Shown piece after piece: positions 1 through 64,000 of a stretch of DNA of 64,000 nt. The DNA comes from Bacteroidales bacterium (GTDB lineage Bacteria > Bacteroidota > Bacteroidia > Bacteroidales > VadinHA17). A program made the translations under genes and the position numbers. How positions within the stretch are numbered: position 1 is the stretch's first letter; the number at the start of each line of letters is the position of its first letter. Location: the NCBI GenBank assembly GCA_003141715.1, contig PLNF01000035.1, positions 68,498 to 132,497 of the forward strand. The letters run 5' to 3'. The notes beneath the pieces are model-generated. The model did no database searches, was not told the origin of the DNA, and saw only the letters and a list, made by a program, of their open reading frames with translations.

Positions 1-2262
1 AAAACTATAGAAAAATTCCTGGGAAAAGAGTTCCGTGTTGTGTCGAGTTTCGGGCATATCAGAGACCTGTCTAAAAAGAACCTTGGTATTGACATAAAAA
101 ATAATTTCGAACCCGATTATGAGGTTCCTAAGGAAAAGGCAAAAGTTGTAAGCGAGCTGCGTAAAGCTGCTGCAGATTCCAAGAATATCTGGATCGCATC
201 TGACGAGGACCGTGAAGGAGAGGCTATTGCGTGGCATCTTGCCAGTGTATTGAAACTCGATTTGTTGACAACGAAGAGAATTGTTTTTCATGAAATAACC
301 AAGGAGGCTATCTCAAATGCCATTGAGAATCCGAGGAAAGTTGATATGGATCTTGTCAATTCCCAGCAGGCACGCCGGATTCTCGACAGGCTTGTAGGCT
401 TTGAGATATCTCCGGTGCTCTGGAAAAAGGTGCAGCCATCGCTTTCTGCTGGCAGGGTTCAGTCGGTTGCCGTACGCCTGATTGTTGAAAGAGAAAGGGA
501 GATTATCTCTTTTGAGACTGAATCCTCATTCAGGGTAACAGCAATTTTCACAATCGATTCGGCTAAAGGTGAGAATGCTACTCTCAGGGCAGAAGCTTCC
601 AAAAGATTCCCTGATGAAAAAGAGGCACATAAATTTCTGGAGCTGTGTAATAATTCAAAATATTCTATTGCCAATATCAGCATTAAACCCGGAACCCGTT
701 CACCTGCTCCACCGTTTACCACTTCGACATTGCAGCAAGAGGCTTACAGGAAACTGGGGTTTTCTGTTGCTCAGACAATGGCTGTGGCACAGAAGCTCTA
801 TGAAGCAGGAAAGATTACATATATGAGAACCGATTCAACAAATCTTTCCAACCTTGCACTTGTCAAATCGCGGGAGATGATCACTTCTGAGTTTGGTGAA
901 AAATACTCAAAGACACGCCAGTTTAAAACCAAATCAAAGGGTGCCCAGGAAGCTCACGAGGCTATTCGTCCGGCTTATCTCGATAACCCGACCACAGCAG
1001 GCAGCCAGAATGAGAAAAAACTATATGAACTGATCTGGAAACGTACAGTAGCCTCCCAGATGGCAGATGCCCTGATCGAAAAGACATCTATTTCAATTGA
1101 TATGAATAATTCTCCGGTTACGTTCCAGGCGAACGGGGAAGTTGTTAAGTTCGATGGATTCCTCAGAGTCTATACTGAATCATCTGATCAGGAAAACGCC
1201 GATGAAGACAGGTATGTGATCCCTCCGGTAAAAAAGGGGATGCCTCTCTCATATAATAATATAACAGCAACACAAAAATACACCTTGCCTCTACCCAGAT
1301 ATACCGAAGCGAGCCTTGTAAAAAAGCTTGAGGAATTAGGTATTGGCCGGCCATCAACTTATGCTCCTACAATATCAACAATCCAGAATCGCGGTTATGT
1401 TTCGCGTGAGGACAGACCGGGAGAAAAGCGGCACATAAAAATTATTACTCTTCTTGGCGGCAAGTTTGCAAATTCAACCAAGACAGAGGTGACAGGAAAA
1501 GAAAAATCAAAGCTCTTTCCCCAGGATATCGGAATGATCGTAAATGATTTTCTTATTGAAAACTTCTCTGAAATCGTTGATTATCATTTCACTGCCGAAG
1601 TTGAGGAACAATTCGACGAGATAGCTCTAGGTAATATTAAATGGACCGGGATGATTGAAAAATTCTATTCTCCATTTCATAAGACAGTTACAAATACTCT
1701 TGAGAAGAAAGAAAGAAAAACCGGGGTAAGAGTACTGGGAAACCATCCTGAAACAGGCGAACCTGTTACTGTCAGGATGGGACGGTTTGGTCCTGTTGCC
1801 CAGATAGGCGATTCAGGAAACCATGAAAAACCAAGATTTGCAAGCCTTTCGAAAAACCAGTTGATCGAGACAATAACCCTCGATGAGGCATTGAATCTCT
1901 TCCGTCTTCCCCGCTCTTTGGGTGAATATGATGGTGGAGAGATGGTAGTTGGCATAGGCAAATTCGGCCCGTATATCAGATTTAAAAGCAAATTCTTTTC
2001 TTTAAAAAAGGGGGTGGATGATCCTTATACCGTGACATTTGAAAGAGCTGTTGAGATAATCCAAGAAAAGAATGAGAGCGATAAAAAGAAGGTCCTGAAA
2101 GATTTTGGCGATATTATGCTATTGAACGGCAGGTACGGGCCTTACCTTTTTAAAGATAAACAAAACTACAGACTCCCAAAAGGTACAGATGCGGAAAAAC
2201 TTACCAAAGAAGATTGCAGTAAGATTATCGAAAACAGTGATAAAACCAAAAAGAGTTCTTAA
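1..2262 (+). CDS. topA: DNA topoisomerase I (5' truncated by window edge)
   Basis: Frame is open from base 1 (KTIEKFLGKEFRVVSSFGHIRDL); Toprim DEDREGEAIAWH; GKITYMRTDSTNLS active-site region; C-terminal GRFGPY repeats. Confidence 0.97.
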   Translation, partial: KTIEKFLGKEFRVVSSFGHIRDLSKKNLGIDIKNNFEPDYEVPKEKAKVVSELRKAAADSKNIWIASDEDREGEAIAWHLASVLKLDLLTTKRIVFHEITKEAISNAIENPRKVDMDLVNSQQARRILDRLVGFEISPVLWKKVQPSLSAGRVQSVAVRLIVEREREIISFETESSFRVTAIFTIDSAKGENATLRAEASKRFPDEKEAHKFLELCNNSKYSIANISIKPGTRSPAPPFTTSTLQQEAYRKLGFSVAQTMAVAQKLYEAGKITYMRTDSTNLSNLALVKSREMITSEFGEKYSKTRQFKTKSKGAQEAHEAIRPAYLDNPTTAGSQNEKKLYELIWKRTVASQMADALIEKTSISIDMNNSPVTFQANGEVVKFDGFLRVYTESSDQENADEDRYVIPPVKKGMPLSYNNITATQKYTLPLPRYTEASLVKKLEELGIGRPSTYAPTISTIQNRGYVSREDRPGEKRHIKIITLLGGKFANSTKTEVTGKEKSKLFPQDIGMIVNDFLIENFSEIVDYHFTAEVEEQFDEIALGNIKWTGMIEKFYSPFHKTVTNTLEKKERKTGVRVLGNHPETGEPVTVRMGRFGPVAQIGDSGNHEKPRFASLSKNQLIETITLDEALNLFRLPRSLGEYDGGEMVVGIGKFGPYIRFKSKFFSLKKGVDDPYTVTFERAVEIIQEKNESDKKKVLKDFGDIMLLNGRYGPYLFKDKQNYRLPKGTDAEKLTKEDCSKIIENSDKTKKSS

Positions 2263-2270
2263 AATTTACC

Positions 2271-3440
2271 ATGGTAGACCTGAATGATTATTTTAATCCT
2301 ATAAGCATCGAGGGCCCTGAATTTGAGCACCTGACTGCACAAGCCGGCTTCCCCCATAATATCACAATTCATACTGATAACATACCTGTTAAAGATATCA
2401 GTAAGTACAAAATTGCAATATTTGGGGTACCCGAGGGCAGGAACTCACCAAATGGAGGTTCATTGAGAGGACCCGACATGATAAGAGGGCAATTGTACAA
2501 ACTTGCAAAAATCCCCGGAAGATCTAAAATAATTGATCTCGGGAACATGAAACAGGGTGTTACTTTCAACGATACTTTAGCCGGGCTTACGGATATTTTA
2601 TCATTATTGATCAGTGAAAATATTTTCCCGGTAATTATCGGAGGCAGCAGTGCTCTTATTCCGGCTATTGACAGGGCCATTTCTCAGTTTTTCACCAGAT
2701 ATACATTAACAGCTGTCGATCCACGGATCGATTTCAGCAATGAACGGAAAGAACCGGATTCTTTTAATTATTTAAATGCTATAATAAATAATCACAAAAG
2801 TGCCTTCTCTCATTACATCAATATAGGTTACCAGACCTATCTTAATGATCAACAGATAATAAACAGATTTCTGAAACGCAGATCGGAACTTCTCAGGATA
2901 GGTGATGTAAGACAGGCTATCCACCTGACAGAACCTCTGTTCAGGGATTCTGATGTAGCAATATTTGATATTTCTTCTGTGAGACAATCGGATGCCCCGG
3001 GGACAATCAGTCCTTCCCCGAATGGATTCTACGGAGAAGAGATCTGCCTGCTTTCAAGATATGCAGGAATATCTGATAAACTGAAAGTATTTGGTCTGTT
3101 TGATGTCAATCCCGAATTTGATATCCGTAACCAGACTACCGGTCTTGCTGCCCAGATCCTCTGGTTTTTCCTTGAAGGCTTTTCACAAAAGCAATATGAA
3201 ACCCCTGTTTTAAATATCAGCAATTCAGGGAGATTTATTAAATATCATGTCCGGGTAACAGATCTCGATGATGATCTCATATTTGTAAAAAGTAATCTGA
3301 CTGACAGATGGTGGATTGAACTTCAGGCTGAAAAAGATCAGAACCTTTATGTTGCCTGCTCACATGAAGATTATCTTAAGGCCAACCGTAACGAAGTTCC
3401 CGACAGATGGGTTCAGGCAGTGGAAAGACTTAAGTCCTGA
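2271..3440 (+). CDS. Arginase/formimidoylglutamase-superfamily protein with degenerate metal-binding motifs
   Basis: Overall fold motifs FGVPEGRNSPNGGSLRGPDMIR, IIGGSSALIPA, VDPRIDF, FDISSVRQSDAPG; lies directly 3' of topA. Confidence 0.75.
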   Translation: MVDLNDYFNPISIEGPEFEHLTAQAGFPHNITIHTDNIPVKDISKYKIAIFGVPEGRNSPNGGSLRGPDMIRGQLYKLAKIPGRSKIIDLGNMKQGVTFNDTLAGLTDILSLLISENIFPVIIGGSSALIPAIDRAISQFFTRYTLTAVDPRIDFSNERKEPDSFNYLNAIINNHKSAFSHYINIGYQTYLNDQQIINRFLKRRSELLRIGDVRQAIHLTEPLFRDSDVAIFDISSVRQSDAPGTISPSPNGFYGEEICLLSRYAGISDKLKVFGLFDVNPEFDIRNQTTGLAAQILWFFLEGFSQKQYETPVLNISNSGRFIKYHVRVTDLDDDLIFVKSNLTDRWWIELQAEKDQNLYVACSHEDYLKANRNEVPDRWVQAVERLKS

Positions 3441-3539
3441 GACCCCTGCATCACTCCTGAAACAAATGTGCCTGGTACAACAAACAAAATCTTAGAACGT
3501 TCGTATAACAGGTATTTCGAAATTTTAAATAAATAATGG

Positions 3540-3547
3540 TAAATTTG
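3540..3547 (+). promoter_or_regulatory. Candidate Bacteroidetes -7 element (TAAATTTG) upstream of the T9SS operon
   Basis: Match to TAnnTTTG ~70 bp upstream of the porP-like start; TTTC ~21 bp further upstream. Confidence 0.3.
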
Positions 3548-3614
3548 TATTCGACTTAGATTTTTATTTATTTTACTTGTTCAATAAATGTGCATCGCAC
3601 CTGCAAATTAAGAG

Positions 3615-4559
3615 ATGAAAAAACTAAATATTGCATTTCTTTTTTTAGTACTTCTACTACAGCCGGTTTTATCGCAACAAGATCCTCTATCGAGTCAATA
3701 TATGTTTAACACACTTACTTATAATCCGGGTGTGGCAGGTACTTCAGGGATGATCTGTGCAACTGCTCTGAATCGCCAGCAATGGGTTGGATTTAAAGGG
3801 GCTCCCTCGACAACACTCTTTAACGTCAGTGCTCCTGTTTCGCTTTTCGGTATCAGAAGCGGGGTAGGATTAGTAGTTGAAAGTGATAATATAGGTTTTG
3901 ATAAAGACATAAACCTTTCCGCATCTTACTCCTATCTTATGGATCTTGGCATGGGGAAACTCGGCATCGGTTTAAGTCTGGGTATGCTTAATACAACACT
4001 TACTCCGACCTGGGAGATACCTTCAGGTGATGCATTTACACCCGCTTCCGGCGATCCTTTGATACCCGAAAATAAAGAGAGTTATGTTGCTTTTGATGCC
4101 GGGTTGGGGCTCTATTATAAAGCCGATAAATATTATGCTTCACTTTCAATCACACACATTAATGAGCCAAAAATCAAGTTCAGTAAAGGTACACCATATG
4201 TCAGCAGACATTACTATCTGACAGGCGGTTATACTTTACAATTGGCAAATCCTTCGCTTGAATTAATCCCTTCCCTCTTTGCATTCAGCGATGGGAAGGT
4301 GGCTCAGATTACAGTAACTTCATTGGTCAGATACAATAAAAAAGTATGGGGAGGCGTTTCATACAGAGCCGGAGATGCGTTGATCGGAATTGTAGGATTG
4401 GAACTTTTTAATGGAATCAGACTTGGATATTCTTATGATTTCACTATTTCTGACATAGGAAAAACCAGCGGTGGGTCTCACGAATTCATGATCAATTATT
4501 GCTTCGATCTGAGCCTGGGCAAAAGCCCGATGAAATATAAAAGTGTCAGATTTTTATGA
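3615..4559 (+). CDS. PorP/SprF family type IX secretion system membrane protein
   Basis: Signal peptide then QQDPLSSQYMFNTLTYNPGVAGTSG..LNRQQWVGFKGAPSTTLFN. Confidence 0.93.
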   Translation: MKKLNIAFLFLVLLLQPVLSQQDPLSSQYMFNTLTYNPGVAGTSGMICATALNRQQWVGFKGAPSTTLFNVSAPVSLFGIRSGVGLVVESDNIGFDKDINLSASYSYLMDLGMGKLGIGLSLGMLNTTLTPTWEIPSGDAFTPASGDPLIPENKESYVAFDAGLGLYYKADKYYASLSITHINEPKIKFSKGTPYVSRHYYLTGGYTLQLANPSLELIPSLFAFSDGKVAQITVTSLVRYNKKVWGGVSYRAGDALIGIVGLELFNGIRLGYSYDFTISDIGKTSGGSHEFMINYCFDLSLGKSPMKYKSVRFL

Positions 4560-4606
4560 TTATTAAAAAAAAATAACTTACTTGCAATATAAAATTCTAT
4601 AGTATT

Positions 4607-5950
4607 ATGAAAAAGGTAACCCTATCTGCTCTAATATTGATAGTTCTGTTAACTGGTTGTGGCTCTTCAAACAACGGAGAGTTGACTGGCGTTCAAGGGC
4701 GGAAAAAATTCTTTGAACCGGAACCCTTTGAAATGGCATTTATTCCTGCCGGGAATTTTATGATGGGACCAAGCGATCAGGATGCCGTATGGGCAATGAA
4801 CAGTATCTCAAAATCTGTTACTGTTGACGCTTTCTGGATGGACCAAACCGAAATCACAAATAATAAATATCGCCAGTTTGTATATTACGTTCGTGATTCT
4901 ATTCTGAGGACAAAACTTGGGAATGCCAGTGTTCCTGACAGACAGTATTTTATGGTTGATAAAGATGGAAATGCTATCGAACCAAATGTGATTAACTGGG
5001 ATGAAAAGATAGATCCAAGAGAAGAGACTACAAAAGCTACAATTGAAGAGATGTATTATCCGCCTGAAGAAAGATTCGACGGAAAAAAACAGGTTGATGT
5101 CAGAAAGCTAAACTATTCCTATTTCTGGGTTGATTACCAACAGGCTGCAAAATCAACTTACAAATATGATTACGCAAATAATACAGGTAAATACGAAGGT
5201 AAGGTTACAAATATTGACGGTACACGTACAGATGTAAAAGACCGCTCATCCTTTATCAAACACAATATCATTAATATTTATCCCGATACTCTGTGCTGGA
5301 TTCGTGATTTTACCTATTCATTCAACGATCCTCAGGCTTCACTTTATTTCTGGCATCCATCTTATGATGACTATCCTGTAGTGGGTGTATCCTGGGTACA
5401 GGCTACAGCATTCAGTGTCTGGAGGACAAACTACATGAACAGTGCTCTCAGAAAGAACGGAGTAGCCGATGTGCATGCATACAGGCTGCCACTTGAAACA
5501 GAATGGGAATATGCAGCAAGAGGAGGTCTTGACCTTTCAATGTATCCATGGGGCGGACCATATACCCGTAACTATAAAGGTTGCTTCCTGGCCAACTTCA
5601 AACCCTTACGTGGTAATTATATTGACGATGGAAATGTTTATACAGGAAAAGTAGGATCATATGAACCAAACGAATATGGATTGTATGATATGTCAGGAAA
5701 CGTTGCTGAGTGGACATGCTGTGCATACTCACCTTCAGCATACATCTTCCAGCACGATCTTCAGCCAAACTATGAGTATAATGCCACACCACAGGATCCC
5801 CCGGTAATGAAAAGGAAAGTAATCCGTGGCGGATCGTGGAAAGACATAGCATATTTCCTTCAGACAAGTGCAAGAGATTATGAATATCAGGACTCTACAA
5901 AATCATATGTCGGATTTCGTAACGTTAGATCTTATATTGGTGTAAATTAA
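4607..5950 (+). CDS. gldK: Gliding motility/T9SS lipoprotein GldK (SUMF1/FGE-like)
   Basis: Lipobox LLTGCGSS; FMMGPSDQD, WEYAARGG, NVAEWT, RKVIRGGSWKD; synteny with gldLMN. Confidence 0.95.
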   Translation: MKKVTLSALILIVLLTGCGSSNNGELTGVQGRKKFFEPEPFEMAFIPAGNFMMGPSDQDAVWAMNSISKSVTVDAFWMDQTEITNNKYRQFVYYVRDSILRTKLGNASVPDRQYFMVDKDGNAIEPNVINWDEKIDPREETTKATIEEMYYPPEERFDGKKQVDVRKLNYSYFWVDYQQAAKSTYKYDYANNTGKYEGKVTNIDGTRTDVKDRSSFIKHNIINIYPDTLCWIRDFTYSFNDPQASLYFWHPSYDDYPVVGVSWVQATAFSVWRTNYMNSALRKNGVADVHAYRLPLETEWEYAARGGLDLSMYPWGGPYTRNYKGCFLANFKPLRGNYIDDGNVYTGKVGSYEPNEYGLYDMSGNVAEWTCCAYSPSAYIFQHDLQPNYEYNATPQDPPVMKRKVIRGGSWKDIAYFLQTSARDYEYQDSTKSYVGFRNVRSYIGVN

Positions 5951-5984
5951 ATAATTAGAAATAACCTTAAAATAATCAGGTAAA

Positions 5985-6872
5985 ATGAGCCTAGCAGAAT
6001 TAGTACAAAGCAGCGGATGGAAGAATTTCATCGCTAAATTATATGGTTTAGGAGCTTCGGTTGTATGTGTTGGTGCATTGTTTAAAATACAGCACTGGCC
6101 AATGGCAGGAACCATGCTTACTGTTGGTCTTCTGACAGAGGGTGTTATATTCTTCTTTTCAGCATTTGAACCATTACATGAAGAGGTTGACTGGTCACTG
6201 GTATATCCTGAACTTGCAGGAATTCCGGAAGACGAAACCCCGGAGCTTGCATCGCATGGAGGAAAATACCATGGTGGTGTTTCTGGCGGAGGCGGTGGTT
6301 ATGGCGGAGGTTCCGGAGCAGTTGCCCTTGCTAAATTTGATGAGATGCTTGAGAAAGCAGAGATCTCTCCTGATTTATTCCAGAAACTGGGTGTCGGAAT
6401 GAAAAAGCTTAGCGAATCAACCGCAAACATGAATGCCATGGGAGATGTTTCTGCCGCTTCTTCAAAGTATATGAATACAATTAACAATGCTAATGATTCA
6501 CTTGGAAAACTATCAGACTCTTACCAGTCAACAACCAAGTTAATTAATGAAACAGGTTCTACATATCGTAATATGGCTGATTCATTATCAGTAATTGAAG
6601 TAGGTGGAAAATCATATCAGCAACAACTGGAATCACTTAACAAAAACCTTTCTGCTCTTAATGCAGTTTATGAACTCCAGCGTAAAGGAGTAGACGATCA
6701 TCTAAAAGAATCTGATTCACTTTACAAAGGAATTCAGGGTTTAATGAAAGATCTTTCAGAATCAGCCGGAGATACTAAAAAATACCGCGAACAGATAACA
6801 AAGCTCAACGATAACCTTTCGGCATTGAACAATGTCTATGGGAATATGCTCGCTGCTATGAATGTTAAATAA
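5985..6872 (+). CDS. gldL: T9SS motor protein GldL
   Basis: GWKNFIAKLYGLGASVVCVGALFKIQHWPMAGTMLTVGLLTE; operon position. Confidence 0.95.
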   Translation: MSLAELVQSSGWKNFIAKLYGLGASVVCVGALFKIQHWPMAGTMLTVGLLTEGVIFFFSAFEPLHEEVDWSLVYPELAGIPEDETPELASHGGKYHGGVSGGGGGYGGGSGAVALAKFDEMLEKAEISPDLFQKLGVGMKKLSESTANMNAMGDVSAASSKYMNTINNANDSLGKLSDSYQSTTKLINETGSTYRNMADSLSVIEVGGKSYQQQLESLNKNLSALNAVYELQRKGVDDHLKESDSLYKGIQGLMKDLSESAGDTKKYREQITKLNDNLSALNNVYGNMLAAMNVK

Positions 6873-6907
6873 CGTGGCTTATTTTATCTAACTAAACTAC
6901 CTACAAA

Positions 6908-8515
6908 ATGGCTCACGAAAAGCTATCTCCGCGACAAAAAATGATCGGTATGATGTACCTGGTGCTTACCGCCATGCTTGCACTTAACGTATCAAAAGAG
7001 GCTGTTGAAGCATTTAGAAAAGTTGATAATGGTCTTACGCAGACAATTAAAAACTATTCTCTTAAAAATGACGTAATATATCGCGAATTCGATAGGGCAG
7101 CTGCTGAAAACCCTACAAAGGCCGGAAAATACAAAACAGCTGCATACCAGGTTAAAGAGCGGGCAGATGAGGCATACAATTTTATACAGGGACTTAAGAT
7201 CGAAATAATCAAAAAAACTGAAAAAGATCCCGAAACTCCTGCTGTTAAAGGAAATGAAGTTATTATTGACAAAGTTGAAAAGCATATTGATGACACTAAC
7301 GTACCATCTGAAATTCTGATCGGAGCTAACGAAAATGGAAAAGCCAACGACCTGAAGGCTCTTCTTGCAGAGTACCGCCAGTTTCTTATCACCACCCTTG
7401 ACGGTAAAAATCCTACTGCAGAAGAGGCTTTGAAAAAAAGCCTTAGCACCGATGACGGGATAAATAAAGATGGCGAAAAGGAACGCTGGGAGAATCTTAA
7501 CTTCCAGACATTACCCATGGTTGCAGTTATTTGTATCCTGTCAGAGTATCAGGTCAACGTCAGAAACGGGGAGACTGAAGTTCTTAACTACCTCTATTCC
7601 CAGATTGATGCATCCTCCTTTAAATTTACTAAACTCGATCCGATTGTTATTCCTACAACTTCTAATTATGTTACCCTTGGAAGCGATTTCGAAGCACGGG
7701 TATTTATTTCCGCTACGGATTCAACTTCGTTTCCTGTAATTACTGTAGGCGATACTAAACTTCCTCTTGATGAATCAGGAAAAGGAATTTATAAAGTTCG
7801 TGCTACCTCAACCGGTCCTAAAAAATGGGGTGGGATAATCGCTCTTAAAGCTCCGGATGGTTCAACTAAAAATTACTCGTTCGAAAATTCATATTTTGTT
7901 GGCGAACCGAATGTTATAGTATCTCCCACTGCTATGAATGTTATGTATATGGGTATTCCTAACCCGATCGACGTTTCTGTACCGGGTATTAGTCCTGATA
8001 AGATTCATATCAAAGTTGTAAATGGAACTTTTTCTACAGAAAGAGTTAAAAAATCAGGCGGAAAGGATTATTTTAAAGGGAGCTGGGCCGTTAAGCCTAA
8101 TGCCGTTGGACAAGATGTACAAGTTATTGTAACAGCTGATATTAATGGCAAACCAACACAATATGCTCCGTATCCATTCAGGGTAAAATCTATTCCTACG
8201 CCTGTTGCGGTATTTGGTGGTAAAAGTACAGGCAGCATTTCAAGAGCTGATGCTCTTGTACAGCAGGGTGTCTTTGCCATAATGCCTGATTTCGACTTTG
8301 AGCTTAACTACACTGTTACGGCTTTTACAATTTTTTATACCAATCAAGGAATGGACATTGAGGAACCTTGTTCATCGAGTAATCTGACTCCAAAACAGAA
8401 ACAGGCGTTGAATGGGCTGACAAGAGGCAAAAACCTTATGATTAAAGATATCAAAGCAGTAGGTCCCGATGGTAAAATACGAGACCTGAATGCCATAATA
8501 TTAAAGATAAACTAG
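6908..8515 (+). CDS. gldM: T9SS protein GldM
   Basis: [31 protein letters not shown]; operon position. Confidence 0.96.
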
Positions 8516-8534
8516 TATCAAAAAACATATCATC

Positions 8535-9359
8535 ATGAATAAGAAAATGCTTTTGGGAATTATCGCCCTTTCACTTTCAGGCCTCGTAAATGCCCAGAGT
8601 TTTGGTGATATTTACCAGAAATCGATGCCGGATGCTAAAAAAATAAATTACCCATATCTCAGGGAAGCCGATGTTATCTGGTCAAGAAAAGTGTACCGGA
8701 TGATTGATCTTCGTGAGAAGATGAATCAATCGCTGTATTATCCAACAGCCCCAACTCTCGATGGCAGGCAAAGTTTCATAAATATTATTCTCGATGAAAT
8801 CAAGTCAGGCAAGCTTATTGCTTATGATACTCAAAATAGAAATGTACCTACCACTTATGGTGATATACAAATAAAATTGGGAGCCGTTGATAAGCATGTA
8901 TCCGTTCAGTTAAATGCTGCAGGAGCCGTAAAAGATTCTGTAGTTAAACAGGAAGCAAAACCGGAGGAAGTGAAATCATTGCTTCTGTACGAAGAATGGT
9001 ATTTCGACAAGAAACTTTCAAAACTCGATGTCAGAATTATAGCTATACAACCGGTCTATATGGGTTTTGATGAGCAGGTTGGAAGAGCAAAGAAGATAGG
9101 GTTATTCTGGATCAAATTTGACGAAGTAAGAGATGCCCTCGCAAAAAAAGAGGTTTTTTCAAGTAATAACGATGCTCAGAGAATATCCTTTGACGATCTA
9201 TTCATGCAACGCAGATTCGATGGTAATATTGTTGGAGAATCAAATGTTTACAACGACAGAATTATTTCAGACTACCAGATAGGGAAGTCCTCTCTTTTTG
9301 AAGCTGACCGCATTAAAACCGAACTGTTCAACTTTGAACACGATCTTTGGGAATACTAA
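8535..9359 (+). CDS. gldN: T9SS protein GldN
   Basis: [26 protein letters not shown]; follows gldM. Confidence 0.93.
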
Positions 9360-9373
9360 TATATTGTATAAAA

Positions 9374-9405
9374 AGAGAGGCTGTCATAATACAGCCTCTT
9401 TTTTT
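9374..9405 (+). terminator. Rho-independent-type terminator after gldN
   Basis: GAGGCTGT-cataat-ACAGCCTC followed by a T tract. Confidence 0.8.
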
Positions 9406-9447
9406 GTCTGAATATCTTGCCCCCCCTTTGGGGGGATGTGGGCTCTT

Positions 9448-10542
9448 CTATAAGAACTTTTCTTTAGTCGAGTTCTTAACATCCTCAAGATATTGCTTGA
9501 TATTCTGTTCTTCTTCCTTTTTAACTATCAGAAGGACATCGTCGGAATCAACAACGATATAGTCTTTGAGTCCCTGGATAACAGCTATTTTCCCTGGAGA
9601 AATATTAAAAATATTTCTTTCATTTTCATACGAAAATATTTCTCCCCTGATCAATGAGTTTCCCTTTTTATCGACAGACGAATGCTCGTAAAGCGAACTC
9701 CAGGTTCCAAGATCGGACCAACCTATATCTGTACACATAACATATACATTCTCGGCTTTTTCCATAATCCCGTAATCAATTGAAATGCTCCTGCATTCAG
9801 CATAAGTCTTTCCTATAAAGCTATGTTCCTGTTTTGTTCCAAACAGATCTCTGCCTTCATTGAACACTGTATACATATCCGGCATATGCTTCTCAAATGC
9901 CGAAAGGATTGCCTTAATATTCCAGATGAAGATCCCCGAATTCCAGTAAAAATCACCGCTTTCAATAAAGACTTTTGCAAGGTCAATATCCGGTTTTTCA
10001 GTAAATGTCTTAACCTTCAACAGGTTCCTATGCCCTTTTACAGGTTTCTTCTGATCGGCCTGTATATACCCGTATCCCGTTTCGGGTCTGTCGGGTTTTA
10101 TTCCGAGAGTAATAAGTGCATCATTCCCTTCTGCAAAGTCAAAGCAGTTTTGAATTACATCACTGAATTTTTCTTCTTTAACAATCAAATGATCAGCTGG
10201 AGTAACTGCAATTACTGCATCCGGATTTTCCTTTAAAATCCTGAATGTTCCATAGGCAAGACATGGTGCAGTATTTCGGCGAAAAGGTTCTCCAAGTACA
10301 CGGGATGGATCAATACCCAGTTGTTCAATAACAATATCTTTATGTTCAGCATTTGTAACTATGAAAATATTTTTTTCGGGGCAGCTTTTTTTAAACCGCC
10401 TGTATGTCTGCTGAATCAGGGTCTCCCCATTTCCTACAATGTCAAGAAATTGTTTTGGTCTTTCACGACGGCTCAGAGGCCAGAAACGACTCCCTACTCC
10501 TCCTGCCATTATAATTACATACCTATTATCCATAAGAAACAT
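9448..10542 (-). CDS. Mannose-1-phosphate guanylyltransferase
   Basis: IIMAGGVGSRFWPLSRRERPKQFLD; PETGYGYI; ESGDFYWNSGIFIW. Confidence 0.93.
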   Translation of the reverse strand: MFLMDNRYVIIMAGGVGSRFWPLSRRERPKQFLDIVGNGETLIQQTYRRFKKSCPEKNIFIVTNAEHKDIVIEQLGIDPSRVLGEPFRRNTAPCLAYGTFRILKENPDAVIAVTPADHLIVKEEKFSDVIQNCFDFAEGNDALITLGIKPDRPETGYGYIQADQKKPVKGHRNLLKVKTFTEKPDIDLAKVFIESGDFYWNSGIFIWNIKAILSAFEKHMPDMYTVFNEGRDLFGTKQEHSFIGKTYAECRSISIDYGIMEKAENVYVMCTDIGWSDLGTWSSLYEHSSVDKKGNSLIRGEIFSYENERNIFNISPGKIAVIQGLKDYIVVDSDDVLLIVKKEEEQNIKQYLEDVKNSTKEKFL

Positions 10543-10656
10543 TTATTACAACAATTTATACAAATATATAATTAATTATGCAGACGGGTTTCAAAAACCT
10601 TATTAACAGAAATACCATAAATATTAGTAATTTTGAGGGTGCTTAAATATAGAAGA

Positions 10657-11400
10657 ATGATTAAGTTCCTTACACAATTCGGGCGTTACTTCCTGCTCCT
10701 GAAGAAGGTGTTTTCAAAACCGGAAAAACCAGTTCTTTATTACAAACAAACTTTAAGGGAGTTGGTATATCTGGGTCTGAATTCAATTGGCATTATTGCT
10801 ATTATCTCCTTCTTTATGGGAGCAGTTATAACCTTGCAGACAGCGTATAATACTGAAAATCCGATTTATCCCAAGTATCTAATTGGTCTCGGTTGCCGCG
10901 ATTCAATGATCCTTGAGTTTTCGTCCACGATTGCTGCACTCATCCTTGCCGGAAAAGTCGGTTCTAATATTGCATCTGAAATCGGAACAATGAGGGTAAC
11001 AGAACAAATAGACGCCATGGAAATTATGGGAGTCAATTCTGCTTCTTACCTTATACTCCCAAAAATGATTGCAACCCTTCTATTTAACCCAATACTTACA
11101 CTGATCGCAATAATTATCGGGATTTTCGGAGGGTGGATAGCTGGCACACTTGCCGGAGTTATTACTTCGGAGAATTTTATCTATGGAATTCAATATGCAT
11201 TCATACCCTATTATATTGTTTATTCATTGATAAAAACAGTATTCTTTGCCTTCATAATAACCAGCGTTTCAGCTTTCCAGGGATACTATGTCGATGGCGG
11301 ATCACTTGAAGTAGGACGTGCAAGCACGAAGGCTGTTGTTTACAGCAGTGTATTAATATTGCTCTTCAATGTAATACTGACTCAAATTCTGCTGTCATGA
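10657..11400 (+). CDS. MlaE-family ABC transporter permease (start moved from ORF-track 10633 to ATG 10657)
   Basis: GAVITLQTAYN, ELGSTIAALILAGKVGS-like core, GTMRVTEQIDAMEIMGVNS. Confidence 0.88.
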   Translation: MIKFLTQFGRYFLLLKKVFSKPEKPVLYYKQTLRELVYLGLNSIGIIAIISFFMGAVITLQTAYNTENPIYPKYLIGLGCRDSMILEFSSTIAALILAGKVGSNIASEIGTMRVTEQIDAMEIMGVNSASYLILPKMIATLLFNPILTLIAIIIGIFGGWIAGTLAGVITSENFIYGIQYAFIPYYIVYSLIKTVFFAFIITSVSAFQGYYVDGGSLEVGRASTKAVVYSSVLILLFNVILTQILLS

Positions 11401-12152
11401 TAAGAGTAATAAAACTGAATAAATCTTTCAATGGGAAGGCTGTCCTGGAGAATATCTCAGTAATATTCGAAACAGGCAAAACTAACCTCATAATAGGCAG
11501 AAGCGGGTCGGGTAAAACAGTTCTGCTTAAATCCATTGTTGGACTCCATGAGATCGATAGCGGAGAGGTCTGGTATGAGGACACATTATTTAATAAACTC
11601 GATTTTGCCGGGAAAAAAAAGATCAGGAGCGAGATGGGTATGCTATTCCAGGGGAGTGCACTTTTCGATTCACTGACAGTTGAACAGAATGTCCGATTCC
11701 CTCTAGATATGTTCACTGATAGTTCTTTAGAAGAGAAAATTGAAAGAGTAAATTTTTGTCTCAACAGAGTTGATATTATCAATGCTAACAATCTATTCCC
11801 TTCTGAATTATCCGGAGGAATGAAGAAAAGAGTGGCCATCGCAAGAGCAATTGCGTTAAATCCAAAGTATCTCTTTTGTGATGAACCCAATTCCGGTCTC
11901 GATCCCATTACAGCCATCCTTATTGATGCACTCATCAAAGAACTGACAGAAGAGTATTCAATGACAACAATTGTAAATACTCACGATATGAATTCCGTAA
12001 TGGAGATCGGAGAAAAAATCATTTTTATAAGTGACGGGGTTAAATGTTGGGAAGGGAATAAAAACGACATTCTCAATTCAGACTGTGGAACACTTAATGA
12101 TTTTGTATTTGCAAATTCTCTTGCGAAAAAGCTTAGAACTGTAAGCAAATAA
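11397..12152 (+). CDS. MlaF-type ABC transporter ATP-binding protein
   Basis: Walker A GRSGSGKT; LSGGMKKRVAIARA; overlaps the permease by 4 bp. Confidence 0.9.
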   Translation: MIRVIKLNKSFNGKAVLENISVIFETGKTNLIIGRSGSGKTVLLKSIVGLHEIDSGEVWYEDTLFNKLDFAGKKKIRSEMGMLFQGSALFDSLTVEQNVRFPLDMFTDSSLEEKIERVNFCLNRVDIINANNLFPSELSGGMKKRVAIARAIALNPKYLFCDEPNSGLDPITAILIDALIKELTEEYSMTTIVNTHDMNSVMEIGEKIIFISDGVKCWEGNKNDILNSDCGTLNDFVFANSLAKKLRTVSK

Positions 12153-12162
12153 CCACGAGCAT

Positions 12163-12351
12163 CTATTTTTTAATCTCCTCGTAGTCGATATATTCACCTA
12201 TTTCCTTAGAAACCTTTTTGGGAGGCATATTATTTTTCCTATCCGTTTTGTGTATGCGTGATGAAGACCTCCCCTCTTTCCCGAAATTTATGAAAGATCT
12301 GATTATCAGGTAACCAATTATGCCGATTAATATATATCGAATCAGAATCAT
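12163..12351 (-). CDS. Small membrane-anchored protein, DUF4834-like
   Basis: N-terminal TM helix and C-terminal GEYIDYEEIK. Confidence 0.55.
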   Translation of the reverse strand: MILIRYILIGIIGYLIIRSFINFGKEGRSSSRIHKTDRKNNMPPKKVSKEIGEYIDYEEIKK

Positions 12352-12365
12352 AGTTGTTAAAATAA

Positions 12366-13838
12366 TTATTCAATCAGAATCATTGGCTTGTCATTTTTTT
12401 CCTTGGGTCTGTTCCCAAATACCAGGTTCATTCCTAACCTTAAATTAAATGTATTCCAGTTGGCCGGAAGAGGAATGGAGCTGTTATCATTCTTAATTAT
12501 ATTCCACATAATTGGAATTCTGTCGGTAACCAGGTAAAACTGGGCTACGCCGGCTCTGAAGGCCAGTCCTGCGCCAAGATTATCCCACTGATAATTTTCA
12601 GCTGTATAACTCAGACTTGTTGAAAAAGCATTACCAAGGTTAATATTTGCAGATAAAGTCAGAGCCTCTCTTATCTGGCTTCCAATTATCTTGCTGTATG
12701 ATAACAGGCCTAAAGTGATTTGTTTTGTAACATTATAGCTCCCCCCTAGTGAAATTCCAAATGGGAGGTAAGTAGTAAACGGTGCATTTGTTTTGGAAAC
12801 AATGAAAGCGTTTTTAAGAGAATCCAGCATATCGTTTCCAAGTTCTTTAAAACTTTTTGTGCCATTGAAAACATCGAGCATATTCAAGCCACTGAATTCA
12901 AACTGGTTATTGGCCTTTAAGTTCGTTACATCTTTAGTCCATCTTATAAATCCGAGATCAGTAATCGAAGCTGAAATAACTATCCTGTCAGTAAAATCAT
13001 ACGTAGCGCCGATATCCAGACCGAGACCCATGTTTTTCTTCCCAGAAACAAAGTCAGCTATACCACTTGATGTTTTAAATCTGTTGTCATCAATCACAAT
13101 ACTTTCTATATTTTGTTTTGAATCCGTAGAAACATTTACCGGACCGCTTATATTAACAGAAAGGTCGGCATCAAGAGTGTGAGTGTAATCATCATTTACA
13201 GTTATTCCTAATGATTTATTGTCAATTGAGGCGTCAGCAATTCCGAATAGCAGTTTGCCCTTTATTCCAACCCTTAATTTATCAGTAAAATTTCTTGAAT
13301 ATCCTAATCCAAACTCTCGGTAATATTTTATATCGCCTCTCAGGGAGGATAGATCTATTTTGCTTCCGACAAATTCTTCATTTCCTTTTAAAGCAAGTTT
13401 AAAAAGATCTCCCGGCAGCACAATATTACCATCAATCCGGTCATTTATATCGAGAAAAACATACCCGTCTTTCCCAACTGAAAATCCAACCCCTAATAAT
13501 TGAATTGCAACTTCAGGCACTATTGAATTTTTGTCCTTTATCTTGGCAAGGAACTTATTAACATCATAATCGGGATGAAGAAATGAAATTATTGAATCTT
13601 TTGACTGACCCTTCATGAATATATCCGAGAAGTTCACAAAATTGTTGTTAATATTCAGATTAATACCAGACACTACCGGTAGTCCGATATATACCGAGTT
13701 GGATGGCCTTAATGCAGGATTTAGTATATGATTTTGAGGCAGATTCATAAAGTACATTACCTGGCTGTTCTGAGCTGCTGCATCGGCCAGGATAACTGCC
13801 AGTAATAGTATCAGTACGTATTTTATTTTCCCGATCAT
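12366..13838 (-). CDS. Outer-membrane beta-barrel protein, DUF5723-like
   Basis: Signal peptide; QNHILNPALRPSNSVYIGLPVVSGINLNINNNFVNFSDIF. Confidence 0.7.
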   Translation of the reverse strand: MIGKIKYVLILLLAVILADAAAQNSQVMYFMNLPQNHILNPALRPSNSVYIGLPVVSGINLNINNNFVNFSDIFMKGQSKDSIISFLHPDYDVNKFLAKIKDKNSIVPEVAIQLLGVGFSVGKDGYVFLDINDRIDGNIVLPGDLFKLALKGNEEFVGSKIDLSSLRGDIKYYREFGLGYSRNFTDKLRVGIKGKLLFGIADASIDNKSLGITVNDDYTHTLDADLSVNISGPVNVSTDSKQNIESIVIDDNRFKTSSGIADFVSGKKNMGLGLDIGATYDFTDRIVISASITDLGFIRWTKDVTNLKANNQFEFSGLNMLDVFNGTKSFKELGNDMLDSLKNAFIVSKTNAPFTTYLPFGISLGGSYNVTKQITLGLLSYSKIIGSQIREALTLSANINLGNAFSTSLSYTAENYQWDNLGAGLAFRAGVAQFYLVTDRIPIMWNIIKNDNSSIPLPANWNTFNLRLGMNLVFGNRPKEKNDKPMILIE

Positions 13839-13857
13839 ATAACTTGCTTATAAATGT

Positions 13858-14994
13858 TCAATTTAGGTTTATATCTGGTTTAACAACCAGTGCGGCGCTA
13901 AAATTAATCCTGTAATCGGAATAGATCTTAACATCCTGGGATCCATTTCCTGCAGTATTGAGAGTAAACGAAAAGATCAGCTTATCAGCATTTTTGGAAA
14001 AGCTGAAAAACTCTCTGGTAAATTCGATAGTGGTGGAAGTTTCTGTGACACCCAAGGATTTGCCATTATTGTCTACAGGTGCCGGCTCCAGAATGTCTGT
14101 TGCATTAACTGTGCTCTTAATAGATTTAGTCTTTGAATCATAAAGACTCATTTTTAAAGAAACCCCTAGAGGAAACCCATTTATTGCTTTAATGTCAACT
14201 CGTAAAAATTGAAAGTCTTCAGTTTTCATCGAGTTATCTTTCATAAAATTGTCAGCAGTATCGGTAAACTGCAGGTTATTTATTGTCAATTCCATCGGCA
14301 AATCAACTTCGAGTGACCCTAAAAGGTGGTTGGGGCCTAAAATATAATCTCCGGTCTGATTGCTCTTAGCTGAAGAGGTCAATATAGCTGTACCGGAAAA
14401 GTTTAACATCTCAGGAGGAAGTGAGATCAGGTTCTGTAAATTGGAGTTGGTTTTATCTATAATATATGATGCTGTAATCTCCTGCTGGGCCGGTATATTT
14501 GGGCTGACCAGAGTAAACGGAGCAAGGTTGAGAGGTATAGTTTTATCTTTCCCTTGCCCGGAAACATTCAAATTTATTTTAATAGGATCCGGAAAAGAAT
14601 TAGAATAATTAAACTTTATTGAAGGGTTCAGGAACTGAAAATCTCCCGAGATGTGACTCAAAATATTATGAATATTCAGATCGTAGCTGGTTGGATCAAT
14701 AATTGCAATCTTCTGAACGAGAGTTCCTTTTGAAAAATCGGATATCTTCAAATCGACAACAGAGTCTTTTCTGAAAACGATTGTAACAAACTTGTCCTGA
14801 TCGTATACTACAGTGTCATTAGCTTTTACAATGTCACTGAGTGAAATATCGCCCTTGACGCCAGATATAGCCAAAGTGGGTGAGATATGCGCCTGCTTCG
14901 AGAGCCCGTAGGTCCCTTTTATGCATCCTGTGATTGAGAGAGCCATTATCATTGAAATAAACAGGAATGATCTTTTAATCATAATCTTTCTCAT
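13858..14994 (-). CDS. Hypothetical lipoprotein
   Basis: Lipobox SITGCIKG; overlaps the 14991..17705 CDS by 4 bp. Confidence 0.6.
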   Translation of the reverse strand: MRKIMIKRSFLFISMIMALSITGCIKGTYGLSKQAHISPTLAISGVKGDISLSDIVKANDTVVYDQDKFVTIVFRKDSVVDLKISDFSKGTLVQKIAIIDPTSYDLNIHNILSHISGDFQFLNPSIKFNYSNSFPDPIKINLNVSGQGKDKTIPLNLAPFTLVSPNIPAQQEITASYIIDKTNSNLQNLISLPPEMLNFSGTAILTSSAKSNQTGDYILGPNHLLGSLEVDLPMELTINNLQFTDTADNFMKDNSMKTEDFQFLRVDIKAINGFPLGVSLKMSLYDSKTKSIKSTVNATDILEPAPVDNNGKSLGVTETSTTIEFTREFFSFSKNADKLIFSFTLNTAGNGSQDVKIYSDYRINFSAALVVKPDINLN

Positions 14995-17705
14995 TTAATT
15001 TCTGTGTCTATTTTATAATTATAAAGAAATCTGTCTGTGCCGCCGACAATAAGATGCCAGCCGCTTTTATCCGACAACTTCCCGATTGAGAACATAGATG
15101 CCCCTCTCAGAGGGAATCCATTCATTGTTTTGCCGTTCTTTCCGATCATGTAGATCAGATTCTTTTTAACATCAAACACCCCGATTTTTCTGTCGGTAGA
15201 TGAGAAGATAAAATTAATCGGTCCACCAAGATCATCTGAGCCAAATTCCCTAGTAAAAATCTGCGATCTGTTATGGTTATAAAGATACAATATACCTTTA
15301 TCAATAAAAATATATTCGCCAAAACCATCACCATCTACGTCAAAAATATCGAATGAGTGTTGATCTGAAAATTTCCTGATACTGAACTTTTTAACGCTGC
15401 CGTCGAAATATATATGTTGTATTGTTCCATCGGGAGATGAACAGACCACAGAGGGATCTGATGCCATGTTCAAGCGCATTGATGACCCGACAGCTTTAGT
15501 GACCGGTTCTTTCAGGTTCATCCTTCTGTTCCCGGTTCGGTCAAGAAAATAGACGGCGCTTTCATCAGCAGCTACAATATAATCTTTCCCTGAAACTTTA
15601 AAATAATTTATCTCTGCCTTTACATTGCCGGTGGTTCTGAAAGGAGTCCATCCCTTTACAACATTACCAGTTTTGTCGTATGAATATATCATCTTGTCTT
15701 CGCCGGCGATAAATAGCCTGTAATTCAGGTTATTGTCATAGTCGAACATTGCCATAGAGTTAGTTGCCGGGGATCTGAGCTTTACGGGATATCTCTCAAC
15801 ATAATTACCATTTCTATCGAGGATATGAATATAATTCCTGCCGGAAAACAGTAACTGATACTTCCCGTTCCCGTAATAATCAATCATATAAATTGTACTT
15901 GTAATCCTCTCATTCAGTGGTACTTTCCACAGAACACGACCAGCTGCGTTAATCAGGTATGTATTATTCTTCATATCCTGAATGAAAATCTCTTTCGCTC
16001 CTGTTGTATGATTTGTAAAAAAGAATGGTTTTATACTTGCCACAGTATCAAGCAAGGTTTCCCATTCCGTTGTAGATTCTTCCCTGGCCTCTTCCCTGAA
16101 TTTGATTGACAGGCTGTTATATATCATTCCATTACTCGATGCGAACTGGTAGCCGGCAGCCTGAATTTTTTTGAGTGAGTTTTTATTCGATTTGAGAGCA
16201 TTAATGATATCTTCATTCAGGAACCCTGCCAGGTAATCGATAATACGGCTCGGAATACAAAAGAAATAATACCCGGCTCGACTGGGCAGAGTATTCTGGA
16301 AATCGCGATATGTAAGATCATTTGCCAGTGTTTTGTTGAGGATATTGTCGTATAGTAATTTTGATATTGTAGCATATGAGTTTCCTGCAACCATATAATG
16401 ATCATAAAATGCAAAATAGGTTTCATTAAAATCGGGGGCGAATCCTGGCAGCAGAACTCTTATCAGGCCTTTGAAAGAGGTCCTGTAGACGGGGATTTTA
16501 ACCTGATCGTCTGGCTCAAAATAGAGAATTTCATTTTTTGCACCAGGTTCTTCAAGAAAAAGTTGCTCAGCCTGAACACGATTAGTTAATTCATATATAA
16601 TCAAAGTATTATCAATAACAGGTCTTCCTTTCATATCAATTATTGCCCGTGTTATCTCTCCGCCTGTATATGGTTTAATCTTACCTGCAAGATCTGCTGC
16701 TTCCCTTGATACGGAGGTATCAGACACATTGTGAAGATTCAGAGAGGGGAGAATCAGTGTTTCAAAAAGTACCGTTGATGACGGCAATATCTTATAAGTA
16801 TGAAAATCCCTGGAAGGAAGTGTTTTGTACTTGTAAAGTAATTCAGATGAATCGGGACTTTCAGTATAACCGCTCAGAACGAGTCCATCTTCACTGATAT
16901 AAATATCTCCTCCTGCCGTTCCGGCCAGCCTGGCAACTTTATCTGAAAATTCTTTTCTGCCTTTAATCAACAGAGGCTGGAGAAGATACGGGAGATTAGG
17001 AAATACTACAAATATTTTATCCGCATTTTTCCCGGATGCCAGTAATACTCTTGAAAACCCCGGTACATTTCTGACATCATTACCCCTTCCTGTCTGAATA
17101 GCTGCTCCTTCAACCAACGCTTTCGAATTACTGAATACTATTAACCCGGAAATAAGCGAAATGTATGCCGTGTCTTTCCGGCTGTCAGCGTTAAAAGGAA
17201 TCTCAATAACTGAATTCCCATTTAGTTTGGTTTCTGTCACCTCTCTAATTCCCGATGAACTCAACATCTCTTTGATGTGCCTTGACCTTATGTCGCCTGA
17301 TACCGGCATAGAAAGCATAGGAATGATTCCCCCTTTCCTGTCGGGGTGAAATGACATGATTGCAGCACCCTCATTAAATAACTTCTTAAAGTTCTGCTTA
17401 TTCAACAGGTCAGCAAGATATTTCAGCTCCTGGTTAAACCTGTCCAGTTCCTTTACCTTTCCTGCTTCTCCAAATAATCCTCTTCCGGTTGTCAGTGAAT
17501 TCAGGAAACTCTTAAGGTCAACCGTTTCTATTACAACACAGGCATCCGGAGAAATTGCTTTGTAAGGATCTGTAAAAAGATTCTTTCTGCCCTGTTGGAG
17601 AAAATATCCCATTATGGCAAGACCTGAAATCAGGAGTATCACCGATATAATAGCGATTCTCTTACCCACTCTCGGATTATTAATAGTTTTATCCAAAATT
17701 AGCAA
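14991..17705 (-). CDS. Large membrane-anchored protein, DUF3352-like N-terminus with C-terminal propeller-like repeats
   Basis: Single N-terminal TM; YKAISPDACVVIETVDLKSFL; repeated YDxDxxxYxLFIAG / DVDGDGFGEYIF motifs. Confidence 0.55.
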   Translation of the reverse strand: MLILDKTINNPRVGKRIAIISVILLISGLAIMGYFLQQGRKNLFTDPYKAISPDACVVIETVDLKSFLNSLTTGRGLFGEAGKVKELDRFNQELKYLADLLNKQNFKKLFNEGAAIMSFHPDRKGGIIPMLSMPVSGDIRSRHIKEMLSSSGIREVTETKLNGNSVIEIPFNADSRKDTAYISLISGLIVFSNSKALVEGAAIQTGRGNDVRNVPGFSRVLLASGKNADKIFVVFPNLPYLLQPLLIKGRKEFSDKVARLAGTAGGDIYISEDGLVLSGYTESPDSSELLYKYKTLPSRDFHTYKILPSSTVLFETLILPSLNLHNVSDTSVSREAADLAGKIKPYTGGEITRAIIDMKGRPVIDNTLIIYELTNRVQAEQLFLEEPGAKNEILYFEPDDQVKIPVYRTSFKGLIRVLLPGFAPDFNETYFAFYDHYMVAGNSYATISKLLYDNILNKTLANDLTYRDFQNTLPSRAGYYFFCIPSRIIDYLAGFLNEDIINALKSNKNSLKKIQAAGYQFASSNGMIYNSLSIKFREEAREESTTEWETLLDTVASIKPFFFTNHTTGAKEIFIQDMKNNTYLINAAGRVLWKVPLNERITSTIYMIDYYGNGKYQLLFSGRNYIHILDRNGNYVERYPVKLRSPATNSMAMFDYDNNLNYRLFIAGEDKMIYSYDKTGNVVKGWTPFRTTGNVKAEINYFKVSGKDYIVAADESAVYFLDRTGNRRMNLKEPVTKAVGSSMRLNMASDPSVVCSSPDGTIQHIYFDGSVKKFSIRKFSDQHSFDIFDVDGDGFGEYIFIDKGILYLYNHNRSQIFTREFGSDDLGGPINFIFSSTDRKIGVFDVKKNLIYMIGKNGKTMNGFPLRGASMFSIGKLSDKSGWHLIVGGTDRFLYNYKIDTEIK

Positions 17706-17796
17706 ATAAAAGTTTATACCTGTTGCAGACAGTTATTTAACAATAAATAGTCAAGATTCCTTTGGAACCTGACCTGTTTGGCACGTAATTTGAATT

Positions 17797-17871
17797 ATGG
17801 TTATTATACCGACAATCTCAATCATATCCCTGACCACTCAGGGCAGCCAGGTCAAAACCCTGGCTTTTTTT
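17797..17871 (+). ncRNA. Candidate small RNA or attenuator-like leader with two hairpins and terminator
   Basis: CCCTGA-ccac-TCAGGG then AGCCAGG-tcaaaac-CCTGGCT-TTTTTT; TTTG at 17761 with near-consensus TAATTTG at 17786. Confidence 0.4.
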
Positions 17872-17874
17872 AGC

Positions 17875-18864
17875 TTAAAATGGCCGATACCCGATTATTT
17901 CTCTCACTTCTCTCACAGTTTTTGAGGCACTGGCCCTGGCTTTTTCCGCACCATCTGCAACAACCTTTGAAAGAAATTTATTATCAGAGAGTATATCATT
18001 GATCCTTAGCCGTATTGGTTCTGTAAACTTTATAATATCCTCAGCAAGTTGCTTCTTCATATCTCCATAGCGGATTTCACATGAGGCAAATTTATCTGTG
18101 AAATATTTAACAGTTTCCTGATCTGAAACTACATTCATAATGGTAAACAGGTTCTTCACAGGCTCTGTTGGTTCCTGGCCGGGTGCTGTCGGACCGGTAT
18201 CGGTAACCGCTCTCATCACTTTTTTCTTTATCTCCTTTGGTGTATCAGCGAGAAAAACACCATTTCCTTCGCTTTTACCCATCTTTCCGGTACCATCCAG
18301 TCCAGGTATTTTAACAAGCTCTTGGCCAAAATTATATGCATCAGGCTCCGGAAAGTAGTTTACCTCATACATCATATTAAATCTCCTGGCAAATCTGCGT
18401 GTCATCTCAAGGTGCTGCTCCTGGTCCTTCCCTACGGGAACTTTATTAGCTTTATGAATTATAATATCGGCAGCCATCAGTACAGGATAAGTCAATAATG
18501 CTGCATTAATATTATCGGGTTGTTTTCGGATTATTTCCTTAAACGAAGTGGTTCTTTCCAGTTCACCAACATAGGCATTCATATTCAGCAAAAGATATAA
18601 CTCTGAAACTTCCGGAACATCGCTCTGAATGAAAACGGTTGCAACTTCCGGGTCAATACCGCATGCAAGATATTCTGCCAAGATCTGTTTGATATTCCCG
18701 TGAAGGTCTTCGGGTTTAGGATGAGTTGTAAGCGCATGATAATCTGCAATAAAGAAATAACAGTTATTCTCATTCTGCATTTTGAGAAAGTTCTTTATAG
18801 CACCGAAATAATTTCCAAGATGCAGGTTTCCCGTCGATCTGATACCGCTAACAACAGTGTCCAT
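17875..18864 (-). CDS. trpS: Tryptophanyl-tRNA synthetase (start at ATG 18864, not ORF-track 18927)
   Basis: SGIRSTGNLHLGNYFGAIK; GTGKMGKSEGN; upstream residues in ORF track are repeat-derived. Confidence 0.95.
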   Translation of the reverse strand: MDTVVSGIRSTGNLHLGNYFGAIKNFLKMQNENNCYFFIADYHALTTHPKPEDLHGNIKQILAEYLACGIDPEVATVFIQSDVPEVSELYLLLNMNAYVGELERTTSFKEIIRKQPDNINAALLTYPVLMAADIIIHKANKVPVGKDQEQHLEMTRRFARRFNMMYEVNYFPEPDAYNFGQELVKIPGLDGTGKMGKSEGNGVFLADTPKEIKKKVMRAVTDTGPTAPGQEPTEPVKNLFTIMNVVSDQETVKYFTDKFASCEIRYGDMKKQLAEDIIKFTEPIRLRINDILSDNKFLSKVVADGAEKARASASKTVREVREIIGYRPF

Positions 18865-18903
18865 TGTAATCTTCAATAAAATTTCACCGCAAAGGTAATA
18901 AAA

Positions 18904-18940
18904 AATGGCGCAATGGCGCAATGGCACAATGGCATAATGG
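18904..18940. repeat. Octanucleotide tandem repeat AATGGCNC/T (~4.5 copies)
   Basis: aatggcgc aatggcgc aatggcac aatggcat aatgg. Confidence 0.85.
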
Positions 18941-19035
18941 GAATTCCAGAAAATCGTTAAGCCGTTGAACCGTTGTGCCTCAACGTCGTTGTACCGTTGA
19001 GCCTTTTTTACTACCTTTGCCCGATTAAAATAAAA

Positions 19036-19380
19036 ATGGCCATGGAATCGACAAGACAGAAAAAAGTATCGCGTTTAATTCAGAAAGAACTGGCCGACAT
19101 CTTTCTTAAAAGAGGAAACGAATTCGCCCACGGAAAGTTAGTCTCAATAACAAGGGTGAGGGTCAGTCCCGATCTCTCTTTTGCTAAAGTCTATATAAGT
19201 ATTTTCCCGACAACAAACCAGGACATCGTACTCAAGGCAATAGAGGAACACAGCTCTAAGATCAGATTTAACCTTGGTCAGAAAGTAAGGTCCCAACTCA
19301 GGATAGTACCGGATATTGCCTTCCATATTGATGATAGCCTTGACTATATTGATAAAATAGACAAGTTGCTGAAATCCTGA
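19036..19380 (+). CDS. rbfA: Ribosome-binding factor A
   Basis: STRQKKVSRLIQKELADIF; VSITRVRVSPDLSFAKVYISIFP; FHIDDSLDYIDKIDKLL. Confidence 0.92.
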   Translation: MAMESTRQKKVSRLIQKELADIFLKRGNEFAHGKLVSITRVRVSPDLSFAKVYISIFPTTNQDIVLKAIEEHSSKIRFNLGQKVRSQLRIVPDIAFHIDDSLDYIDKIDKLLKS

Positions 19381-19391
19381 TATATATATAT

Positions 19392-20210
19392 ATGCAGTAC
19401 GAGCCAATAAAAAGATCACTCGGCAGATTCTTCGCAGGATCTCTGTTTCTGAGAAAGACTCTCTATTTTCTTCTTGACCTCCTGCTTCTCCGTACCTGGC
19501 ATGTTAAAAAAGCATTAAGGAAGATTGCCCGTCAATTCCCTGGTGAAGCATCTGTTCTGGACGCCGGTTCGGGATTTGGACAATACACCTGGCGTATGGT
19601 CAGGATGAACAGCCGGTGGAAGTTCAAAGCTATTGATATCAACAAAGAACAGATTGACGACTGTAACATTTTTTTCGGAAAAACAGGATTGTCGCACCGG
19701 GTTTCTTTTTACACTTGTGATCTCACAACTCTGAATGACCTCGATTATTATGACATCATTCTGTCGGTAGATGTAATGGAGCATATTGAAGAAGATATCC
19801 TGGTTTTTCAGAATTTCTACAAATCGCTTAAAAACAATGGTATTTTACTGATATCCACTCCTTCTGATAAAGGTGGCTCCGATGTACACGGTGAACAGGA
19901 AGAATCATTCATAGATGAACATGTAAGAGATGGATACAGCATTAATGATATTACCGAAAAACTTTCACTTGCCGGCTTCAGAACTATTGAGGCAGGTTAT
20001 ACTTACGGAAAACCCGGAAATATCTCATGGCGATTGTCTATGAAATATCCGATTGAGATGCTGAATGTCTCTTACCTCTTTTTCCTGCTTCTTCCTTTTT
20101 ATTATTTGATTCTTTCTCCTGTTTCAATAATTCTTAACATTTTTGATCTCTGTTTAACTCATAAAATCGGAACCGGGTTGCTGGTCACCGCCAGAAAGCA
20201 AGAAAAGTGA
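19392..20210 (+). CDS. Class I SAM-dependent methyltransferase
   Basis: SVLDAGSGFGQYTW motif I; DIILSVDVMEHIEED. Confidence 0.88.
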   Translation: MQYEPIKRSLGRFFAGSLFLRKTLYFLLDLLLLRTWHVKKALRKIARQFPGEASVLDAGSGFGQYTWRMVRMNSRWKFKAIDINKEQIDDCNIFFGKTGLSHRVSFYTCDLTTLNDLDYYDIILSVDVMEHIEEDILVFQNFYKSLKNNGILLISTPSDKGGSDVHGEQEESFIDEHVRDGYSINDITEKLSLAGFRTIEAGYTYGKPGNISWRLSMKYPIEMLNVSYLFFLLLPFYYLILSPVSIILNIFDLCLTHKIGTGLLVTARKQEK

Positions 20211-21433
20211 AGCTCTCATTATACATAGCAAAAAGATACCTGTTCGCAAAAAAATCGCGGAATGCAATAAACATTATTTCGGCGGTTTCTGTGGCCGGAG
20301 TAGCAGTTGGCACAATGGCCCTGATAATTATTCTTTCCGTTTTTAACGGACTTGAAACAATGGTAAGTGCCATCTTCAACACTTTTGATCCGGATATTAA
20401 AATAACGGCTGCAGAGGGCAAAACATTCATTGCCGACACTGCACGTCTGAAACTTCTTGCAAAAGTTGAAGGATTATCCTGTTATTCTCTTACAATTGAA
20501 GACAATGCTCTGCTCAAATATGGTTCACGTCAGTATATTGCCACTATTAAAGGCATTGATGACAACTATGCCATGGTTTCAAATATCGACAGCTCTATGT
20601 GGGAGGGCGAATTTATGCTTAGGAACGAAAAAGGCCGTCCCTATGCTATTCCGGGTATCGGGGTTGCACAATATCTTGGGATCAGAGTTAACTTTATAAC
20701 TCCTTTGGAAATAATTTTCCCGAGAAAAACAGGGTCCGGTACAAACATCAATGCCGAAAACTCATTAAATCATAAGTTTATATTCCCGTCAGGGATCTTT
20801 GAAGTTGAAAAAGAATATGATTCCAAATATGTTTATATACCTATTGATTTCGCACGTGAACTGACTGAAACTGAAAAGGGAGTAACTACCATTGAGATCA
20901 AATTCAGGGAGCATGCCGATCCGCAGGCTGTTCAAAAGGACATTATAAAAATCTTCGGGAAGGGCTTTACAGTTCAGAACCGGTATGAACAGCAGGCCAT
21001 ATTTTATAAGGTGATGCGATCCGAAAGGCTTGCCATTTTCTTCATCCTTACACTTATTCTTATTATTGCATCGTTCAATATAATAGGCTCCCTCACAATG
21101 CTAATAATCGAGAAAGAGCGTGATATTGAGATACTAAAGAGTCTGGGAGCTGATAACAACCTTATCAGGAAGATTTTCATATTTGAAGGATGGCTGATTT
21201 CGATAATCGGTGCATTTTCAGGAATTATTCTGGGTTTTGTCGTCTGCTGGCTGCAGCAGACTTACGGACTTGTAAAGCTTCATAGCCAATCACTTATCAT
21301 GGATTCATACCCGATTGTCATGAAGATTAAAGACTTTATAATTGTTCCCGGAACGGTTCTTTTAATCGGATATTGGGCAGCATGGTACCCAGTGAGGTTT
21401 CTCACGAAAAAGTATCTGAATAAAAACAATTGA
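20207..21433 (+). CDS. FtsX-like/LolE-type lipoprotein-releasing ABC permease
   Basis: YLFAKKSRNAINIISAVSVAGVAVGTMALIIILSVFNGLE; C-terminal FtsX TM domain. Confidence 0.88.
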   Translation: MKLSLYIAKRYLFAKKSRNAINIISAVSVAGVAVGTMALIIILSVFNGLETMVSAIFNTFDPDIKITAAEGKTFIADTARLKLLAKVEGLSCYSLTIEDNALLKYGSRQYIATIKGIDDNYAMVSNIDSSMWEGEFMLRNEKGRPYAIPGIGVAQYLGIRVNFITPLEIIFPRKTGSGTNINAENSLNHKFIFPSGIFEVEKEYDSKYVYIPIDFARELTETEKGVTTIEIKFREHADPQAVQKDIIKIFGKGFTVQNRYEQQAIFYKVMRSERLAIFFILTLILIIASFNIIGSLTMLIIEKERDIEILKSLGADNNLIRKIFIFEGWLISIIGAFSGIILGFVVCWLQQTYGLVKLHSQSLIMDSYPIVMKIKDFIIVPGTVLLIGYWAAWYPVRFLTKKYLNKNN

Positions 21434-21506
21434 TAATCAATTATTATATTTACGAATATCCTGTTTACAAAAACTAAATGAGAAAAACCCTTAATAATAA
21501 AATGCT

Positions 21507-22283
21507 ATGATCAGGTTTGCTTTTCTCATATTGATCATTATTTCATTAATTACGGGATCTTGTTCCGGCAGAAAGCATAAACTGGACAAAAAAAATCTGA
21601 TCCCTGAAAAAGAACTGGTTTCATTATTGACCGATATCCATATTGCGGATGGACTTCTTTCCCTTCCTAAAATTTATTCCTGGGCTTCTTCCCTTGACTC
21701 TATCTCATCCTATTATCAGGTTATTGAAAAACATGGTTATACAAAAGAAATCATGGACAAAACAATGAAATACTATTTTTTAAATAACCCAAAAAAACTA
21801 AATAAGATATATGATCAGGTTCTTGGGATATTAAGTGAGATGGAATCACGTGTTGAAAAAGAATTTATTTTACAACAGGCACGCATTTCGAACCTATGGC
21901 ATGGTAAGGATTTCTATTCAATTCCCTCTCTTTCAGGCAACGATTCGACTTTGTTTGATATACCACTTAACAGAAGCGGCATTTATACACTTTCATTCTC
22001 TGCTACTCTTTTTCCTGATGACCAGTCGATTAATCCAAGAGCAACTGTATATTCAAGTTCTCCTGACAGTATAGATACAGGAAGAAGGCAATATATTAAA
22101 TCAATTAATTACATAAAAGATGGCCGACCGCATACCTATAAGCTGACCTTAACTGTTCCTGAAAATAGAATTCGTCATTTAAGAGGATGGTTCTATGATT
22201 TTGATAACCCTCCTTATGGTCTTGAGAAACATGTTAAAATAGAGAATATCTCACTTACCTATAGATCATTAGTGGTGGTATGA
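21507..22283 (+). CDS. DUF4296-like lipoprotein
   Basis: Lipobox ITGSCSGR; LIPEKELVSLLTDIHIADGLL. Confidence 0.7.
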   Translation: MIRFAFLILIIISLITGSCSGRKHKLDKKNLIPEKELVSLLTDIHIADGLLSLPKIYSWASSLDSISSYYQVIEKHGYTKEIMDKTMKYYFLNNPKKLNKIYDQVLGILSEMESRVEKEFILQQARISNLWHGKDFYSIPSLSGNDSTLFDIPLNRSGIYTLSFSATLFPDDQSINPRATVYSSSPDSIDTGRRQYIKSINYIKDGRPHTYKLTLTVPENRIRHLRGWFYDFDNPPYGLEKHVKIENISLTYRSLVVV

Positions 22284-23455
22284 AACGATTGACAGCTCAA
22301 TACATTATTACCAATTCCGGTCCTCCGCTTAAAAGAGCTGTGATAACAACTGAAGACGATGGCACAATAATCAGTGTCGAAAAAACAGAAGGTAATCTGA
22401 AAGAAAAATATTCCACAGAGTTTTATAATGGCATCATAATTCCCGGCTTTGTCAATTGTCATTGTCATCTGGAGCTATCTCACATGAAAGGGTATACCCC
22501 AAAAGGAAAGGGTCTTGGAGGTTTTATCGAACAAATCAGAAGCACCAGGGATAACAATAAAGAAAATATATTTTCTTCCGCCTTTTCTGCTGATAATTAT
22601 ATGTTTAAGGAAGGAATTGTTTTATGCGCAGATGTCTGTAACACTTCCGATTCCTTCAAAATAAAAAAAGAGAGCAGGATCAGGTACATTAACCTTCTTG
22701 AAGTTTTTGGACTTGATCCGGATAAAGCCGGAAGGCGAATGGATGATATTATCAATGTTGCCGGAATAGCTAAGGAAATGGATCTTCCTTTTTCACTGGT
22801 TCCCCACTCGGCATATTCAACGTCGTTGACTCTTTTCAGACTTCTCAGAAATGAGAGTCTAAATAACAAGATAACTTCCATTCATTTTATGGAGACGGAC
22901 GGGGAAGAAACTTTCCTTAAAAACCGGACCGGACCTCTGATGTCTTCATACAAACGATCAGGATTAATACCATCGAGGCTGGAAACATCTAAAAGTCATG
23001 CTGATGTAGTCCTGAATGAGGTAACGAAGTCAGGAAATCTGATTCTTGTCCACAATACTTATGCTGACAGAACCACTATAAGGGTGATTAAGGAGAGGGA
23101 AAATTTATTCTGGTGTCTCTGCCCTAACTCAAATATTTATATCGAAAATAAAATCCCTCCGCTAAATCTGCTGATTGATGAGGGTTGTGAGATTGTCATC
23201 GGAACCGATAGTCTCGCTTCGAATTCTAATCTAAGTATTCTTGAAGAGCTTAAAACGCTTCAATTTAGTTTCCCTGAAATACCGTTCGAAGATCTTGTAT
23301 CGTGGGCGACTATAAATGGGGCCAAGGCTCTGGGAGAAGAGGATCGGATTGGGAGGATTGAAACCGGCAAAAAACCAGGGCTTCTGCTTCTTGAGAATGT
23401 TGACCTGCAGAATATGAAGTTACTGCCGGAGAGTTTTGTGACCAGGCTGATATAG
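22280..23455 (+). CDS. Amidohydrolase-family metal-dependent hydrolase
   Basis: PGFVNCHCHLELSHMKG; VPHSAYS; VIGTDSLASNSNLSILEELK. Confidence 0.88.
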   Translation: MKRLTAQYIITNSGPPLKRAVITTEDDGTIISVEKTEGNLKEKYSTEFYNGIIIPGFVNCHCHLELSHMKGYTPKGKGLGGFIEQIRSTRDNNKENIFSSAFSADNYMFKEGIVLCADVCNTSDSFKIKKESRIRYINLLEVFGLDPDKAGRRMDDIINVAGIAKEMDLPFSLVPHSAYSTSLTLFRLLRNESLNNKITSIHFMETDGEETFLKNRTGPLMSSYKRSGLIPSRLETSKSHADVVLNEVTKSGNLILVHNTYADRTTIRVIKERENLFWCLCPNSNIYIENKIPPLNLLIDEGCEIVIGTDSLASNSNLSILEELKTLQFSFPEIPFEDLVSWATINGAKALGEEDRIGRIETGKKPGLLLLENVDLQNMKLLPESFVTRLI

Positions 23456-23497
23456 TTTACTCCCCGACCAATTTAAACTTAATACAGAATGGGATTT

Positions 23498-23640
23498 TGA
23501 GATTGCCACGCCCTCCTCTGTCGGGCTCGCAATGACATCCCCTGTTATCGGAATTCGTTCTGGGAATTAAAACGAACCAGATAAAGTTGACGATCATTGC
23601 GAGGATCCCGATGAAATCGGGAGACGAAGCAATCTCATGG
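23498..23640. repeat. Interspersed inverted repeat: GAGATTGCCACG..GGGCTCGCAATGAC and ATCATTGCGAGG..GACGAAGCAATCTCATGG
   Basis: Same sequence pair recurs at 53428..53589. Confidence 0.85.
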
Positions 23641-23689
23641 AATATCCTGCAATTATTGTTAATTTTGAACCCGTTAAAAGGAAGCTAAA

Positions 23690-24472
23690 ATGGCCACATT
23701 TCTTTTTGATGAGATAATATTCGGACCAGTCAAAAGCAGGCGGCTGGGTGTCTCACTTGGAATAAATTTATTGCCAACAAAAAAAAAGATCTGTAATTTC
23801 AATTGCATATACTGTGAATGCGGATGGACAAGAAATATTGAAAAAGCTGTCAGCTGTCTTCCCCGTCGTGAAGAAGTTTATAAGGCTCTTGATTTCAAAC
23901 TATCGGAGTTGAATAAAAAGAGCTTTGCGCCCGATGTGATAACTTTTGCCGGTAACGGAGAACCCACTCTTCACCCGGATTTCCCGGGTATTATCGATGA
24001 CAGTATAACATTGAGAAACAAATACTTCCCTAAAGCAAGAATCGCTGTTTTGTCAAATGCAACGACAATTTCAAATCCTTTAATAAAAGCAGCTTTGTTA
24101 AAAGTCGATCAGAACATTCTTAAACTCGACTCTGCATTTGATTCCACTATTAAAATTCATAACCAGCCAAGAGTTGATATAGATGTTGAAGAGTTTATTA
24201 ACAGACTCATCGGATTCAACGGAAAGGTAATCATCCAGACACTCTTTCTGCGGGGGATACATAACGGAAAAGTAATTGATAATACAACTCCGGTTGAAAT
24301 TACTGAATGGCTTAAAGCAATTGAAAGAATAAAACCCTCTGAAGTTATGATCTATACAATTTCCAGGGATACTCCTGAGGGTTCCAGATTAAACAAGATA
24401 CCGCTCATTGAACTAAAGGGAATAGCTGCATTAGTAGAATCAATGGGTATCAGAACACGGGTTTCCGGTTAA
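23690..24472 (+). CDS. Radical SAM protein
   Basis: CNFNCIYCECGW cluster motif; FAGNGEPTLHPDF. Confidence 0.88.
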   Translation: MATFLFDEIIFGPVKSRRLGVSLGINLLPTKKKICNFNCIYCECGWTRNIEKAVSCLPRREEVYKALDFKLSELNKKSFAPDVITFAGNGEPTLHPDFPGIIDDSITLRNKYFPKARIAVLSNATTISNPLIKAALLKVDQNILKLDSAFDSTIKIHNQPRVDIDVEEFINRLIGFNGKVIIQTLFLRGIHNGKVIDNTTPVEITEWLKAIERIKPSEVMIYTISRDTPEGSRLNKIPLIELKGIAALVESMGIRTRVSG

Positions 24473-24474
24473 GA

Positions 24475-25575
24475 TTGAATAAAAGTTACAACATACTAAT
24501 ATGTCCCCTGGAGTGGGGATTGGGTCATGCCACCCGAATGATTCCTCTTGCAAGGAAACTTCGGGAAATGAATAATAATGTTATTATTGCCTCGGGAGAG
24601 GAACATTTATCACTGTTCCGTAATGAATTACCCGGACTATCTTATATCAGCTTCCCGGGCTTCAAACCCGGTTACTCCCGATTCTTTCCCCAATATCTTT
24701 CCCTCCTGTTTAAAATACCTGTTCTTCTGTACCATATAATAGTGGAACACCACAGGCTAAAAAGAATTATCGCGGAATACGCAGTTGATATAATCATCAG
24801 CGATAACCGGTTCGGGTTATGGAACATGAAGGTCACCTCTGTGTATGTAACCCATATGCCCCTCATACCTTTCCCAAAGCCTCTGAAATTCCTGGAGCCC
24901 ATAGGAGTGTTATTACACAGGGAAATCATTAAAAAATATTCTCTTTGCTTTATTCCCGATTTGCCCGGCGATCTGAACCTTACAGGCAGGTTATCACATG
25001 GCATCAAACTACCTGATAATATAAGGTATATAGGGATCTTATCAAGGTTTATCGATCCTGAGCAATCCCTGCATGAGAATCCGGTAAAATCTCATCATAA
25101 CACGGTTATCCTTTCAGGCCCTGAACCTCAAAGGGAAATTCTTAAACAGAAACTTGTAACACTTCTGAAAGACAAAGAACCCAATACTATTATGTTTGAA
25201 GGGAAGCCGGGGAAGAGAGGGGAAATAGCCAGGAATGGGAACATTACCTTTTATAGCCATCTTCCTGCTTCCCGGATGAAAGAGATTATAGCAGACAGTG
25301 ACAGCATTATCACCAGGTCGGGCTACACCTCAATTATGGAGCTTGTGAGTCTGAACTGTACTGCATTGATTATCCCAACACCGGGACAGACAGAACAGGA
25401 ATACCTGGCGGAATACCTTTCAGAGAAGGGGTGGTTTTATACTGTTTCGCAGGGTGAACTAAAAGCCGGAATATCGCTCCGCCAGGGGAAAACAATATGG
25501 CAGGGTGAAATAAACAGGCAAAGCAGTATCCTTTTGACTGAAGCTTTAAATGAGCTTCTGGAAAAGCATCATTGA
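24475..25575 (+). CDS. Glycosyltransferase (MurG/UDP-GT-like fold), TTG start
   Basis: PLEWGLGHATRMIPLARKL; SIITRSGYTSIMELVSL..IPTPGQTEQEYLAEYL. Confidence 0.8.
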   Translation: MNKSYNILICPLEWGLGHATRMIPLARKLREMNNNVIIASGEEHLSLFRNELPGLSYISFPGFKPGYSRFFPQYLSLLFKIPVLLYHIIVEHHRLKRIIAEYAVDIIISDNRFGLWNMKVTSVYVTHMPLIPFPKPLKFLEPIGVLLHREIIKKYSLCFIPDLPGDLNLTGRLSHGIKLPDNIRYIGILSRFIDPEQSLHENPVKSHHNTVILSGPEPQREILKQKLVTLLKDKEPNTIMFEGKPGKRGEIARNGNITFYSHLPASRMKEIIADSDSIITRSGYTSIMELVSLNCTALIIPTPGQTEQEYLAEYLSEKGWFYTVSQGELKAGISLRQGKTIWQGEINRQSSILLTEALNELLEKHH

Positions 25576-26193
25576 GAGGGTTAATCCAAAGAATCCGGCT
25601 AACAATCCGACCCACACCTGCTGAGGGTTATGGAGATTAAGTTTTAGTCTTGATGAAAGTATCAATCCTCCTGCAATTATTGCTGATATCAGATACCATT
25701 CTAACGGGGTTAACATTTTTAAAGAAAGGATTAACACCAGACCAATAAGGGCACCAGCACCAACAGAATGAAGCGATATCTTCCACCAGAAATTGATCAC
25801 AGTAACTATTAGTGAGAGAAATGCAGAAGCAAAAATAAATGATTTCAAAAACACAGGAATGGGGAACCTGAAAATTATAAATGAAGTAGCGCAATAGAGG
25901 ATAGTGGTAATTATCAGTGGAATATTCCTTTCTTTTCTTTCACTGATAGTCCATGAGGTGATAATATTCCTTTGAATGAAAAAAGGTAATAAAGAAAGCG
26001 GTAACAAAACATTATTTACCAGCATTATAAGCAATAATAGTTTCTTCACGGTAAAAGGAAGATACCCAAACAGTGTTGGTGCTGAAAAAATGATTGTCAT
26101 ACCATAGACAGGCATCAGCAACGGATGAAAAATTACGGCAATTACTTTTGCCATAGTATCGAGAATATCTTTCGGTTTGTCAGTTGTAATCAT
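25546..26193 (-). CDS. PAP2-superfamily-like integral membrane protein
   Basis: Multiple TM helices; WWKISLHSVGAGALIG; convergent 30 bp overlap with the glycosyltransferase. Confidence 0.6.
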   Translation of the reverse strand: MITTDKPKDILDTMAKVIAVIFHPLLMPVYGMTIIFSAPTLFGYLPFTVKKLLLLIMLVNNVLLPLSLLPFFIQRNIITSWTISERKERNIPLIITTILYCATSFIIFRFPIPVFLKSFIFASAFLSLIVTVINFWWKISLHSVGAGALIGLVLILSLKMLTPLEWYLISAIIAGGLILSSRLKLNLHNPQQVWVGLLAGFFGLTLSMMLFQKLI

Positions 26194-27644
26194 ATTTCTC
26201 TCCTCAGTCTTGCGACAGGAATATTTAGTTGTTCACGGTATTTTGCCACTGTCCGGCGTGCTATCTGGTACCCCTTTCCCTGGAGGATATCCGTGAGACT
26301 CTCATCTGTCAACGGTTTGCGTTTTTGTTCATTTTCAATACAATCCTGCAAAATCCGCTTTATCTCCCTGGTTGATACTTCTTCTCCGCTATCTGTTTGC
26401 AGTCCCTCTGAAAAGAAAAACTTCAGGGGAAATATCCCAAAATGAGTTTGAACAAATTTACTATTGGCGACCCTTGAGATTGTTGAAATGTCGAGACCTG
26501 TCATTTCAGCAACATCTTTCAGGATCATTGGTTTTAATTTTGTCTCATCGCCGTCGATGAAGTACTCCTGCTGGTATTCGAGAATAGCATTCATAGTAAG
26601 AAGTAAAGTATTTTGTCGCTGTTTAATAGCATCTATAAACCATCTGGCAGAATCGATTTTCTGCTTCACAAAAAGTACAGCATCTTTCATTTCTTTTTTC
26701 TGGCTTTTATCTTTGCTGTAAGAATGAAGCATTTCGCTATACGCGGAACTTAATCTTAGTTCGGGAAGATTTTTTGAATTAAGATGAAGGTCGAAACCGT
26801 CTTCAGAAAACTCAAGGATGAAATCAGGGATTATCGGTTGCGATGTTTTATTAAATGGATCGCTGTAAACTCCTCCCGGTTTGGGGTTTAGTTTTAAAAT
26901 CTCATCGATGGCAATTTTAAGTTCATCTTCGGTGATACCAAGTCGTGAAATGATTTTATCGTAATGCCTTTTCGTGAATTCTTCAAAATGTAAATCTAGA
27001 ATTGTATGTGCAAGCTTCATGGGGGGTTGCGAATTGTCGCGGAGTTCAATCTGCAGCAAAAGGCATTCCCTGAGGGATCTAGCTCCGACTCCTGCAGGTT
27101 CAAGATCCTGAATTATTTGAAGCACCTCTTCAAGTTCGCTTTCGGTAGTTTCGACATTCTGAAGGAAAGCAAGATCATCAACAATGTTTATCAGTTCTCT
27201 TCTCAGGTATCCATCTTCATCAATATTTCCCAGGATGTATTCTCCAAGAATTTTCTGTTTGTCGGTAAGTTCCCTCAGACTAAGTTGTGATTCGAGATGC
27301 TCATGAAATGAAAATCCTACAGAAAAGGGTATCTCGGTTCTTTTATCTTCATCCTTGCTGTAGTTTTTTTCCCGAAGGCGGTAATCAGGGATATCGTCTT
27401 CTTCTATATAATCATCGATTGTGAATTCCTCCTGATCTTTATCTGTCTCCTCGAACTGATCTTCTTCTGCTTCTGCCGGAATCTCTTCTTCCTCCGCACC
27501 TTCCTCAAGGGCAGGGTTTTCCTCGAGTTCCTTTTTAATACGCTGTTCAATCTGCAAAGTAGGAACTTCCAGCAGTTTGATCATCTGGATCTGCTGCGGT
27601 GAAAGTTTCTGAAGCAATTTCTGCTGTAACCTTTGCTTTAACAT
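26190..27644 (-). CDS. rpoN: RNA polymerase sigma-54 factor
   Basis: QKLLQKLSPQQIQMIKLLEVPTLQLE-like N-terminus; C-terminal RRTVAKYREQLNIPVARLRR (RpoN box). Confidence 0.95.
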   Translation of the reverse strand: MLKQRLQQKLLQKLSPQQIQMIKLLEVPTLQIEQRIKKELEENPALEEGAEEEEIPAEAEEDQFEETDKDQEEFTIDDYIEEDDIPDYRLREKNYSKDEDKRTEIPFSVGFSFHEHLESQLSLRELTDKQKILGEYILGNIDEDGYLRRELINIVDDLAFLQNVETTESELEEVLQIIQDLEPAGVGARSLRECLLLQIELRDNSQPPMKLAHTILDLHFEEFTKRHYDKIISRLGITEDELKIAIDEILKLNPKPGGVYSDPFNKTSQPIIPDFILEFSEDGFDLHLNSKNLPELRLSSAYSEMLHSYSKDKSQKKEMKDAVLFVKQKIDSARWFIDAIKQRQNTLLLTMNAILEYQQEYFIDGDETKLKPMILKDVAEMTGLDISTISRVANSKFVQTHFGIFPLKFFFSEGLQTDSGEEVSTREIKRILQDCIENEQKRKPLTDESLTDILQGKGYQIARRTVAKYREQLNIPVARLRREI

Positions 27645-27684
27645 CCTTTTCTCCCCAAATTATTTATCCGGGAATCAATTTTTT

Positions 27685-29082
27685 TTAAAATTCAGCATTT
27701 TTTGGTGTTCTTGGGAATGGTATCACATCCCTTATATTTGACATTCCTGTAACAAACAAGATTAACCTTTCAAACCCAAGACCAAATCCACTGTGAGGTG
27801 CGGATCCGAATTTTCTTGTGTCGAGGTACCACCAGAAATCCTTTTCCTGCAACTTCAGCTCTTTAATACGTGAAAGCAACCTGTCATATTGCTCTTCTCT
27901 CTGAGATCCGCCGATTATTTCACCGATCCCGGGGAACAGAACATCCATGGCTCTTACAGTTTTGCCATCCTCATTCTGTTTCATATAAAATGCCTTTATT
28001 TCTTTCGGATAATCAGTAAGAATTACCGGCCTTTTGAAGTGCTCTTCAACCAGATACCTTTCATGTTCAGCTTGCAGGTCGCGGCCCCAGCCAACCTGGT
28101 ATTCCCAGTTTTTCCCTGAGGATGTGAGAATTGAGACCGCCTCTGTATATGTAATTCTTACAAATTCCTTCTCAACGACAAATTTAAGCCTTTCCAGAAG
28201 GGCTTTATCAATCATATTATTAAGAAAATCAAGATCTTCGAGGCAGTTATCGAGTGCATATCTGATCAGGTATTTAACAAAATCTTCTGCAAGATCCATG
28301 TTATCAATCAGGTCGTAGAATGCCATCTCAGGTTCTATCATCCAGAATTCAGCAAGGTGCCTTGGTGTGTTGGAATTTTCAGCCCTGAAAGTTGGTCCGA
28401 ATGTGTAGATATCTCCTAAAGAAAGAGCACCAAGTTCACCTTCGAGCTGGCCGGAAACTGTCAGATTTGTCTCTTTTCCGAAAAAATCGTTATTGTAATT
28501 TACAGAACCATCCTTATTACGAGGCATGTTCTTCAGATCCATAGTGGTAACATGGAACATCTCCCCGGCTCCTTCACAGTCACTTCCTGTAATAATCGGA
28601 GTATGAAGATAGAAGAATCCCTTATCATTAAAGTACTTATGAATAGCGAATGCCATTGCATGTCTTATTCTGAAGACAGCACCGAATGTATTGGTTCTGA
28701 AGCGCAGATGGGCATTCTCTCTCAGGAACTCCATTGAATGCCCTTTCTTCTGCAGAGGGTATGTTTCGGCATCGCTTTTCCCATAAAGTTCAATAGCGGC
28801 AGCGCTTATTTCAATATTCTGACCCTGTCCCTGCGACTCAATCAACTTACCTGTAACAGCTATACAGGCTCCTGTTGATATCTCTTTCAGAAGATTCTCA
28901 TCAAAAGATGCCACTTCCACTACAACCTGGATATTGTTTATTGTCGATCCGTCATTCAGAGCAATAAAGAGAATGTTTTTGTTTCCCCGCTTGGTTCGTA
29001 CCCATCCTTTCACCAATACATCTGATCCCAACACAGGGTTGGATAACAGGTTTTTTACCTTAATTCTTTTCATCATAAGCAT
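27685..29082 (-). CDS. asnS: Asparaginyl-tRNA synthetase
   Basis: OB-fold [12 protein letters not shown]; class II motifs [41 protein letters not shown]. Confidence 0.96.
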
Positions 29083-29368
29083 TTAATATCAAAAAAAACA
29101 GATGTGCAAAAATAATAAAATGTTAGCCGCATAGGTAGAAGAGACCGCTATTATTTCTTTATGGCACTATTTTTGTAAGCCAGAGCCTCCTTATTCAGTT
29201 TATTTGACCGGGATCAATAATATTTACCCTGGATAACAGTTATTATATAAATCAATTCTAATAACAAAAAAGGATTAAATTTAGATATGCATTTAAAGTC
29301 GCTTGAAAATCAATAATCTTTTATTTGGGGTTTCGGTTTTCTATTGGAAGCGAATATTGGGAGAGAGA

Positions 29369-29443
29369 GATCCTTCGCTACCGCTCAGGATGACAGGACA
29401 TTTAGCGGGCAACAAGGGTAGTGGAATGAGGAATCTCATCAAA
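29369..29443. repeat. Interspersed repeat GAGATCCTTCGCTACCGCTCAGGATGACAGG..GGAATCTCATC
   Basis: Imperfect inverted repeat between asnS and usp, resembling dispersed intergenic repeats elsewhere in the window. Confidence 0.5.
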
Positions 29444-29546
29444 TAAGGGCTGAGTTTAAGATAAATAAAGTCCTTATTGCATATTGGTTTGAAAATTGGT
29501 AAAATCTGAATAACTTTGGATATAAAATTGAAAATAATCAGAAGCT

Positions 29547-30398
29547 ATGGAAGAACCGAAGAAACTTATAGTTGTACCATGGGATTTTTCTCATGTTGCT
29601 GAACACGCATTAGCTCATGCAGTAAAGATAAGCCGCATGGTAGGCAATGATATATGTCTTTTGCATATAGTGGATACAGGCATCACTCCAAAAGCCTATG
29701 CAGAAAAAACCACACATCTAAAACGTTTAGTTGAAGAAAACGGCAAAAAATATAATGTCCCAATTGTTTACCATGTTTCTAAAGGAAGTATATTTTCTGC
29801 AATAGCCGATTTTGCAAATGAGAAGGAAGCCAGCCTGGTGGTTATGGGCACGCATGGGATGAAAGGGATGCAAAAGCTTACCGGCAGCTGGGCATTAAAA
29901 GTCATTGTAAAATCAAAGATCCCTTTTATTGTTGTACAGGATCCTCCTGCCGATCAGGAGAGGTATCATAATATTGTCTTCCCTGTTGATTTCAGGGGTG
30001 AAAATAAGGAGAAGATAAAAATGGCCATTTTTATGGGGAAATACTTTGAATCCAAGATTCATATGGTTGTTTCCGTAAGCAGCGATAGGAATATATTAAA
30101 AAAGACAAAAACTAATCTGAATTTTGCTATCAAATACCTGATTCAAAATAATATAGATTACGAGATCCACGATATGCCAAAAGGTAAGATAGCTGAACAG
30201 ACAATTGATTTTGCTCAAAAGATTAATGCCGACCTGATCCTGATTGTGACTACGAAGAATATTACGTTTGCTGATTATATAGTAGGAGCTTCAGAGCAAT
30301 ATATTATTGCCAACAGTTCCAGGATACCTGTCTGCTGTGTAAATCCAAAAGCATCGTTTGCCAGTGTGGGACAATTTATGGGTGGCTGGGGGTCATAA
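29547..30398 (+). CDS. Universal stress protein (two Usp domains)
   Basis: VVPWDFSHVAEHALAHAVKIS; VVMGTHGMKGMQKLTGS; second domain to C-terminus. Confidence 0.92.
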   Translation: MEEPKKLIVVPWDFSHVAEHALAHAVKISRMVGNDICLLHIVDTGITPKAYAEKTTHLKRLVEENGKKYNVPIVYHVSKGSIFSAIADFANEKEASLVVMGTHGMKGMQKLTGSWALKVIVKSKIPFIVVQDPPADQERYHNIVFPVDFRGENKEKIKMAIFMGKYFESKIHMVVSVSSDRNILKKTKTNLNFAIKYLIQNNIDYEIHDMPKGKIAEQTIDFAQKINADLILIVTTKNITFADYIVGASEQYIIANSSRIPVCCVNPKASFASVGQFMGGWGS

Positions 30399-30453
30399 AA
30401 GAATTCCCGTACATTATCTTTGCAAGAGGTAATGAAAAAATAATATCCAGATT

Positions 30454-31368
30454 ATGTCCATTGTAGTTCAGGGTGTTTCAAAATTTTATGGTAGTCAGAA
30501 AGCACTCGATAATGTTTCCCTCGAAGTAAAGACCGGCGAAATAGTCGGGTTTATTGGCCCAAATGGCGCCGGTAAATCGACTATGATGAAGATCATTACC
30601 GGTTTCATACCTGCATCATCGGGAAAAGTAAGTGTTAATGGTCTTGCTGTTGAAGCTGATAATCTCGAAGTCAAAAAACAAATAGGTTATCTTCCTGAAA
30701 ACAATCCTCTTTACCCGGAAATGTATGTCAGGGAATATCTTGGTTTCGTGGCTTCGATTTATAAGACAGGCGTATCGGTGAAAAAGCAGACAAATGATAT
30801 AATTGAACTAACCGGACTCGCACCTGAACAGAATAAAAAGATTGGTTCTCTTTCTAAAGGATACAGACAAAGAGTCGGACTGGCTCAGGCTCTTATCCAT
30901 AATCCTGCCGTACTGATACTTGATGAGGCTACCACAGGCCTTGACCCGAATCAGATCGTTGAGATACGAAACCTTATAAAAGAGGCCGGAAAGGAAAAAA
31001 CGGTGATGCTTTCAACACATATTATGCAGGAGGTTGAAGCAATATGCGACAGGGTGATAATCATTGATAAAGGGGTAATCGTAGCTGATGAAGAGAAGAG
31101 TAAAATATATTCCAAATTTAAACGCCCCAAACAAGTTATACAGGTTGAGTTCGATAAGGATGCAATGGATTCATCTCTGGCAGAAATTGAAAACGTGAGC
31201 AGTGTAAAAAAAATCCGTAACAATATATGGGTTATTGAGGCAGAAGGTGATGAGGATATCCGTCCCTCAATTTTTAACTTTGCAGTTAAAAATAATCTGA
31301 CTGTTCTTTCACTGAATAAACAGGAGAGCAATCTTGAAGAGGTATTCAGACATCTGACCAACAGATAA
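30454..31368 (+). CDS. gldA: Gliding-motility ABC transporter ATP-binding protein GldA
   Basis: GPNGAGKSTMMKIITGFIPASSGKVSVNG; LSKGYRQRVGLAQALIHNP; strong GldA resemblance. Confidence 0.85.
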   Translation: MSIVVQGVSKFYGSQKALDNVSLEVKTGEIVGFIGPNGAGKSTMMKIITGFIPASSGKVSVNGLAVEADNLEVKKQIGYLPENNPLYPEMYVREYLGFVASIYKTGVSVKKQTNDIIELTGLAPEQNKKIGSLSKGYRQRVGLAQALIHNPAVLILDEATTGLDPNQIVEIRNLIKEAGKEKTVMLSTHIMQEVEAICDRVIIIDKGVIVADEEKSKIYSKFKRPKQVIQVEFDKDAMDSSLAEIENVSSVKKIRNNIWVIEAEGDEDIRPSIFNFAVKNNLTVLSLNKQESNLEEVFRHLTNR

Positions 31369-31415
31369 ATTTTTTGCTATTCCGATTTTTTTTTGTTGCT
31401 TTGTACCGTAATAGA

Positions 31416-31472
31416 TTAGTGGAAAGATTTGTGCTGATTGCAACCACAGGAAAAAAATGCTAAACCGCGGAT
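31416..31472 (+). ncRNA. SAM-II-like riboswitch upstream of metK
   Basis: GTGG-aaaGATTTG..GATTGCAA-CCAC-aggaaaaaaATGCTAAA: P1 pairing plus conserved UUGCAACCAC and GCUAAA core, ~65 nt before the metK start. Confidence 0.6.
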
Positions 31473-31537
31473 AATTCCCTTTTTACAATCAACCAATCTT
31501 CCTGTATGATGTTTAATAATAAATTAATAATATTATT

Positions 31538-32881
31538 ATGGGATATTTATTTACTTCCGAATCAGTTTCAGAAGGCCACCCCGATAAGGTAGCCGATCAG
31601 ATCTCAGATTCTTTACTCGACGAATTCCTTCGCTGGGACCCTGAATCAAAAGTTGCCTGCGAGACATTTGTAACAACCGGACTCGTTGTCTGTGGCGGAG
31701 AAGTCCGCACCACAGGCTGGGTTGATCACCAGGAGAGTGCAAGAGGAGTAATACGTAACATCGGATATACAAAAGCCGAATACCGTTTTGACTGCGACTC
31801 ATGCGGTGTTATCTCGACCATACATGAACAATCAAGCGATATAAATCAGGGGGTTGTTCGTGATAATCCTAAAGAACAGGGAGCAGGTGACCAGGGAATG
31901 ATGTTTGGCTATGCCTGCCGTGAAATGGATAATTATATGCCATTAACAATTGAGCTGGCCCACAGACTTCTCCAGGAACTGGCAGCTATAAGACATGAGG
32001 GCAAACAGATGAAATATCTCAGACCAGACAGTAAATCCCAGGTTACGGTTGAATATGATGATAATAACAAACCTCTCCGGATCGATACAATAGTTATCAG
32101 CACCCAGCATGATGAATTTGTTATGCCAAAAGACAAATCACACAAAGCTGAACAGGTTGCTGAAAAAGAAATGCAACAAAAGATTAAGGCAGATCTTGAA
32201 AAATTCATCATTCCAAGAGTTAAAAAAACACTTCCTGCAAGAATTCAGAAACTGTTTAACAGCGATTATAAACTTCTGGTCAACCCCACTGGCAAATTTG
32301 TAATCGGAGGTCCTCATGGGGATACCGGGCTGACAGGCCGTAAAATCATAGTTGATACTTATGGCGGCCATGGTGCTCATGGTGGAGGTGCATTTTCGGG
32401 TAAGGACTCTTCTAAAGTTGACAGATCAGCTGCTTATGCCGCACGTCATATTGCGAAGAACCTGGTGGCTGCCGGCGTTTGCGACCAGGCATTGATCCAG
32501 GTAGCTTATGCTATTGGCGTTGCTCAACCTGTTGGTTTGTATATAAATACTTATGGCACTGCAAAGGTAAATGATAAAAAAGGCAATGTTCTGCACGATG
32601 GAGAGATTGCTCAGACAATCAATAAACTTTTCGATATGCGGCCATATTCAATAGTCCAGCGCTTTGGCCTGAAAAACCCGGTATTCCTTCCAACAGCATC
32701 ATACGGGCATTTCGGACGTGATAGCTATTCAAAAACTGTTGATGTATATTATGAGGTACCCGGAAGCAAGCCAAAAGCTCTGAACGGAAACGGGAAAAAG
32801 GTTTACCAGAAAAAAGTCGAATTCTTTGCCTGGGAAAAACTCGATTATGTTGATAAGATAAAGAAGGCGTTTAAATTGTAA
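31538..32881 (+). CDS. metK: S-adenosylmethionine synthetase
   Basis: [55 protein letters not shown]. Confidence 0.98.
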
Positions 32882-32921
32882 AACGAAGGACACAAAACAA
32901 AGTTACTCTGGAGATGGGAGT

Positions 32922-33131
32922 TAACCCCCTCTCCCGCTTCCTTTGCCTTCGCGTAGCCGCTTCGGCGAAGCAAGGGCGGGATCTCCCCCGGGAAGAATCT
33001 GTTTAATTGAAATGAACCCCTCTGCCGCTTCGCGGCATCTCCCCCGAGGGGGGAGATAATGCTCTGGTATTTAGGCAAATTATATTAAAACAATATATGT
33101 TTTTCCCCCCTTGGGGGGAATTAAAAAGGGG
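32922..33131. repeat. Composite palindromic interspersed repeat (ACCCCCTCT-[stem]-ATCTCCCCC..GGGGGGAG family), two core copies
   Basis: Cores TCCCGCTT..CGGGA and TGCCGCTTCGCGGCA with shared flanks; related copies at 40660, 52169 and 60340. Confidence 0.8.
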
Positions 33132-33133
33132 TA

Positions 33134-34087
33134 TTAAAAAGAGGCTTTTACTATCCTGGCGATATTATCAGACCTCCCAAGTGTGTAGTAATGGATACCC
33201 GGGACACCCATTTTAATTAATTCCTTCGATTGCGCTATAGCCCACTCTATTCCAGCCTCTCTTGCTTCAGAGTCATTTTTGCATTTCTGTACTGCAGAAA
33301 ACAGATCATTCGGCAGATCTATATGAAATGTCTGGGGAAGCAGCTTAATATCATTAAGTGCCGAGATGGGTTTTATGCCCGGTATTATCGGAACAGTAAT
33401 CCCTGTCTTTTTGCACTCATCCCGGAACCTGCAGAATCTGTTATTATCAAAAAACATCTGTGTTACAATATAGCTGACTCCTGCATCAACCTTTCGTTTC
33501 AGGTTCTCCATATCTACCTGCCTGTTAGCCGCTTCAAAGTGTTTCTCGGGATAACCTGCCACGCCTATGCAAAAATTGGTAGGATCGGCATTTTCAAGAT
33601 TATCCTCAAGATATTTACCCTTGTTCATGTCAACAATCTGCTGCACAAGCTCGTATGTATGGGTATGACCGTTCTTCTCGGGAATAAATATCCGGCTTCC
33701 TTTCTGCGGATCACCTCTCAATGCGAGGACATCATCTATACCGAGGAACCTCATCTCAATAAGTACATTTTCTGTCTCCTCTTTAGTGAAGCCGCCGCAA
33801 AGAACATGCGGAACCACAAGTATATTGTACTTATATTTTACAGCTGCCGCAAGAGCAAATGTACCAGGACGAAGACGCACTACCCTTTTCTCAAGCAGAC
33901 CATCGGGCCGTTCTCTTAAAATGGTTTCATTCCGGTGGGATGTGAAGTTAATATAAGCAGGTTCATACTTCATGAGCCTGTCAATTGCTGCATAAGTTCT
34001 CTCGATGCTATGCCCTTTCAGGGGAGGAAGGAGTTCAAATGTGAATAATGGTCCTTTTGCGTTATTAATCTTATCTATTACAGTCAT
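33134..34087 (-). CDS. metF: Methylenetetrahydrofolate reductase
   Basis: FTFELLPPLKGHSIERTYAAIDRL; DVLALRGDPQKG; VTQMFFDN. Confidence 0.95.
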   Translation of the reverse strand: MTVIDKINNAKGPLFTFELLPPLKGHSIERTYAAIDRLMKYEPAYINFTSHRNETILRERPDGLLEKRVVRLRPGTFALAAAVKYKYNILVVPHVLCGGFTKEETENVLIEMRFLGIDDVLALRGDPQKGSRIFIPEKNGHTHTYELVQQIVDMNKGKYLEDNLENADPTNFCIGVAGYPEKHFEAANRQVDMENLKRKVDAGVSYIVTQMFFDNNRFCRFRDECKKTGITVPIIPGIKPISALNDIKLLPQTFHIDLPNDLFSAVQKCKNDSEAREAGIEWAIAQSKELIKMGVPGIHYYTLGRSDNIARIVKASF

Positions 34088-34099
34088 TTCAAAGTGATA

Positions 34100-37000
34100 T
34101 CATAAATTTGGAGAGAGCCATTTAGCAGCTTCATCTTTCGTAAAGTTCTTTCTTTTAGCCCAATCTTTCAACTGGTCAGAGTCTATTTTTCCTAAATTAA
34201 AATATGTTGATCCCGGATGTGAAAAAATATACCCGCTTACCGATGCAGGTGGCATCATTGCAAAATTTTCCGTGAGTCTTGCACCAATTGCCTTCTCTGC
34301 TCCAAGAAGGTCAAATATAACTTGTTTTTCGGTATGATCGGGGCAGGCAGGGTAACCCGGAGCCGGTCTTATCCCTTTGTACTTCAGTTTAAGCAACTCG
34401 TCAATCGTAAGATTCTCCTGTTTTGCATAACCCCAGTATTCCCTTCTGATTTTTTCATGAAGCCATTCAGCTGCAGCTTCGGCTATACGATCGCTGAGTA
34501 TCCTGATCATTATAGTAGCATAATCATCCTCCTTATATTTATCAAACGCCTCATTATCAAGTGCTGCTGTCACCACAAAAGCTCCGATCCAATCATTCAT
34601 TCCGGAGCTCTCAGGAGCAATATAATCGGAAAGTGAAAGATTGGGCACCCCTTTTTCTTTTGGCTCCTGGTTCCTTAAAAACCTGAAGACAGATTTTATC
34701 TTCTTTTTGCCTTTATCCGAGAATACCTTAACATCATCACCATCTGATACCGCAGGGAATAATCCAAAAACAGCTTTTGCTGTCAGAAGCTTATGATCAA
34801 TTACTTTCTTCAGATAAATTTGGGCATCATCAAACAACTTCTTTGCCTCAACACCTTTTACCGGATCACTGAAAATTGCAGGGTATTTACCTGATAATTT
34901 CCATGCAAAGAAAAAGTAGGTCCAATCGATATAATTCTTAAGTTCATTAAGACCTATATCGTGGAAAACATGAAGTCCGGGTCTCTCCGGTTCAAAAATT
35001 TTAAAAGTCTGCCAGTCAGTAGAATATCTGTTCCCCCTTGCTTCGTCTAATGAAAGAAAATTCTTTGCAGTCTGACGTGAACTTTGATCTTCCCGCATCT
35101 TTTTATACTTTGCTTTTACCGAGGAGACATAAGAACTGTTGTCTTTCTGAAGCAGAGATGAGAGGACTCCGGCTGCTTTCGATGCGTCTTTAACATGAAT
35201 AACTGAATTTGAATATGCCGGTGCAACTTTTACGGCAGCATGGATCTCGGAGGTTGTCGCTCCTCCAATAAGCAGAGGCAGAGTTATTTTTCTCCGTTCC
35301 ATTTCTGAAGCAACATGAACCATTTCCTCCAGAGAAGGGGTTATCAATCCGCTAAGACCTATAATATCAACTTTTTCGTTAACAGCAGTATCAATGATCT
35401 TTTCAGCCGGTACCATAACTCCAAGATCAATAATCTCATAGTTATTACATGACAATACAACTCCGACTATATTCTTTCCGATATCATGAACATCCCCTTT
35501 GACAGTCGCGAGCAGAACCTTCCCTGCAATTTTTTTTGCCTTCCCTTCACTCTCTTTTTCAATATATGGAGCAAGTTTTGAAACTGCTTTTTTCATCACC
35601 CTGGCGCTCTTGACAACCTGCGGAAGGAACATCTTCCCTGATCCGAAAAGATCTCCCACCTCATTCATTCCTCCCATCAAAGGCCCTTCAATCAGCTCAA
35701 TTGACCGGCTGTAAAGAGGCCTGGCCTCCTCAACATCCTGTTCAATAAATTCATCGAGACCTCTTATCAGGGAATGCTTTATACGATCAGTAACCGGGAG
35801 CTGACGCCAGGCATCTTCCTTTTCCTCTTTCTTCCCTTCGTTCTTTATCCCTTCTGCAAATTTTACAAGCCTTTCAGTAGAATCTTTTCTCCTGTTTAGC
35901 ACAACATCTTCAACAAGATGAAGTAGATCTGGTTCTATTCCCGTGTAAACCTGCAGCATACCAGGATTAACAATTCCCATATCCAGTCCGGCTTTAACAG
36001 CATAGAACAGGAAAACCGAATGTATGGCTTCGCGAACCTTGTCTGTACCACGGAATGAAAATGAGAGATTGCTAATTCCCCCGCTTACCCTGGCATAAGG
36101 AAGGTTCTGTTTAATCCATTCTGTCGTTTTAATAAAATCAACTGCATAATTGTTATGTTCTTCAATCCCTGTTGCAATTGCCAGCACATTAGGATCGAAT
36201 ATTATATCTTCAGGCGGGAATGCAAGCTTGTCAACAAGAAGGCGATAGCATCTTTCAGCAACACTGATTCTTTTAGCTAAGGTATCAGCCTGACCGGTTT
36301 CGTCAAATAACATAACTACAGCAGCAGCTCCAAATTTCCTTAATATGCGGGCATGGTCAAGAAATATCTCTTCTCCTTCCTTCAGACTTATGGAATTTAC
36401 AACTGATTTTCCCTGTATGCATTTAAGTGCCGATTCGATAGTATTCCAGCGTGAAGAATCAATCATCAGCGGAAGCCTGGAGATATCGGGTTCAGCCATG
36501 ATCAGATTAACAAACTTCACCATTGCTTTTTCAGAATCAAGCATAGCTTCATCCATGCATATATCAATTACCTGAGCTCCTCCTTCAACCTGATTCCTGG
36601 CAATCGTGAGTGCCTCATCATATTTTTCCTCCCTTATGAGCCTTGCAAATTTTATTGATCCTGATACATTGGTCCGTTCACCAATATTCACAAAGTTAGT
36701 TTCAGGTGTAATTGTCAGAGCCTCAAGGCCGCTGAGCCTTGTATATTTCTTAATTTCAGGCTTTATTCTTGGTTTATAGTGTATTGATGCCTCTGCAATT
36801 TTCCGGATGTGCTGAGGAGTAGTGCCGCAACAACCCCCGATAATATTTACCCATCCCTCTTTCATAAAATCCTCCGCAATTAAGGCCATGAATGATGGCG
36901 ATTGATCATATTCACCAAACTGGTTTGGAAGGCCGGCATTTGGATGTACCGAAACATAAAACCCCGACTTTAATGATAATTCCTCAACAAACGGGCGCAG

Positions 37001-37750
37001 CTGTTCAGCTCCAAGGGCACAGTTCAGCCCTATACTGAATAGAGGAAAATGTGAGACAGATACCATGAATGCTTCGAGAGTCTGACCAGTCAGGGTTCTC
37101 CCACTGGCATCGGTGATTGTACCTGATACCATCACAGGAAGTGTTATACCCTTTTCCTCAAATACCGAATCAATTGCGAATAAAGCAGCCTTGCAGTTCA
37201 GAACATCAAATATTGTCTCAACGAGAAGGATATGTACACCTCCATCAATAAGTCCTCGGGCCTGCTCAGAATATGCCTCAACCAGTTCATCAAAAGATAT
37301 TGCCCTGGCGCCCGGATCATTTACATCGGAAGACATTGATGCAGTGCGATTTGTTGGTCCCAGGGTTCCGGCTATAAAATGTTCTTCCGGTTCAGTGGAA
37401 TTTTCAAATTCAGTAATCGCTTCAGCAACCAGATGTGCCGAATGAAGGTTCATATTATAAACCTGATCCTCCATTCCATAATCCGACATGGAGATCCTGT
37501 TGGAATTAAATGTGTTTGTTGTAATTATATCTGCCCCTGCTTCAAGATATTGCCGGTGTATACCTTTAATTATTTCAGGTTTCGTGATAGACAGGAGATC
37601 GTTATTCCCCTTCTGAAGCATTGGATGATCTCTGAACTTTTCACCACGGTAATCATTTTCCAGAAGCCTGTGTTTCTGGATCATGGTCCCCATTGCCCCA
37701 TCGAGGATCAAAATCTTTTCTTTTATCGCTGCTTCAAGAGATTTTTTCAT
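34100..37750 (-). CDS. metH: Cobalamin-dependent methionine synthase
   Basis: [61 protein letters not shown]. Confidence 0.97.
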
Positions 37751-38952
37751 TATTGTATAACTTTTCTTCCTGTATTCACTATAAAAACATCAAGATTGCG
37801 AAGTTGTTCCCGTAAAGTGTAAAGTCTTTCCAGATTCACCACTCCGATAACATATTTATAAAATCTACCGCTAAAGTATTCCGACACTTCTTCAAATCCA
37901 AATAATTCTTTATCCTTTTCATCATTATACCTTAAGTATACTTCCAGTTTGAAGTCGCGGGTGTATTTAGATACTGTCCCCTGCCGGAACTTTTTATATT
38001 CATACCTGTAACCGTATGAGTTCGCGGATATGTCCGATAGAACTGCGCTGCCCGTTGCATGACCACCTGCGCCCTTTCCGCTGAAAAACTGTTTGTCGGC
38101 AAAGGCAGCCTCTGTAATTACTCCATTATATTCATTATCAACATTATAGAGATATTTATCTGATGAAATAAACCGCGGAAGGACGAAACTTGTTATTGTG
38201 TTTTCATTTGTCTTGCCGACATAAGGTACCAGCTTAATCTTAAATCCCTTTTCTTTTGCATATTGTATATCAAATTTTGATATTTTATTGATCCCATAAT
38301 GAAAGACTTGCTCAGGTTCGAGAAACAGTCCGTAAGCATGACCGGTAATTATACAAAGTTTGTACTTTGCATCCCAGCCTTCAACATCAAGAGTCGGGTC
38401 GGATTCTGCGAAACCTTTTTCCTGCGCTTCTTTCAAAGCTTCTGCATAGGGTAATCCCTCATTATGCATTTTTGTAAGAATATAATTAGTGGTTCCATTA
38501 AGGATTCCACGCAAGGAGTACAGCAGCTCATTATCATAATATTCCTCAAGATTCCGTATTATGGGAATACTCGCTCCCGCTGAGGCTTCATAAAGAAGGG
38601 ATACTTTGTACTCTTCCTGCATCTCAACAAGCTTCTTAAAATGTTTAGCTACCATCATCTTATTGGCAGTCACTACATTTTTCCCGCTTTTCATTGCTGT
38701 TGTAACAATATTGAATGCTTCATCTGCATCATCAATTAGCTCAACCACAAGGTTGATTGAAGAATCATTCAGGATATCATTTTTATCGTAGGTGAAATTT
38801 GTCATCGGGATCCTTCTCTTTTTTGTCCGATCCTTAACGCAAATCTTCACAATATCGGCTTTGAAACCTTTACTGCTGTTCAGCACATCATGCAAGCCCT
38901 GACCAACGCAGCCATAACCGAATAAACCAATTCTTAATTTTTCCTGTGTCAT
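37750..38952 (-). CDS. hom: Homoserine dehydrogenase
   Basis: [54 protein letters not shown]. Confidence 0.93.
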
Positions 38953-38954
38953 AA

Positions 38955-40277
<1,323 letters not shown>

Positions 40278-40448
40278 TTACAAATACCGGACGGACAGAT
40301 ACAAGTATCTCTCCAGGATTACCGGTTGTTAACTGAGAAAATGACTGATTGCAAATCAAAGCTTTTACCGGCACATGCACATAGGCATGAGCGGCATGAT
40401 AAAGTTGTTGTGGGTCAAATGAATCGAATTCATAATTTCAGTGTTAAA

Positions 40449-40561
40449 TTTTTATCATCTCCCGGCTTTCCGGGATTAGGTTTTGGCACCGTTCTCCTAA
40501 ACTTCAGGATTGGTTGCCAGGGTTTCGCAGAGCCTAATCTCTTCACCCTTCTTAATAAAAA
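40449..40561 (-). ncRNA. SAM-I-like (S-box) riboswitch upstream of metY-hom-metH-metF
   Basis: Minus strand TTTTTATT-AAGAAGGGTGAAGAGATTAGGCTCTGCGAAACCCTGGCAACC..CGGTGCCAAAACCTAATCCCGG..GGGAGATGATAAAAA; P1 TTTTTAT/ATAAAAA. Confidence 0.88.
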
Positions 40562-40659
40562 CCAAACACCCTTTAAAGGAAGGAATATTTGATTTGTGGG
40601 GTCAAAGGTAAGAAGGATTTTTTGAAATGCAAAATATTTAGGTTAATTACACTAAAACA

Positions 40660-40835
40660 GTAAGTGTTTACCCCTTGAAGGGGGAAATAAAAAGGGGGTG
40701 TAACGAATCGAAGAATATCCCTAAAGTGCCTTTTGATCTGGTTGTAAAACCCCTCTGTCAGCTGCGCTGACATCTCCCCGGGGGGGAGAAAAACCTGTAT
40801 TTTTAGTTGAATTACACTTGGATGCACAGTATTAG
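40660..40835. repeat. Composite palindromic interspersed repeat
   Basis: ACCCCTCTGTCAGC-tgc-GCTGACATCTCCCC..GGGGGGAGAAAAACCTGTATTT..TTGAATTACACTTG; tail shared with 60530..60590. Confidence 0.8.
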
Positions 40836-40888
40836 CGGGCAAAAAAATAAAAATTTACCTTATTTTTGTCTTACAAAACAGCTACATA

Positions 40889-42364
40889 ATGCAGAACAAC
40901 CTTTTCATCTATAACACTCTTTCGAAGAAGAAAGAACTTTTCAAACCGTTACATGCACCATTTGTCGGCCTGTATGTTTGCGGGCCCACTGTATACAGCG
41001 ATGCCCACCTCGGGCATGCAAGGCCGGCAATAACCTTCGATATGTTATTCCGTTATCTTACACATCTGGAGTATAAAGTGCGTTATGTTCGTAATATAAC
41101 GGATGTGGGACATCTCGAAAATGACTCTGATGAGGGGGAAGATAAGATCGAAAAGAAAGCACGGTTCGAACATCTTGAACCAATGGAAGTTGTCCAGAAA
41201 TACATGAACACCTTCTATAAAAACATGGATCAGCTAAACACACTTCATCCATCAATTGAACCAAGGGCTTCAGGACATATCATTGAACAGATCGAATTTA
41301 TTAAAATCCTTATAAAGAGTGGTTACGCTTACGAATCAAACGGTTCTGTTTATTTCGATATATTAAAATACAATCAGAAATATCAATATGGAAAACTGTC
41401 GGGCAGGGTTTTGGATGAACTCATCAGCAACACCCGTGATATCGAAGGACAGGATGAAAAACGGAATTCATTCGATTTTGCTGTCTGGAAAAAGGCCAGC
41501 CCTGAACACCTTATGAGATGGCCTTCACCATGGAGCGAGGGTTTTCCCGGATGGCATCTGGAATGTTCCGCAATGAGTATCAAATATCTTGGTGAAGAGT
41601 TTGATATTCACGGTGGAGGAATGGATCTGATGTTTCCCCATCATGAGTGTGAGATAGCCCAGTCAACAGCTGCCCTTGGTAAAGAAACAGTTCATTACTG
41701 GATGCACAATAATATGATCACCATTAACGGACAGAAGATGGCCCGTTCACTTGGCAATTTCATTACTCTCGATCAGCTTTTCATTGGTGATCATCCTGCA
41801 TTGGCGCAGGCATATTCACCTATGACAATACGGTTTTTCATCCTGCAGGCTCATTATCGCAGCACTATTGATTTCTCCAATGAAGCTCTGCAGGCTGCAG
41901 AAAAAGGATTCCAGAAACTGATGAAAGCCGTGGAATCGCTCAACAAACTCCAACCTTCAGATCATTCAACATTTGATGTAATAAAACTGAAAGAAAAATG
42001 TTACGCGGCACTCGATGATGATCTTAATAGTCCTGTACTATTGTCTCATCTATTTGAAGGTGTAAGGATTGTCAATTCAGTTATAGACGGCAGTGAGAAA
42101 ATTGATGCTCCCGGTATTGAATCATTAAAATCACTCTTCAACACATTTGTTTTTGAGATTCTTGGGCTGAAGGATGAAAAATCAGGAAAGAACGATGAAA
42201 AGCTAACCGGAGAACTGATTAATATTATTATCAATTTAAGACAGGATGCAAAGAATCGCAAGGAATTTGATGTTTCAGATAAAATCAGGCAAGAACTAAA
42301 TAAACTTGGAGTTACTATTAAGGATCGGAAGGATGGTGTTGATTGGGAGTCGAACCCCCTATGA
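40889..42364 (+). CDS. cysS: Cysteinyl-tRNA synthetase
   Basis: [56 protein letters not shown]. Confidence 0.97.
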
Positions 42365-42507
42365 TCCCCCCAGGTGGGGATAAATTATCGTTAGTTGTGG
42401 ATGGGAGATGAACCCCCTACGATCCCCCCAGGGGGGGATAAATTATCGTTAGTTGTGGATGGGAGATGAACCCCCTATGATCCCCCCAGGGGGGGATAAA
42501 AAAACAG
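42341..42507. repeat. 58-bp tandem repeat, ~2.7 units, overlapping the cysS 3' end
   Basis: gatccccccaggNggggataaattatcgttagttgtggatgggagatgaaccccctaN at 42363, 42421 and a partial at 42479. Confidence 0.9.
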
Positions 42508-42528
42508 ATATTAAGTAAATTACAGAAA

Positions 42529-42939
42529 ATGGGTTACTACGGAAGCAGAGAGTTGGTTGGAAGAGCAAGGGTATTAAGGAGTAATATGACCAGGGCAGAA
42601 ATAATTCTTTGGTCAAGGTTAAGATCAAAAAAAATTAATGGCTATAAATTCCGAAGGCAACAACCAATTTTTGATTATATCGTAGATTTTTATTGTGATG
42701 AGCTTAAGCTTATAATTGAAGTTGATGGAGAAATTCATTCTCTGAATGAAAAACCAAAATATGATTTAAAACGAGACAACATTCTTAAAATCAACGGATA
42801 TCATATTACCCGGCTATCCAATTTCGAAATAGAAACGGAAATTAATTCAACAATTAATAAGATAATCTCATATATTTCTGAGAATTTGTCCCCCTCCCAG
42901 GGGGATTACAGGGGGTCAAATAAATGCAAAACAACATAG
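42529..42939 (+). CDS. DUF559-type endonuclease-like domain protein
   Basis: NMTRAEIILWSRLRSKKINGYKFRRQQPIFDYIVDFYCDELKLIIEVDGEIH. Confidence 0.88.
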   Translation: MGYYGSRELVGRARVLRSNMTRAEIILWSRLRSKKINGYKFRRQQPIFDYIVDFYCDELKLIIEVDGEIHSLNEKPKYDLKRDNILKINGYHITRLSNFEIETEINSTINKIISYISENLSPSQGDYRGSNKCKTT

Positions 42940-42985
42940 AAAAGACGGATTTGTCCCCCTCCCAGGGAGACCACAGAGGGTCTTC
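42889..42985. repeat. Two copies of TTGTCCCCCTCCCAGGGnGAnnACAGnGGGTC overlapping adjacent CDS ends
   Basis: Encodes LSPSQGDYRGS at the DUF559 C-terminus and LSPSQGDHRGS near the ispG N-terminus. Confidence 0.85.
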
Positions 42986-44831
42986 GTATAAGTCCTCAGT
43001 AATATCTATTGGCTCCACCCCCCTGGGTGGCGACTACCCCATCCGTATCCAGTCGATGACAAACACAGATACACTCAACACCAAGACATCTGTTGCACAA
43101 TGCATAAGGATTATCGAGGCCGGAGCTGATTATGTGAGACTAACCGCACAAGGTATCAGGGAGGCGGAGAATCTTGCTGTCATAAAAAACGAATTGCGAA
43201 AAGCTGGTTTTGACACTCCTCTGATTGCCGATATTCATTTTAATCCTGTTGCTGCCGAGACAGCTGCCCGGCTTGTTGAAAAGGTAAGGATCAATCCCGG
43301 TAACTATGCAGATAAAAGAGCATCCTTTGAAAAACAAGAGCTTTCTGAAAATGAATATAACGAGGAGCTTGAAAGAATCCACACGAAATTGCTCCCTCTG
43401 ATAAATATCTGCCGCGAAAATAAAACAGTTATTCGTATTGGAATAAATCATGGTTCGCTCTCTGACCGCATTATGACACGTTTCGGAAACACTCCTGAAG
43501 GAATGGTATTTTCTGCTTTGGAATTTATCAGAATATTCAGTGCAGAGAACTTCAGTGATCTTGTACTGTCAATGAAATCATCCGACACAAAAATTATGAT
43601 CGAGGCCACCCGGATGCTAGTAAATATGATGCAGAGCAAAGAACTATCGTATCCCCTTCATCTTGGTGTGACAGAAGCCGGGGAAGGTGAAGACGGAAGG
43701 ATCAGATCAGCTGCAGGAATCGGTGCACTCCTGGCAGAGGGTATAGGCGATACAATAAGGGTTTCCTTATCTGAAGACCCGGAAAAAGAGATACCTGTTG
43801 CAAAAAAACTTGCCGGTTACTATCCCAGAGGAATATCTCGTAAAGCCCCCGATAAACCGTTGAGCTTTAAATCTCCTTCATCAAAACCGGAAATTCTTAA
43901 ACGAATAAATGGTCCGTTGGTAGTTTCAAATTTGACATCTTATCCTGACTTAGATGCAGCCGGATATAAAAATGCAGGGTATACCATAGATATAATTACT
44001 GGTGAAATTAAAAAAACTGACGGTTCAGCAGATCTTATTATAGTTAAAAATTGTCCTGAAAAAATACCTGAAAATGTTTCCCTGGTGCTTCCTTACAAAA
44101 TATGGTATGAAAAAAAACAAAATGACAGGTTATACCCTTTATTCTCTCCCGAGACATTCCATGAAAGCAATTACAGATCTGAGAAATTAAATGTCTTGCT
44201 GACAGTTCCTGATTACAACATTGAATATCTTAAAGATCCCGATCCGGATACTACCCTGGTGATGTTCACTTTTAATCCTGAAAAAGATCAGTATGCTGCC
44301 GATTATTTTCTTAATGCCCTTGAAGAAAACAACCTGAGCCAGAATATAATTCTAAATCCTGTTTTCCGGGAAAACAATCTGGAGGACCTTCAAATTAAAG
44401 CTTCTTCACTTTTAGGTCGTTACATTATTGATAAAAGAGTTACCGGAATTTCTGTCTCCAATATTGGGGAAGTTGATTTCAGAGACATCACGGCACTTGC
44501 CTTTTCCATACTTCAGTGTACCGAAACCCGAATCACCCGGACAATGTATCTGTCATGTCCGACATGCGGACGCACAAAATTCGATCTCCAGGAATCTGTT
44601 AAAAAGGTAAAAGAGGCTACGGGACATCTGAAAGGACTAAAAATAGCTGTTATGGGATGTATTGTAAACGGTCCGGGCGAAATGGCAGGGGCCGACTATG
44701 GATATGTCGGAGCTGCCAATGAAAAGGTTCATATTTACAGGGGTACAGTTCCTGTCCTGAAAAACATTCCAGAGAAAGATGCTGTGAAGGAGTTGCTGAA
44801 GGTTATTGAGAAAGATCAGGCCAACCTGTAA
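42924..44831 (+). CDS. ispG: (E)-4-hydroxy-3-methylbut-2-enyl-diphosphate synthase (GcpE/IspG, long form)
   Basis: GGDYPIRIQSMTNTDT; YVRLTAQGIREA; C-terminal YLSCPTCGRTKFDLQE and GCIVNGPGEMAGADYGYVG. Confidence 0.95.
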   Translation: MQNNIEKTDLSPSQGDHRGSSYKSSVISIGSTPLGGDYPIRIQSMTNTDTLNTKTSVAQCIRIIEAGADYVRLTAQGIREAENLAVIKNELRKAGFDTPLIADIHFNPVAAETAARLVEKVRINPGNYADKRASFEKQELSENEYNEELERIHTKLLPLINICRENKTVIRIGINHGSLSDRIMTRFGNTPEGMVFSALEFIRIFSAENFSDLVLSMKSSDTKIMIEATRMLVNMMQSKELSYPLHLGVTEAGEGEDGRIRSAAGIGALLAEGIGDTIRVSLSEDPEKEIPVAKKLAGYYPRGISRKAPDKPLSFKSPSSKPEILKRINGPLVVSNLTSYPDLDAAGYKNAGYTIDIITGEIKKTDGSADLIIVKNCPEKIPENVSLVLPYKIWYEKKQNDRLYPLFSPETFHESNYRSEKLNVLLTVPDYNIEYLKDPDPDTTLVMFTFNPEKDQYAADYFLNALEENNLSQNIILNPVFRENNLEDLQIKASSLLGRYIIDKRVTGISVSNIGEVDFRDITALAFSILQCTETRITRTMYLSCPTCGRTKFDLQESVKKVKEATGHLKGLKIAVMGCIVNGPGEMAGADYGYVGAANEKVHIYRGTVPVLKNIPEKDAVKELLKVIEKDQANL

Positions 44832-46945
44832 TCCAGCTGTTTTTTCTGAAGATCAGCTTTTACTACTTCAATATTAACACGATCTCCAAGAGTGTAGATT
44901 TTACCGGTTGACCGTCCTTTAATACAGTAATTCTCCTCATCATATTCATAGAAATCATCTGCAAGCTCCCGTATATGGATCATCCCTTCACACTGATTCT
45001 CAACGATCTCCACATATATTCCCCATTCTGTAACTCCTGAGATAACCCCTTCAAACACCTTCCCGGTTTTGTCGCTCATATACTCAACCTGTTTGTACTT
45101 GACAGATGCTCTTTCCGCTTCAGCAGACAGCCTTTCCATTTTTGATGAATGGTCACACAGTTTTTCATATTTATCCTTACTGCCCGGATTTTCTTCGGCA
45201 AGATAAGCAGTCATCAGCCTGTGTACCATCATATCGGGATAACGACGTATGGGTGAAGTAAAATGTGTATAATATTTAAATGAAAGTCCGTAATGACCAA
45301 TGTTGTCTGTCGAATAGATGGCTTTTGCCATCGACCTGAGAGCAAGTGTTTCGATAATATTCTGTTCCTTTTTCCCTGCTGCGGAGTGCAGCAATTTATT
45401 CATTGCTTTTGGTAATGATGTTTTATCATCTTCAATCAGCTTATAACCGAAACGGGTAATAAAATGGCTGAAATTGCTTATCTTCTCCGGATCAGGTTTA
45501 TCGTGAATACGGTAGACAAAAGTTTTTCCTCTTAGCTTTTTCCCGACATATTCTGCAACACACTTATTAGCCAGAAGCATGAATTCCTCAATAAGCTGGT
45601 TAGCTGTACCCATCTCGCGGAATTTAATCCCAAGCGGTTTCCCTGCTTCATCAAGGTCAAATCTCACTTCAATCTTCTCAAAAGCAAAAGCTCCTGACGC
45701 AAATCTTTTTGCCCTCAGTTGCTGCGCAAGCCGGTGAAGTAAAAGGACCTCTTCCTTCATATCACCTTCTCCGGTATCAATCACCTGCTGAGCTTCATTG
45801 TATGAGAATCTTTTGTCGGAATTGATAATTGTTCTTCCAAACCATTCATTAATGACCTCAGATTTATCATTCAGTTCAAACACGGCTGAATAGGTAAGCT
45901 TATCTTCAGAAGGATTGAGTGAACAGATATGATTTGAAAGTCTTTCAGGGAGCATCGGTACAACCCTGTCAACCAGATATATTGATGTGGCTCTCTGTTT
46001 AGCTTCTTCTTCCACTAAAGAATCCATTTTCACGTAGTGCGTCACATCGGCGATATGAACCCCTACTTCCCAATTGCCATTTTCCAGCTGTTTGAGAGAA
46101 AGGGCATCATCAAAATCCTTAGCATCGGACGGATCGATTGTAAAAGTGGGTATTTTGCGGAAGTCGCGACGAACCTTAATATCGTTTTCTGTGATCTCAC
46201 CCGGAATTTTTTCAGCATCGGCCTCGACTTCTTCAGTAAAGTTATACGGAAGTTCAAACTCAGCAAGAATAGCATGCATCTCCGTTTCGTGCAGTCCAGG
46301 ATAACCAAGAACATTAATGATCTCTGCTACAGGATTTTTTGATTTCGGATCCCAGTCAACCACCCTGGCAACAGCTTTCTGCCCCTGTTTTGCACCATTT
46401 AGTTTTGATGTCGGGATAAACAGGTCAAATGGCATGTTCTTGTTATCGGGGATAAGAAATGCAAAGTTCGGCATGATCTCAACAGTGCCTACAAATGAGG
46501 TTCTCCATCTTTCAATGATCTCCACGACTTCTCCCTCGGGCCTGGCTCCTTTCCTCCTGGCATAAAGCCATACTTTAACTTTGTCGCCGTGAAGAGCTGT
46601 TTTCAGGTTTTTAGCAGTGACAAATACATCGTCTTCAAGATCGTCGGTTGAGATAAATCCATAGCCACTACGGGTCATATCAACAGTACCGGTGATATAC
46701 CCACGGGTTACCTTAACTTTGTATTTACCATGAAATATTTCCTGTACGCTGCCTTGTTTAGCAAGATCCCTCAGGATATCTGATATCATCTGCCTTCCGG
46801 GAGCATCAATAATATTCAGACGTTTGGCGATCTGCTTATAATTAAACCCCTGTTCGGGGGTTTTTGTCAATGTTGCAAGTATTTGTCCGATAAGTGATTC
46901 CCTTGAAATGCCGGAATCTCTTTTGGCCATTCCCTTCTTACTCAT
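44816..46945 (-). CDS. rnr: Ribonuclease R
   Basis: TIDPSDAKDFDDALSL; TSPIRRYPDMMVHRLM; C-terminal S1 domain; 16 bp convergent overlap with ispG. Confidence 0.96.
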   Translation of the reverse strand: MSKKGMAKRDSGISRESLIGQILATLTKTPEQGFNYKQIAKRLNIIDAPGRQMISDILRDLAKQGSVQEIFHGKYKVKVTRGYITGTVDMTRSGYGFISTDDLEDDVFVTAKNLKTALHGDKVKVWLYARRKGARPEGEVVEIIERWRTSFVGTVEIMPNFAFLIPDNKNMPFDLFIPTSKLNGAKQGQKAVARVVDWDPKSKNPVAEIINVLGYPGLHETEMHAILAEFELPYNFTEEVEADAEKIPGEITENDIKVRRDFRKIPTFTIDPSDAKDFDDALSLKQLENGNWEVGVHIADVTHYVKMDSLVEEEAKQRATSIYLVDRVVPMLPERLSNHICSLNPSEDKLTYSAVFELNDKSEVINEWFGRTIINSDKRFSYNEAQQVIDTGEGDMKEEVLLLHRLAQQLRAKRFASGAFAFEKIEVRFDLDEAGKPLGIKFREMGTANQLIEEFMLLANKCVAEYVGKKLRGKTFVYRIHDKPDPEKISNFSHFITRFGYKLIEDDKTSLPKAMNKLLHSAAGKKEQNIIETLALRSMAKAIYSTDNIGHYGLSFKYYTHFTSPIRRYPDMMVHRLMTAYLAEENPGSKDKYEKLCDHSSKMERLSAEAERASVKYKQVEYMSDKTGKVFEGVISGVTEWGIYVEIVENQCEGMIHIRELADDFYEYDEENYCIKGRSTGKIYTLGDRVNIEVVKADLQKKQLDYRLA

Positions 46946-46994
46946 ATTTCAGTTTTTGCGAAGGTACAAAAAGGAACCATAAATTTTAATACAT

Positions 46995-47300
46995 TTGGTT
47001 GATAATTGGAATGCAATGGCTGGTTTGAAATCGATACTTTCCAAATCTGCTTCAGTAGTTAACCGGAAAACCGGAAATGAATATGTGCTTGTGCCCATTA
47101 CAAACAACATAGCAGATATGAACAGCGTTTATACTCTGAATGAGACAGGTGCTTTCATATGGGAACAAATTGACGGAAAAAGAAGTGTTGAAGAGGTCAT
47201 TAATGCCTTGACAGCTGAGTATGATATTGACTTTAAAAATGCAGAGGCAGATGTTTTTTCTTTTGTTGAAAATATGAGTAAATATCTTATTATCCATTAA
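46995..47300 (+). CDS. PqqD-like peptide-chaperone family protein
   Basis: VYTLNETGAFIWEQIDGKRSVEEVINALTAEYDID. Confidence 0.85.
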   Translation: MVDNWNAMAGLKSILSKSASVVNRKTGNEYVLVPITNNIADMNSVYTLNETGAFIWEQIDGKRSVEEVINALTAEYDIDFKNAEADVFSFVENMSKYLIIH

Positions 47301-47330
47301 TAGAAAAACTTGCTATTACGATTTTTTTTA

Positions 47331-47368
47331 TTGCCACCAAGACACAAAGACACCAAGTAGCACCAAGG
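47331..47368 (+). repeat. Left inverted repeat of the GxxExxY unit
   Basis: TTGCCACCAAGACACAAAGACACCAAGTAGCACCAAGG; inverse of 47762..47799. Confidence 0.9.
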
Positions 47369-47369
47369 T

Positions 47370-47759
47370 ATGTTTAAAGAAATTTCACAGGAAGAAGATC
47401 GGATTGGCAAAGAAATTGTCAATGCAGCTTTTCATGTTCACACGCAACTTGGTCCTGGATTATTAGAAAAAGTATATGAAGTCTGCTTTTGTTATGTTTT
47501 GGCACAGAAGGGATTTGAAATAAAAAGACAATTAGATATACCAATTGTATTTGAAGGATTAGTTTTCGAAGAAGGTTTAAGATTAGATGTCATGGTCAAC
47601 GATCTGGTCATTTGCGAACTTAAGGCTTTAGAGAATGTAAATCCAGTGTGGGAAGCACAGTTACTTAGCCATCTTAAATTAACAAACAAACGTTTAGGTT
47701 ATCTTATAAATTTTAATGTTCCTTTAATTAAAAATGGTATTAAAAGAATAGTGATTTAG
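47370..47759 (+). CDS. GxxExxY family protein (PD-(D/E)XK nuclease-like)
   Basis: HVHTQLGPGLLEKVYEVCFCYVLAQKGFEIKRQ; LDVMVNDLVICELKALENV. Confidence 0.9.
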   Translation: MFKEISQEEDRIGKEIVNAAFHVHTQLGPGLLEKVYEVCFCYVLAQKGFEIKRQLDIPIVFEGLVFEEGLRLDVMVNDLVICELKALENVNPVWEAQLLSHLKLTNKRLGYLINFNVPLIKNGIKRIVI

Positions 47760-47761
47760 TT

Positions 47762-47799
47762 CTTGGTGATTACTTTGTGTCTTGGTGTCTTTGTGGCAA
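47762..47799 (-). repeat. Right inverted repeat of the GxxExxY unit
   Basis: Reverse complement TTGCCACAAAGACACCAAGACACAAAGTAATCACCAAG. Confidence 0.9.
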
Positions 47800-47827
47800 A
47801 AATCTAATACACAAATGCTTTAAAAAT

Positions 47828-48715
47828 ATGAGGAATTATAACTTAAATATTGCAGGATATAATATCGGGTTTGAAGCTTCAGCCAACGGACCTGAGCTTA
47901 AACCGTCGGCAAGATTCCTCAGAAATATCAACCCGAATAACTTATCGGATATCCTCATCCGGGTTCATTCAGAGCCCTTTAATCTGCCAAAAGGAGCTGA
48001 AAGGGTTTTCAGGGCTCCTTACGTTGAAGAGATAAATGGCATCCAGTTCAATAATGAGACAAACTTCTGGAGTGTCTGGAAATATCGCTCCGAACTTTTT
48101 ATCTGGACAATCTTCCCACTCTCTGTTTCAGAGAAAAATGCAGTATTGAAATTCTCACTTACATCGATGGAATGGGACCTCTGGATTTACGGTGCCCGGG
48201 ATGAGACAGATCCTTTTGAGTATCCCCTGGACGGACTGATACTATATTACCTGACAGTTATAAATGGGGATATAATGATCCATGCATCGGGAGTTAACAA
48301 TTCAGGACATGGTTATATCTTCAGCGGAGTGTCAGGAAAAGGGAAATCGACAATGGCAAAGCTCTGGGATAATTCCGGAGCTAAGGTCATCCACGATGAC
48401 AGGCTTATTTTAAGAAATTCAGGAGGTGGCTACAGGATGTTTAATACTCCGGTTTATAATAATGATGAACCTCGTGAATCAACCCTTAACAAGATTTTTA
48501 TTATTGAACATGGTCTTGAAAATATGCTGGTCCCGTTAAAAGGAGCCAATGCAGTGACACAGGTAATGGCGAACTGTATACAACATAACTGGGGGGCAGA
48601 CATCATCGCCAGGCTTCTTGGTTCTATTTCGATTATGTGCGGGACGATACCAACATCAAAGCTATTCTTCAAACCCGACAGAAGTGTAATTGACCTTATC
48701 CTCGACAATGAATAA
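47828..48715 (+). CDS. HPr kinase/phosphorylase-like P-loop protein (ATG 47828 preferred)
   Basis: IMIHASGVNNSGHGYIFSGVSGKGKSTMAKLW; VIHDDRLILR. Confidence 0.82.
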   Translation: MRNYNLNIAGYNIGFEASANGPELKPSARFLRNINPNNLSDILIRVHSEPFNLPKGAERVFRAPYVEEINGIQFNNETNFWSVWKYRSELFIWTIFPLSVSEKNAVLKFSLTSMEWDLWIYGARDETDPFEYPLDGLILYYLTVINGDIMIHASGVNNSGHGYIFSGVSGKGKSTMAKLWDNSGAKVIHDDRLILRNSGGGYRMFNTPVYNNDEPRESTLNKIFIIEHGLENMLVPLKGANAVTQVMANCIQHNWGADIIARLLGSISIMCGTIPTSKLFFKPDRSVIDLILDNE

Positions 48716-49172
48716 CTGGCGGAACAATCATACGATTGTGAAAGATATCGGTCTCACTTTACTCGCCGAAGGAAAAACCATCAGGATAAAAGCTCACGGG
48801 TACAGTATGTATCCCTGCATTAAACCAGGTTCCCTGATACTGATCGAACCGTTGAATATCAAGGGGATGCCCCGCTCCGGAGAGATTATTGCAATTCGTA
48901 GAGAGAGCGGTCTTATCGTCCACCGTCTTTCTAAAATAATAAACAAGAATGGAGTTAAATGGTATATCGCAAGAGGAGACAGTAATGCATATGCCGATAA
49001 TCCGATTAAATTAGATAAAATAGCAGGACGGATAGTGCGAGCTGAATCCACGGGAGAAAACCCGGTTCCTGCTGATATCAGTATTAACACAAAACCAAAT
49101 TATTTTGTTAACAGGATAAGAGTGATAGGTTTGCTTTTATGGAAAAAATTAAACTATTCAGGGAATCTTTAA
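48690..49172 (+). CDS. S24/S26-like signal-peptidase-fold protein
   Basis: IRIKAHGYSMYPCIKPGSLILIEPL; GEIIAIRRESGLIVHRLSKI; WYIARGDSN. Confidence 0.82.
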   Translation: MTLSSTMNNWRNNHTIVKDIGLTLLAEGKTIRIKAHGYSMYPCIKPGSLILIEPLNIKGMPRSGEIIAIRRESGLIVHRLSKIINKNGVKWYIARGDSNAYADNPIKLDKIAGRIVRAESTGENPVPADISINTKPNYFVNRIRVIGLLLWKKLNYSGNL

Positions 49173-50923
49173 GGCTTGTCTGGAACAGCTCCCCGGGATG
49201 GACTTTCACAAATATTGTGATGTCTGTTCTGCGGAGTGTCTTCCCTCTAATGCTTATCTGGCTTCTGAAAGTAGTTATTGATGACATAACTAAAGCTGCC
49301 ACGGCAGCTCCCTCCAATCCGAACATAAATGTGCTCTGGCCGGTATTGGCAGTGGTTATAATCTGGTTTCTCGATGAAGCCTCATCTGATTTCAGCAATT
49401 ATGTCCGTAAAAAACAGGCATTGAAGCTTGAGGTCTATATGTATGGATTGTTGCATTCAAAGGCCATAAAACTGGACCTTATCAACTTTGAGCGTCCCGA
49501 ATATTTCGATTGCCTGTCACGCGCCTCACGGGAAGCCCCATGGCGCCCGAACAGCATCCTTAATAACCTGGTTTCAATGCTAAGAGGGCTTCTCTCTCTG
49601 TTACTTATGGCCGGACTTATCTTTACTCTTCACTGGACTCTTGCTTTACTTCTTCTTGTTGCAAATATTCCCGGAATATGGTTACGGCTCTATTATGCAG
49701 ATATCCTGTATAATTTTCAGAGGCAGCAAACTCCCGAAGCAAGAAAATCTGCATATTTTAACTGGCTGCTTACAGGTGACAGGCCTTCCAGGGAACTGAG
49801 GCTGTTCGGACTGGGAAATTATTTCATCAGCCTCTTCAGAAAGTCTTTCCTGAAGCAAAAAGAGGAAGAGATCAATATCATCCGAAGAAGAACACTGATA
49901 GAATTTGTTTCTAATCTTTTCAAAGCATCAGCTCTTTTAGTTTCCCTGTTGTTTATCGCACGCCAAACAATCAGCGGAAAACTTTCGCTTGGTCAAATGG
50001 CTATGTTCCTGCTTGCTTTCAGGCAGGGAATGATATATATTAAAGATCTGTTCAGTTCACTGGCAGGACTGTATGAAGATAGTCTCTTCATCGGCGACGC
50101 ATTTGAATTTCTGAATCTGAAAGAAAATGTCACAGCTGCTGAACCGGTAATTGTGCCATCTCCGCTAAAGAAAAAAATAGAGGTAGATAATCTGTCCTTC
50201 ACCTATCCGGGGAATAACTTCAGGACTATAAGTAATGTCTCATTTGAAATAAAAAAGGGAGAAATAATAGCTCTCGTCGGACCTAACGGTGCCGGGAAAA
50301 GCACTCTTGTGAGGCTGCTATGCAGACTTTATGATTCCGATTCGGGAAACATTAAATATGACGGCACGGATATCAGGAATATCGATCCTGAAGAGTACAG
50401 GAAACATTTTTCAGTTGTTTTTCAGGACTTTATGCTTTACAATCTTACAGCCGGAGAGAACATCCGGATGGGAAATATTGATGAAAAAAGTCCTGATGGC
50501 CGGATAAAAGCATCAGCAACAACTACCGGTGTTCATGAATTAATCGATAATCTGCCAAATGGTTATGAGACTGTTATCGGAAACCTGTTTGATGACAGCC
50601 GTGAACTCAGCTGGGGGGAGTGGCAGAAGATTGCCCTGGCAAGAGCTCTCTTCAGGGATGCTCCGGTACTGATCCTCGATGAGCCATCCAGCGCCCTGGA
50701 TGCTGGCACGGAATATGATATCTTCAGCCGGTTCAGGGAGATAGTTAAAGGCCGTACATCGATTCTTATAAGTCATCGGTTTACAAATGTCAGCCTGGCT
50801 GACAGGATAATTGTCCTCGATAAAGGGGCAATTGCTGAAACCGGTACGCATGATGAGCTTATGAAGAGAGGCGGAATCTATTTCACAATGTTTACAAGGC
50901 AGAGCAGCAGGTTTAACAAATGA
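49139..50923 (+). CDS. ABC transporter, fused permease/ATPase
   Basis: TM domain; Walker A GPNGAGKST; ELSWGEWQKIALARALFRDAPVLILDEPSS. Confidence 0.92.
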   Translation: MEKIKLFRESLRLVWNSSPGWTFTNIVMSVLRSVFPLMLIWLLKVVIDDITKAATAAPSNPNINVLWPVLAVVIIWFLDEASSDFSNYVRKKQALKLEVYMYGLLHSKAIKLDLINFERPEYFDCLSRASREAPWRPNSILNNLVSMLRGLLSLLLMAGLIFTLHWTLALLLLVANIPGIWLRLYYADILYNFQRQQTPEARKSAYFNWLLTGDRPSRELRLFGLGNYFISLFRKSFLKQKEEEINIIRRRTLIEFVSNLFKASALLVSLLFIARQTISGKLSLGQMAMFLLAFRQGMIYIKDLFSSLAGLYEDSLFIGDAFEFLNLKENVTAAEPVIVPSPLKKKIEVDNLSFTYPGNNFRTISNVSFEIKKGEIIALVGPNGAGKSTLVRLLCRLYDSDSGNIKYDGTDIRNIDPEEYRKHFSVVFQDFMLYNLTAGENIRMGNIDEKSPDGRIKASATTTGVHELIDNLPNGYETVIGNLFDDSRELSWGEWQKIALARALFRDAPVLILDEPSSALDAGTEYDIFSRFREIVKGRTSILISHRFTNVSLADRIIVLDKGAIAETGTHDELMKRGGIYFTMFTRQSSRFNK

Positions 50924-52092
50924 AAAACAAAATTAAGATAAGGGATGAAGAGTACCTTCTGCTAGGATTATGCCGTCTTGAATTTAGTAATGAACAACTA
51001 AACAAAATCAGGTCACTTGTTGTTGTAATAACCGACTGGAACTATTTCAGGAACCTTGCCAATGAACATGGTGTGGCAGCGCTGGTCTGGCATAATCTTG
51101 AAAAACACTCTCTTTTCCCCGGAATACCTGAGGAGGTTGTTACTTATCTGCGAAGTACATTGATGATAAGCCTGAGCCGGAATACTTTCAATACCGAATC
51201 AATGGGTGAGGTTCTCCGGCTGCTGAATGCGGAGAATATCAAAACGGTTATTCTTAAGGGACTGGCACTTGAGAATTCCGTTTATGGCAGTTCGGGACTA
51301 CGGCAGATGTCAGATGTTGATATCCTGATTAACAGGGAAGAGTGCATCAAAGCAAGAAAGATCCTTATCAGTAACGGATATGAATCGCTTCCTGTAAAAT
51401 CATTTTTTCATAACCTTATAATTGGCTATTCCGGCAAACATCTTCCCTCGCTCATTAAGAGCGGGACTTCTGTTGAGATACACCATGAGCTTTTCGGTGG
51501 GAGAAAAAACTTACTGACCAAATTGCTGTACGATAGCAGCTATGAGGTTGAGTTAAAAGGAGAAAAAACCTGGTTTCCTCAGCCGCAGATCTTTTTTCTT
51601 TATCTCGTCAAGCATCTCTGGCTGCATGAGATGAATAATGAATCACAACTCAGGTTATACACTGATCTAATTGTTCTGATCGAAAAATATAATGATGAGA
51701 TATTAAATTATAATCTCCTTAAGTATGCCTCAAAGGCAGGTATGTCAGAGATACTTGCGTGGCATCTGGAGCCATTAAGAGATATGTGGAGCGTATCCTT
51801 TCCGGGATGGCTCAACGATTTTATTGATAAATGGCATAATCAGGATTTTATTAATAAGTTTTTTTTCTTCCTCAGGAGTCCGAAGGATAATCCGCCTGGT
51901 GATAAGGCAGGGTTTTATCGTCATATTTTAGGCGATATTCCCGGATTACATCGTAAGTTTCTGTATGTTTTAGGAGATCTTTTTCCATCTGTCAGTTTTA
52001 TGAAGAACCGTTACAAATGTAAAAGTACGTGGCGCGTGTTGCTTTATTATCCTCATAGATTAGGGAAGGTTTTGTGGTTGTTTAGGAAATGA
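50920..52092 (+). CDS. Nucleotidyltransferase-like protein (NTP_transf_5 type)
   Basis: ILKGLALENSVYGSSGLRQMSDVDILINREE; SVEIHHEL. Confidence 0.82.
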   Translation: MKNKIKIRDEEYLLLGLCRLEFSNEQLNKIRSLVVVITDWNYFRNLANEHGVAALVWHNLEKHSLFPGIPEEVVTYLRSTLMISLSRNTFNTESMGEVLRLLNAENIKTVILKGLALENSVYGSSGLRQMSDVDILINREECIKARKILISNGYESLPVKSFFHNLIIGYSGKHLPSLIKSGTSVEIHHELFGGRKNLLTKLLYDSSYEVELKGEKTWFPQPQIFFLYLVKHLWLHEMNNESQLRLYTDLIVLIEKYNDEILNYNLLKYASKAGMSEILAWHLEPLRDMWSVSFPGWLNDFIDKWHNQDFINKFFFFLRSPKDNPPGDKAGFYRHILGDIPGLHRKFLYVLGDLFPSVSFMKNRYKCKSTWRVLLYYPHRLGKVLWLFRK

Positions 52093-52168
52093 ACTGATTC
52101 TTTACTGTTCATTTGGCTTCGCTCCGGTTCCGGGTTGCCTTCGCGCCACCGATTAGAAAACTTTGTAC

Positions 52169-52228
52169 TAGGTATCTTACCCCCTCTGTCCCGCCGAAGC
52201 GGGACATCTCCCCCAATGGGGCGAAAAC
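52169..52228. repeat. Palindromic interspersed repeat
   Basis: ACCCCCTCTGTCCCGCCGAAGCGGGACATCTCCCCCAATGGGGCG. Confidence 0.8.
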
Positions 52229-52481
52229 TTTCATTATGAATTTGGGATTTCAAGCGGTCTCAGAGAATTTTTCTAATGAACAGAAAATAAAGACAAAGAA
52301 AGTGACATATGTTTGTGGTGACACCCTATAAATCCTTTCTTAAAAATCAAGTTTTTTGTGGAAAATTGAATTATTTTCAAATAAAATGTAAAATAATTAC
52401 AAATATATTTGGCGAATTACCTCTTTTTTGTTTAATTTTATAACTGAAGTCACATTCAAGGCAATATTAATTCTGGCAATA

Positions 52482-52691
52482 ATGAACAAGTTTCAGAAAG
52501 AGACTCTAAAGATGAGGTTACTAAAACTTGCGATGTTAAAGAGCACGGGGGCGCCTGCTGAACTGGCCTTAAGATTTGAGATTAGCGAACGAAGTGTAAA
52601 GAGGATTGTTAAAGAAATCCGGGAAGAGGGAACAGATCTCAGGTACAGTCAGTCGAGGCGATCATATGTAACAGACGAAGATTATCAATAA
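52482..52691 (+). CDS. Small HTH DNA-binding protein
   Basis: MLKSTGAPAELALRFEISERSVKRIVKEIREEGTDLRYSQSRRSYV; TATATTTG promoter-like site at 52404. Confidence 0.65.
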   Translation: MNKFQKETLKMRLLKLAMLKSTGAPAELALRFEISERSVKRIVKEIREEGTDLRYSQSRRSYVTDEDYQ

Positions 52692-52799
52692 TATGTTGTA
52701 TAACATATCGATTATCTATTTTTCTGTCCCTGTGGTTTTTTAAACTTGTATTATAAAGTCATTGTCATTTAATTTAAGATGGGTTTTAATTTAGCTAAT

Positions 52800-52984
52800 A
52801 TCAGCATCGGGAAGTGGTCAAGTCGCAGGATTTTTAGGAATTCCTGCCATTCAGCACTTTCCGGTTTCACAGGTCGTTCCTCGCTGCGTTTTTCGTGCTA
52901 TTAGTCTCGTTCTTTTGAACGACAGGTCGTCCTGACCGAGACCCCGCCCCGGGAGATTGCTGATTATCTTCCGGGGTTTTTTTT
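52800..52984 (+). ncRNA. Candidate orphan structured RNA with strong terminator
   Basis: GGGAAGTG/CACTTTCC enclosing GCAGGA/TCCTGC; GTCTCG/CGAGAC domain; 11-bp terminator stem plus T8. Confidence 0.5.
52947..52984 (+). terminator. Intrinsic terminator
   Basis: CCCCGGGAGAT-tgctgatt-ATCTTCCGGGG-TTTTTTTT. Confidence 0.9.
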
Positions 52985-53134
52985 GGGGGGGGTTATATAT
53001 TATTAACGATATAAACATTATTATTCAGATAGTACAAATATTATATGATACGAGTATTGCACTTTCATCGAAATGAAAACTAATAAGAATTCACCTCTTC
53101 TGAAGGGAGGCAAATGGGTAAAACTCAAAAATAA

Positions 53135-53494
53135 ATGAAAGGATTTGTCTATATAATGACAAATAACAATAATTCCGCCCTCAACACCGGAGTTACCAGT
53201 GATCTAAAGGAACGTATACTTCAGCATAAAACGAAAAAGTACGCGAATAGTTTCTCTGCAAAATATAACATATGCAAACTAGTCTATTTCGAAAGTTGCG
53301 AAACGATAAAGGAAGCCATAAAAAGAGAGAAACAAATTAAGGCGGGTAACAGAAATAAAAAAATTGAACTGATAAATGAGACGAACCCGGAATGGGATAA
53401 CTTAAATTTAATTCTGGATGGGAGTTTGGGATTGCCACGCCCTCCTTACCCGCCTTCGCCGAGGCTTCGGCGGGCACAGTCGGGCTCGCAATGA
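53135..53494 (+). CDS. GIY-YIG nuclease domain protein with repeat-encoded C-terminus
   Basis: GFVYIMTNNNNSALNTGVTSDLKERILQHK; FESCETIKEAIKREKQIKAGNRNKKIELI; tail GLPRPPYPPSPRLRRAQSGSQ comes from the repeat. Confidence 0.88.
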   Translation: MKGFVYIMTNNNNSALNTGVTSDLKERILQHKTKKYANSFSAKYNICKLVYFESCETIKEAIKREKQIKAGNRNKKIELINETNPEWDNLNLILDGSLGLPRPPYPPSPRLRRAQSGSQ

Positions 53495-53589
53495 CACTGC
53501 AAGTAAGGTTAATTCTGGCTGGGAGCAGAACCGAGGTAAGTAAAATCCCCGGTCATTGCGAGGAGCGAAGCAACGAAGCAATCTCATGG
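53428..53589. repeat. Interspersed inverted repeat (same family as 23498..23640)
   Basis: GATTGCCACGCCCTCC..GTCGGGCTCGCAATGAC and GGTCATTGCGAGGAGCGAAGCAACGAAGCAATCTCATGG. Confidence 0.88.
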
Positions 53590-53753
53590 AATAGCAAGAA
53601 ATTTAATTAAATAAGACCACATTGCAAATCGATATTTCCGTTGCTATGCACCTTTTTGATTTAATACTAAGCGGCAGAGCCGCGAAATATTTGTAGAAAT
53701 GAAATTATGGAATGAGAGCAGAGATGCAGAGCACCGTAATAAATAATCCTCTA

Positions 53754-54449
53754 TTACCGCGATAATACAAAACAATAAATGCTATTTATAAGTATATGTG
53801 AGGCAATACATAAATAAATGCCTTTTGCATACCTAACTCTTAAATAGCCCCAAAAACATCCTGAGAATATATAATTCATTATGAACAGAGGAAATAGATA
53901 GAAATACTTAATTTCTATATTATAGTTTGTCAGATGTAAAAATCCAAATAACAAGGCTTGAAAATAGAAAACCACTCGAAATTTTAAAGTGAAAAAGTCG
54001 ATTAATTTAATGAGGAAGAAGGAGTCTTCTCGAAGAAATAAAGAGAGAGAAAAATACAAAATTAGTGAAAGGGATATAGCTAAATAAACATTGGATATTA
54101 AACGTTTAAAGACCAGCAAAGAAATTAATATACTAAATGATATTACCAAATTAAATTTAGAACTCCGTAGGGGAAGTCTGAAGATTAACTCTTCAATTAT
54201 AGGGTAGAATAAGGAAATCTTCAATATATTAAATAAACTAAAATTTATTCCCTTTACAGATGGAAATAAATTAAAATATATTAGTGGCCCGCAAAAAAGT
54301 AGCCCTAAAATAATATCGCTTGCCAGAAGAATAAGAAATGATTTCCAGACCAGCTTTAAAAATGAAGAAAGTGATTTAATATCAAATTGTTTCTCAAGAC
54401 TAGGATTTTTGAGAAATATAATAAAATCACTAAAATCAATCATTTTCAA
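53754..54449 (-). CDS. CPBP-family intramembrane metalloprotease (possible immunity protein)
   Basis: Multi-TM; YPIIEELIFRLPLR motif, FGFLHLTN, ASHILINSIYC. Confidence 0.75.
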   Translation of the reverse strand: MKMIDFSDFIIFLKNPSLEKQFDIKSLSSFLKLVWKSFLILLASDIILGLLFCGPLIYFNLFPSVKGINFSLFNILKISLFYPIIEELIFRLPLRSSKFNLVISFSILISLLVFKRLISNVYLAISLSLILYFSLSLFLREDSFFLIKLIDFFTLKFRVVFYFQALLFGFLHLTNYNIEIKYFYLFPLFIMNYIFSGCFWGYLRVRYAKGIYLCIASHILINSIYCFVLSR

Positions 54450-54495
54450 TTTGAAAATCGATTAATTGTAAAGTCTATGATACGAGATCTAATAT

Positions 54496-54527
54496 AGAGA
54501 AATGCAATTGAATAATTGCATTTCTCT
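54496..54527. terminator. 14-bp perfect inverted repeat between peptide 3 and the CPBP gene
   Basis: AGAGAAATGCAATT-gaat-AATTGCATTTCTCT. Confidence 0.55.
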
Positions 54528-54539
54528 AACATTAATTTA

Positions 54540-54680
54540 CTAAAGAAGCTCAAAGAGGGATCTTAAAAAAAAGAATTTTTTAAGACCACTTCCTATAGCA
54601 TATCCAACTTCATAAGCAACATTTACTCCTCCTGAAATTTGTACCATTTCAGATAATTCTAATTCTTTTAAATTTTCCAT
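54540..54680 (-). CDS. Double-glycine leader peptide 3 (46 aa; bacteriocin-like precursor)
   Basis: Manual translation MENLKELELSEMVQISGG|VNVAYEVGYAIGSGLKKFFFLRSLFELL*; not in ORF track. Confidence 0.82.
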   Translation of the reverse strand: MENLKELELSEMVQISGGVNVAYEVGYAIGSGLKKFFFLRSLFELL

Positions 54681-54700
54681 AATAAATATATTTAAATTTT

Positions 54701-54868
54701 TTATTGTGCATGTTGGCCATCAATCCCATCTTGCACTCCTTTGATCAAGGCAACAGCTGCTCCTACGGTAGCACCAATAATCAGTCCAAGATAATAACTG
54801 AAAGTTTTCCCTCCATCAATTGAAATCATTTCTTTTGATGTAAGTTCTATGACTCCAAACTTTTCCAT
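54701..54868 (-). CDS. Double-glycine leader peptide 2 (55 aa; class II bacteriocin-like precursor)
   Basis: Manual translation MEKFGVIELTSKEMISIDGG|KTFSYYLGLIIGATVGAAVALIKGVQDGIDGQHAQ*; GxxxG motifs; not in ORF track. Confidence 0.86.
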   Translation of the reverse strand: MEKFGVIELTSKEMISIDGGKTFSYYLGLIIGATVGAAVALIKGVQDGIDGQHAQ

Positions 54869-54883
54869 AAATAAAATTTTTAA

Positions 54884-55048
54884 TTAAATTTTTATTGCTC
54901 TTTCATAACCGTCCTTTATTCCTTCAATTAGTTCAAGAACTTTTCCTCCTGAAGTCAAAAAGAGTGATATTATAGACTGAAACATACCACCATTAAACTC
55001 CTTTAGTTCATTCTCATTTAAATCAATTAAGCCGAATTTATTTCCCAT
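54884..55048 (-). CDS. Double-glycine leader peptide 1 (54 aa; bacteriocin-like precursor)
   Basis: Manual translation MGNKFGLIDLNENELKEFNGG|MFQSIISLFLTSGGKVLELIEGIKDGYERAIKI*; not in ORF track. Confidence 0.86.
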   Translation of the reverse strand: MGNKFGLIDLNENELKEFNGGMFQSIISLFLTSGGKVLELIEGIKDGYERAIKI

Positions 55049-55108
55049 AACTTTAATTTTTTATTTGAAATTTTACTCTTTCCCCATTTCTTTCACATGC
55101 CCGGGGCT

Positions 55109-55453
55109 TTAGCATGGTAATATTACCATACTAAGGTCGTAGAGCAGCGTCCGGAAAAAAAGGATTTTGGAGAAAATATTTATTCCACCGGAATTTTCTT
55201 GTTCTTCATTATAGCTCAATGGCCGTAGGGAACAGGTCACAGCTATATCATATGGCTGCCGGTAGAAAAATGTCTTTGCCGATTTTGAATATACGATTGG
55301 CGCCCCACGTGATCTTAATTCATCAATCAACTCATAAAGACTGGTACGGCTAATACCCAGCTGCTGTGCAAACTCTTCCGGAGTTCCTGTCTTCTGCCTC
55401 GAGACAAGCTTATGCATCATACTTATGCGATCGAGATATTCAAAGACTTTCAT
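55109..55453 (-). CDS. HTH regulator with C-terminal double-glycine-like extension
   Basis: KTGTPEEFAQQLGISRTSLYELIDELRSRGAPIVYSKSAKTFFY; tail LSYNEEQENSGG|INIFSKILFFRTLLYDLSMVILPC. Confidence 0.75.
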   Translation of the reverse strand: MKVFEYLDRISMMHKLVSRQKTGTPEEFAQQLGISRTSLYELIDELRSRGAPIVYSKSAKTFFYRQPYDIAVTCSLRPLSYNEEQENSGGINIFSKILFFRTLLYDLSMVILPC

Positions 55454-55466
55454 GATATATTGTATT

Positions 55467-57635
55467 TTATGGTTTTATGGTTTCTTTAATATCAATTGTC
55501 TGGTGCAGCCACATCCTGCGAAATGGCCCGTCAATTACTGACAGTTCTGTTAATGACCCGTCCTGAACAACCAATCCCTTTTCAAGCATAATGACCCTTT
55601 GAGCCATAAGAATTGTTGATAGCCTGTGGGCAATTACAATTACTGTTTTAGATTCTTCCCTCAATAACCTCAGAGTGTTTTGCACAAATGTCTCCGCCAG
55701 TGAGTCAAGCGAGGAGGTGGCTTCATCAAGGATCAGAATCTCCGGATTTCGATAAAGTGCCCTGGCAATAGCTATTCGTTGCTGTTGCCCTCCGGACAAT
55801 GTGGCTCCGTTTTCTCCCAGGTATGTATTGAATCCATGTGGCAGTTGCTCTATGAATTTTGTCATCCCTAGTTTGTCGCATACTTCAATCACCCTGGTCA
55901 TATCAGGATTAAAATCCCCGACAGCAATGTTATCCACAACATTCCCTGAAAACAGATCAATCCTTTGAGGTACAACAGAAACAATCTTACGCAATGACTG
56001 GTTGGTAAGATGACGGAGATCATAACGTCCAATGCGGATATGACCCGACTGAAGAGGATAGAGATTTTGAAGTAATGAAACCAGAGTAGTTTTACCTGAA
56101 CCGCTCTCACCTGCTACAGCAGTTATATCTCCTTTCTTAATTGTAAGATTCAGCGAATCGAAAACATCAACTCTGGTACCATACCTGAACTTTACATTCT
56201 CAAAATGTATGTCATCAACCATTTCCAGTTTTAGTTCTATTTTATTTGACTCATCTTCTATCTCCAGATCAAAAATTTCAAATAGTCTGTCTGAAGCAAT
56301 CCTTGCATCCTGTAATGTGCGGTTAAATCCGATTACAGAGGTAACCGGAGCAGTAAAATATCCTACAACCGAATAAAATGAAAGCAACTCCCCGGGTGTA
56401 ATTTGTGATCCAATTGCATATCCCGCTCCAACCCATAATACAAGAATTGTAATCAGTTGGGAAATAAGACTGGTTGAACTTGATGAAAAAATGCCATTTA
56501 ATCCTGACTTATAAATTATCTCCAGAAGATTGACAAATCTTGTCTCTGTTTTCAGATTTGAAAAATCTTCGAGCCCGAACCGTTTAATAGTTCCAACTGA
56601 GTTGAGAGATTCCACCAGTTGTGCCTCAAGGTCAGCCGCCCGTTCCATGACCTTCCGCTGAACCTTCCTGTTAAGTCTGTCAGAGACATAATATATCAGT
56701 GCATAGAATGGGACAACAATAAGCAAGATCAGTGCCAATTTCCAAAAGAAGGTGAACATAAGTGCAAACGAAACAACCAGAATGAAAAGGTTTAGAATAA
56801 AACTTATGGTGACCTCATTTACAAATACCCGTATTTTGACTGCATCACCAATTCTTGATATTATTTCGCCTGTTCGCATATTATCAAAAAAGGTCTGCGG
56901 CAGTTTTAATAGATGCTGATAGTATCCAAGTATAAGTGTTGCATCAATTTTCTGACCAGTCTTAAGAATAAAGATTGTCTGGAAGAAACTAAGCAGGAGA
57001 CGTAGTACAATTATGAGAACCATTGCAAAACCCAGCAGGTTTAAAAGGCTAAGATTTCCGCCCGGAAGTACAGTATCTACAAGCTTCCCTACATAAATTG
57101 ACATTGCAAGACCAAGCACAGAAAATACCAGCGCACCTGCAAGAGATTGTAACAGGATGCCTCTGTGAGGTTTTATCAAATTCCAGAAGCGAGCCTGAGT
57201 TGAAATCTTTTCATTTTTAACTGTAAACTTTTCACCTGGAGCTATAAGTACCAACACTCCGGTCCACTCTTTTTTGAATTCTTCATGTTCAATCTTATGA
57301 AAGTCCCCATCTGCGGGATCCATTATTTCAATATACTTATCAGTTGTTTTTATCAGAACAACATAGTGATGAAGCACCTCTCTCACAATAACATGTGCAA
57401 TTGCCGGTTTTGGTATTTTGAATAAACTATCCCAATCACCTCTTACACCTTTTGCCAGAAATCCCATCTTTCCTGCAGCCTCTACAAGTCCTAAAACATT
57501 TGTCCCTTTTTTATCAGTTCCGGCAAATTGTCTTATTCGTGCAACCGGCAATTTCAGATGGTAATGGGCGGCAATTGAGGCAAGACACGCTGCCCCGCAA
57601 TCGGTAATATCCCTCTGTTTTACTTTTATACTCAT
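55467..57635 (-). CDS. Peptidase-containing (C39) ABC transporter, bacteriocin/RiPP exporter
   Basis: VKQRDITDCGAACLASIAAHY; HHYVVL; MDPADG; Walker A GESGSGKT; LSGGQQQRIAIARAL. Confidence 0.96.
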   Translation of the reverse strand: MSIKVKQRDITDCGAACLASIAAHYHLKLPVARIRQFAGTDKKGTNVLGLVEAAGKMGFLAKGVRGDWDSLFKIPKPAIAHVIVREVLHHYVVLIKTTDKYIEIMDPADGDFHKIEHEEFKKEWTGVLVLIAPGEKFTVKNEKISTQARFWNLIKPHRGILLQSLAGALVFSVLGLAMSIYVGKLVDTVLPGGNLSLLNLLGFAMVLIIVLRLLLSFFQTIFILKTGQKIDATLILGYYQHLLKLPQTFFDNMRTGEIISRIGDAVKIRVFVNEVTISFILNLFILVVSFALMFTFFWKLALILLIVVPFYALIYYVSDRLNRKVQRKVMERAADLEAQLVESLNSVGTIKRFGLEDFSNLKTETRFVNLLEIIYKSGLNGIFSSSSTSLISQLITILVLWVGAGYAIGSQITPGELLSFYSVVGYFTAPVTSVIGFNRTLQDARIASDRLFEIFDLEIEDESNKIELKLEMVDDIHFENVKFRYGTRVDVFDSLNLTIKKGDITAVAGESGSGKTTLVSLLQNLYPLQSGHIRIGRYDLRHLTNQSLRKIVSVVPQRIDLFSGNVVDNIAVGDFNPDMTRVIEVCDKLGMTKFIEQLPHGFNTYLGENGATLSGGQQQRIAIARALYRNPEILILDEATSSLDSLAETFVQNTLRLLREESKTVIVIAHRLSTILMAQRVIMLEKGLVVQDGSLTELSVIDGPFRRMWLHQTIDIKETIKP

Positions 57636-57639
57636 AATA

Positions 57640-58830
57640 TTATGACCCCTTTACATAGGTGTAAGGATTGAACCATTTATCTGCCTTATCGAATAATAAA
57701 TGATATAAACTCCGTCGAATTACGATGATCCTGGTATTGAGGCTCATTCCCTTTTTAATTTCAGCTTTATAACCATTCTTTAATGAAAGGAATGTTTTTT
57801 CAGGTTTACACTTAACCCTGAAATATGCGACCGATCCATCTTCAACAATCATATCATCAGAAATATCAATAATATCACCCTGCAGCATTCCCCATTCATT
57901 ATAGTTAAATGCATCCACCTGAATTTTGACTTTCTGCTTCTCATGGATAAATCCGATTTCAGCAGGTTTTACAAAACAGGTCGCAACCAGTTCTCCTTCC
58001 GGTGAAATCTCTGCAATTTTCTGTCCCGGAGCTACAATGCTTCCTGTCTGAATATCTGAACTTTGAATGATTTCCCCGGCTGTCGGAGCCAGGACTATCC
58101 GGTTTGTCAACTCCTCAGAGCATTGCTTTAAATCGGCAAGAAGTTTGACTGAATCATTTCTGCGTATGGTTAAATCGCTCTGCCATTGTGATTTCTGAGA
58201 TAATAATATCTGATCCAGATTGTCTTTCTCGGAAGTAAGCAAAAAGAGGCTGTTTTCATAATCGATTTTTGGTATGATCTGTTGATTATAAAGAAGTTTA
58301 TTCCGTTCATGTTCAGTTTTTTTCTTCTGATATTTTTGAAACTGGATCGTTTGCTGATTTCTGAGATTTTCAAATTCAGCCTTATATTGTTGTGTAATTA
58401 GTCCGATATGAAAAGGCCGTTCTTCTAAGAAATATATTTTCGTCAGTTTTTCCAGATCCTTAATAGAAGCATCATTTTCCCCTATCCTCTGCATCAGGGA
58501 AGCATGTTGAGCCCTGATAGTTTCTGTATCAAAGACTAAAAGAGTATCACCTTTTCTTACTGCTCCTCCGTTACGTATCGATGTATAGATAATTCTCCCC
58601 TGGAACGGAGCAAGAACCACCTGTTTTTCAATATCCGATTGAAAATAGCCTCTGGCCTGCACTGAAACATCCACATAGATAAAAGGAAGAATTCCAATAG
58701 CAATCATGATCATCCCAATAATAATCCAATAGATAATCCTGCTCCTGGTCGTTATGTTTATCAGGTAGGTTTCAAGACTGAATTTTGATATAGAAAATGG
58801 GATCAGTTCCACTTTTATAACTTCTAGCAC
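57640..58830 (-). CDS. HlyD-family periplasmic adaptor (GTG start in ORF track)
   Basis: VQARGYFQSDIEKQVVLAPFQGRIIYTSIRNGGAVRKGDTLLVFD; coiled coil; IVLAPTAGEIIQS. Confidence 0.92.
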   Translation of the reverse strand: MLEVIKVELIPFSISKFSLETYLINITTRSRIIYWIIIGMIMIAIGILPFIYVDVSVQARGYFQSDIEKQVVLAPFQGRIIYTSIRNGGAVRKGDTLLVFDTETIRAQHASLMQRIGENDASIKDLEKLTKIYFLEERPFHIGLITQQYKAEFENLRNQQTIQFQKYQKKKTEHERNKLLYNQQIIPKIDYENSLFLLTSEKDNLDQILLSQKSQWQSDLTIRRNDSVKLLADLKQCSEELTNRIVLAPTAGEIIQSSDIQTGSIVAPGQKIAEISPEGELVATCFVKPAEIGFIHEKQKVKIQVDAFNYNEWGMLQGDIIDISDDMIVEDGSVAYFRVKCKPEKTFLSLKNGYKAEIKKGMSLNTRIIVIRRSLYHLLFDKADKWFNPYTYVKGS

Positions 58831-58845
58831 TTAAATAATTCAAAC

Positions 58846-58881
58846 TTTAGGCACTCCCAACTCAAGGCACTTTAGGCACTT
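58846..58881. repeat. Short AGGCACT iteration
   Basis: ctttaggcactcccaactcaaggcactttaggcactttt. Confidence 0.5.
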
Positions 58882-59140
58882 TTATCAGAGACATTACTTT
58901 ACGAATTAGAAACACAGCAATCCAAATTTACAACATATTTCAAATAAATGTTATAAAAATGTGATTTTTTTAAAGCAGAACGATTAAAAAATGCTTGAAC
59001 AGGTATACCTTATATTATATAGTCCCGGCTTCAGGTATTTTTTCAGATTACGCATGGTGGGAGGAAAACCCCTCAAAAGGGGTGTATCTAAAAGTAGGAT
59101 CTCGCTAAGTCAGGCTAAAAACTGGAAGAGGCGGTGGCAA

Positions 59141-60238
59141 TCACATTTTCCTCCTCAAAATTATCCAACGTTTAAAAAACGGATCATCCATACTATATGC
59201 CGATCCTTCCTTAATAAGTATCCCTTTTTGAGCCAGACGCAGTAGTGTGCTGAAAACTGTGCTCGCTGCTCCAGTGCCAAAAAGCCTGGAAAACTCATCA
59301 GAAAGTGGCGACAAATTGCTGCCTGACATACCAGTTAATATGGTCATGTCAGTACGATTCAAACTGTTCCACAAACGTTCATAATCATTATCATGACTCT
59401 GCACAATGTCATTAGAAGCGACTTCAACCATATCAGGAGTTTTGCCTGAACGAATAAGAAGTTCCCATACTGTAAATGCCAGTTGTTGTGTATAGTATGG
59501 ATGAGAATCGGTTATACTAAGGATAGTTTCAGAAAGATCTTTTGCCTGATCAGTAATCTTTAAAAACCTTTCTTCAAGGAACAGGGTAAACTTCTCCCTT
59601 GATATTTTCGCAAGAGTCATCAACGAACCAAATCGATAAAACGGAGAATCCTTCCTTTCAAATATATTTCTTATCATCGACTCACTGCTACCCATAAAAA
59701 TATAAGTTATATTCTTCTGGTTTTGCATAACCGCCCGTAGCATACGGTCAAGTCCATTGTTAATCCTGAATATATCCTGAAACTCATCCAGCACAACAAC
59801 AATTTTTTTATTGTCCGTCCCGAGTTTTTCAATCATGTTCAACACATCTTCAAGAGGAGTCAGGTCTGCTGATCCTGGCTTAAAAGATATTTCAGTTTCT
59901 CCTGTAACCGGGTTCATGATTACCGACGGTATCAACCGGAATGATTTTATGTATCTTTTAAGTTTCTGAACCGGAAATATACGGTATATTCTCTTCAGAA
60001 GCTGTGATGCAAGATCTTCCGTTGAGATTATTAACTGTATATCAAGGTAAACATAACGACGACCAGAATCATTTATAACCTTCCTTATCAGACTTGTTTT
60101 TCCAAATCTCCTTGGACTTATCAGTATCAGATGATTCTCTCCTTTTATAAAAGAAGTGATTTTAGCTATCTCATCTTCCCTGTCTGTAAAATATTGACCA
60201 TCGACTACTGTCCCAAATTTAAATGGATTTTCATTCAT
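59141..60238 (-). CDS. AAA/STAND-like ATP-binding protein
   Basis: NPFKFGTVVDGQYFTDREDEIAKI; SPRRFGKTSLIRKV; VVLDEFQDI; C-terminal winged-helix-like region. Confidence 0.85.
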   Translation of the reverse strand: MNENPFKFGTVVDGQYFTDREDEIAKITSFIKGENHLILISPRRFGKTSLIRKVINDSGRRYVYLDIQLIISTEDLASQLLKRIYRIFPVQKLKRYIKSFRLIPSVIMNPVTGETEISFKPGSADLTPLEDVLNMIEKLGTDNKKIVVVLDEFQDIFRINNGLDRMLRAVMQNQKNITYIFMGSSESMIRNIFERKDSPFYRFGSLMTLAKISREKFTLFLEERFLKITDQAKDLSETILSITDSHPYYTQQLAFTVWELLIRSGKTPDMVEVASNDIVQSHDNDYERLWNSLNRTDMTILTGMSGSNLSPLSDEFSRLFGTGAASTVFSTLLRLAQKGILIKEGSAYSMDDPFFKRWIILRRKM

Positions 60239-60339
60239 TGTCTTCCGATTAATTTCGTTACGATATTTTTCGCAAGTAAAGTTATGCTAATTTTCGTTTA
60301 TCGCAAACAAATCCGGTAATAAATTTGCGGGATCTCCCT

Positions 60340-60600
60340 AAATTGACTCTGCTTCGGGAGTAAAACCCTTCTATCCCGCCGAAGCGGCATCTCCCAGAAA
60401 CAATTCTGTCTCGGGTTAGAAAACCCCTCTGTCCCGCTGAAGCGGGACATCTCCCTGAAACAATTCTGTCTCGGGTTAGAAAACCCCTCTGTCCCGCTGA
60501 AGCGGGACATCTCCCCCAGGGGGGAGAAAAACTGTGGTATTTACCTGAATTACACTTGAATACAGAGTATTAGCCCCCCTTCAGGGGGGTTGGGGGGCAG
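60340..60600. repeat. 60-bp tandem palindromic repeat (~3 units) plus shared tail
   Basis: CAATTCTGTCTCGGGTTAGAAAACCCCTCTGTCCCGCTGAAGCGGGACATCTCCCTGAAA iterated with exact 60-bp spacing; tail GGGGGGAGAAAAACTGTGGTATTTACCTGAATTACACTTG. Confidence 0.9.
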
Positions 60601-60610
60601 ACTGGGGGTG

Positions 60611-60641
60611 CAAAAATAAAGCCCGTCTCTCAACGGGCTTC
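60611..60641 (-). terminator. Intrinsic terminator for the surface-protein gene
   Basis: Minus strand AAGCCCGT-tgagag-ACGGGCTTTATTTTT. Confidence 0.75.
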
Positions 60642-60667
60642 TTAAATATTATTTTCCTTTGCGCCTT

Positions 60668-63600
60668 CTAATGCAGCAATGTCACATCTCCCACCTTCTT
60701 GAACGGCTGACCATTAGCATACTTTCCTTCTACATACCATACATAAACACCCTGCTGACAAAGCTTGTTATGGTAATAACCGTTCCATGGTTTGTTGATA
60801 TCCTCACTCTCAAAAATCAGCACGCCAAGTCTGTTGAAAATCTGAAGCTTATAGGTAATCACTTTCTCCCTTATCCCCGGGAAGAAGAACTGGTCAATCT
60901 CAGTGCCCCCGGTCGGCAGATGATCCATCTCAACCGGCCCGTTAAGGTTAGGTGTGAACACCGTGGAGAACCTCAACACTCCCGAAGGCTCTACGGTTAC
61001 CGCAGGCGACAATACAAACTTGTCACTGCAGGTAATAGTAACACCATTAACCACATTATTTAAATATGCCCAGAGGGTGATATCATATACTCCTTCTTCC
61101 ATATATTTATGATACGGTTCTTTAACCTTCGAGGTATCTCCGTCACCAAACTCCCAGAGATAAGAATCCGCTCCCTGGGTAAGATTGAACATTCTTACCT
61201 TTTCGTCATTCACAAATACCACTGTCGGGGATACCTGGAAGTTTGCCTTAGGTGAAGGATATGAATTGACTACCTGAGAATACGAGGATACTCCTCCGGG
61301 ACCAGTTACTGTCAACTCAACCCTGAAAGTACCCGGATCAAAGTAGGTGTAGGTCGGATTCTTAGCCGTAGAAGCGCCACCATCGCCAAAGTCCCACATG
61401 TAGGTTGTACCGGGGGTATTTGTATTCAGCGAAGTGTTATTGATCTCAATATTCAGCGGGGAACAACCCGATGGTATCAGATCGAAATTCGCAACCGGAG
61501 GAATTGGTGTAACAGTTATTGAATGTGTAACACTGTCTGAACAATTTGCATTGCTCACACTAAGTACTACATCGAAAGTACCAAGAACCGTATATGTATG
61601 AGTCGGACTCTGATCTGTTGATGTAGCTCCGTCTCCGAACCTCCATAACCATGTCCATGTACCCGGATTGGTGGTATTGGTAAAAGTAACAGGATTACCG
61701 GCTGCATTGTAGATCTGCAAAACCGGAAGCGCGGTAAACTGCGGAAGCGGTACCGGCATCACCGTTATATCCAGAGTCTTCACGTCGGTGCAGTTGTAGA
61801 ACGATGTCGTGGTAAGTGTAACCGTATGAACAACTGGAGCCGCTGTGAAGTTGGTATAGAGATGATTTGTCGAATTTGTGAAATATCCGTTTACTCCGTC
61901 ACCAAAGTCCCAGAAGTATTTACTTGCTCCCGGCAATGTAGTGAAGACGATCTGGTTACCGCTGCAGATGATTGCAGTAGAAGCCGTAAACGTGGCATCA
62001 ATAGCAGGGTAAACCGTTACTGTTGAAGTGAACGAATCAAGACATCCTCCGGGTGATCTTACTGTCAGTTTCACGTTAGAATATTCAATCGATGAAGGAT
62101 TGACATTCGTGAATACATGTACAGGATTGGCATTAACCGAGTCCTTTGGTGAACCATCACCGAAGTCCCACCAGAATTTAGCAATTCCGGTCATGTCTTT
62201 TGTGAATGTTACAGTTGCAGGTGTACAAGCGTTAGACTTATCCTGAGTATAGGTCGCATCGGGAGCATCAACAAGAACTGTAACATCTCCGTTTCCGTAA
62301 CATCCTTTACTGTCTTTAACCTTATAGTTCAGTGCATAGGTACCTGCAATCTGCGAATTGAAAGTCGGCGACTGGACGAAGTAATTGTTCAGAGGACCAA
62401 TATCTCCCGTCCACAGATGTGTTGACCAGATACCCGAACCACCTGTCGGATTGCCATTCATGACCAGAGGAACGTTTCCGCAGGCATGTATAGGATCTAT
62501 AGCGCTGAAGTCGACTACAGGATTCGGATTAACCGTGAGTGTTGCAGCGGTTGTATTTACAGTAATACATTTAGCCTTCAGAGCAAGCCTGTACTGGTTC
62601 CCGTTAAGAGCAAGCGGAACTGCTGCAAGGGTCAGCTGCTGTGATGTTGATCCGCTGTAAATTGCGTCGTCGTGAACGTCCGACCATACTCCTCCGCTGA
62701 ATACCTCCCATCTCAGTGAATCTATAATTCCTGTTCCATTGGCGGTGAACACCACCGGGCCCGTACCATCGCATGTTGCTTTATCAACAGGGTTGAGCGT
62801 TATTGACGGAGGTATATTCACCCTCAGTACGGCAAAGTTGGAATAAACCGGAATACCGCATGTTCCTGTTAAAATTATCCTGAAGATATAGTTATTAAAT
62901 GCAGCCTGTGCATTCGTTATGGTAAGGGTGTTCAGGGCCGATCCGCTGAAGTTGGCATCATCGACGACATTAATAAATCCCGCGCCTTTGTTTACCTGCC
63001 ACTGGTAAACAACACCGGTGCCTGTTGCAGTGATACTAAAGGCCGCACCTGCATTCATACATGCAGTGGTGTCTTTCGGTTGTGTCGTAATCTCCGGAGC
63101 CTGGTTTACAGTAAGCGTTGCATCGGCCGATGTGACAGATGAAGAACATCCTATAACCACAACATGGTAAACATACCCGGTCATCAGTCGTGTTGCACCA
63201 AAAAGACTCAGGGTTGAATTAGTGGCTCCGAAATAGACTCCTCCATCAGCAACCGCATTAAATCCGCTGCCTGTATTTACATACCACTGATATGTAAGAT
63301 CCGCTCCTGTTGCCGCTACATTAAAGGCAACCAGACCGTATTCACATATTGTTTTGCTTACCGGTGATGTGGTTATTGCCGGTAAAGCCCTTACAGTTAC
63401 AGTGGCTGAACCTATAAGATTTGTTGACGTATTGGCTACACATCCATTGTGATCTGTTACCGATGTAAGAGTGTAAGTTGTTGTCGTTGCAGGTGATACT
63501 ATGATATCATCACCGCTGTTGTACCCATTAATAGTTCCAAGATTAGCAATAACCACATCGAACGGAGCTGTTCCAACCATCATATTGACATTCAGAATTG

Positions 63601-64000
63601 AAGTCTGGGCAGGACAGATAGTCTCGCCGCCTGTAAGAATTGCAAGAGGGTTAGGATTAACCAGGACCTCAACTACATTACTGTAAACCGGCATGCATAT
63701 GCCTGAAGTGATCATTCGCCTGTAGTATAAAGTGCTGGTTGCACCTGTAGTTAGTGTGTAAGTGCTTATTGTTGCTCCAGCAATATTGAAGAAAGGCCCG
63801 GTTGCAATTGTAGCATATTGCCACTGATAGTTATAAGCGCCCGGTCCCCCTGTTGCAGCAACAGTTTCGCTGAGCGGTGCCGGAATAACACCACTACAGA
63901 CCACCTGGTTGATACCAATAGTTCCTGGTGTAAGCACTCCGGGTTGTGTAACATTTACAGTAGCCTGGACAGAACATCCATGAAAGTCAGTGAGAGTAAC
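60668..64000 (-). CDS. PKD/Ig-repeat surface protein with T9SS gliding-motility-associated C-terminal domain (N-terminus beyond window)
   Basis: Frame open to base 64000; repeated FWWDFGDGSPKDS / WLWRFGDGATSTDQSPTHTY PKD motifs; CTD YKLQIFNRLGVLIFESEDINKPWNGYYHNKLCQQGVYVWYVEGKYANG. Confidence 0.93.
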   Translation of the reverse strand, partial: VTLTDFHGCSVQATVNVTQPGVLTPGTIGINQVVCSGVIPAPLSETVAATGGPGAYNYQWQYATIATGPFFNIAGATISTYTLTTGATSTLYYRRMITSGICMPVYSNVVEVLVNPNPLAILTGGETICPAQTSILNVNMMVGTAPFDVVIANLGTINGYNSGDDIIVSPATTTTYTLTSVTDHNGCVANTSTNLIGSATVTVRALPAITTSPVSKTICEYGLVAFNVAATGADLTYQWYVNTGSGFNAVADGGVYFGATNSTLSLFGATRLMTGYVYHVVVIGCSSSVTSADATLTVNQAPEITTQPKDTTACMNAGAAFSITATGTGVVYQWQVNKGAGFINVVDDANFSGSALNTLTITNAQAAFNNYIFRIILTGTCGIPVYSNFAVLRVNIPPSITLNPVDKATCDGTGPVVFTANGTGIIDSLRWEVFSGGVWSDVHDDAIYSGSTSQQLTLAAVPLALNGNQYRLALKAKCITVNTTAATLTVNPNPVVDFSAIDPIHACGNVPLVMNGNPTGGSGIWSTHLWTGDIGPLNNYFVQSPTFNSQIAGTYALNYKVKDSKGCYGNGDVTVLVDAPDATYTQDKSNACTPATVTFTKDMTGIAKFWWDFGDGSPKDSVNANPVHVFTNVNPSSIEYSNVKLTVRSPGGCLDSFTSTVTVYPAIDATFTASTAIICSGNQIVFTTLPGASKYFWDFGDGVNGYFTNSTNHLYTNFTAAPVVHTVTLTTTSFYNCTDVKTLDITVMPVPLPQFTALPVLQIYNAAGNPVTFTNTTNPGTWTWLWRFGDGATSTDQSPTHTYTVLGTFDVVLSVSNANCSDSVTHSITVTPIPPVANFDLIPSGCSPLNIEINNTSLNTNTPGTTYMWDFGDGGASTAKNPTYTYFDPGTFRVELTVTGPGGVSSYSQVVNSYPSPKANFQVSPTVVFVNDEKVRMFNLTQGADSYLWEFGDGDTSKVKEPYHKYMEEGVYDITLWAYLNNVVNGVTITCSDKFVLSPAVTVEPSGVLRFSTVFTPNLNGPVEMDHLPTGGTEIDQFFFPGIREKVITYKLQIFNRLGVLIFESEDINKPWNGYYHNKLCQQGVYVWYVEGKYANGQPFKKVGDVTLLH

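Follow-up and report, generated by a model that had tools for sequence, protein, structure and literature searches.

A predicted, previously uncatalogued small RNA appears to have travelled long with a tiny DNA-binding-protein gene within one Bacteroidota group

The 64,000-nt stretch of DNA analyzed here (the window; G000:C57:68498-132497) carries a small HTH protein gene and, behind it, a predicted RNA gene of ~230 nt. The locus order is syntenic among relatives, running from IspG and RNase R through an operon of PqqD, HprK-like, S24 peptidase, ABC, and NTP_transf_5 genes to the HTH gene and the RNA. The features of the locus are the following.

52482-52691, plus strand: small HTH protein gene (69 aa, HTH_11-like), the constant neighbor of the RNA
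52691-52708, no strand assigned: palindrome ATATGTTGTATAACATAT just behind the HTH stop codon, a possible operator or weak hairpin
52720-52748, plus strand: conserved promoter-like block TTTTCTGTCCCTG..TTTTTTAAACTTG, kept in inverted copies, with an RNA-specific TGTCCC block
52755-52984, plus strand: RNA gene, predicted transcript of ~230 nt with an inferred start and its end at the T run
52755-52768, plus strand: AAAGTCATTGTCAT at the predicted RNA start, with a similar AAGTCAATGTCAT near the HTH transcript start in several genomes, a possible shared operator
52781-52808, plus strand: AU-rich 5' block GGGUUUUAAUUUAGnnAAUAUCAGCAUC, conserved at the nucleotide level, a candidate seed region
52808-52863, plus strand: 5' hairpin domain, in which the outer helix CGGGAAGUG/CACUUUCCG is partly conserved and the inner GCAGGA/UCCUGC is not
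52880-52887, plus strand: near-invariant core CUCGCUGC, which clades with CAGGCA..UGCUUG or CAGGUGCG..CGUACCUG stems place in a hairpin loop
52904-52942, plus strand: 3' domain with covariation, an outer GUCUC/GAGAC helix enclosing GUUC/GAAC (52909-52920) and GGUC/GACC (52925-52937)
52947-52984, plus strand: intrinsic terminator, an 11-bp stem (52947-52976) whose loop holds a conserved GCUGAU, followed by T8 (52977-52984)

Elsewhere, the window holds a GldK-N-like cluster (4607-9359) and two riboswitches above the Rfam threshold, a SAM-II long-loop riboswitch upstream of metK (31413-31473, plus strand) and a SAM-I riboswitch upstream of a run of genes for methionine biosynthesis (40449-40561, minus strand). 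The GldK-N-like cluster and the SAM-II riboswitch point to Bacteroidota as the source. The operon at 47016-52092 (PqqD, HprK-like kinase, S24/S26 peptidase, ABC transporter, and NTP_transf_5, with a GxxExxY-type gene inside it at ~47371) resembles RiPP (lasso-like) accessory genes, and no precursor peptide was seen there. A dispersed intergenic repeat of the CATTGCGAGGAGCGAAGCAACGAAGCAATCTC type occupies 53420-53590, and L025 has a comparable stretch downstream of its RNA. The minus strand at 53754-58830 encodes a bacteriocin-like cluster present in some relatives only, consisting of a CPBP protease, three double-glycine-leader peptides, a C39 ABC transporter, and HlyD; a second HTH gene of the same family (55109-55453) lies inside it. 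In one relative, L003, tandem repeats encoding GAMHLSNP..LLQILRC-like units (2500-2989) are found downstream of the RNA and a CPBP gene.

The initial annotation described 52800-52984 as an orphan structured RNA that lacks ORFs and ends in a strong terminator. This description holds: no Rfam family matches, homologues show compensatory changes, the terminator is conserved, and no credible long ORF is present. In cmscan, Rfam 15 gave no match at gathering score over 52800-52984, and at E values up to 10 there were weak matches far below threshold, either to the terminator only or on the opposite strand; with no family match, the claim of novelty stands. The 5' end was short, the predicted start lying at ~52755. 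The word orphan applies to databases only, since in the genome the RNA is tied to the upstream HTH gene and not to the GIY-YIG/bacteriocin side. It seems largely right to regard 52755-52984 as a real stand-alone small RNA gene of a previously uncatalogued family. The identity of the family is new and its kind already known: a predicted noncoding RNA gene, restricted to a genus, with a constant HTH neighbor. It has general traits of an independent intergenic sRNA, namely its own predicted promoter (as judged from sequence only), a terminator, conserved structure, and noncoding character, and is single copy in its own genome. A phage or plasmid origin was considered and rejected, with no matches in phage and plasmid collections.

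BLASTN recovered RNA homologues in genomes of the same genus only, and over all methods homologues occur in about half of the genus. Homologues were identified with a covariance model built on 12 sequences together with inspection; three of the weakest matches (L077-L079, E of 0.007 to 0.12) and L071 were kept after their core, promoter block, and terminator had been examined by eye. The related RNAs, conserved at the RNA level, are recognized by the core CUCGCUGC, by small hairpins, and by a terminator of the form CCCCGG...CCGGGG whose loop holds GCUGAU, and they lie downstream of nearly every HTH copy. Of the 33 genus genomes carrying the HTH gene (E ≤ 1e-9), 31 have the RNA beside it, and the remaining two have contigs that stop within or close to the HTH gene. 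Outside the genus, nothing credible was found in 393 genomes sampled from the order, the other genera of the family, or 396 genomes sampled from the phylum; matches in the order and family with E of 0.003 to 0.008 proved to be unrelated terminators or a tRNA region. The RNA family thus appears confined to one genus among about 900 Bacteroidota genomes searched, although weak relatives may be missed, since stricter filters apply to searches over >40 genomes.

The interval 52800-52984 has a minimum free energy of −70.5 kcal/mol (z = −5.2; none of 200 dinucleotide shuffles folds equally well), and z is about −3 when the terminator is removed. Many homologues without their terminators have modest z-scores and do not beat shuffles, so folding energy alone proves little, and the case for RNA structure rests on covariation. 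In the model-fitted alignment, pairing holds in 92% of cells, and two-sided changes occur in 21 of 24 pairs, a count reached by none of 500 shuffles of that alignment (8.4 ± 1.9 pairs). Because a model-fitted alignment leans toward structure, the count was repeated on a MAFFT-only alignment of the 12 sequences, where two-sided changes are seen in 10 of the 24 pairs, again a number that none of 500 shuffles reaches; in slid controls, the paired fraction drops to 30 to 62%. Covariation strongly backs the predicted 3' half, that is, the GUCUC/GAGAC outer helix, the GUUC/GAAC and GGUC/GACC hairpins, and the terminator.

The homologues and covariation that the initial annotation had proposed looking for were therefore both found, and all of its nested pairings exist in the window. 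Evolution bears out those of the 3' domain (GTCTC/GAGAC, GTTC/GAAC, and GGTC/GACC), and the 11-bp terminator stem with T8 is present, conserved, and supported by covariation. The 5' pairings, GGGAAGTG/CACTTTCC and GCAGGA/TCCTGC, lack such support: the outer helix is paired in 86% of cells and the inner one, the weaker case, in only 62%, neither with covariation beyond shuffles. In the window sequence, the near-repeat ACAGGTCGT(T)CCT does exist, but several homologues have not kept it. A hairpin presenting CUCGCUGC is significant in 8 of 28 homologues, and seven homologues, whose stems are CAGGCA..UGCUUG or CAGGUGCG..CGUACCUG, give it good support; the window's own sequence gives a p value of 0.94, so this hairpin is claimed for other clades only. 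A pseudoknot between 5' AUCAGCA and the terminator loop UGCUGAU is exact in the window but at chance level over homologues (p of 0.16 to 1.0) and was rejected. No consistent closing stem was found, and the predicted fold is a chain of hairpins plus the terminator.

Within this group, the RNA appears to have travelled long with the gene of its tiny DNA-binding neighbor. The neighboring operon is lost in G049 and G018, where HTH and RNA persist, and the bacteriocin/C39 side of the locus varies among genomes. G010 has lost the HTH reading frame but retains the RNA, meaning that HTH is not always needed for the RNA. Linkage is seen in both orientations. Four genomes (G014, G046, G052, and G056) carry the RNA in inverted orientation, convergent with HTH, with the same promoter-like block upstream; ABC and RNase R trees place these four in one clade with the same-strand locus of G025, so at least two orientation changes are needed.

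The promoter-like block accompanies the RNA. TAnnTTTG is the Bacteroidota −7 consensus (PMC7366714), and TAAACTTG (52741-52748) resembles it, with no clear −33 box seen; in most genomes, the block 5' of the RNA reads CTGTCCC(C/T)GG..TTTTTTAAAATTG, whose TAAAATTG likewise resembles TAnnTTTG. The distance from promoter to core is 143 to 155 nt in the same-strand loci measured. The distance from HTH to promoter differs in G018, where RNA and promoter block have shifted away from HTH together. The block CTGTCCCCGG..TTTTTTAAAATTG has one perfect match in the genome, at the RNA, and its three further matches (two mismatches) are at control level. A wider regulon under the TGTCCC promoter was rejected, as the perfect match is the RNA alone. 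Among same-strand loci with the RNA promoter, most conserve the palindrome ATATGTTGTATAACATAT, its arms being kept while its center varies in some relatives, and it may serve as the HTH operator. Short, weak elements resembling AAGTCAwTGTCA occur near the start of both the RNA and the HTH transcripts in several genomes.

With moderate confidence, we propose that the locus encodes a ~230-nt regulatory sRNA with its own promoter and intrinsic terminator, controlled by the adjacent HTH protein and acting by base pairing in trans. The RNA would be read from its promoter-like block and end at the intrinsic terminator. The HTH protein would set its transcription, and likely that of its own gene, with ATATGTTGTATAACATAT, TGTCCC, and AAGTCATTGTCA as candidate control sites; the two-orientation linkage, the RNA-specific promoter, and the similar AAGTCAwTGTCA element on both transcripts make it the likely regulator. 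The RNA would act in trans by pairing with target mRNAs through the 5' block, CUCGCUGC, and the GCUGAU of the terminator loop. Outside helices, conservation is highest in the 5' block and in CUCGCUGC, a pattern that agrees with target pairing as in GibS and MasB. Comparison shows the RNA-level conservation, the 3'-half structure, the HTH linkage in both orientations, and the conserved promoter-like block and terminator; transcription, control by the HTH protein, and target pairing are steps that we infer. Target sites near start codons within the window did not exceed expectation in 150 tests, and the idea that the loops pair with the ISER codons of the HTH gene was rejected because those codons are not constrained.

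An unlikely alternative is that the RNA is a protein-binding decoy or scaffold, as CsrB and 6S are, with CUCGCUGC and the GCUGAU loops being protein sites, possibly for HTH itself. Short invariant loop motifs on covarying stems and the constant linkage to one small protein would suit such a role, but the HTH protein has no RNA-binding domain, and the RNA has neither the closing stem nor the bubble of 6S. Decoy RNAs carry many protein sites, whereas each RNA here has one copy of each motif. The 6S models (RF00013 and RF01685) match neither the locus nor anything elsewhere in the genome, and 6S of this lineage may therefore just escape them; a 6S-type rod with paired 5' and 3' ends and a central bubble was likewise not seen in the RNA. 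The missing match, the missing closing stem, and presence in only about half of the genus together argue that this RNA is not 6S.

Quite unlikely, too, is that the RNA is only the structured 3' UTR or terminator of the HTH mRNA, stabilizing that transcript or releasing a processed RNA. Six genomes (L067, L068, L069, L070, L073, and L080) fit this account, since the RNA core begins ~20 to 40 nt past the HTH stop codon with no promoter block, and there the RNA would be a 3'-UTR product. Against it, the inverted convergent copies keep their own promoter block, the block of G018 has moved from HTH with the RNA, and G010 has the RNA without HTH. The inverted copies indicate that the RNA is neither merely the HTH 3' UTR nor a leader of the next gene, though it apparently can be expressed as a 3' UTR.

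It is improbable that HTH and RNA make up a single two-part regulatory unit, descended from an HTH plus exported-peptide pair, with the RNA taking over from the peptide signal and directly binding or controlling either the HTH protein or its mRNA. HTH regulators of the same family as the RNA's neighbor lie upstream of GG-leader peptide genes in the order, and at the locus described here a noncoding RNA stands where the peptide gene would be. Other families of the order (L125-L153) often have genes of the HTH family just upstream of double-glycine peptide genes, and a leader that holds GGATACCGAAAAGC- or AGCCCGAAAGCC-like stretches often separates the two. One of these HTH and double-glycine peptide loci, L148, matches the DUF805b RNA family.

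A small-protein mRNA, starting with the ATG at 52779 and a 41-codon frame (MGFNLANISI...), is very unlikely. Most of the window's clade has a similar ATG/GTG start and similar first ten codons, but codon changes are not biased to synonymous ones (by inspection), frame and length vary among homologues, the core is read in different frames, and the frame is absent in L062 and clade 2; without a conserved frame, this reading is not supported. Least likely is a cis-acting leader (riboswitch or attenuator), because, although the terminator precedes another gene in the window, downstream genes vary among genomes and are often convergent or absent, with no constant same-direction partner as riboswitches have, no Rfam match exists, and the RNA faces the HTH 3' end in inverted loci.

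The trans-acting sRNA that we favor resembles several known Bacteroidota RNAs. GibS is described as an intergenic sRNA of 145 nt whose 5' seed is single-stranded (PMC7366714), and FopS is deposited in Rfam and has 14 paralogues (PMC11697453). Like these two Bacteroides sRNAs, the RNA would be independent, with its own promoter, a conserved 5' stretch, hairpins, and an intrinsic terminator. It differs in its length of ~230 nt, its multihelix 3' domain, and its adjacent HTH gene, and it is single copy, in contrast to the 14 FopS paralogues. There was no match to GibS or FopS at the level of Rfam 15, which may not hold FopS. MasB is a ~100-nt Bacteroides sRNA that is activated by Cur and pairs near the start of its target mRNA; Cur controls a wide regulon, and the paper does not describe its gene as lying beside masB (PMC10994844). 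The proposed RNA would likewise be an sRNA under a transcription factor and pair with targets, but it is ~230 nt long rather than ~100 nt, and its regulator candidate is adjacent, unlike Cur as described. Bacteroidales-1, Bacteroides-1, and 6S-Flavo (Weinberg 2010, PMC2864571; RF01693, RF01694, and RF01685) are also structured Bacteroidota RNAs from comparative genomics, and none matches the locus in cmscan.

Little is known so far about how small RNAs act in Bacteroidota, where the absence of Shine-Dalgarno sequences left open whether trans-encoded sRNAs regulate translation (PMC7366714). The RNA described here adds a covariation-supported noncoding RNA family that Rfam lacks, and in 31 genomes it is linked to a single likely regulator. 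Inversions that occurred naturally, together with the one natural case of regulator loss, may be used for testing the pairing of HTH and RNA. If the proposal is true, the locus would be a compact HTH-sRNA unit with an RNA-specific promoter.

Follow-up and report, generated by a model that had tools for sequence, protein, structure and literature searches.

The minus strand of the analysed DNA, a stretch of 64,000 nucleotides from a Bacteroidales bacterium (hereafter the window), carries a locus that seems equipped to produce three small killer peptides, to trim and export them, and to confer protection from them. We read it, with a probability of about two in three, as a multi-peptide double-glycine (GG) bacteriocin cassette of Bacteroidota whose regulator may dock on the exporter or be cut by it. 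The original prediction, three ORFs with GG leaders in the setting of an exporter, an HTH gene and a CPBP gene, was confirmed as an observation; the GG-leader motif on the HTH regulator is a feature absent from that earlier reading of the locus.

Three minus-strand micro-ORFs had been proposed at 54884-55048, 54701-54868 and 54540-54680, and these coordinates proved exact, all three starting with ATG. GG peptide 1 (54 aa) consists of a 21-aa leader, LNENELKEFNGG, and a core of 33 aa; GG peptide 2 (55 aa) of a 20-aa leader, LTSKEMISIDGG, and a core of 35 aa; and GG peptide 3 (46 aa) of an 18-aa leader, LELSEMVQISGG, and a core of 28 aa, core lengths identical to those foreseen. Each leader follows the consensus of C39 substrates, with hydrophobic residues at -12, -7 and -4, E at -8, a terminal GG and a length of 15-25 aa. 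When a strict leader regex was applied to the ATG ORFs of 35-90 aa across the whole 64-kb window, it recovered exactly these three ORFs and no others, against 0.03 strict-leader ORFs expected per window from first-order Markov shuffles. The cores are hydrophobic and Cys-free. Peptides 2 and 3 contain GxxxG, with a third peptide gene also in the locus, and peptide 3 presents a GYAIG motif.

Pfam searches confirmed the neighbours that had been assigned to these genes. Upstream are a HlyD-type periplasmic adaptor of 396 aa (57640..58830, minus strand; HlyD_3, 1.3e-18), a C39 peptidase-containing ABC exporter (PCAT) of 722 aa (55467..57635, minus strand; Peptidase_C39, 4.8e-33, ABC_membrane and ABC_tran) and the HTH regulator; downstream is a CPBP/Rce1-like membrane protease (53754..54449, minus strand). 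The exporter can be placed by sequence in the PCAT class, since the C39 peptidase is fused N-terminally to the transmembrane domain, followed by the NBD, and retains its catalytic Cys (DITDCGAACL); its score with TIGR01193 was 512 bits, slightly under the cut-off of 524. Exporter orthologues showed 57-92% identity. The CPBP protein matched PF02517 (4.6e-7) with 30.5 bits for a cut-off of 22.4, and the EExxxR, FxxxH and HxxxN motifs were all read in its sequence. Its role in immunity is presumed from its position and its repeated pairing with cargo; many other roles exist for CPBP proteins. The locus had also been described as a self-contained unit of secretion, processing and immunity. Comparison of loci gave good support to the cassette, but not to its full self-containment, because no outer-membrane channel gene is found within it; OEP-family genes occur elsewhere in the window's genome.

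Comparison with related loci revealed that two sister genomes retain the three peptides together with CPBP under purifying selection: in G005 and G032 all three are intact, with pN of 0.05-0.22 versus pS of 0.36-0.67. Frame-breaking indels and loss of the GG leaders, both named beforehand as findings that would speak against the prediction, were absent from these orthologues. Peptide orthologues were identified in loci L049 and L138, and a counterpart of peptide 1 in L119/L122. In two genomes of another, distant family (G189 and G293) the order HTH-peptide 1-peptide 2-peptide 3-CPBP is identical to that of the window and the cores are recognisably related to those described here (best-pair core shuffle z of about 5-9). 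Among the 396 genomes of the phylum sample, peptides 2 and 3 were strongly matched only in the window's genome and the two f31/g54 genomes, these having themselves contributed to the profiles used. Relatives whose exporters are 90-91% identical nevertheless carry unrelated GG peptides, mostly then followed by a CPBP gene. Judged from these sequences, such swapped cargo with CPBP is as expected of a bacteriocin/immunity island whose cargo can be exchanged.

Class IIb two-peptide systems (lactococcin G/enterocin 1071, cerein 7B) resemble the locus in their GG leaders, short hydrophobic cores with GxxxG, adjacent peptide genes and PCAT with an accessory protein, but here there are three peptides instead of two and the host is a Gram-negative member of Bacteroidota. 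Against the lactococcin G/enterocin 1071 profiles (NF038034/NF038035) peptides 1-3 scored 15-20 bits for a cut-off of 37; peptide 3 and its orthologues matched G-alpha weakly and peptide 2 matched G-beta, also weakly, in two of three species, all below cut-off. Bacteriocin_IIc (PF10439) gave 15.2 and 16.4 bits for a gathering score of 27.1, the best cargo scores in other loci being 23.5-25.2 bits. The class IIb resemblance that had been put forward, here of a lactococcin G-like kind, is consistent with these sequences and only hinted at by them: every profile match stays under the curated cut-offs. Bacteriocins of the garvicin KS type, like the window locus, comprise three small peptides from one locus. 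Garvicin KS has been described as leaderless (PMC6412029), in contrast to the GG leader on each of the window peptides. The bacteroidetocins, which are the class II bacteriocins described for Bacteroidota in the literature cited here, are also GG-leader peptides accompanied by a C39-type ABC exporter. However, they are single peptides of a class IIa-like kind that contain cysteine, accompanied by a 5-TM protein and a thiol oxidoreductase but by no immunity gene (Coyne 2019, PMC6671954), while the window locus has three Cys-free cores with HlyD, CPBP and HTH and falls outside that group. In summary, purifying selection, the gene order in a distant family and the swapped cargo with CPBP support the cassette of the earlier interpretation well, its class IIb and self-containment parts being weaker. 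The island also offers a varied, exchangeable supply of candidate multi-peptide bacteriocins, together with the presumed immunity genes that pair with them.

We also considered that the three peptides might not be toxins but pheromone-type signals or a factor for colonisation, exported by the PCAT, with the HTH protein responding to the state of export. GG peptides are known in quorum sensing too (PMC7018657), and the regulator is embedded in the operon. The pneumococcal rtg locus likewise combines a regulator, a PCAT and several GG peptides, and has an inverted repeat at its regulated promoters, but its regulation is Rgg/SHP-like and the published account of its regulator, as far as it bears on this point, mentions no GG motif (PMC7018657). 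Hydrophobic cores of 28-35 aa, two of them with GxxxG, speak against signalling, as do a cargo that varies among sister loci while most keep the CPBP gene and a cassette devoid of receptor kinase and response regulator; we regard this explanation as unlikely and retain the bacteriocin reading.

The regulator is a winged-HTH protein of 114 aa (55109..55453, minus strand; HTH_11, 5.3e-6), whose AF2 model gives a winged HTH with high pLDDT over residues 2-64, the nearest PDB folds being NiaR/BirA. It shares the fold of its N-terminal domain with NiaR/BirA-like regulators (HTH_11), but instead of their ligand domain it bears a C-terminal GG-leader motif, LRPLSYNEEQENSGG, at residues 76-90 (55184..55228, minus strand), identified by a positional profile and a cargo-leader matrix. 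The pattern (hydrophobic -15, -12 and -4, E at -8, [GA]G) is kept across Bacteroidota, and the final G is invariant in an alignment of 30 HTH proteins. A scoring matrix built from 36 cargo leaders only, with GG omitted, put the motif at rank 1 in 22/30 regulators; that of the window's protein was rank 1 of 100 scoring windows. Published PCAT contacts are at -4, -7, -12 and -15 (PMC7018657), and the regulators agree at -15, -12 and -4 but not at -7. Agreement at these three positions and GG is family-wide, although the window's own protein, as its close clade, has N at -4. At position -7, where C39 substrates are usually hydrophobic, most regulators have E/Q/T; a hydrophobic residue is present in 5/16 clade representatives, which is the chance level. 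Therefore, with a non-hydrophobic -7 and N at -4, binding of the regulator by C39 may be weak. A C39 gene adjoins 19/26 of the GG-tailed forms versus 13/52 of their motif-less relatives (p = 7e-5). Within the window's genus, another C39 clade also has a tail-less HTH subgroup nearby, and the exporter of G037, which is 57% identical, had no HTH visible next to it.

A conserved element of about 105 nt (55077..55181, minus strand) covers the 3' end of the HTH gene together with sequence that precedes the peptide 1 gene. The loci of the genus have it at this 3' end, and it occurs also without the HTH gene. Within it, a 26-nt palindrome with one mismatched pair, TTAGCATGGTAATATTACCATACTAA (55109..55134, no strand assigned; repeat I21, shuffle test), is found as a single copy in the window and is a candidate operator or hairpin. 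An Rfam search with the element yielded no family, and the idea of a known RNA family was dropped.

Several explanations compete for the regulator and the element. The GG motif could make no contact with C39 and be either an evolutionary relic of a precursor fusion or a turn in the structure, which we consider quite conceivable, somewhat short of even odds. Its non-hydrophobic -7 fits this, and so does the region after GG, which is frameshifted in G009 and stopped directly after GG in G305; however, the motif is kept phylum-wide at positions that C39 reads, it is enriched beside C39 genes, and AF2 gives it no confidently folded role. Alternatively, the HTH gene could be a pheromone precursor whose short post-GG tail is exported. 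Such a tail, of 11-31 aa, does follow the leader-like motif and is similar within the genus, but it differs between clades and overlies the cis element, which is not tied to the HTH gene. This explanation was down-weighted to highly improbable because the conservation of the genus tail is at the nucleotide level, with third-position variation reduced to 7/24 vs 59/90, and because some species have an interrupted reading frame there. Finally, the 105-nt element might act as an RNA structure (a processing or attenuation hairpin) rather than as a DNA operator, a plausible view that we nonetheless hold slightly less probable than its opposite. Its RNA fold z of -3.2, several one-sided changes that retain G-U pairs and a 2-nt insertion at the palindrome centre in L037 are in favour; minimal covariation (a single pair changed on both sides), a loopless, near-perfect palindrome typical of operators and the lack of an Rfam match are against.

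Under the favoured bacteriocin reading, the C39 domain would cut the three leaders at GG, the exporter and HlyD with a TolC-type channel encoded elsewhere would secrete the cores, these would act jointly on membranes of related bacteria, and CPBP would shield the producer. With less confidence, the HTH protein may bind the palindrome that precedes the peptide genes, and the C39 domain may be able to hold or cut this protein through its leader motif. The regulator would then be sequestered or processed while the exporter is free and released once peptides occupy the exporter, so that the expression of cargo would follow the capacity for export. A broader proposal is that, throughout Bacteroidota, the regulator of GG operons is ligand or substrate of the C39 exporter via its built-in leader, so that load sets transcription, the window peptides being one three-component bacteriocin so regulated; we find this rather doubtful. 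If true, regulators reading exporter load via the cargo's own tag would be a new kind of feedback in peptide secretion, simple in principle, and an export tag shared by regulator and peptides across the phylum could tie toxin production to export capacity.

As for other copies and repeats, short matches to the element examined within the genus looked like chance, except for a second copy before a later GG peptide gene in G009. Other clades were compared for inverted repeats following GG: these are clear in L117, L123, L119 and L132 but not in most, and therefore a phylum-wide operator is not claimed. A perfect 15-bp stem with a 4-nt loop (54495..54528, minus strand; repeat I7) is located between peptide 3 and CPBP, and a similar stem is visible at the corresponding place in L138.

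Re-reading of the ORFs recovered the three minus-strand peptides of the original prediction (54884-55048, 54701-54868 and 54540-54680; 54, 55 and 46 aa) with the same coordinates and double-glycine (GG) leaders, and Pfam bore out the assignments of HlyD (57640-58830), the C39-peptidase ABC exporter or PCAT (55467-57635), the winged-HTH regulator (55109-55453) and the CPBP protein (53754-54449). When a strict leader pattern was applied to ATG ORFs of 35-90 aa, peptides 1-3 were the sole matches in the 64-kb window, and shuffled windows gave a mean of 0.03. The source draft genome (3.7 Mb, 148 contigs, 94% complete) has Bacteroidales MAGs as its nearest relatives, several of them named fen_9xx. 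Comparison of the locus in relatives, as had been proposed, located peptides 1-3 and CPBP also in genomes G005 (L049) and G032 (L138, at a contig end). Pairwise pN among the three genomes was 0.05-0.22 and pS 0.36-0.67, which makes translation and selective constraint of the peptides very likely. In G189 and G293, which belong to a different family of the same class, genes for HlyD, HTH, a trio of GG peptides and CPBP keep the order seen in the window, and the exporter comes after them. The core pairs between these and the window matched best in register (shuffle z of about 5, about 6 and 5.5-8.7 for peptides 1, 2 and 3), and in alignments A5-A7 the GG was invariant and glycines were conserved. 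The peptides cross-match to some extent, which leaves this pairing probable but not certain. The three-peptide set is rare: in a phylum sample of 396 genomes, strong matches appeared only in the window genus and that of G189/G293, the same genera that had supplied sequences to the search profile.

The resemblance to class IIb bacteriocins amounted to a hint. Peptide 3 and both its orthologues scored 16.9-18.2 bits against lactococcin G-alpha, and in two of three species peptide 2 scored 19-20 bits against lactococcin G-beta, all under the family cut-off of 37 bits; Pfam Bacteriocin_IIc gave 15-16 bits for the window peptides and at most 25.2 for the cargo of related loci, with 27.1 required. 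The peptides may thus operate in a class IIb manner, but with scores below the cut-offs they are not classed as members. Bacteroidetocins differ from the cassette in cores and neighbours and have no immunity gene, and the three-peptide bacteriocin garvicin KS is described as leaderless (PMC6412029), unlike the GG-leader peptides of the window.

Exporters 75-91% identical to that of the window adjoin other GG peptides: a two-peptide cargo in G006 and G457 (L036), three precursors in G009 (L040) and yet another type in G011 (L038). In G006/G457 the pair consists of a DWDNFK-type and a FAYD-type peptide; it turns up again in two genomes from other families, G049 and G253 (L036 8589-8983; L177 127-512; L120; L053 3108-3544; four species, three families), and is likely a two-peptide bacteriocin. 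Most cargo types have a CPBP gene downstream; the 296-aa protein of L036 and the 266-aa protein of L040 matched PF02517 at 3e-18 and 1.7e-17, respectively, and in the same check the gene 3' of the L038 peptide was not CPBP. With its conserved exporter, exchangeable cargo and paired membrane protein, the locus looks like a bacteriocin/immunity island, a likeness that falls short of proof. The ABC-transporter and S24-type neighbours common to the window, G006 and G009 show that their cargo loci occupy one chromosomal site. In the G006 exporter (L055 3619-5787) Tyr replaces the catalytic Cys of C39 (DITDYGAACL), reflecting either an inactive peptidase or a sequencing error. On contig C73 (L052 4146-4280 and 8341-11826) a second PCAT of its genome is followed by a 429-aa protein, and a lone 44-aa GG-peptide ORF lies upstream.

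The 114-aa regulator itself carries a GG-leader motif (residues 76-90), its C-terminus containing LRPLSYNEEQENSGG followed by 24 aa. The motif was also present in Pedobacter ghigonis, Echinicola arenosa, a Marinifilum MAG and many further genomes. In 30 aligned regulators the final G was invariant and preceded by G or A; these proteins were selected for carrying the motif, and therefore the independent evidence lies at the other positions. Hydrophobic residues occupied -15 in 27, -12 in 29 and -4 in 23 of them (N in the window's close clade), and E occupied -8 in 22. Among 16 clade representatives the -12/-8/-4 score was 42 versus 13.2 when shuffled, with none of 20,000 shuffles reaching 42. 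PMC7018657 gives -4, -7, -12, -15 and GG as C39 contacts, and Leu-12, Glu-8 and Leu-7 are those of ComA (as cited in PMC6363468); of these positions, -7 is not kept in the regulators. A matrix from 36 cargo leaders, with GG left out and all windows of each protein ranked, placed the motif top in 22/30 proteins and in the top three in 26/30. In a broader HTH sample, a C39 gene lay within 4 kb of 19/26 motif-bearing relatives versus 13/52 motif-less ones (Fisher p = 7e-5, uncorrected for relatedness). Several of the seven motif-bearing exceptions are at contig ends or have HlyD or an ABC fragment close by; among the 13 motif-less proteins near C39, seven are members of a tail-less group in the window genus whose neighbouring C39 belongs to another clade, two carry a GG missed by the strict rule, and a stop or frameshift apparently disrupts two more. 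AF2 predicted a winged HTH (2-64), a low-confidence helix at the motif (81-87) and a disordered tail; the closest PDB folds were the winged HTHs of NiaR and BirA, with no match at E <= 0.001. A GG-tagged regulator is not described in the titles, abstracts and passages available of the open-access literature on GG leaders and HTH regulators. At 52428-52691 the window encodes a further small HTH protein from the regulator's superfamily, one that has no tail and occurs widely in the window genus.

In the window genus, about 105 nt of DNA 3' of the GG codons (55077-55181) are conserved, stopping just short of the first peptide gene. Third positions varied in 59/90 codons before the GG versus 7/24 after it (p = 0.002). 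In G009 the HTH tail is frameshifted but its DNA sequence is preserved, and the element occurs once more upstream of the third precursor gene. The element may be an operator or an RNA hairpin. It contains a 26-nt palindrome (55109-55134) and a C4/G4 stem, its RNA fold z is -3.2, covariation is almost nil, an Rfam search matched no family, and a covariance model found it only in the window genus among 42 sources. In G305, of a different family (L123 7176-7619), the HTH stop codon falls exactly after the GG and the 3' DNA is still similar to that of relatives, the regulator mimicking the putative cleaved form.

What the analysis shows are the parts, their conservation and their association. We assign a probability of about 0.7 to the locus being a bacteriocin cassette, in which C39 would cut the three cores free and export them via HlyD together with a channel whose gene lies outside the cassette (OEP genes are present elsewhere in the genome), the cores would act jointly on membranes and CPBP would protect. 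The regulator would bind the cis element and be held or cut by C39; its tag would put it in competition with the cargo for the peptidase, giving a load sensor. Contact between regulator and C39 is, in our estimate, rather doubtful.

Elsewhere in the window, genes for a PqqD-like protein, a 312-aa protein, an S24-type peptidase, an ABC transporter and NTP_transf_5 stand in a row (46995-52092) and resemble another peptide or maturation cluster. Rfam identified a SAM riboswitch (40449-40561) and a SAM-II riboswitch (31413-31473). Tandem repeats of MSRFSGTEGFSNPRQNCF at 60298-60510, with similar text near 52109-52234, possibly represent an intergenic repeat family.
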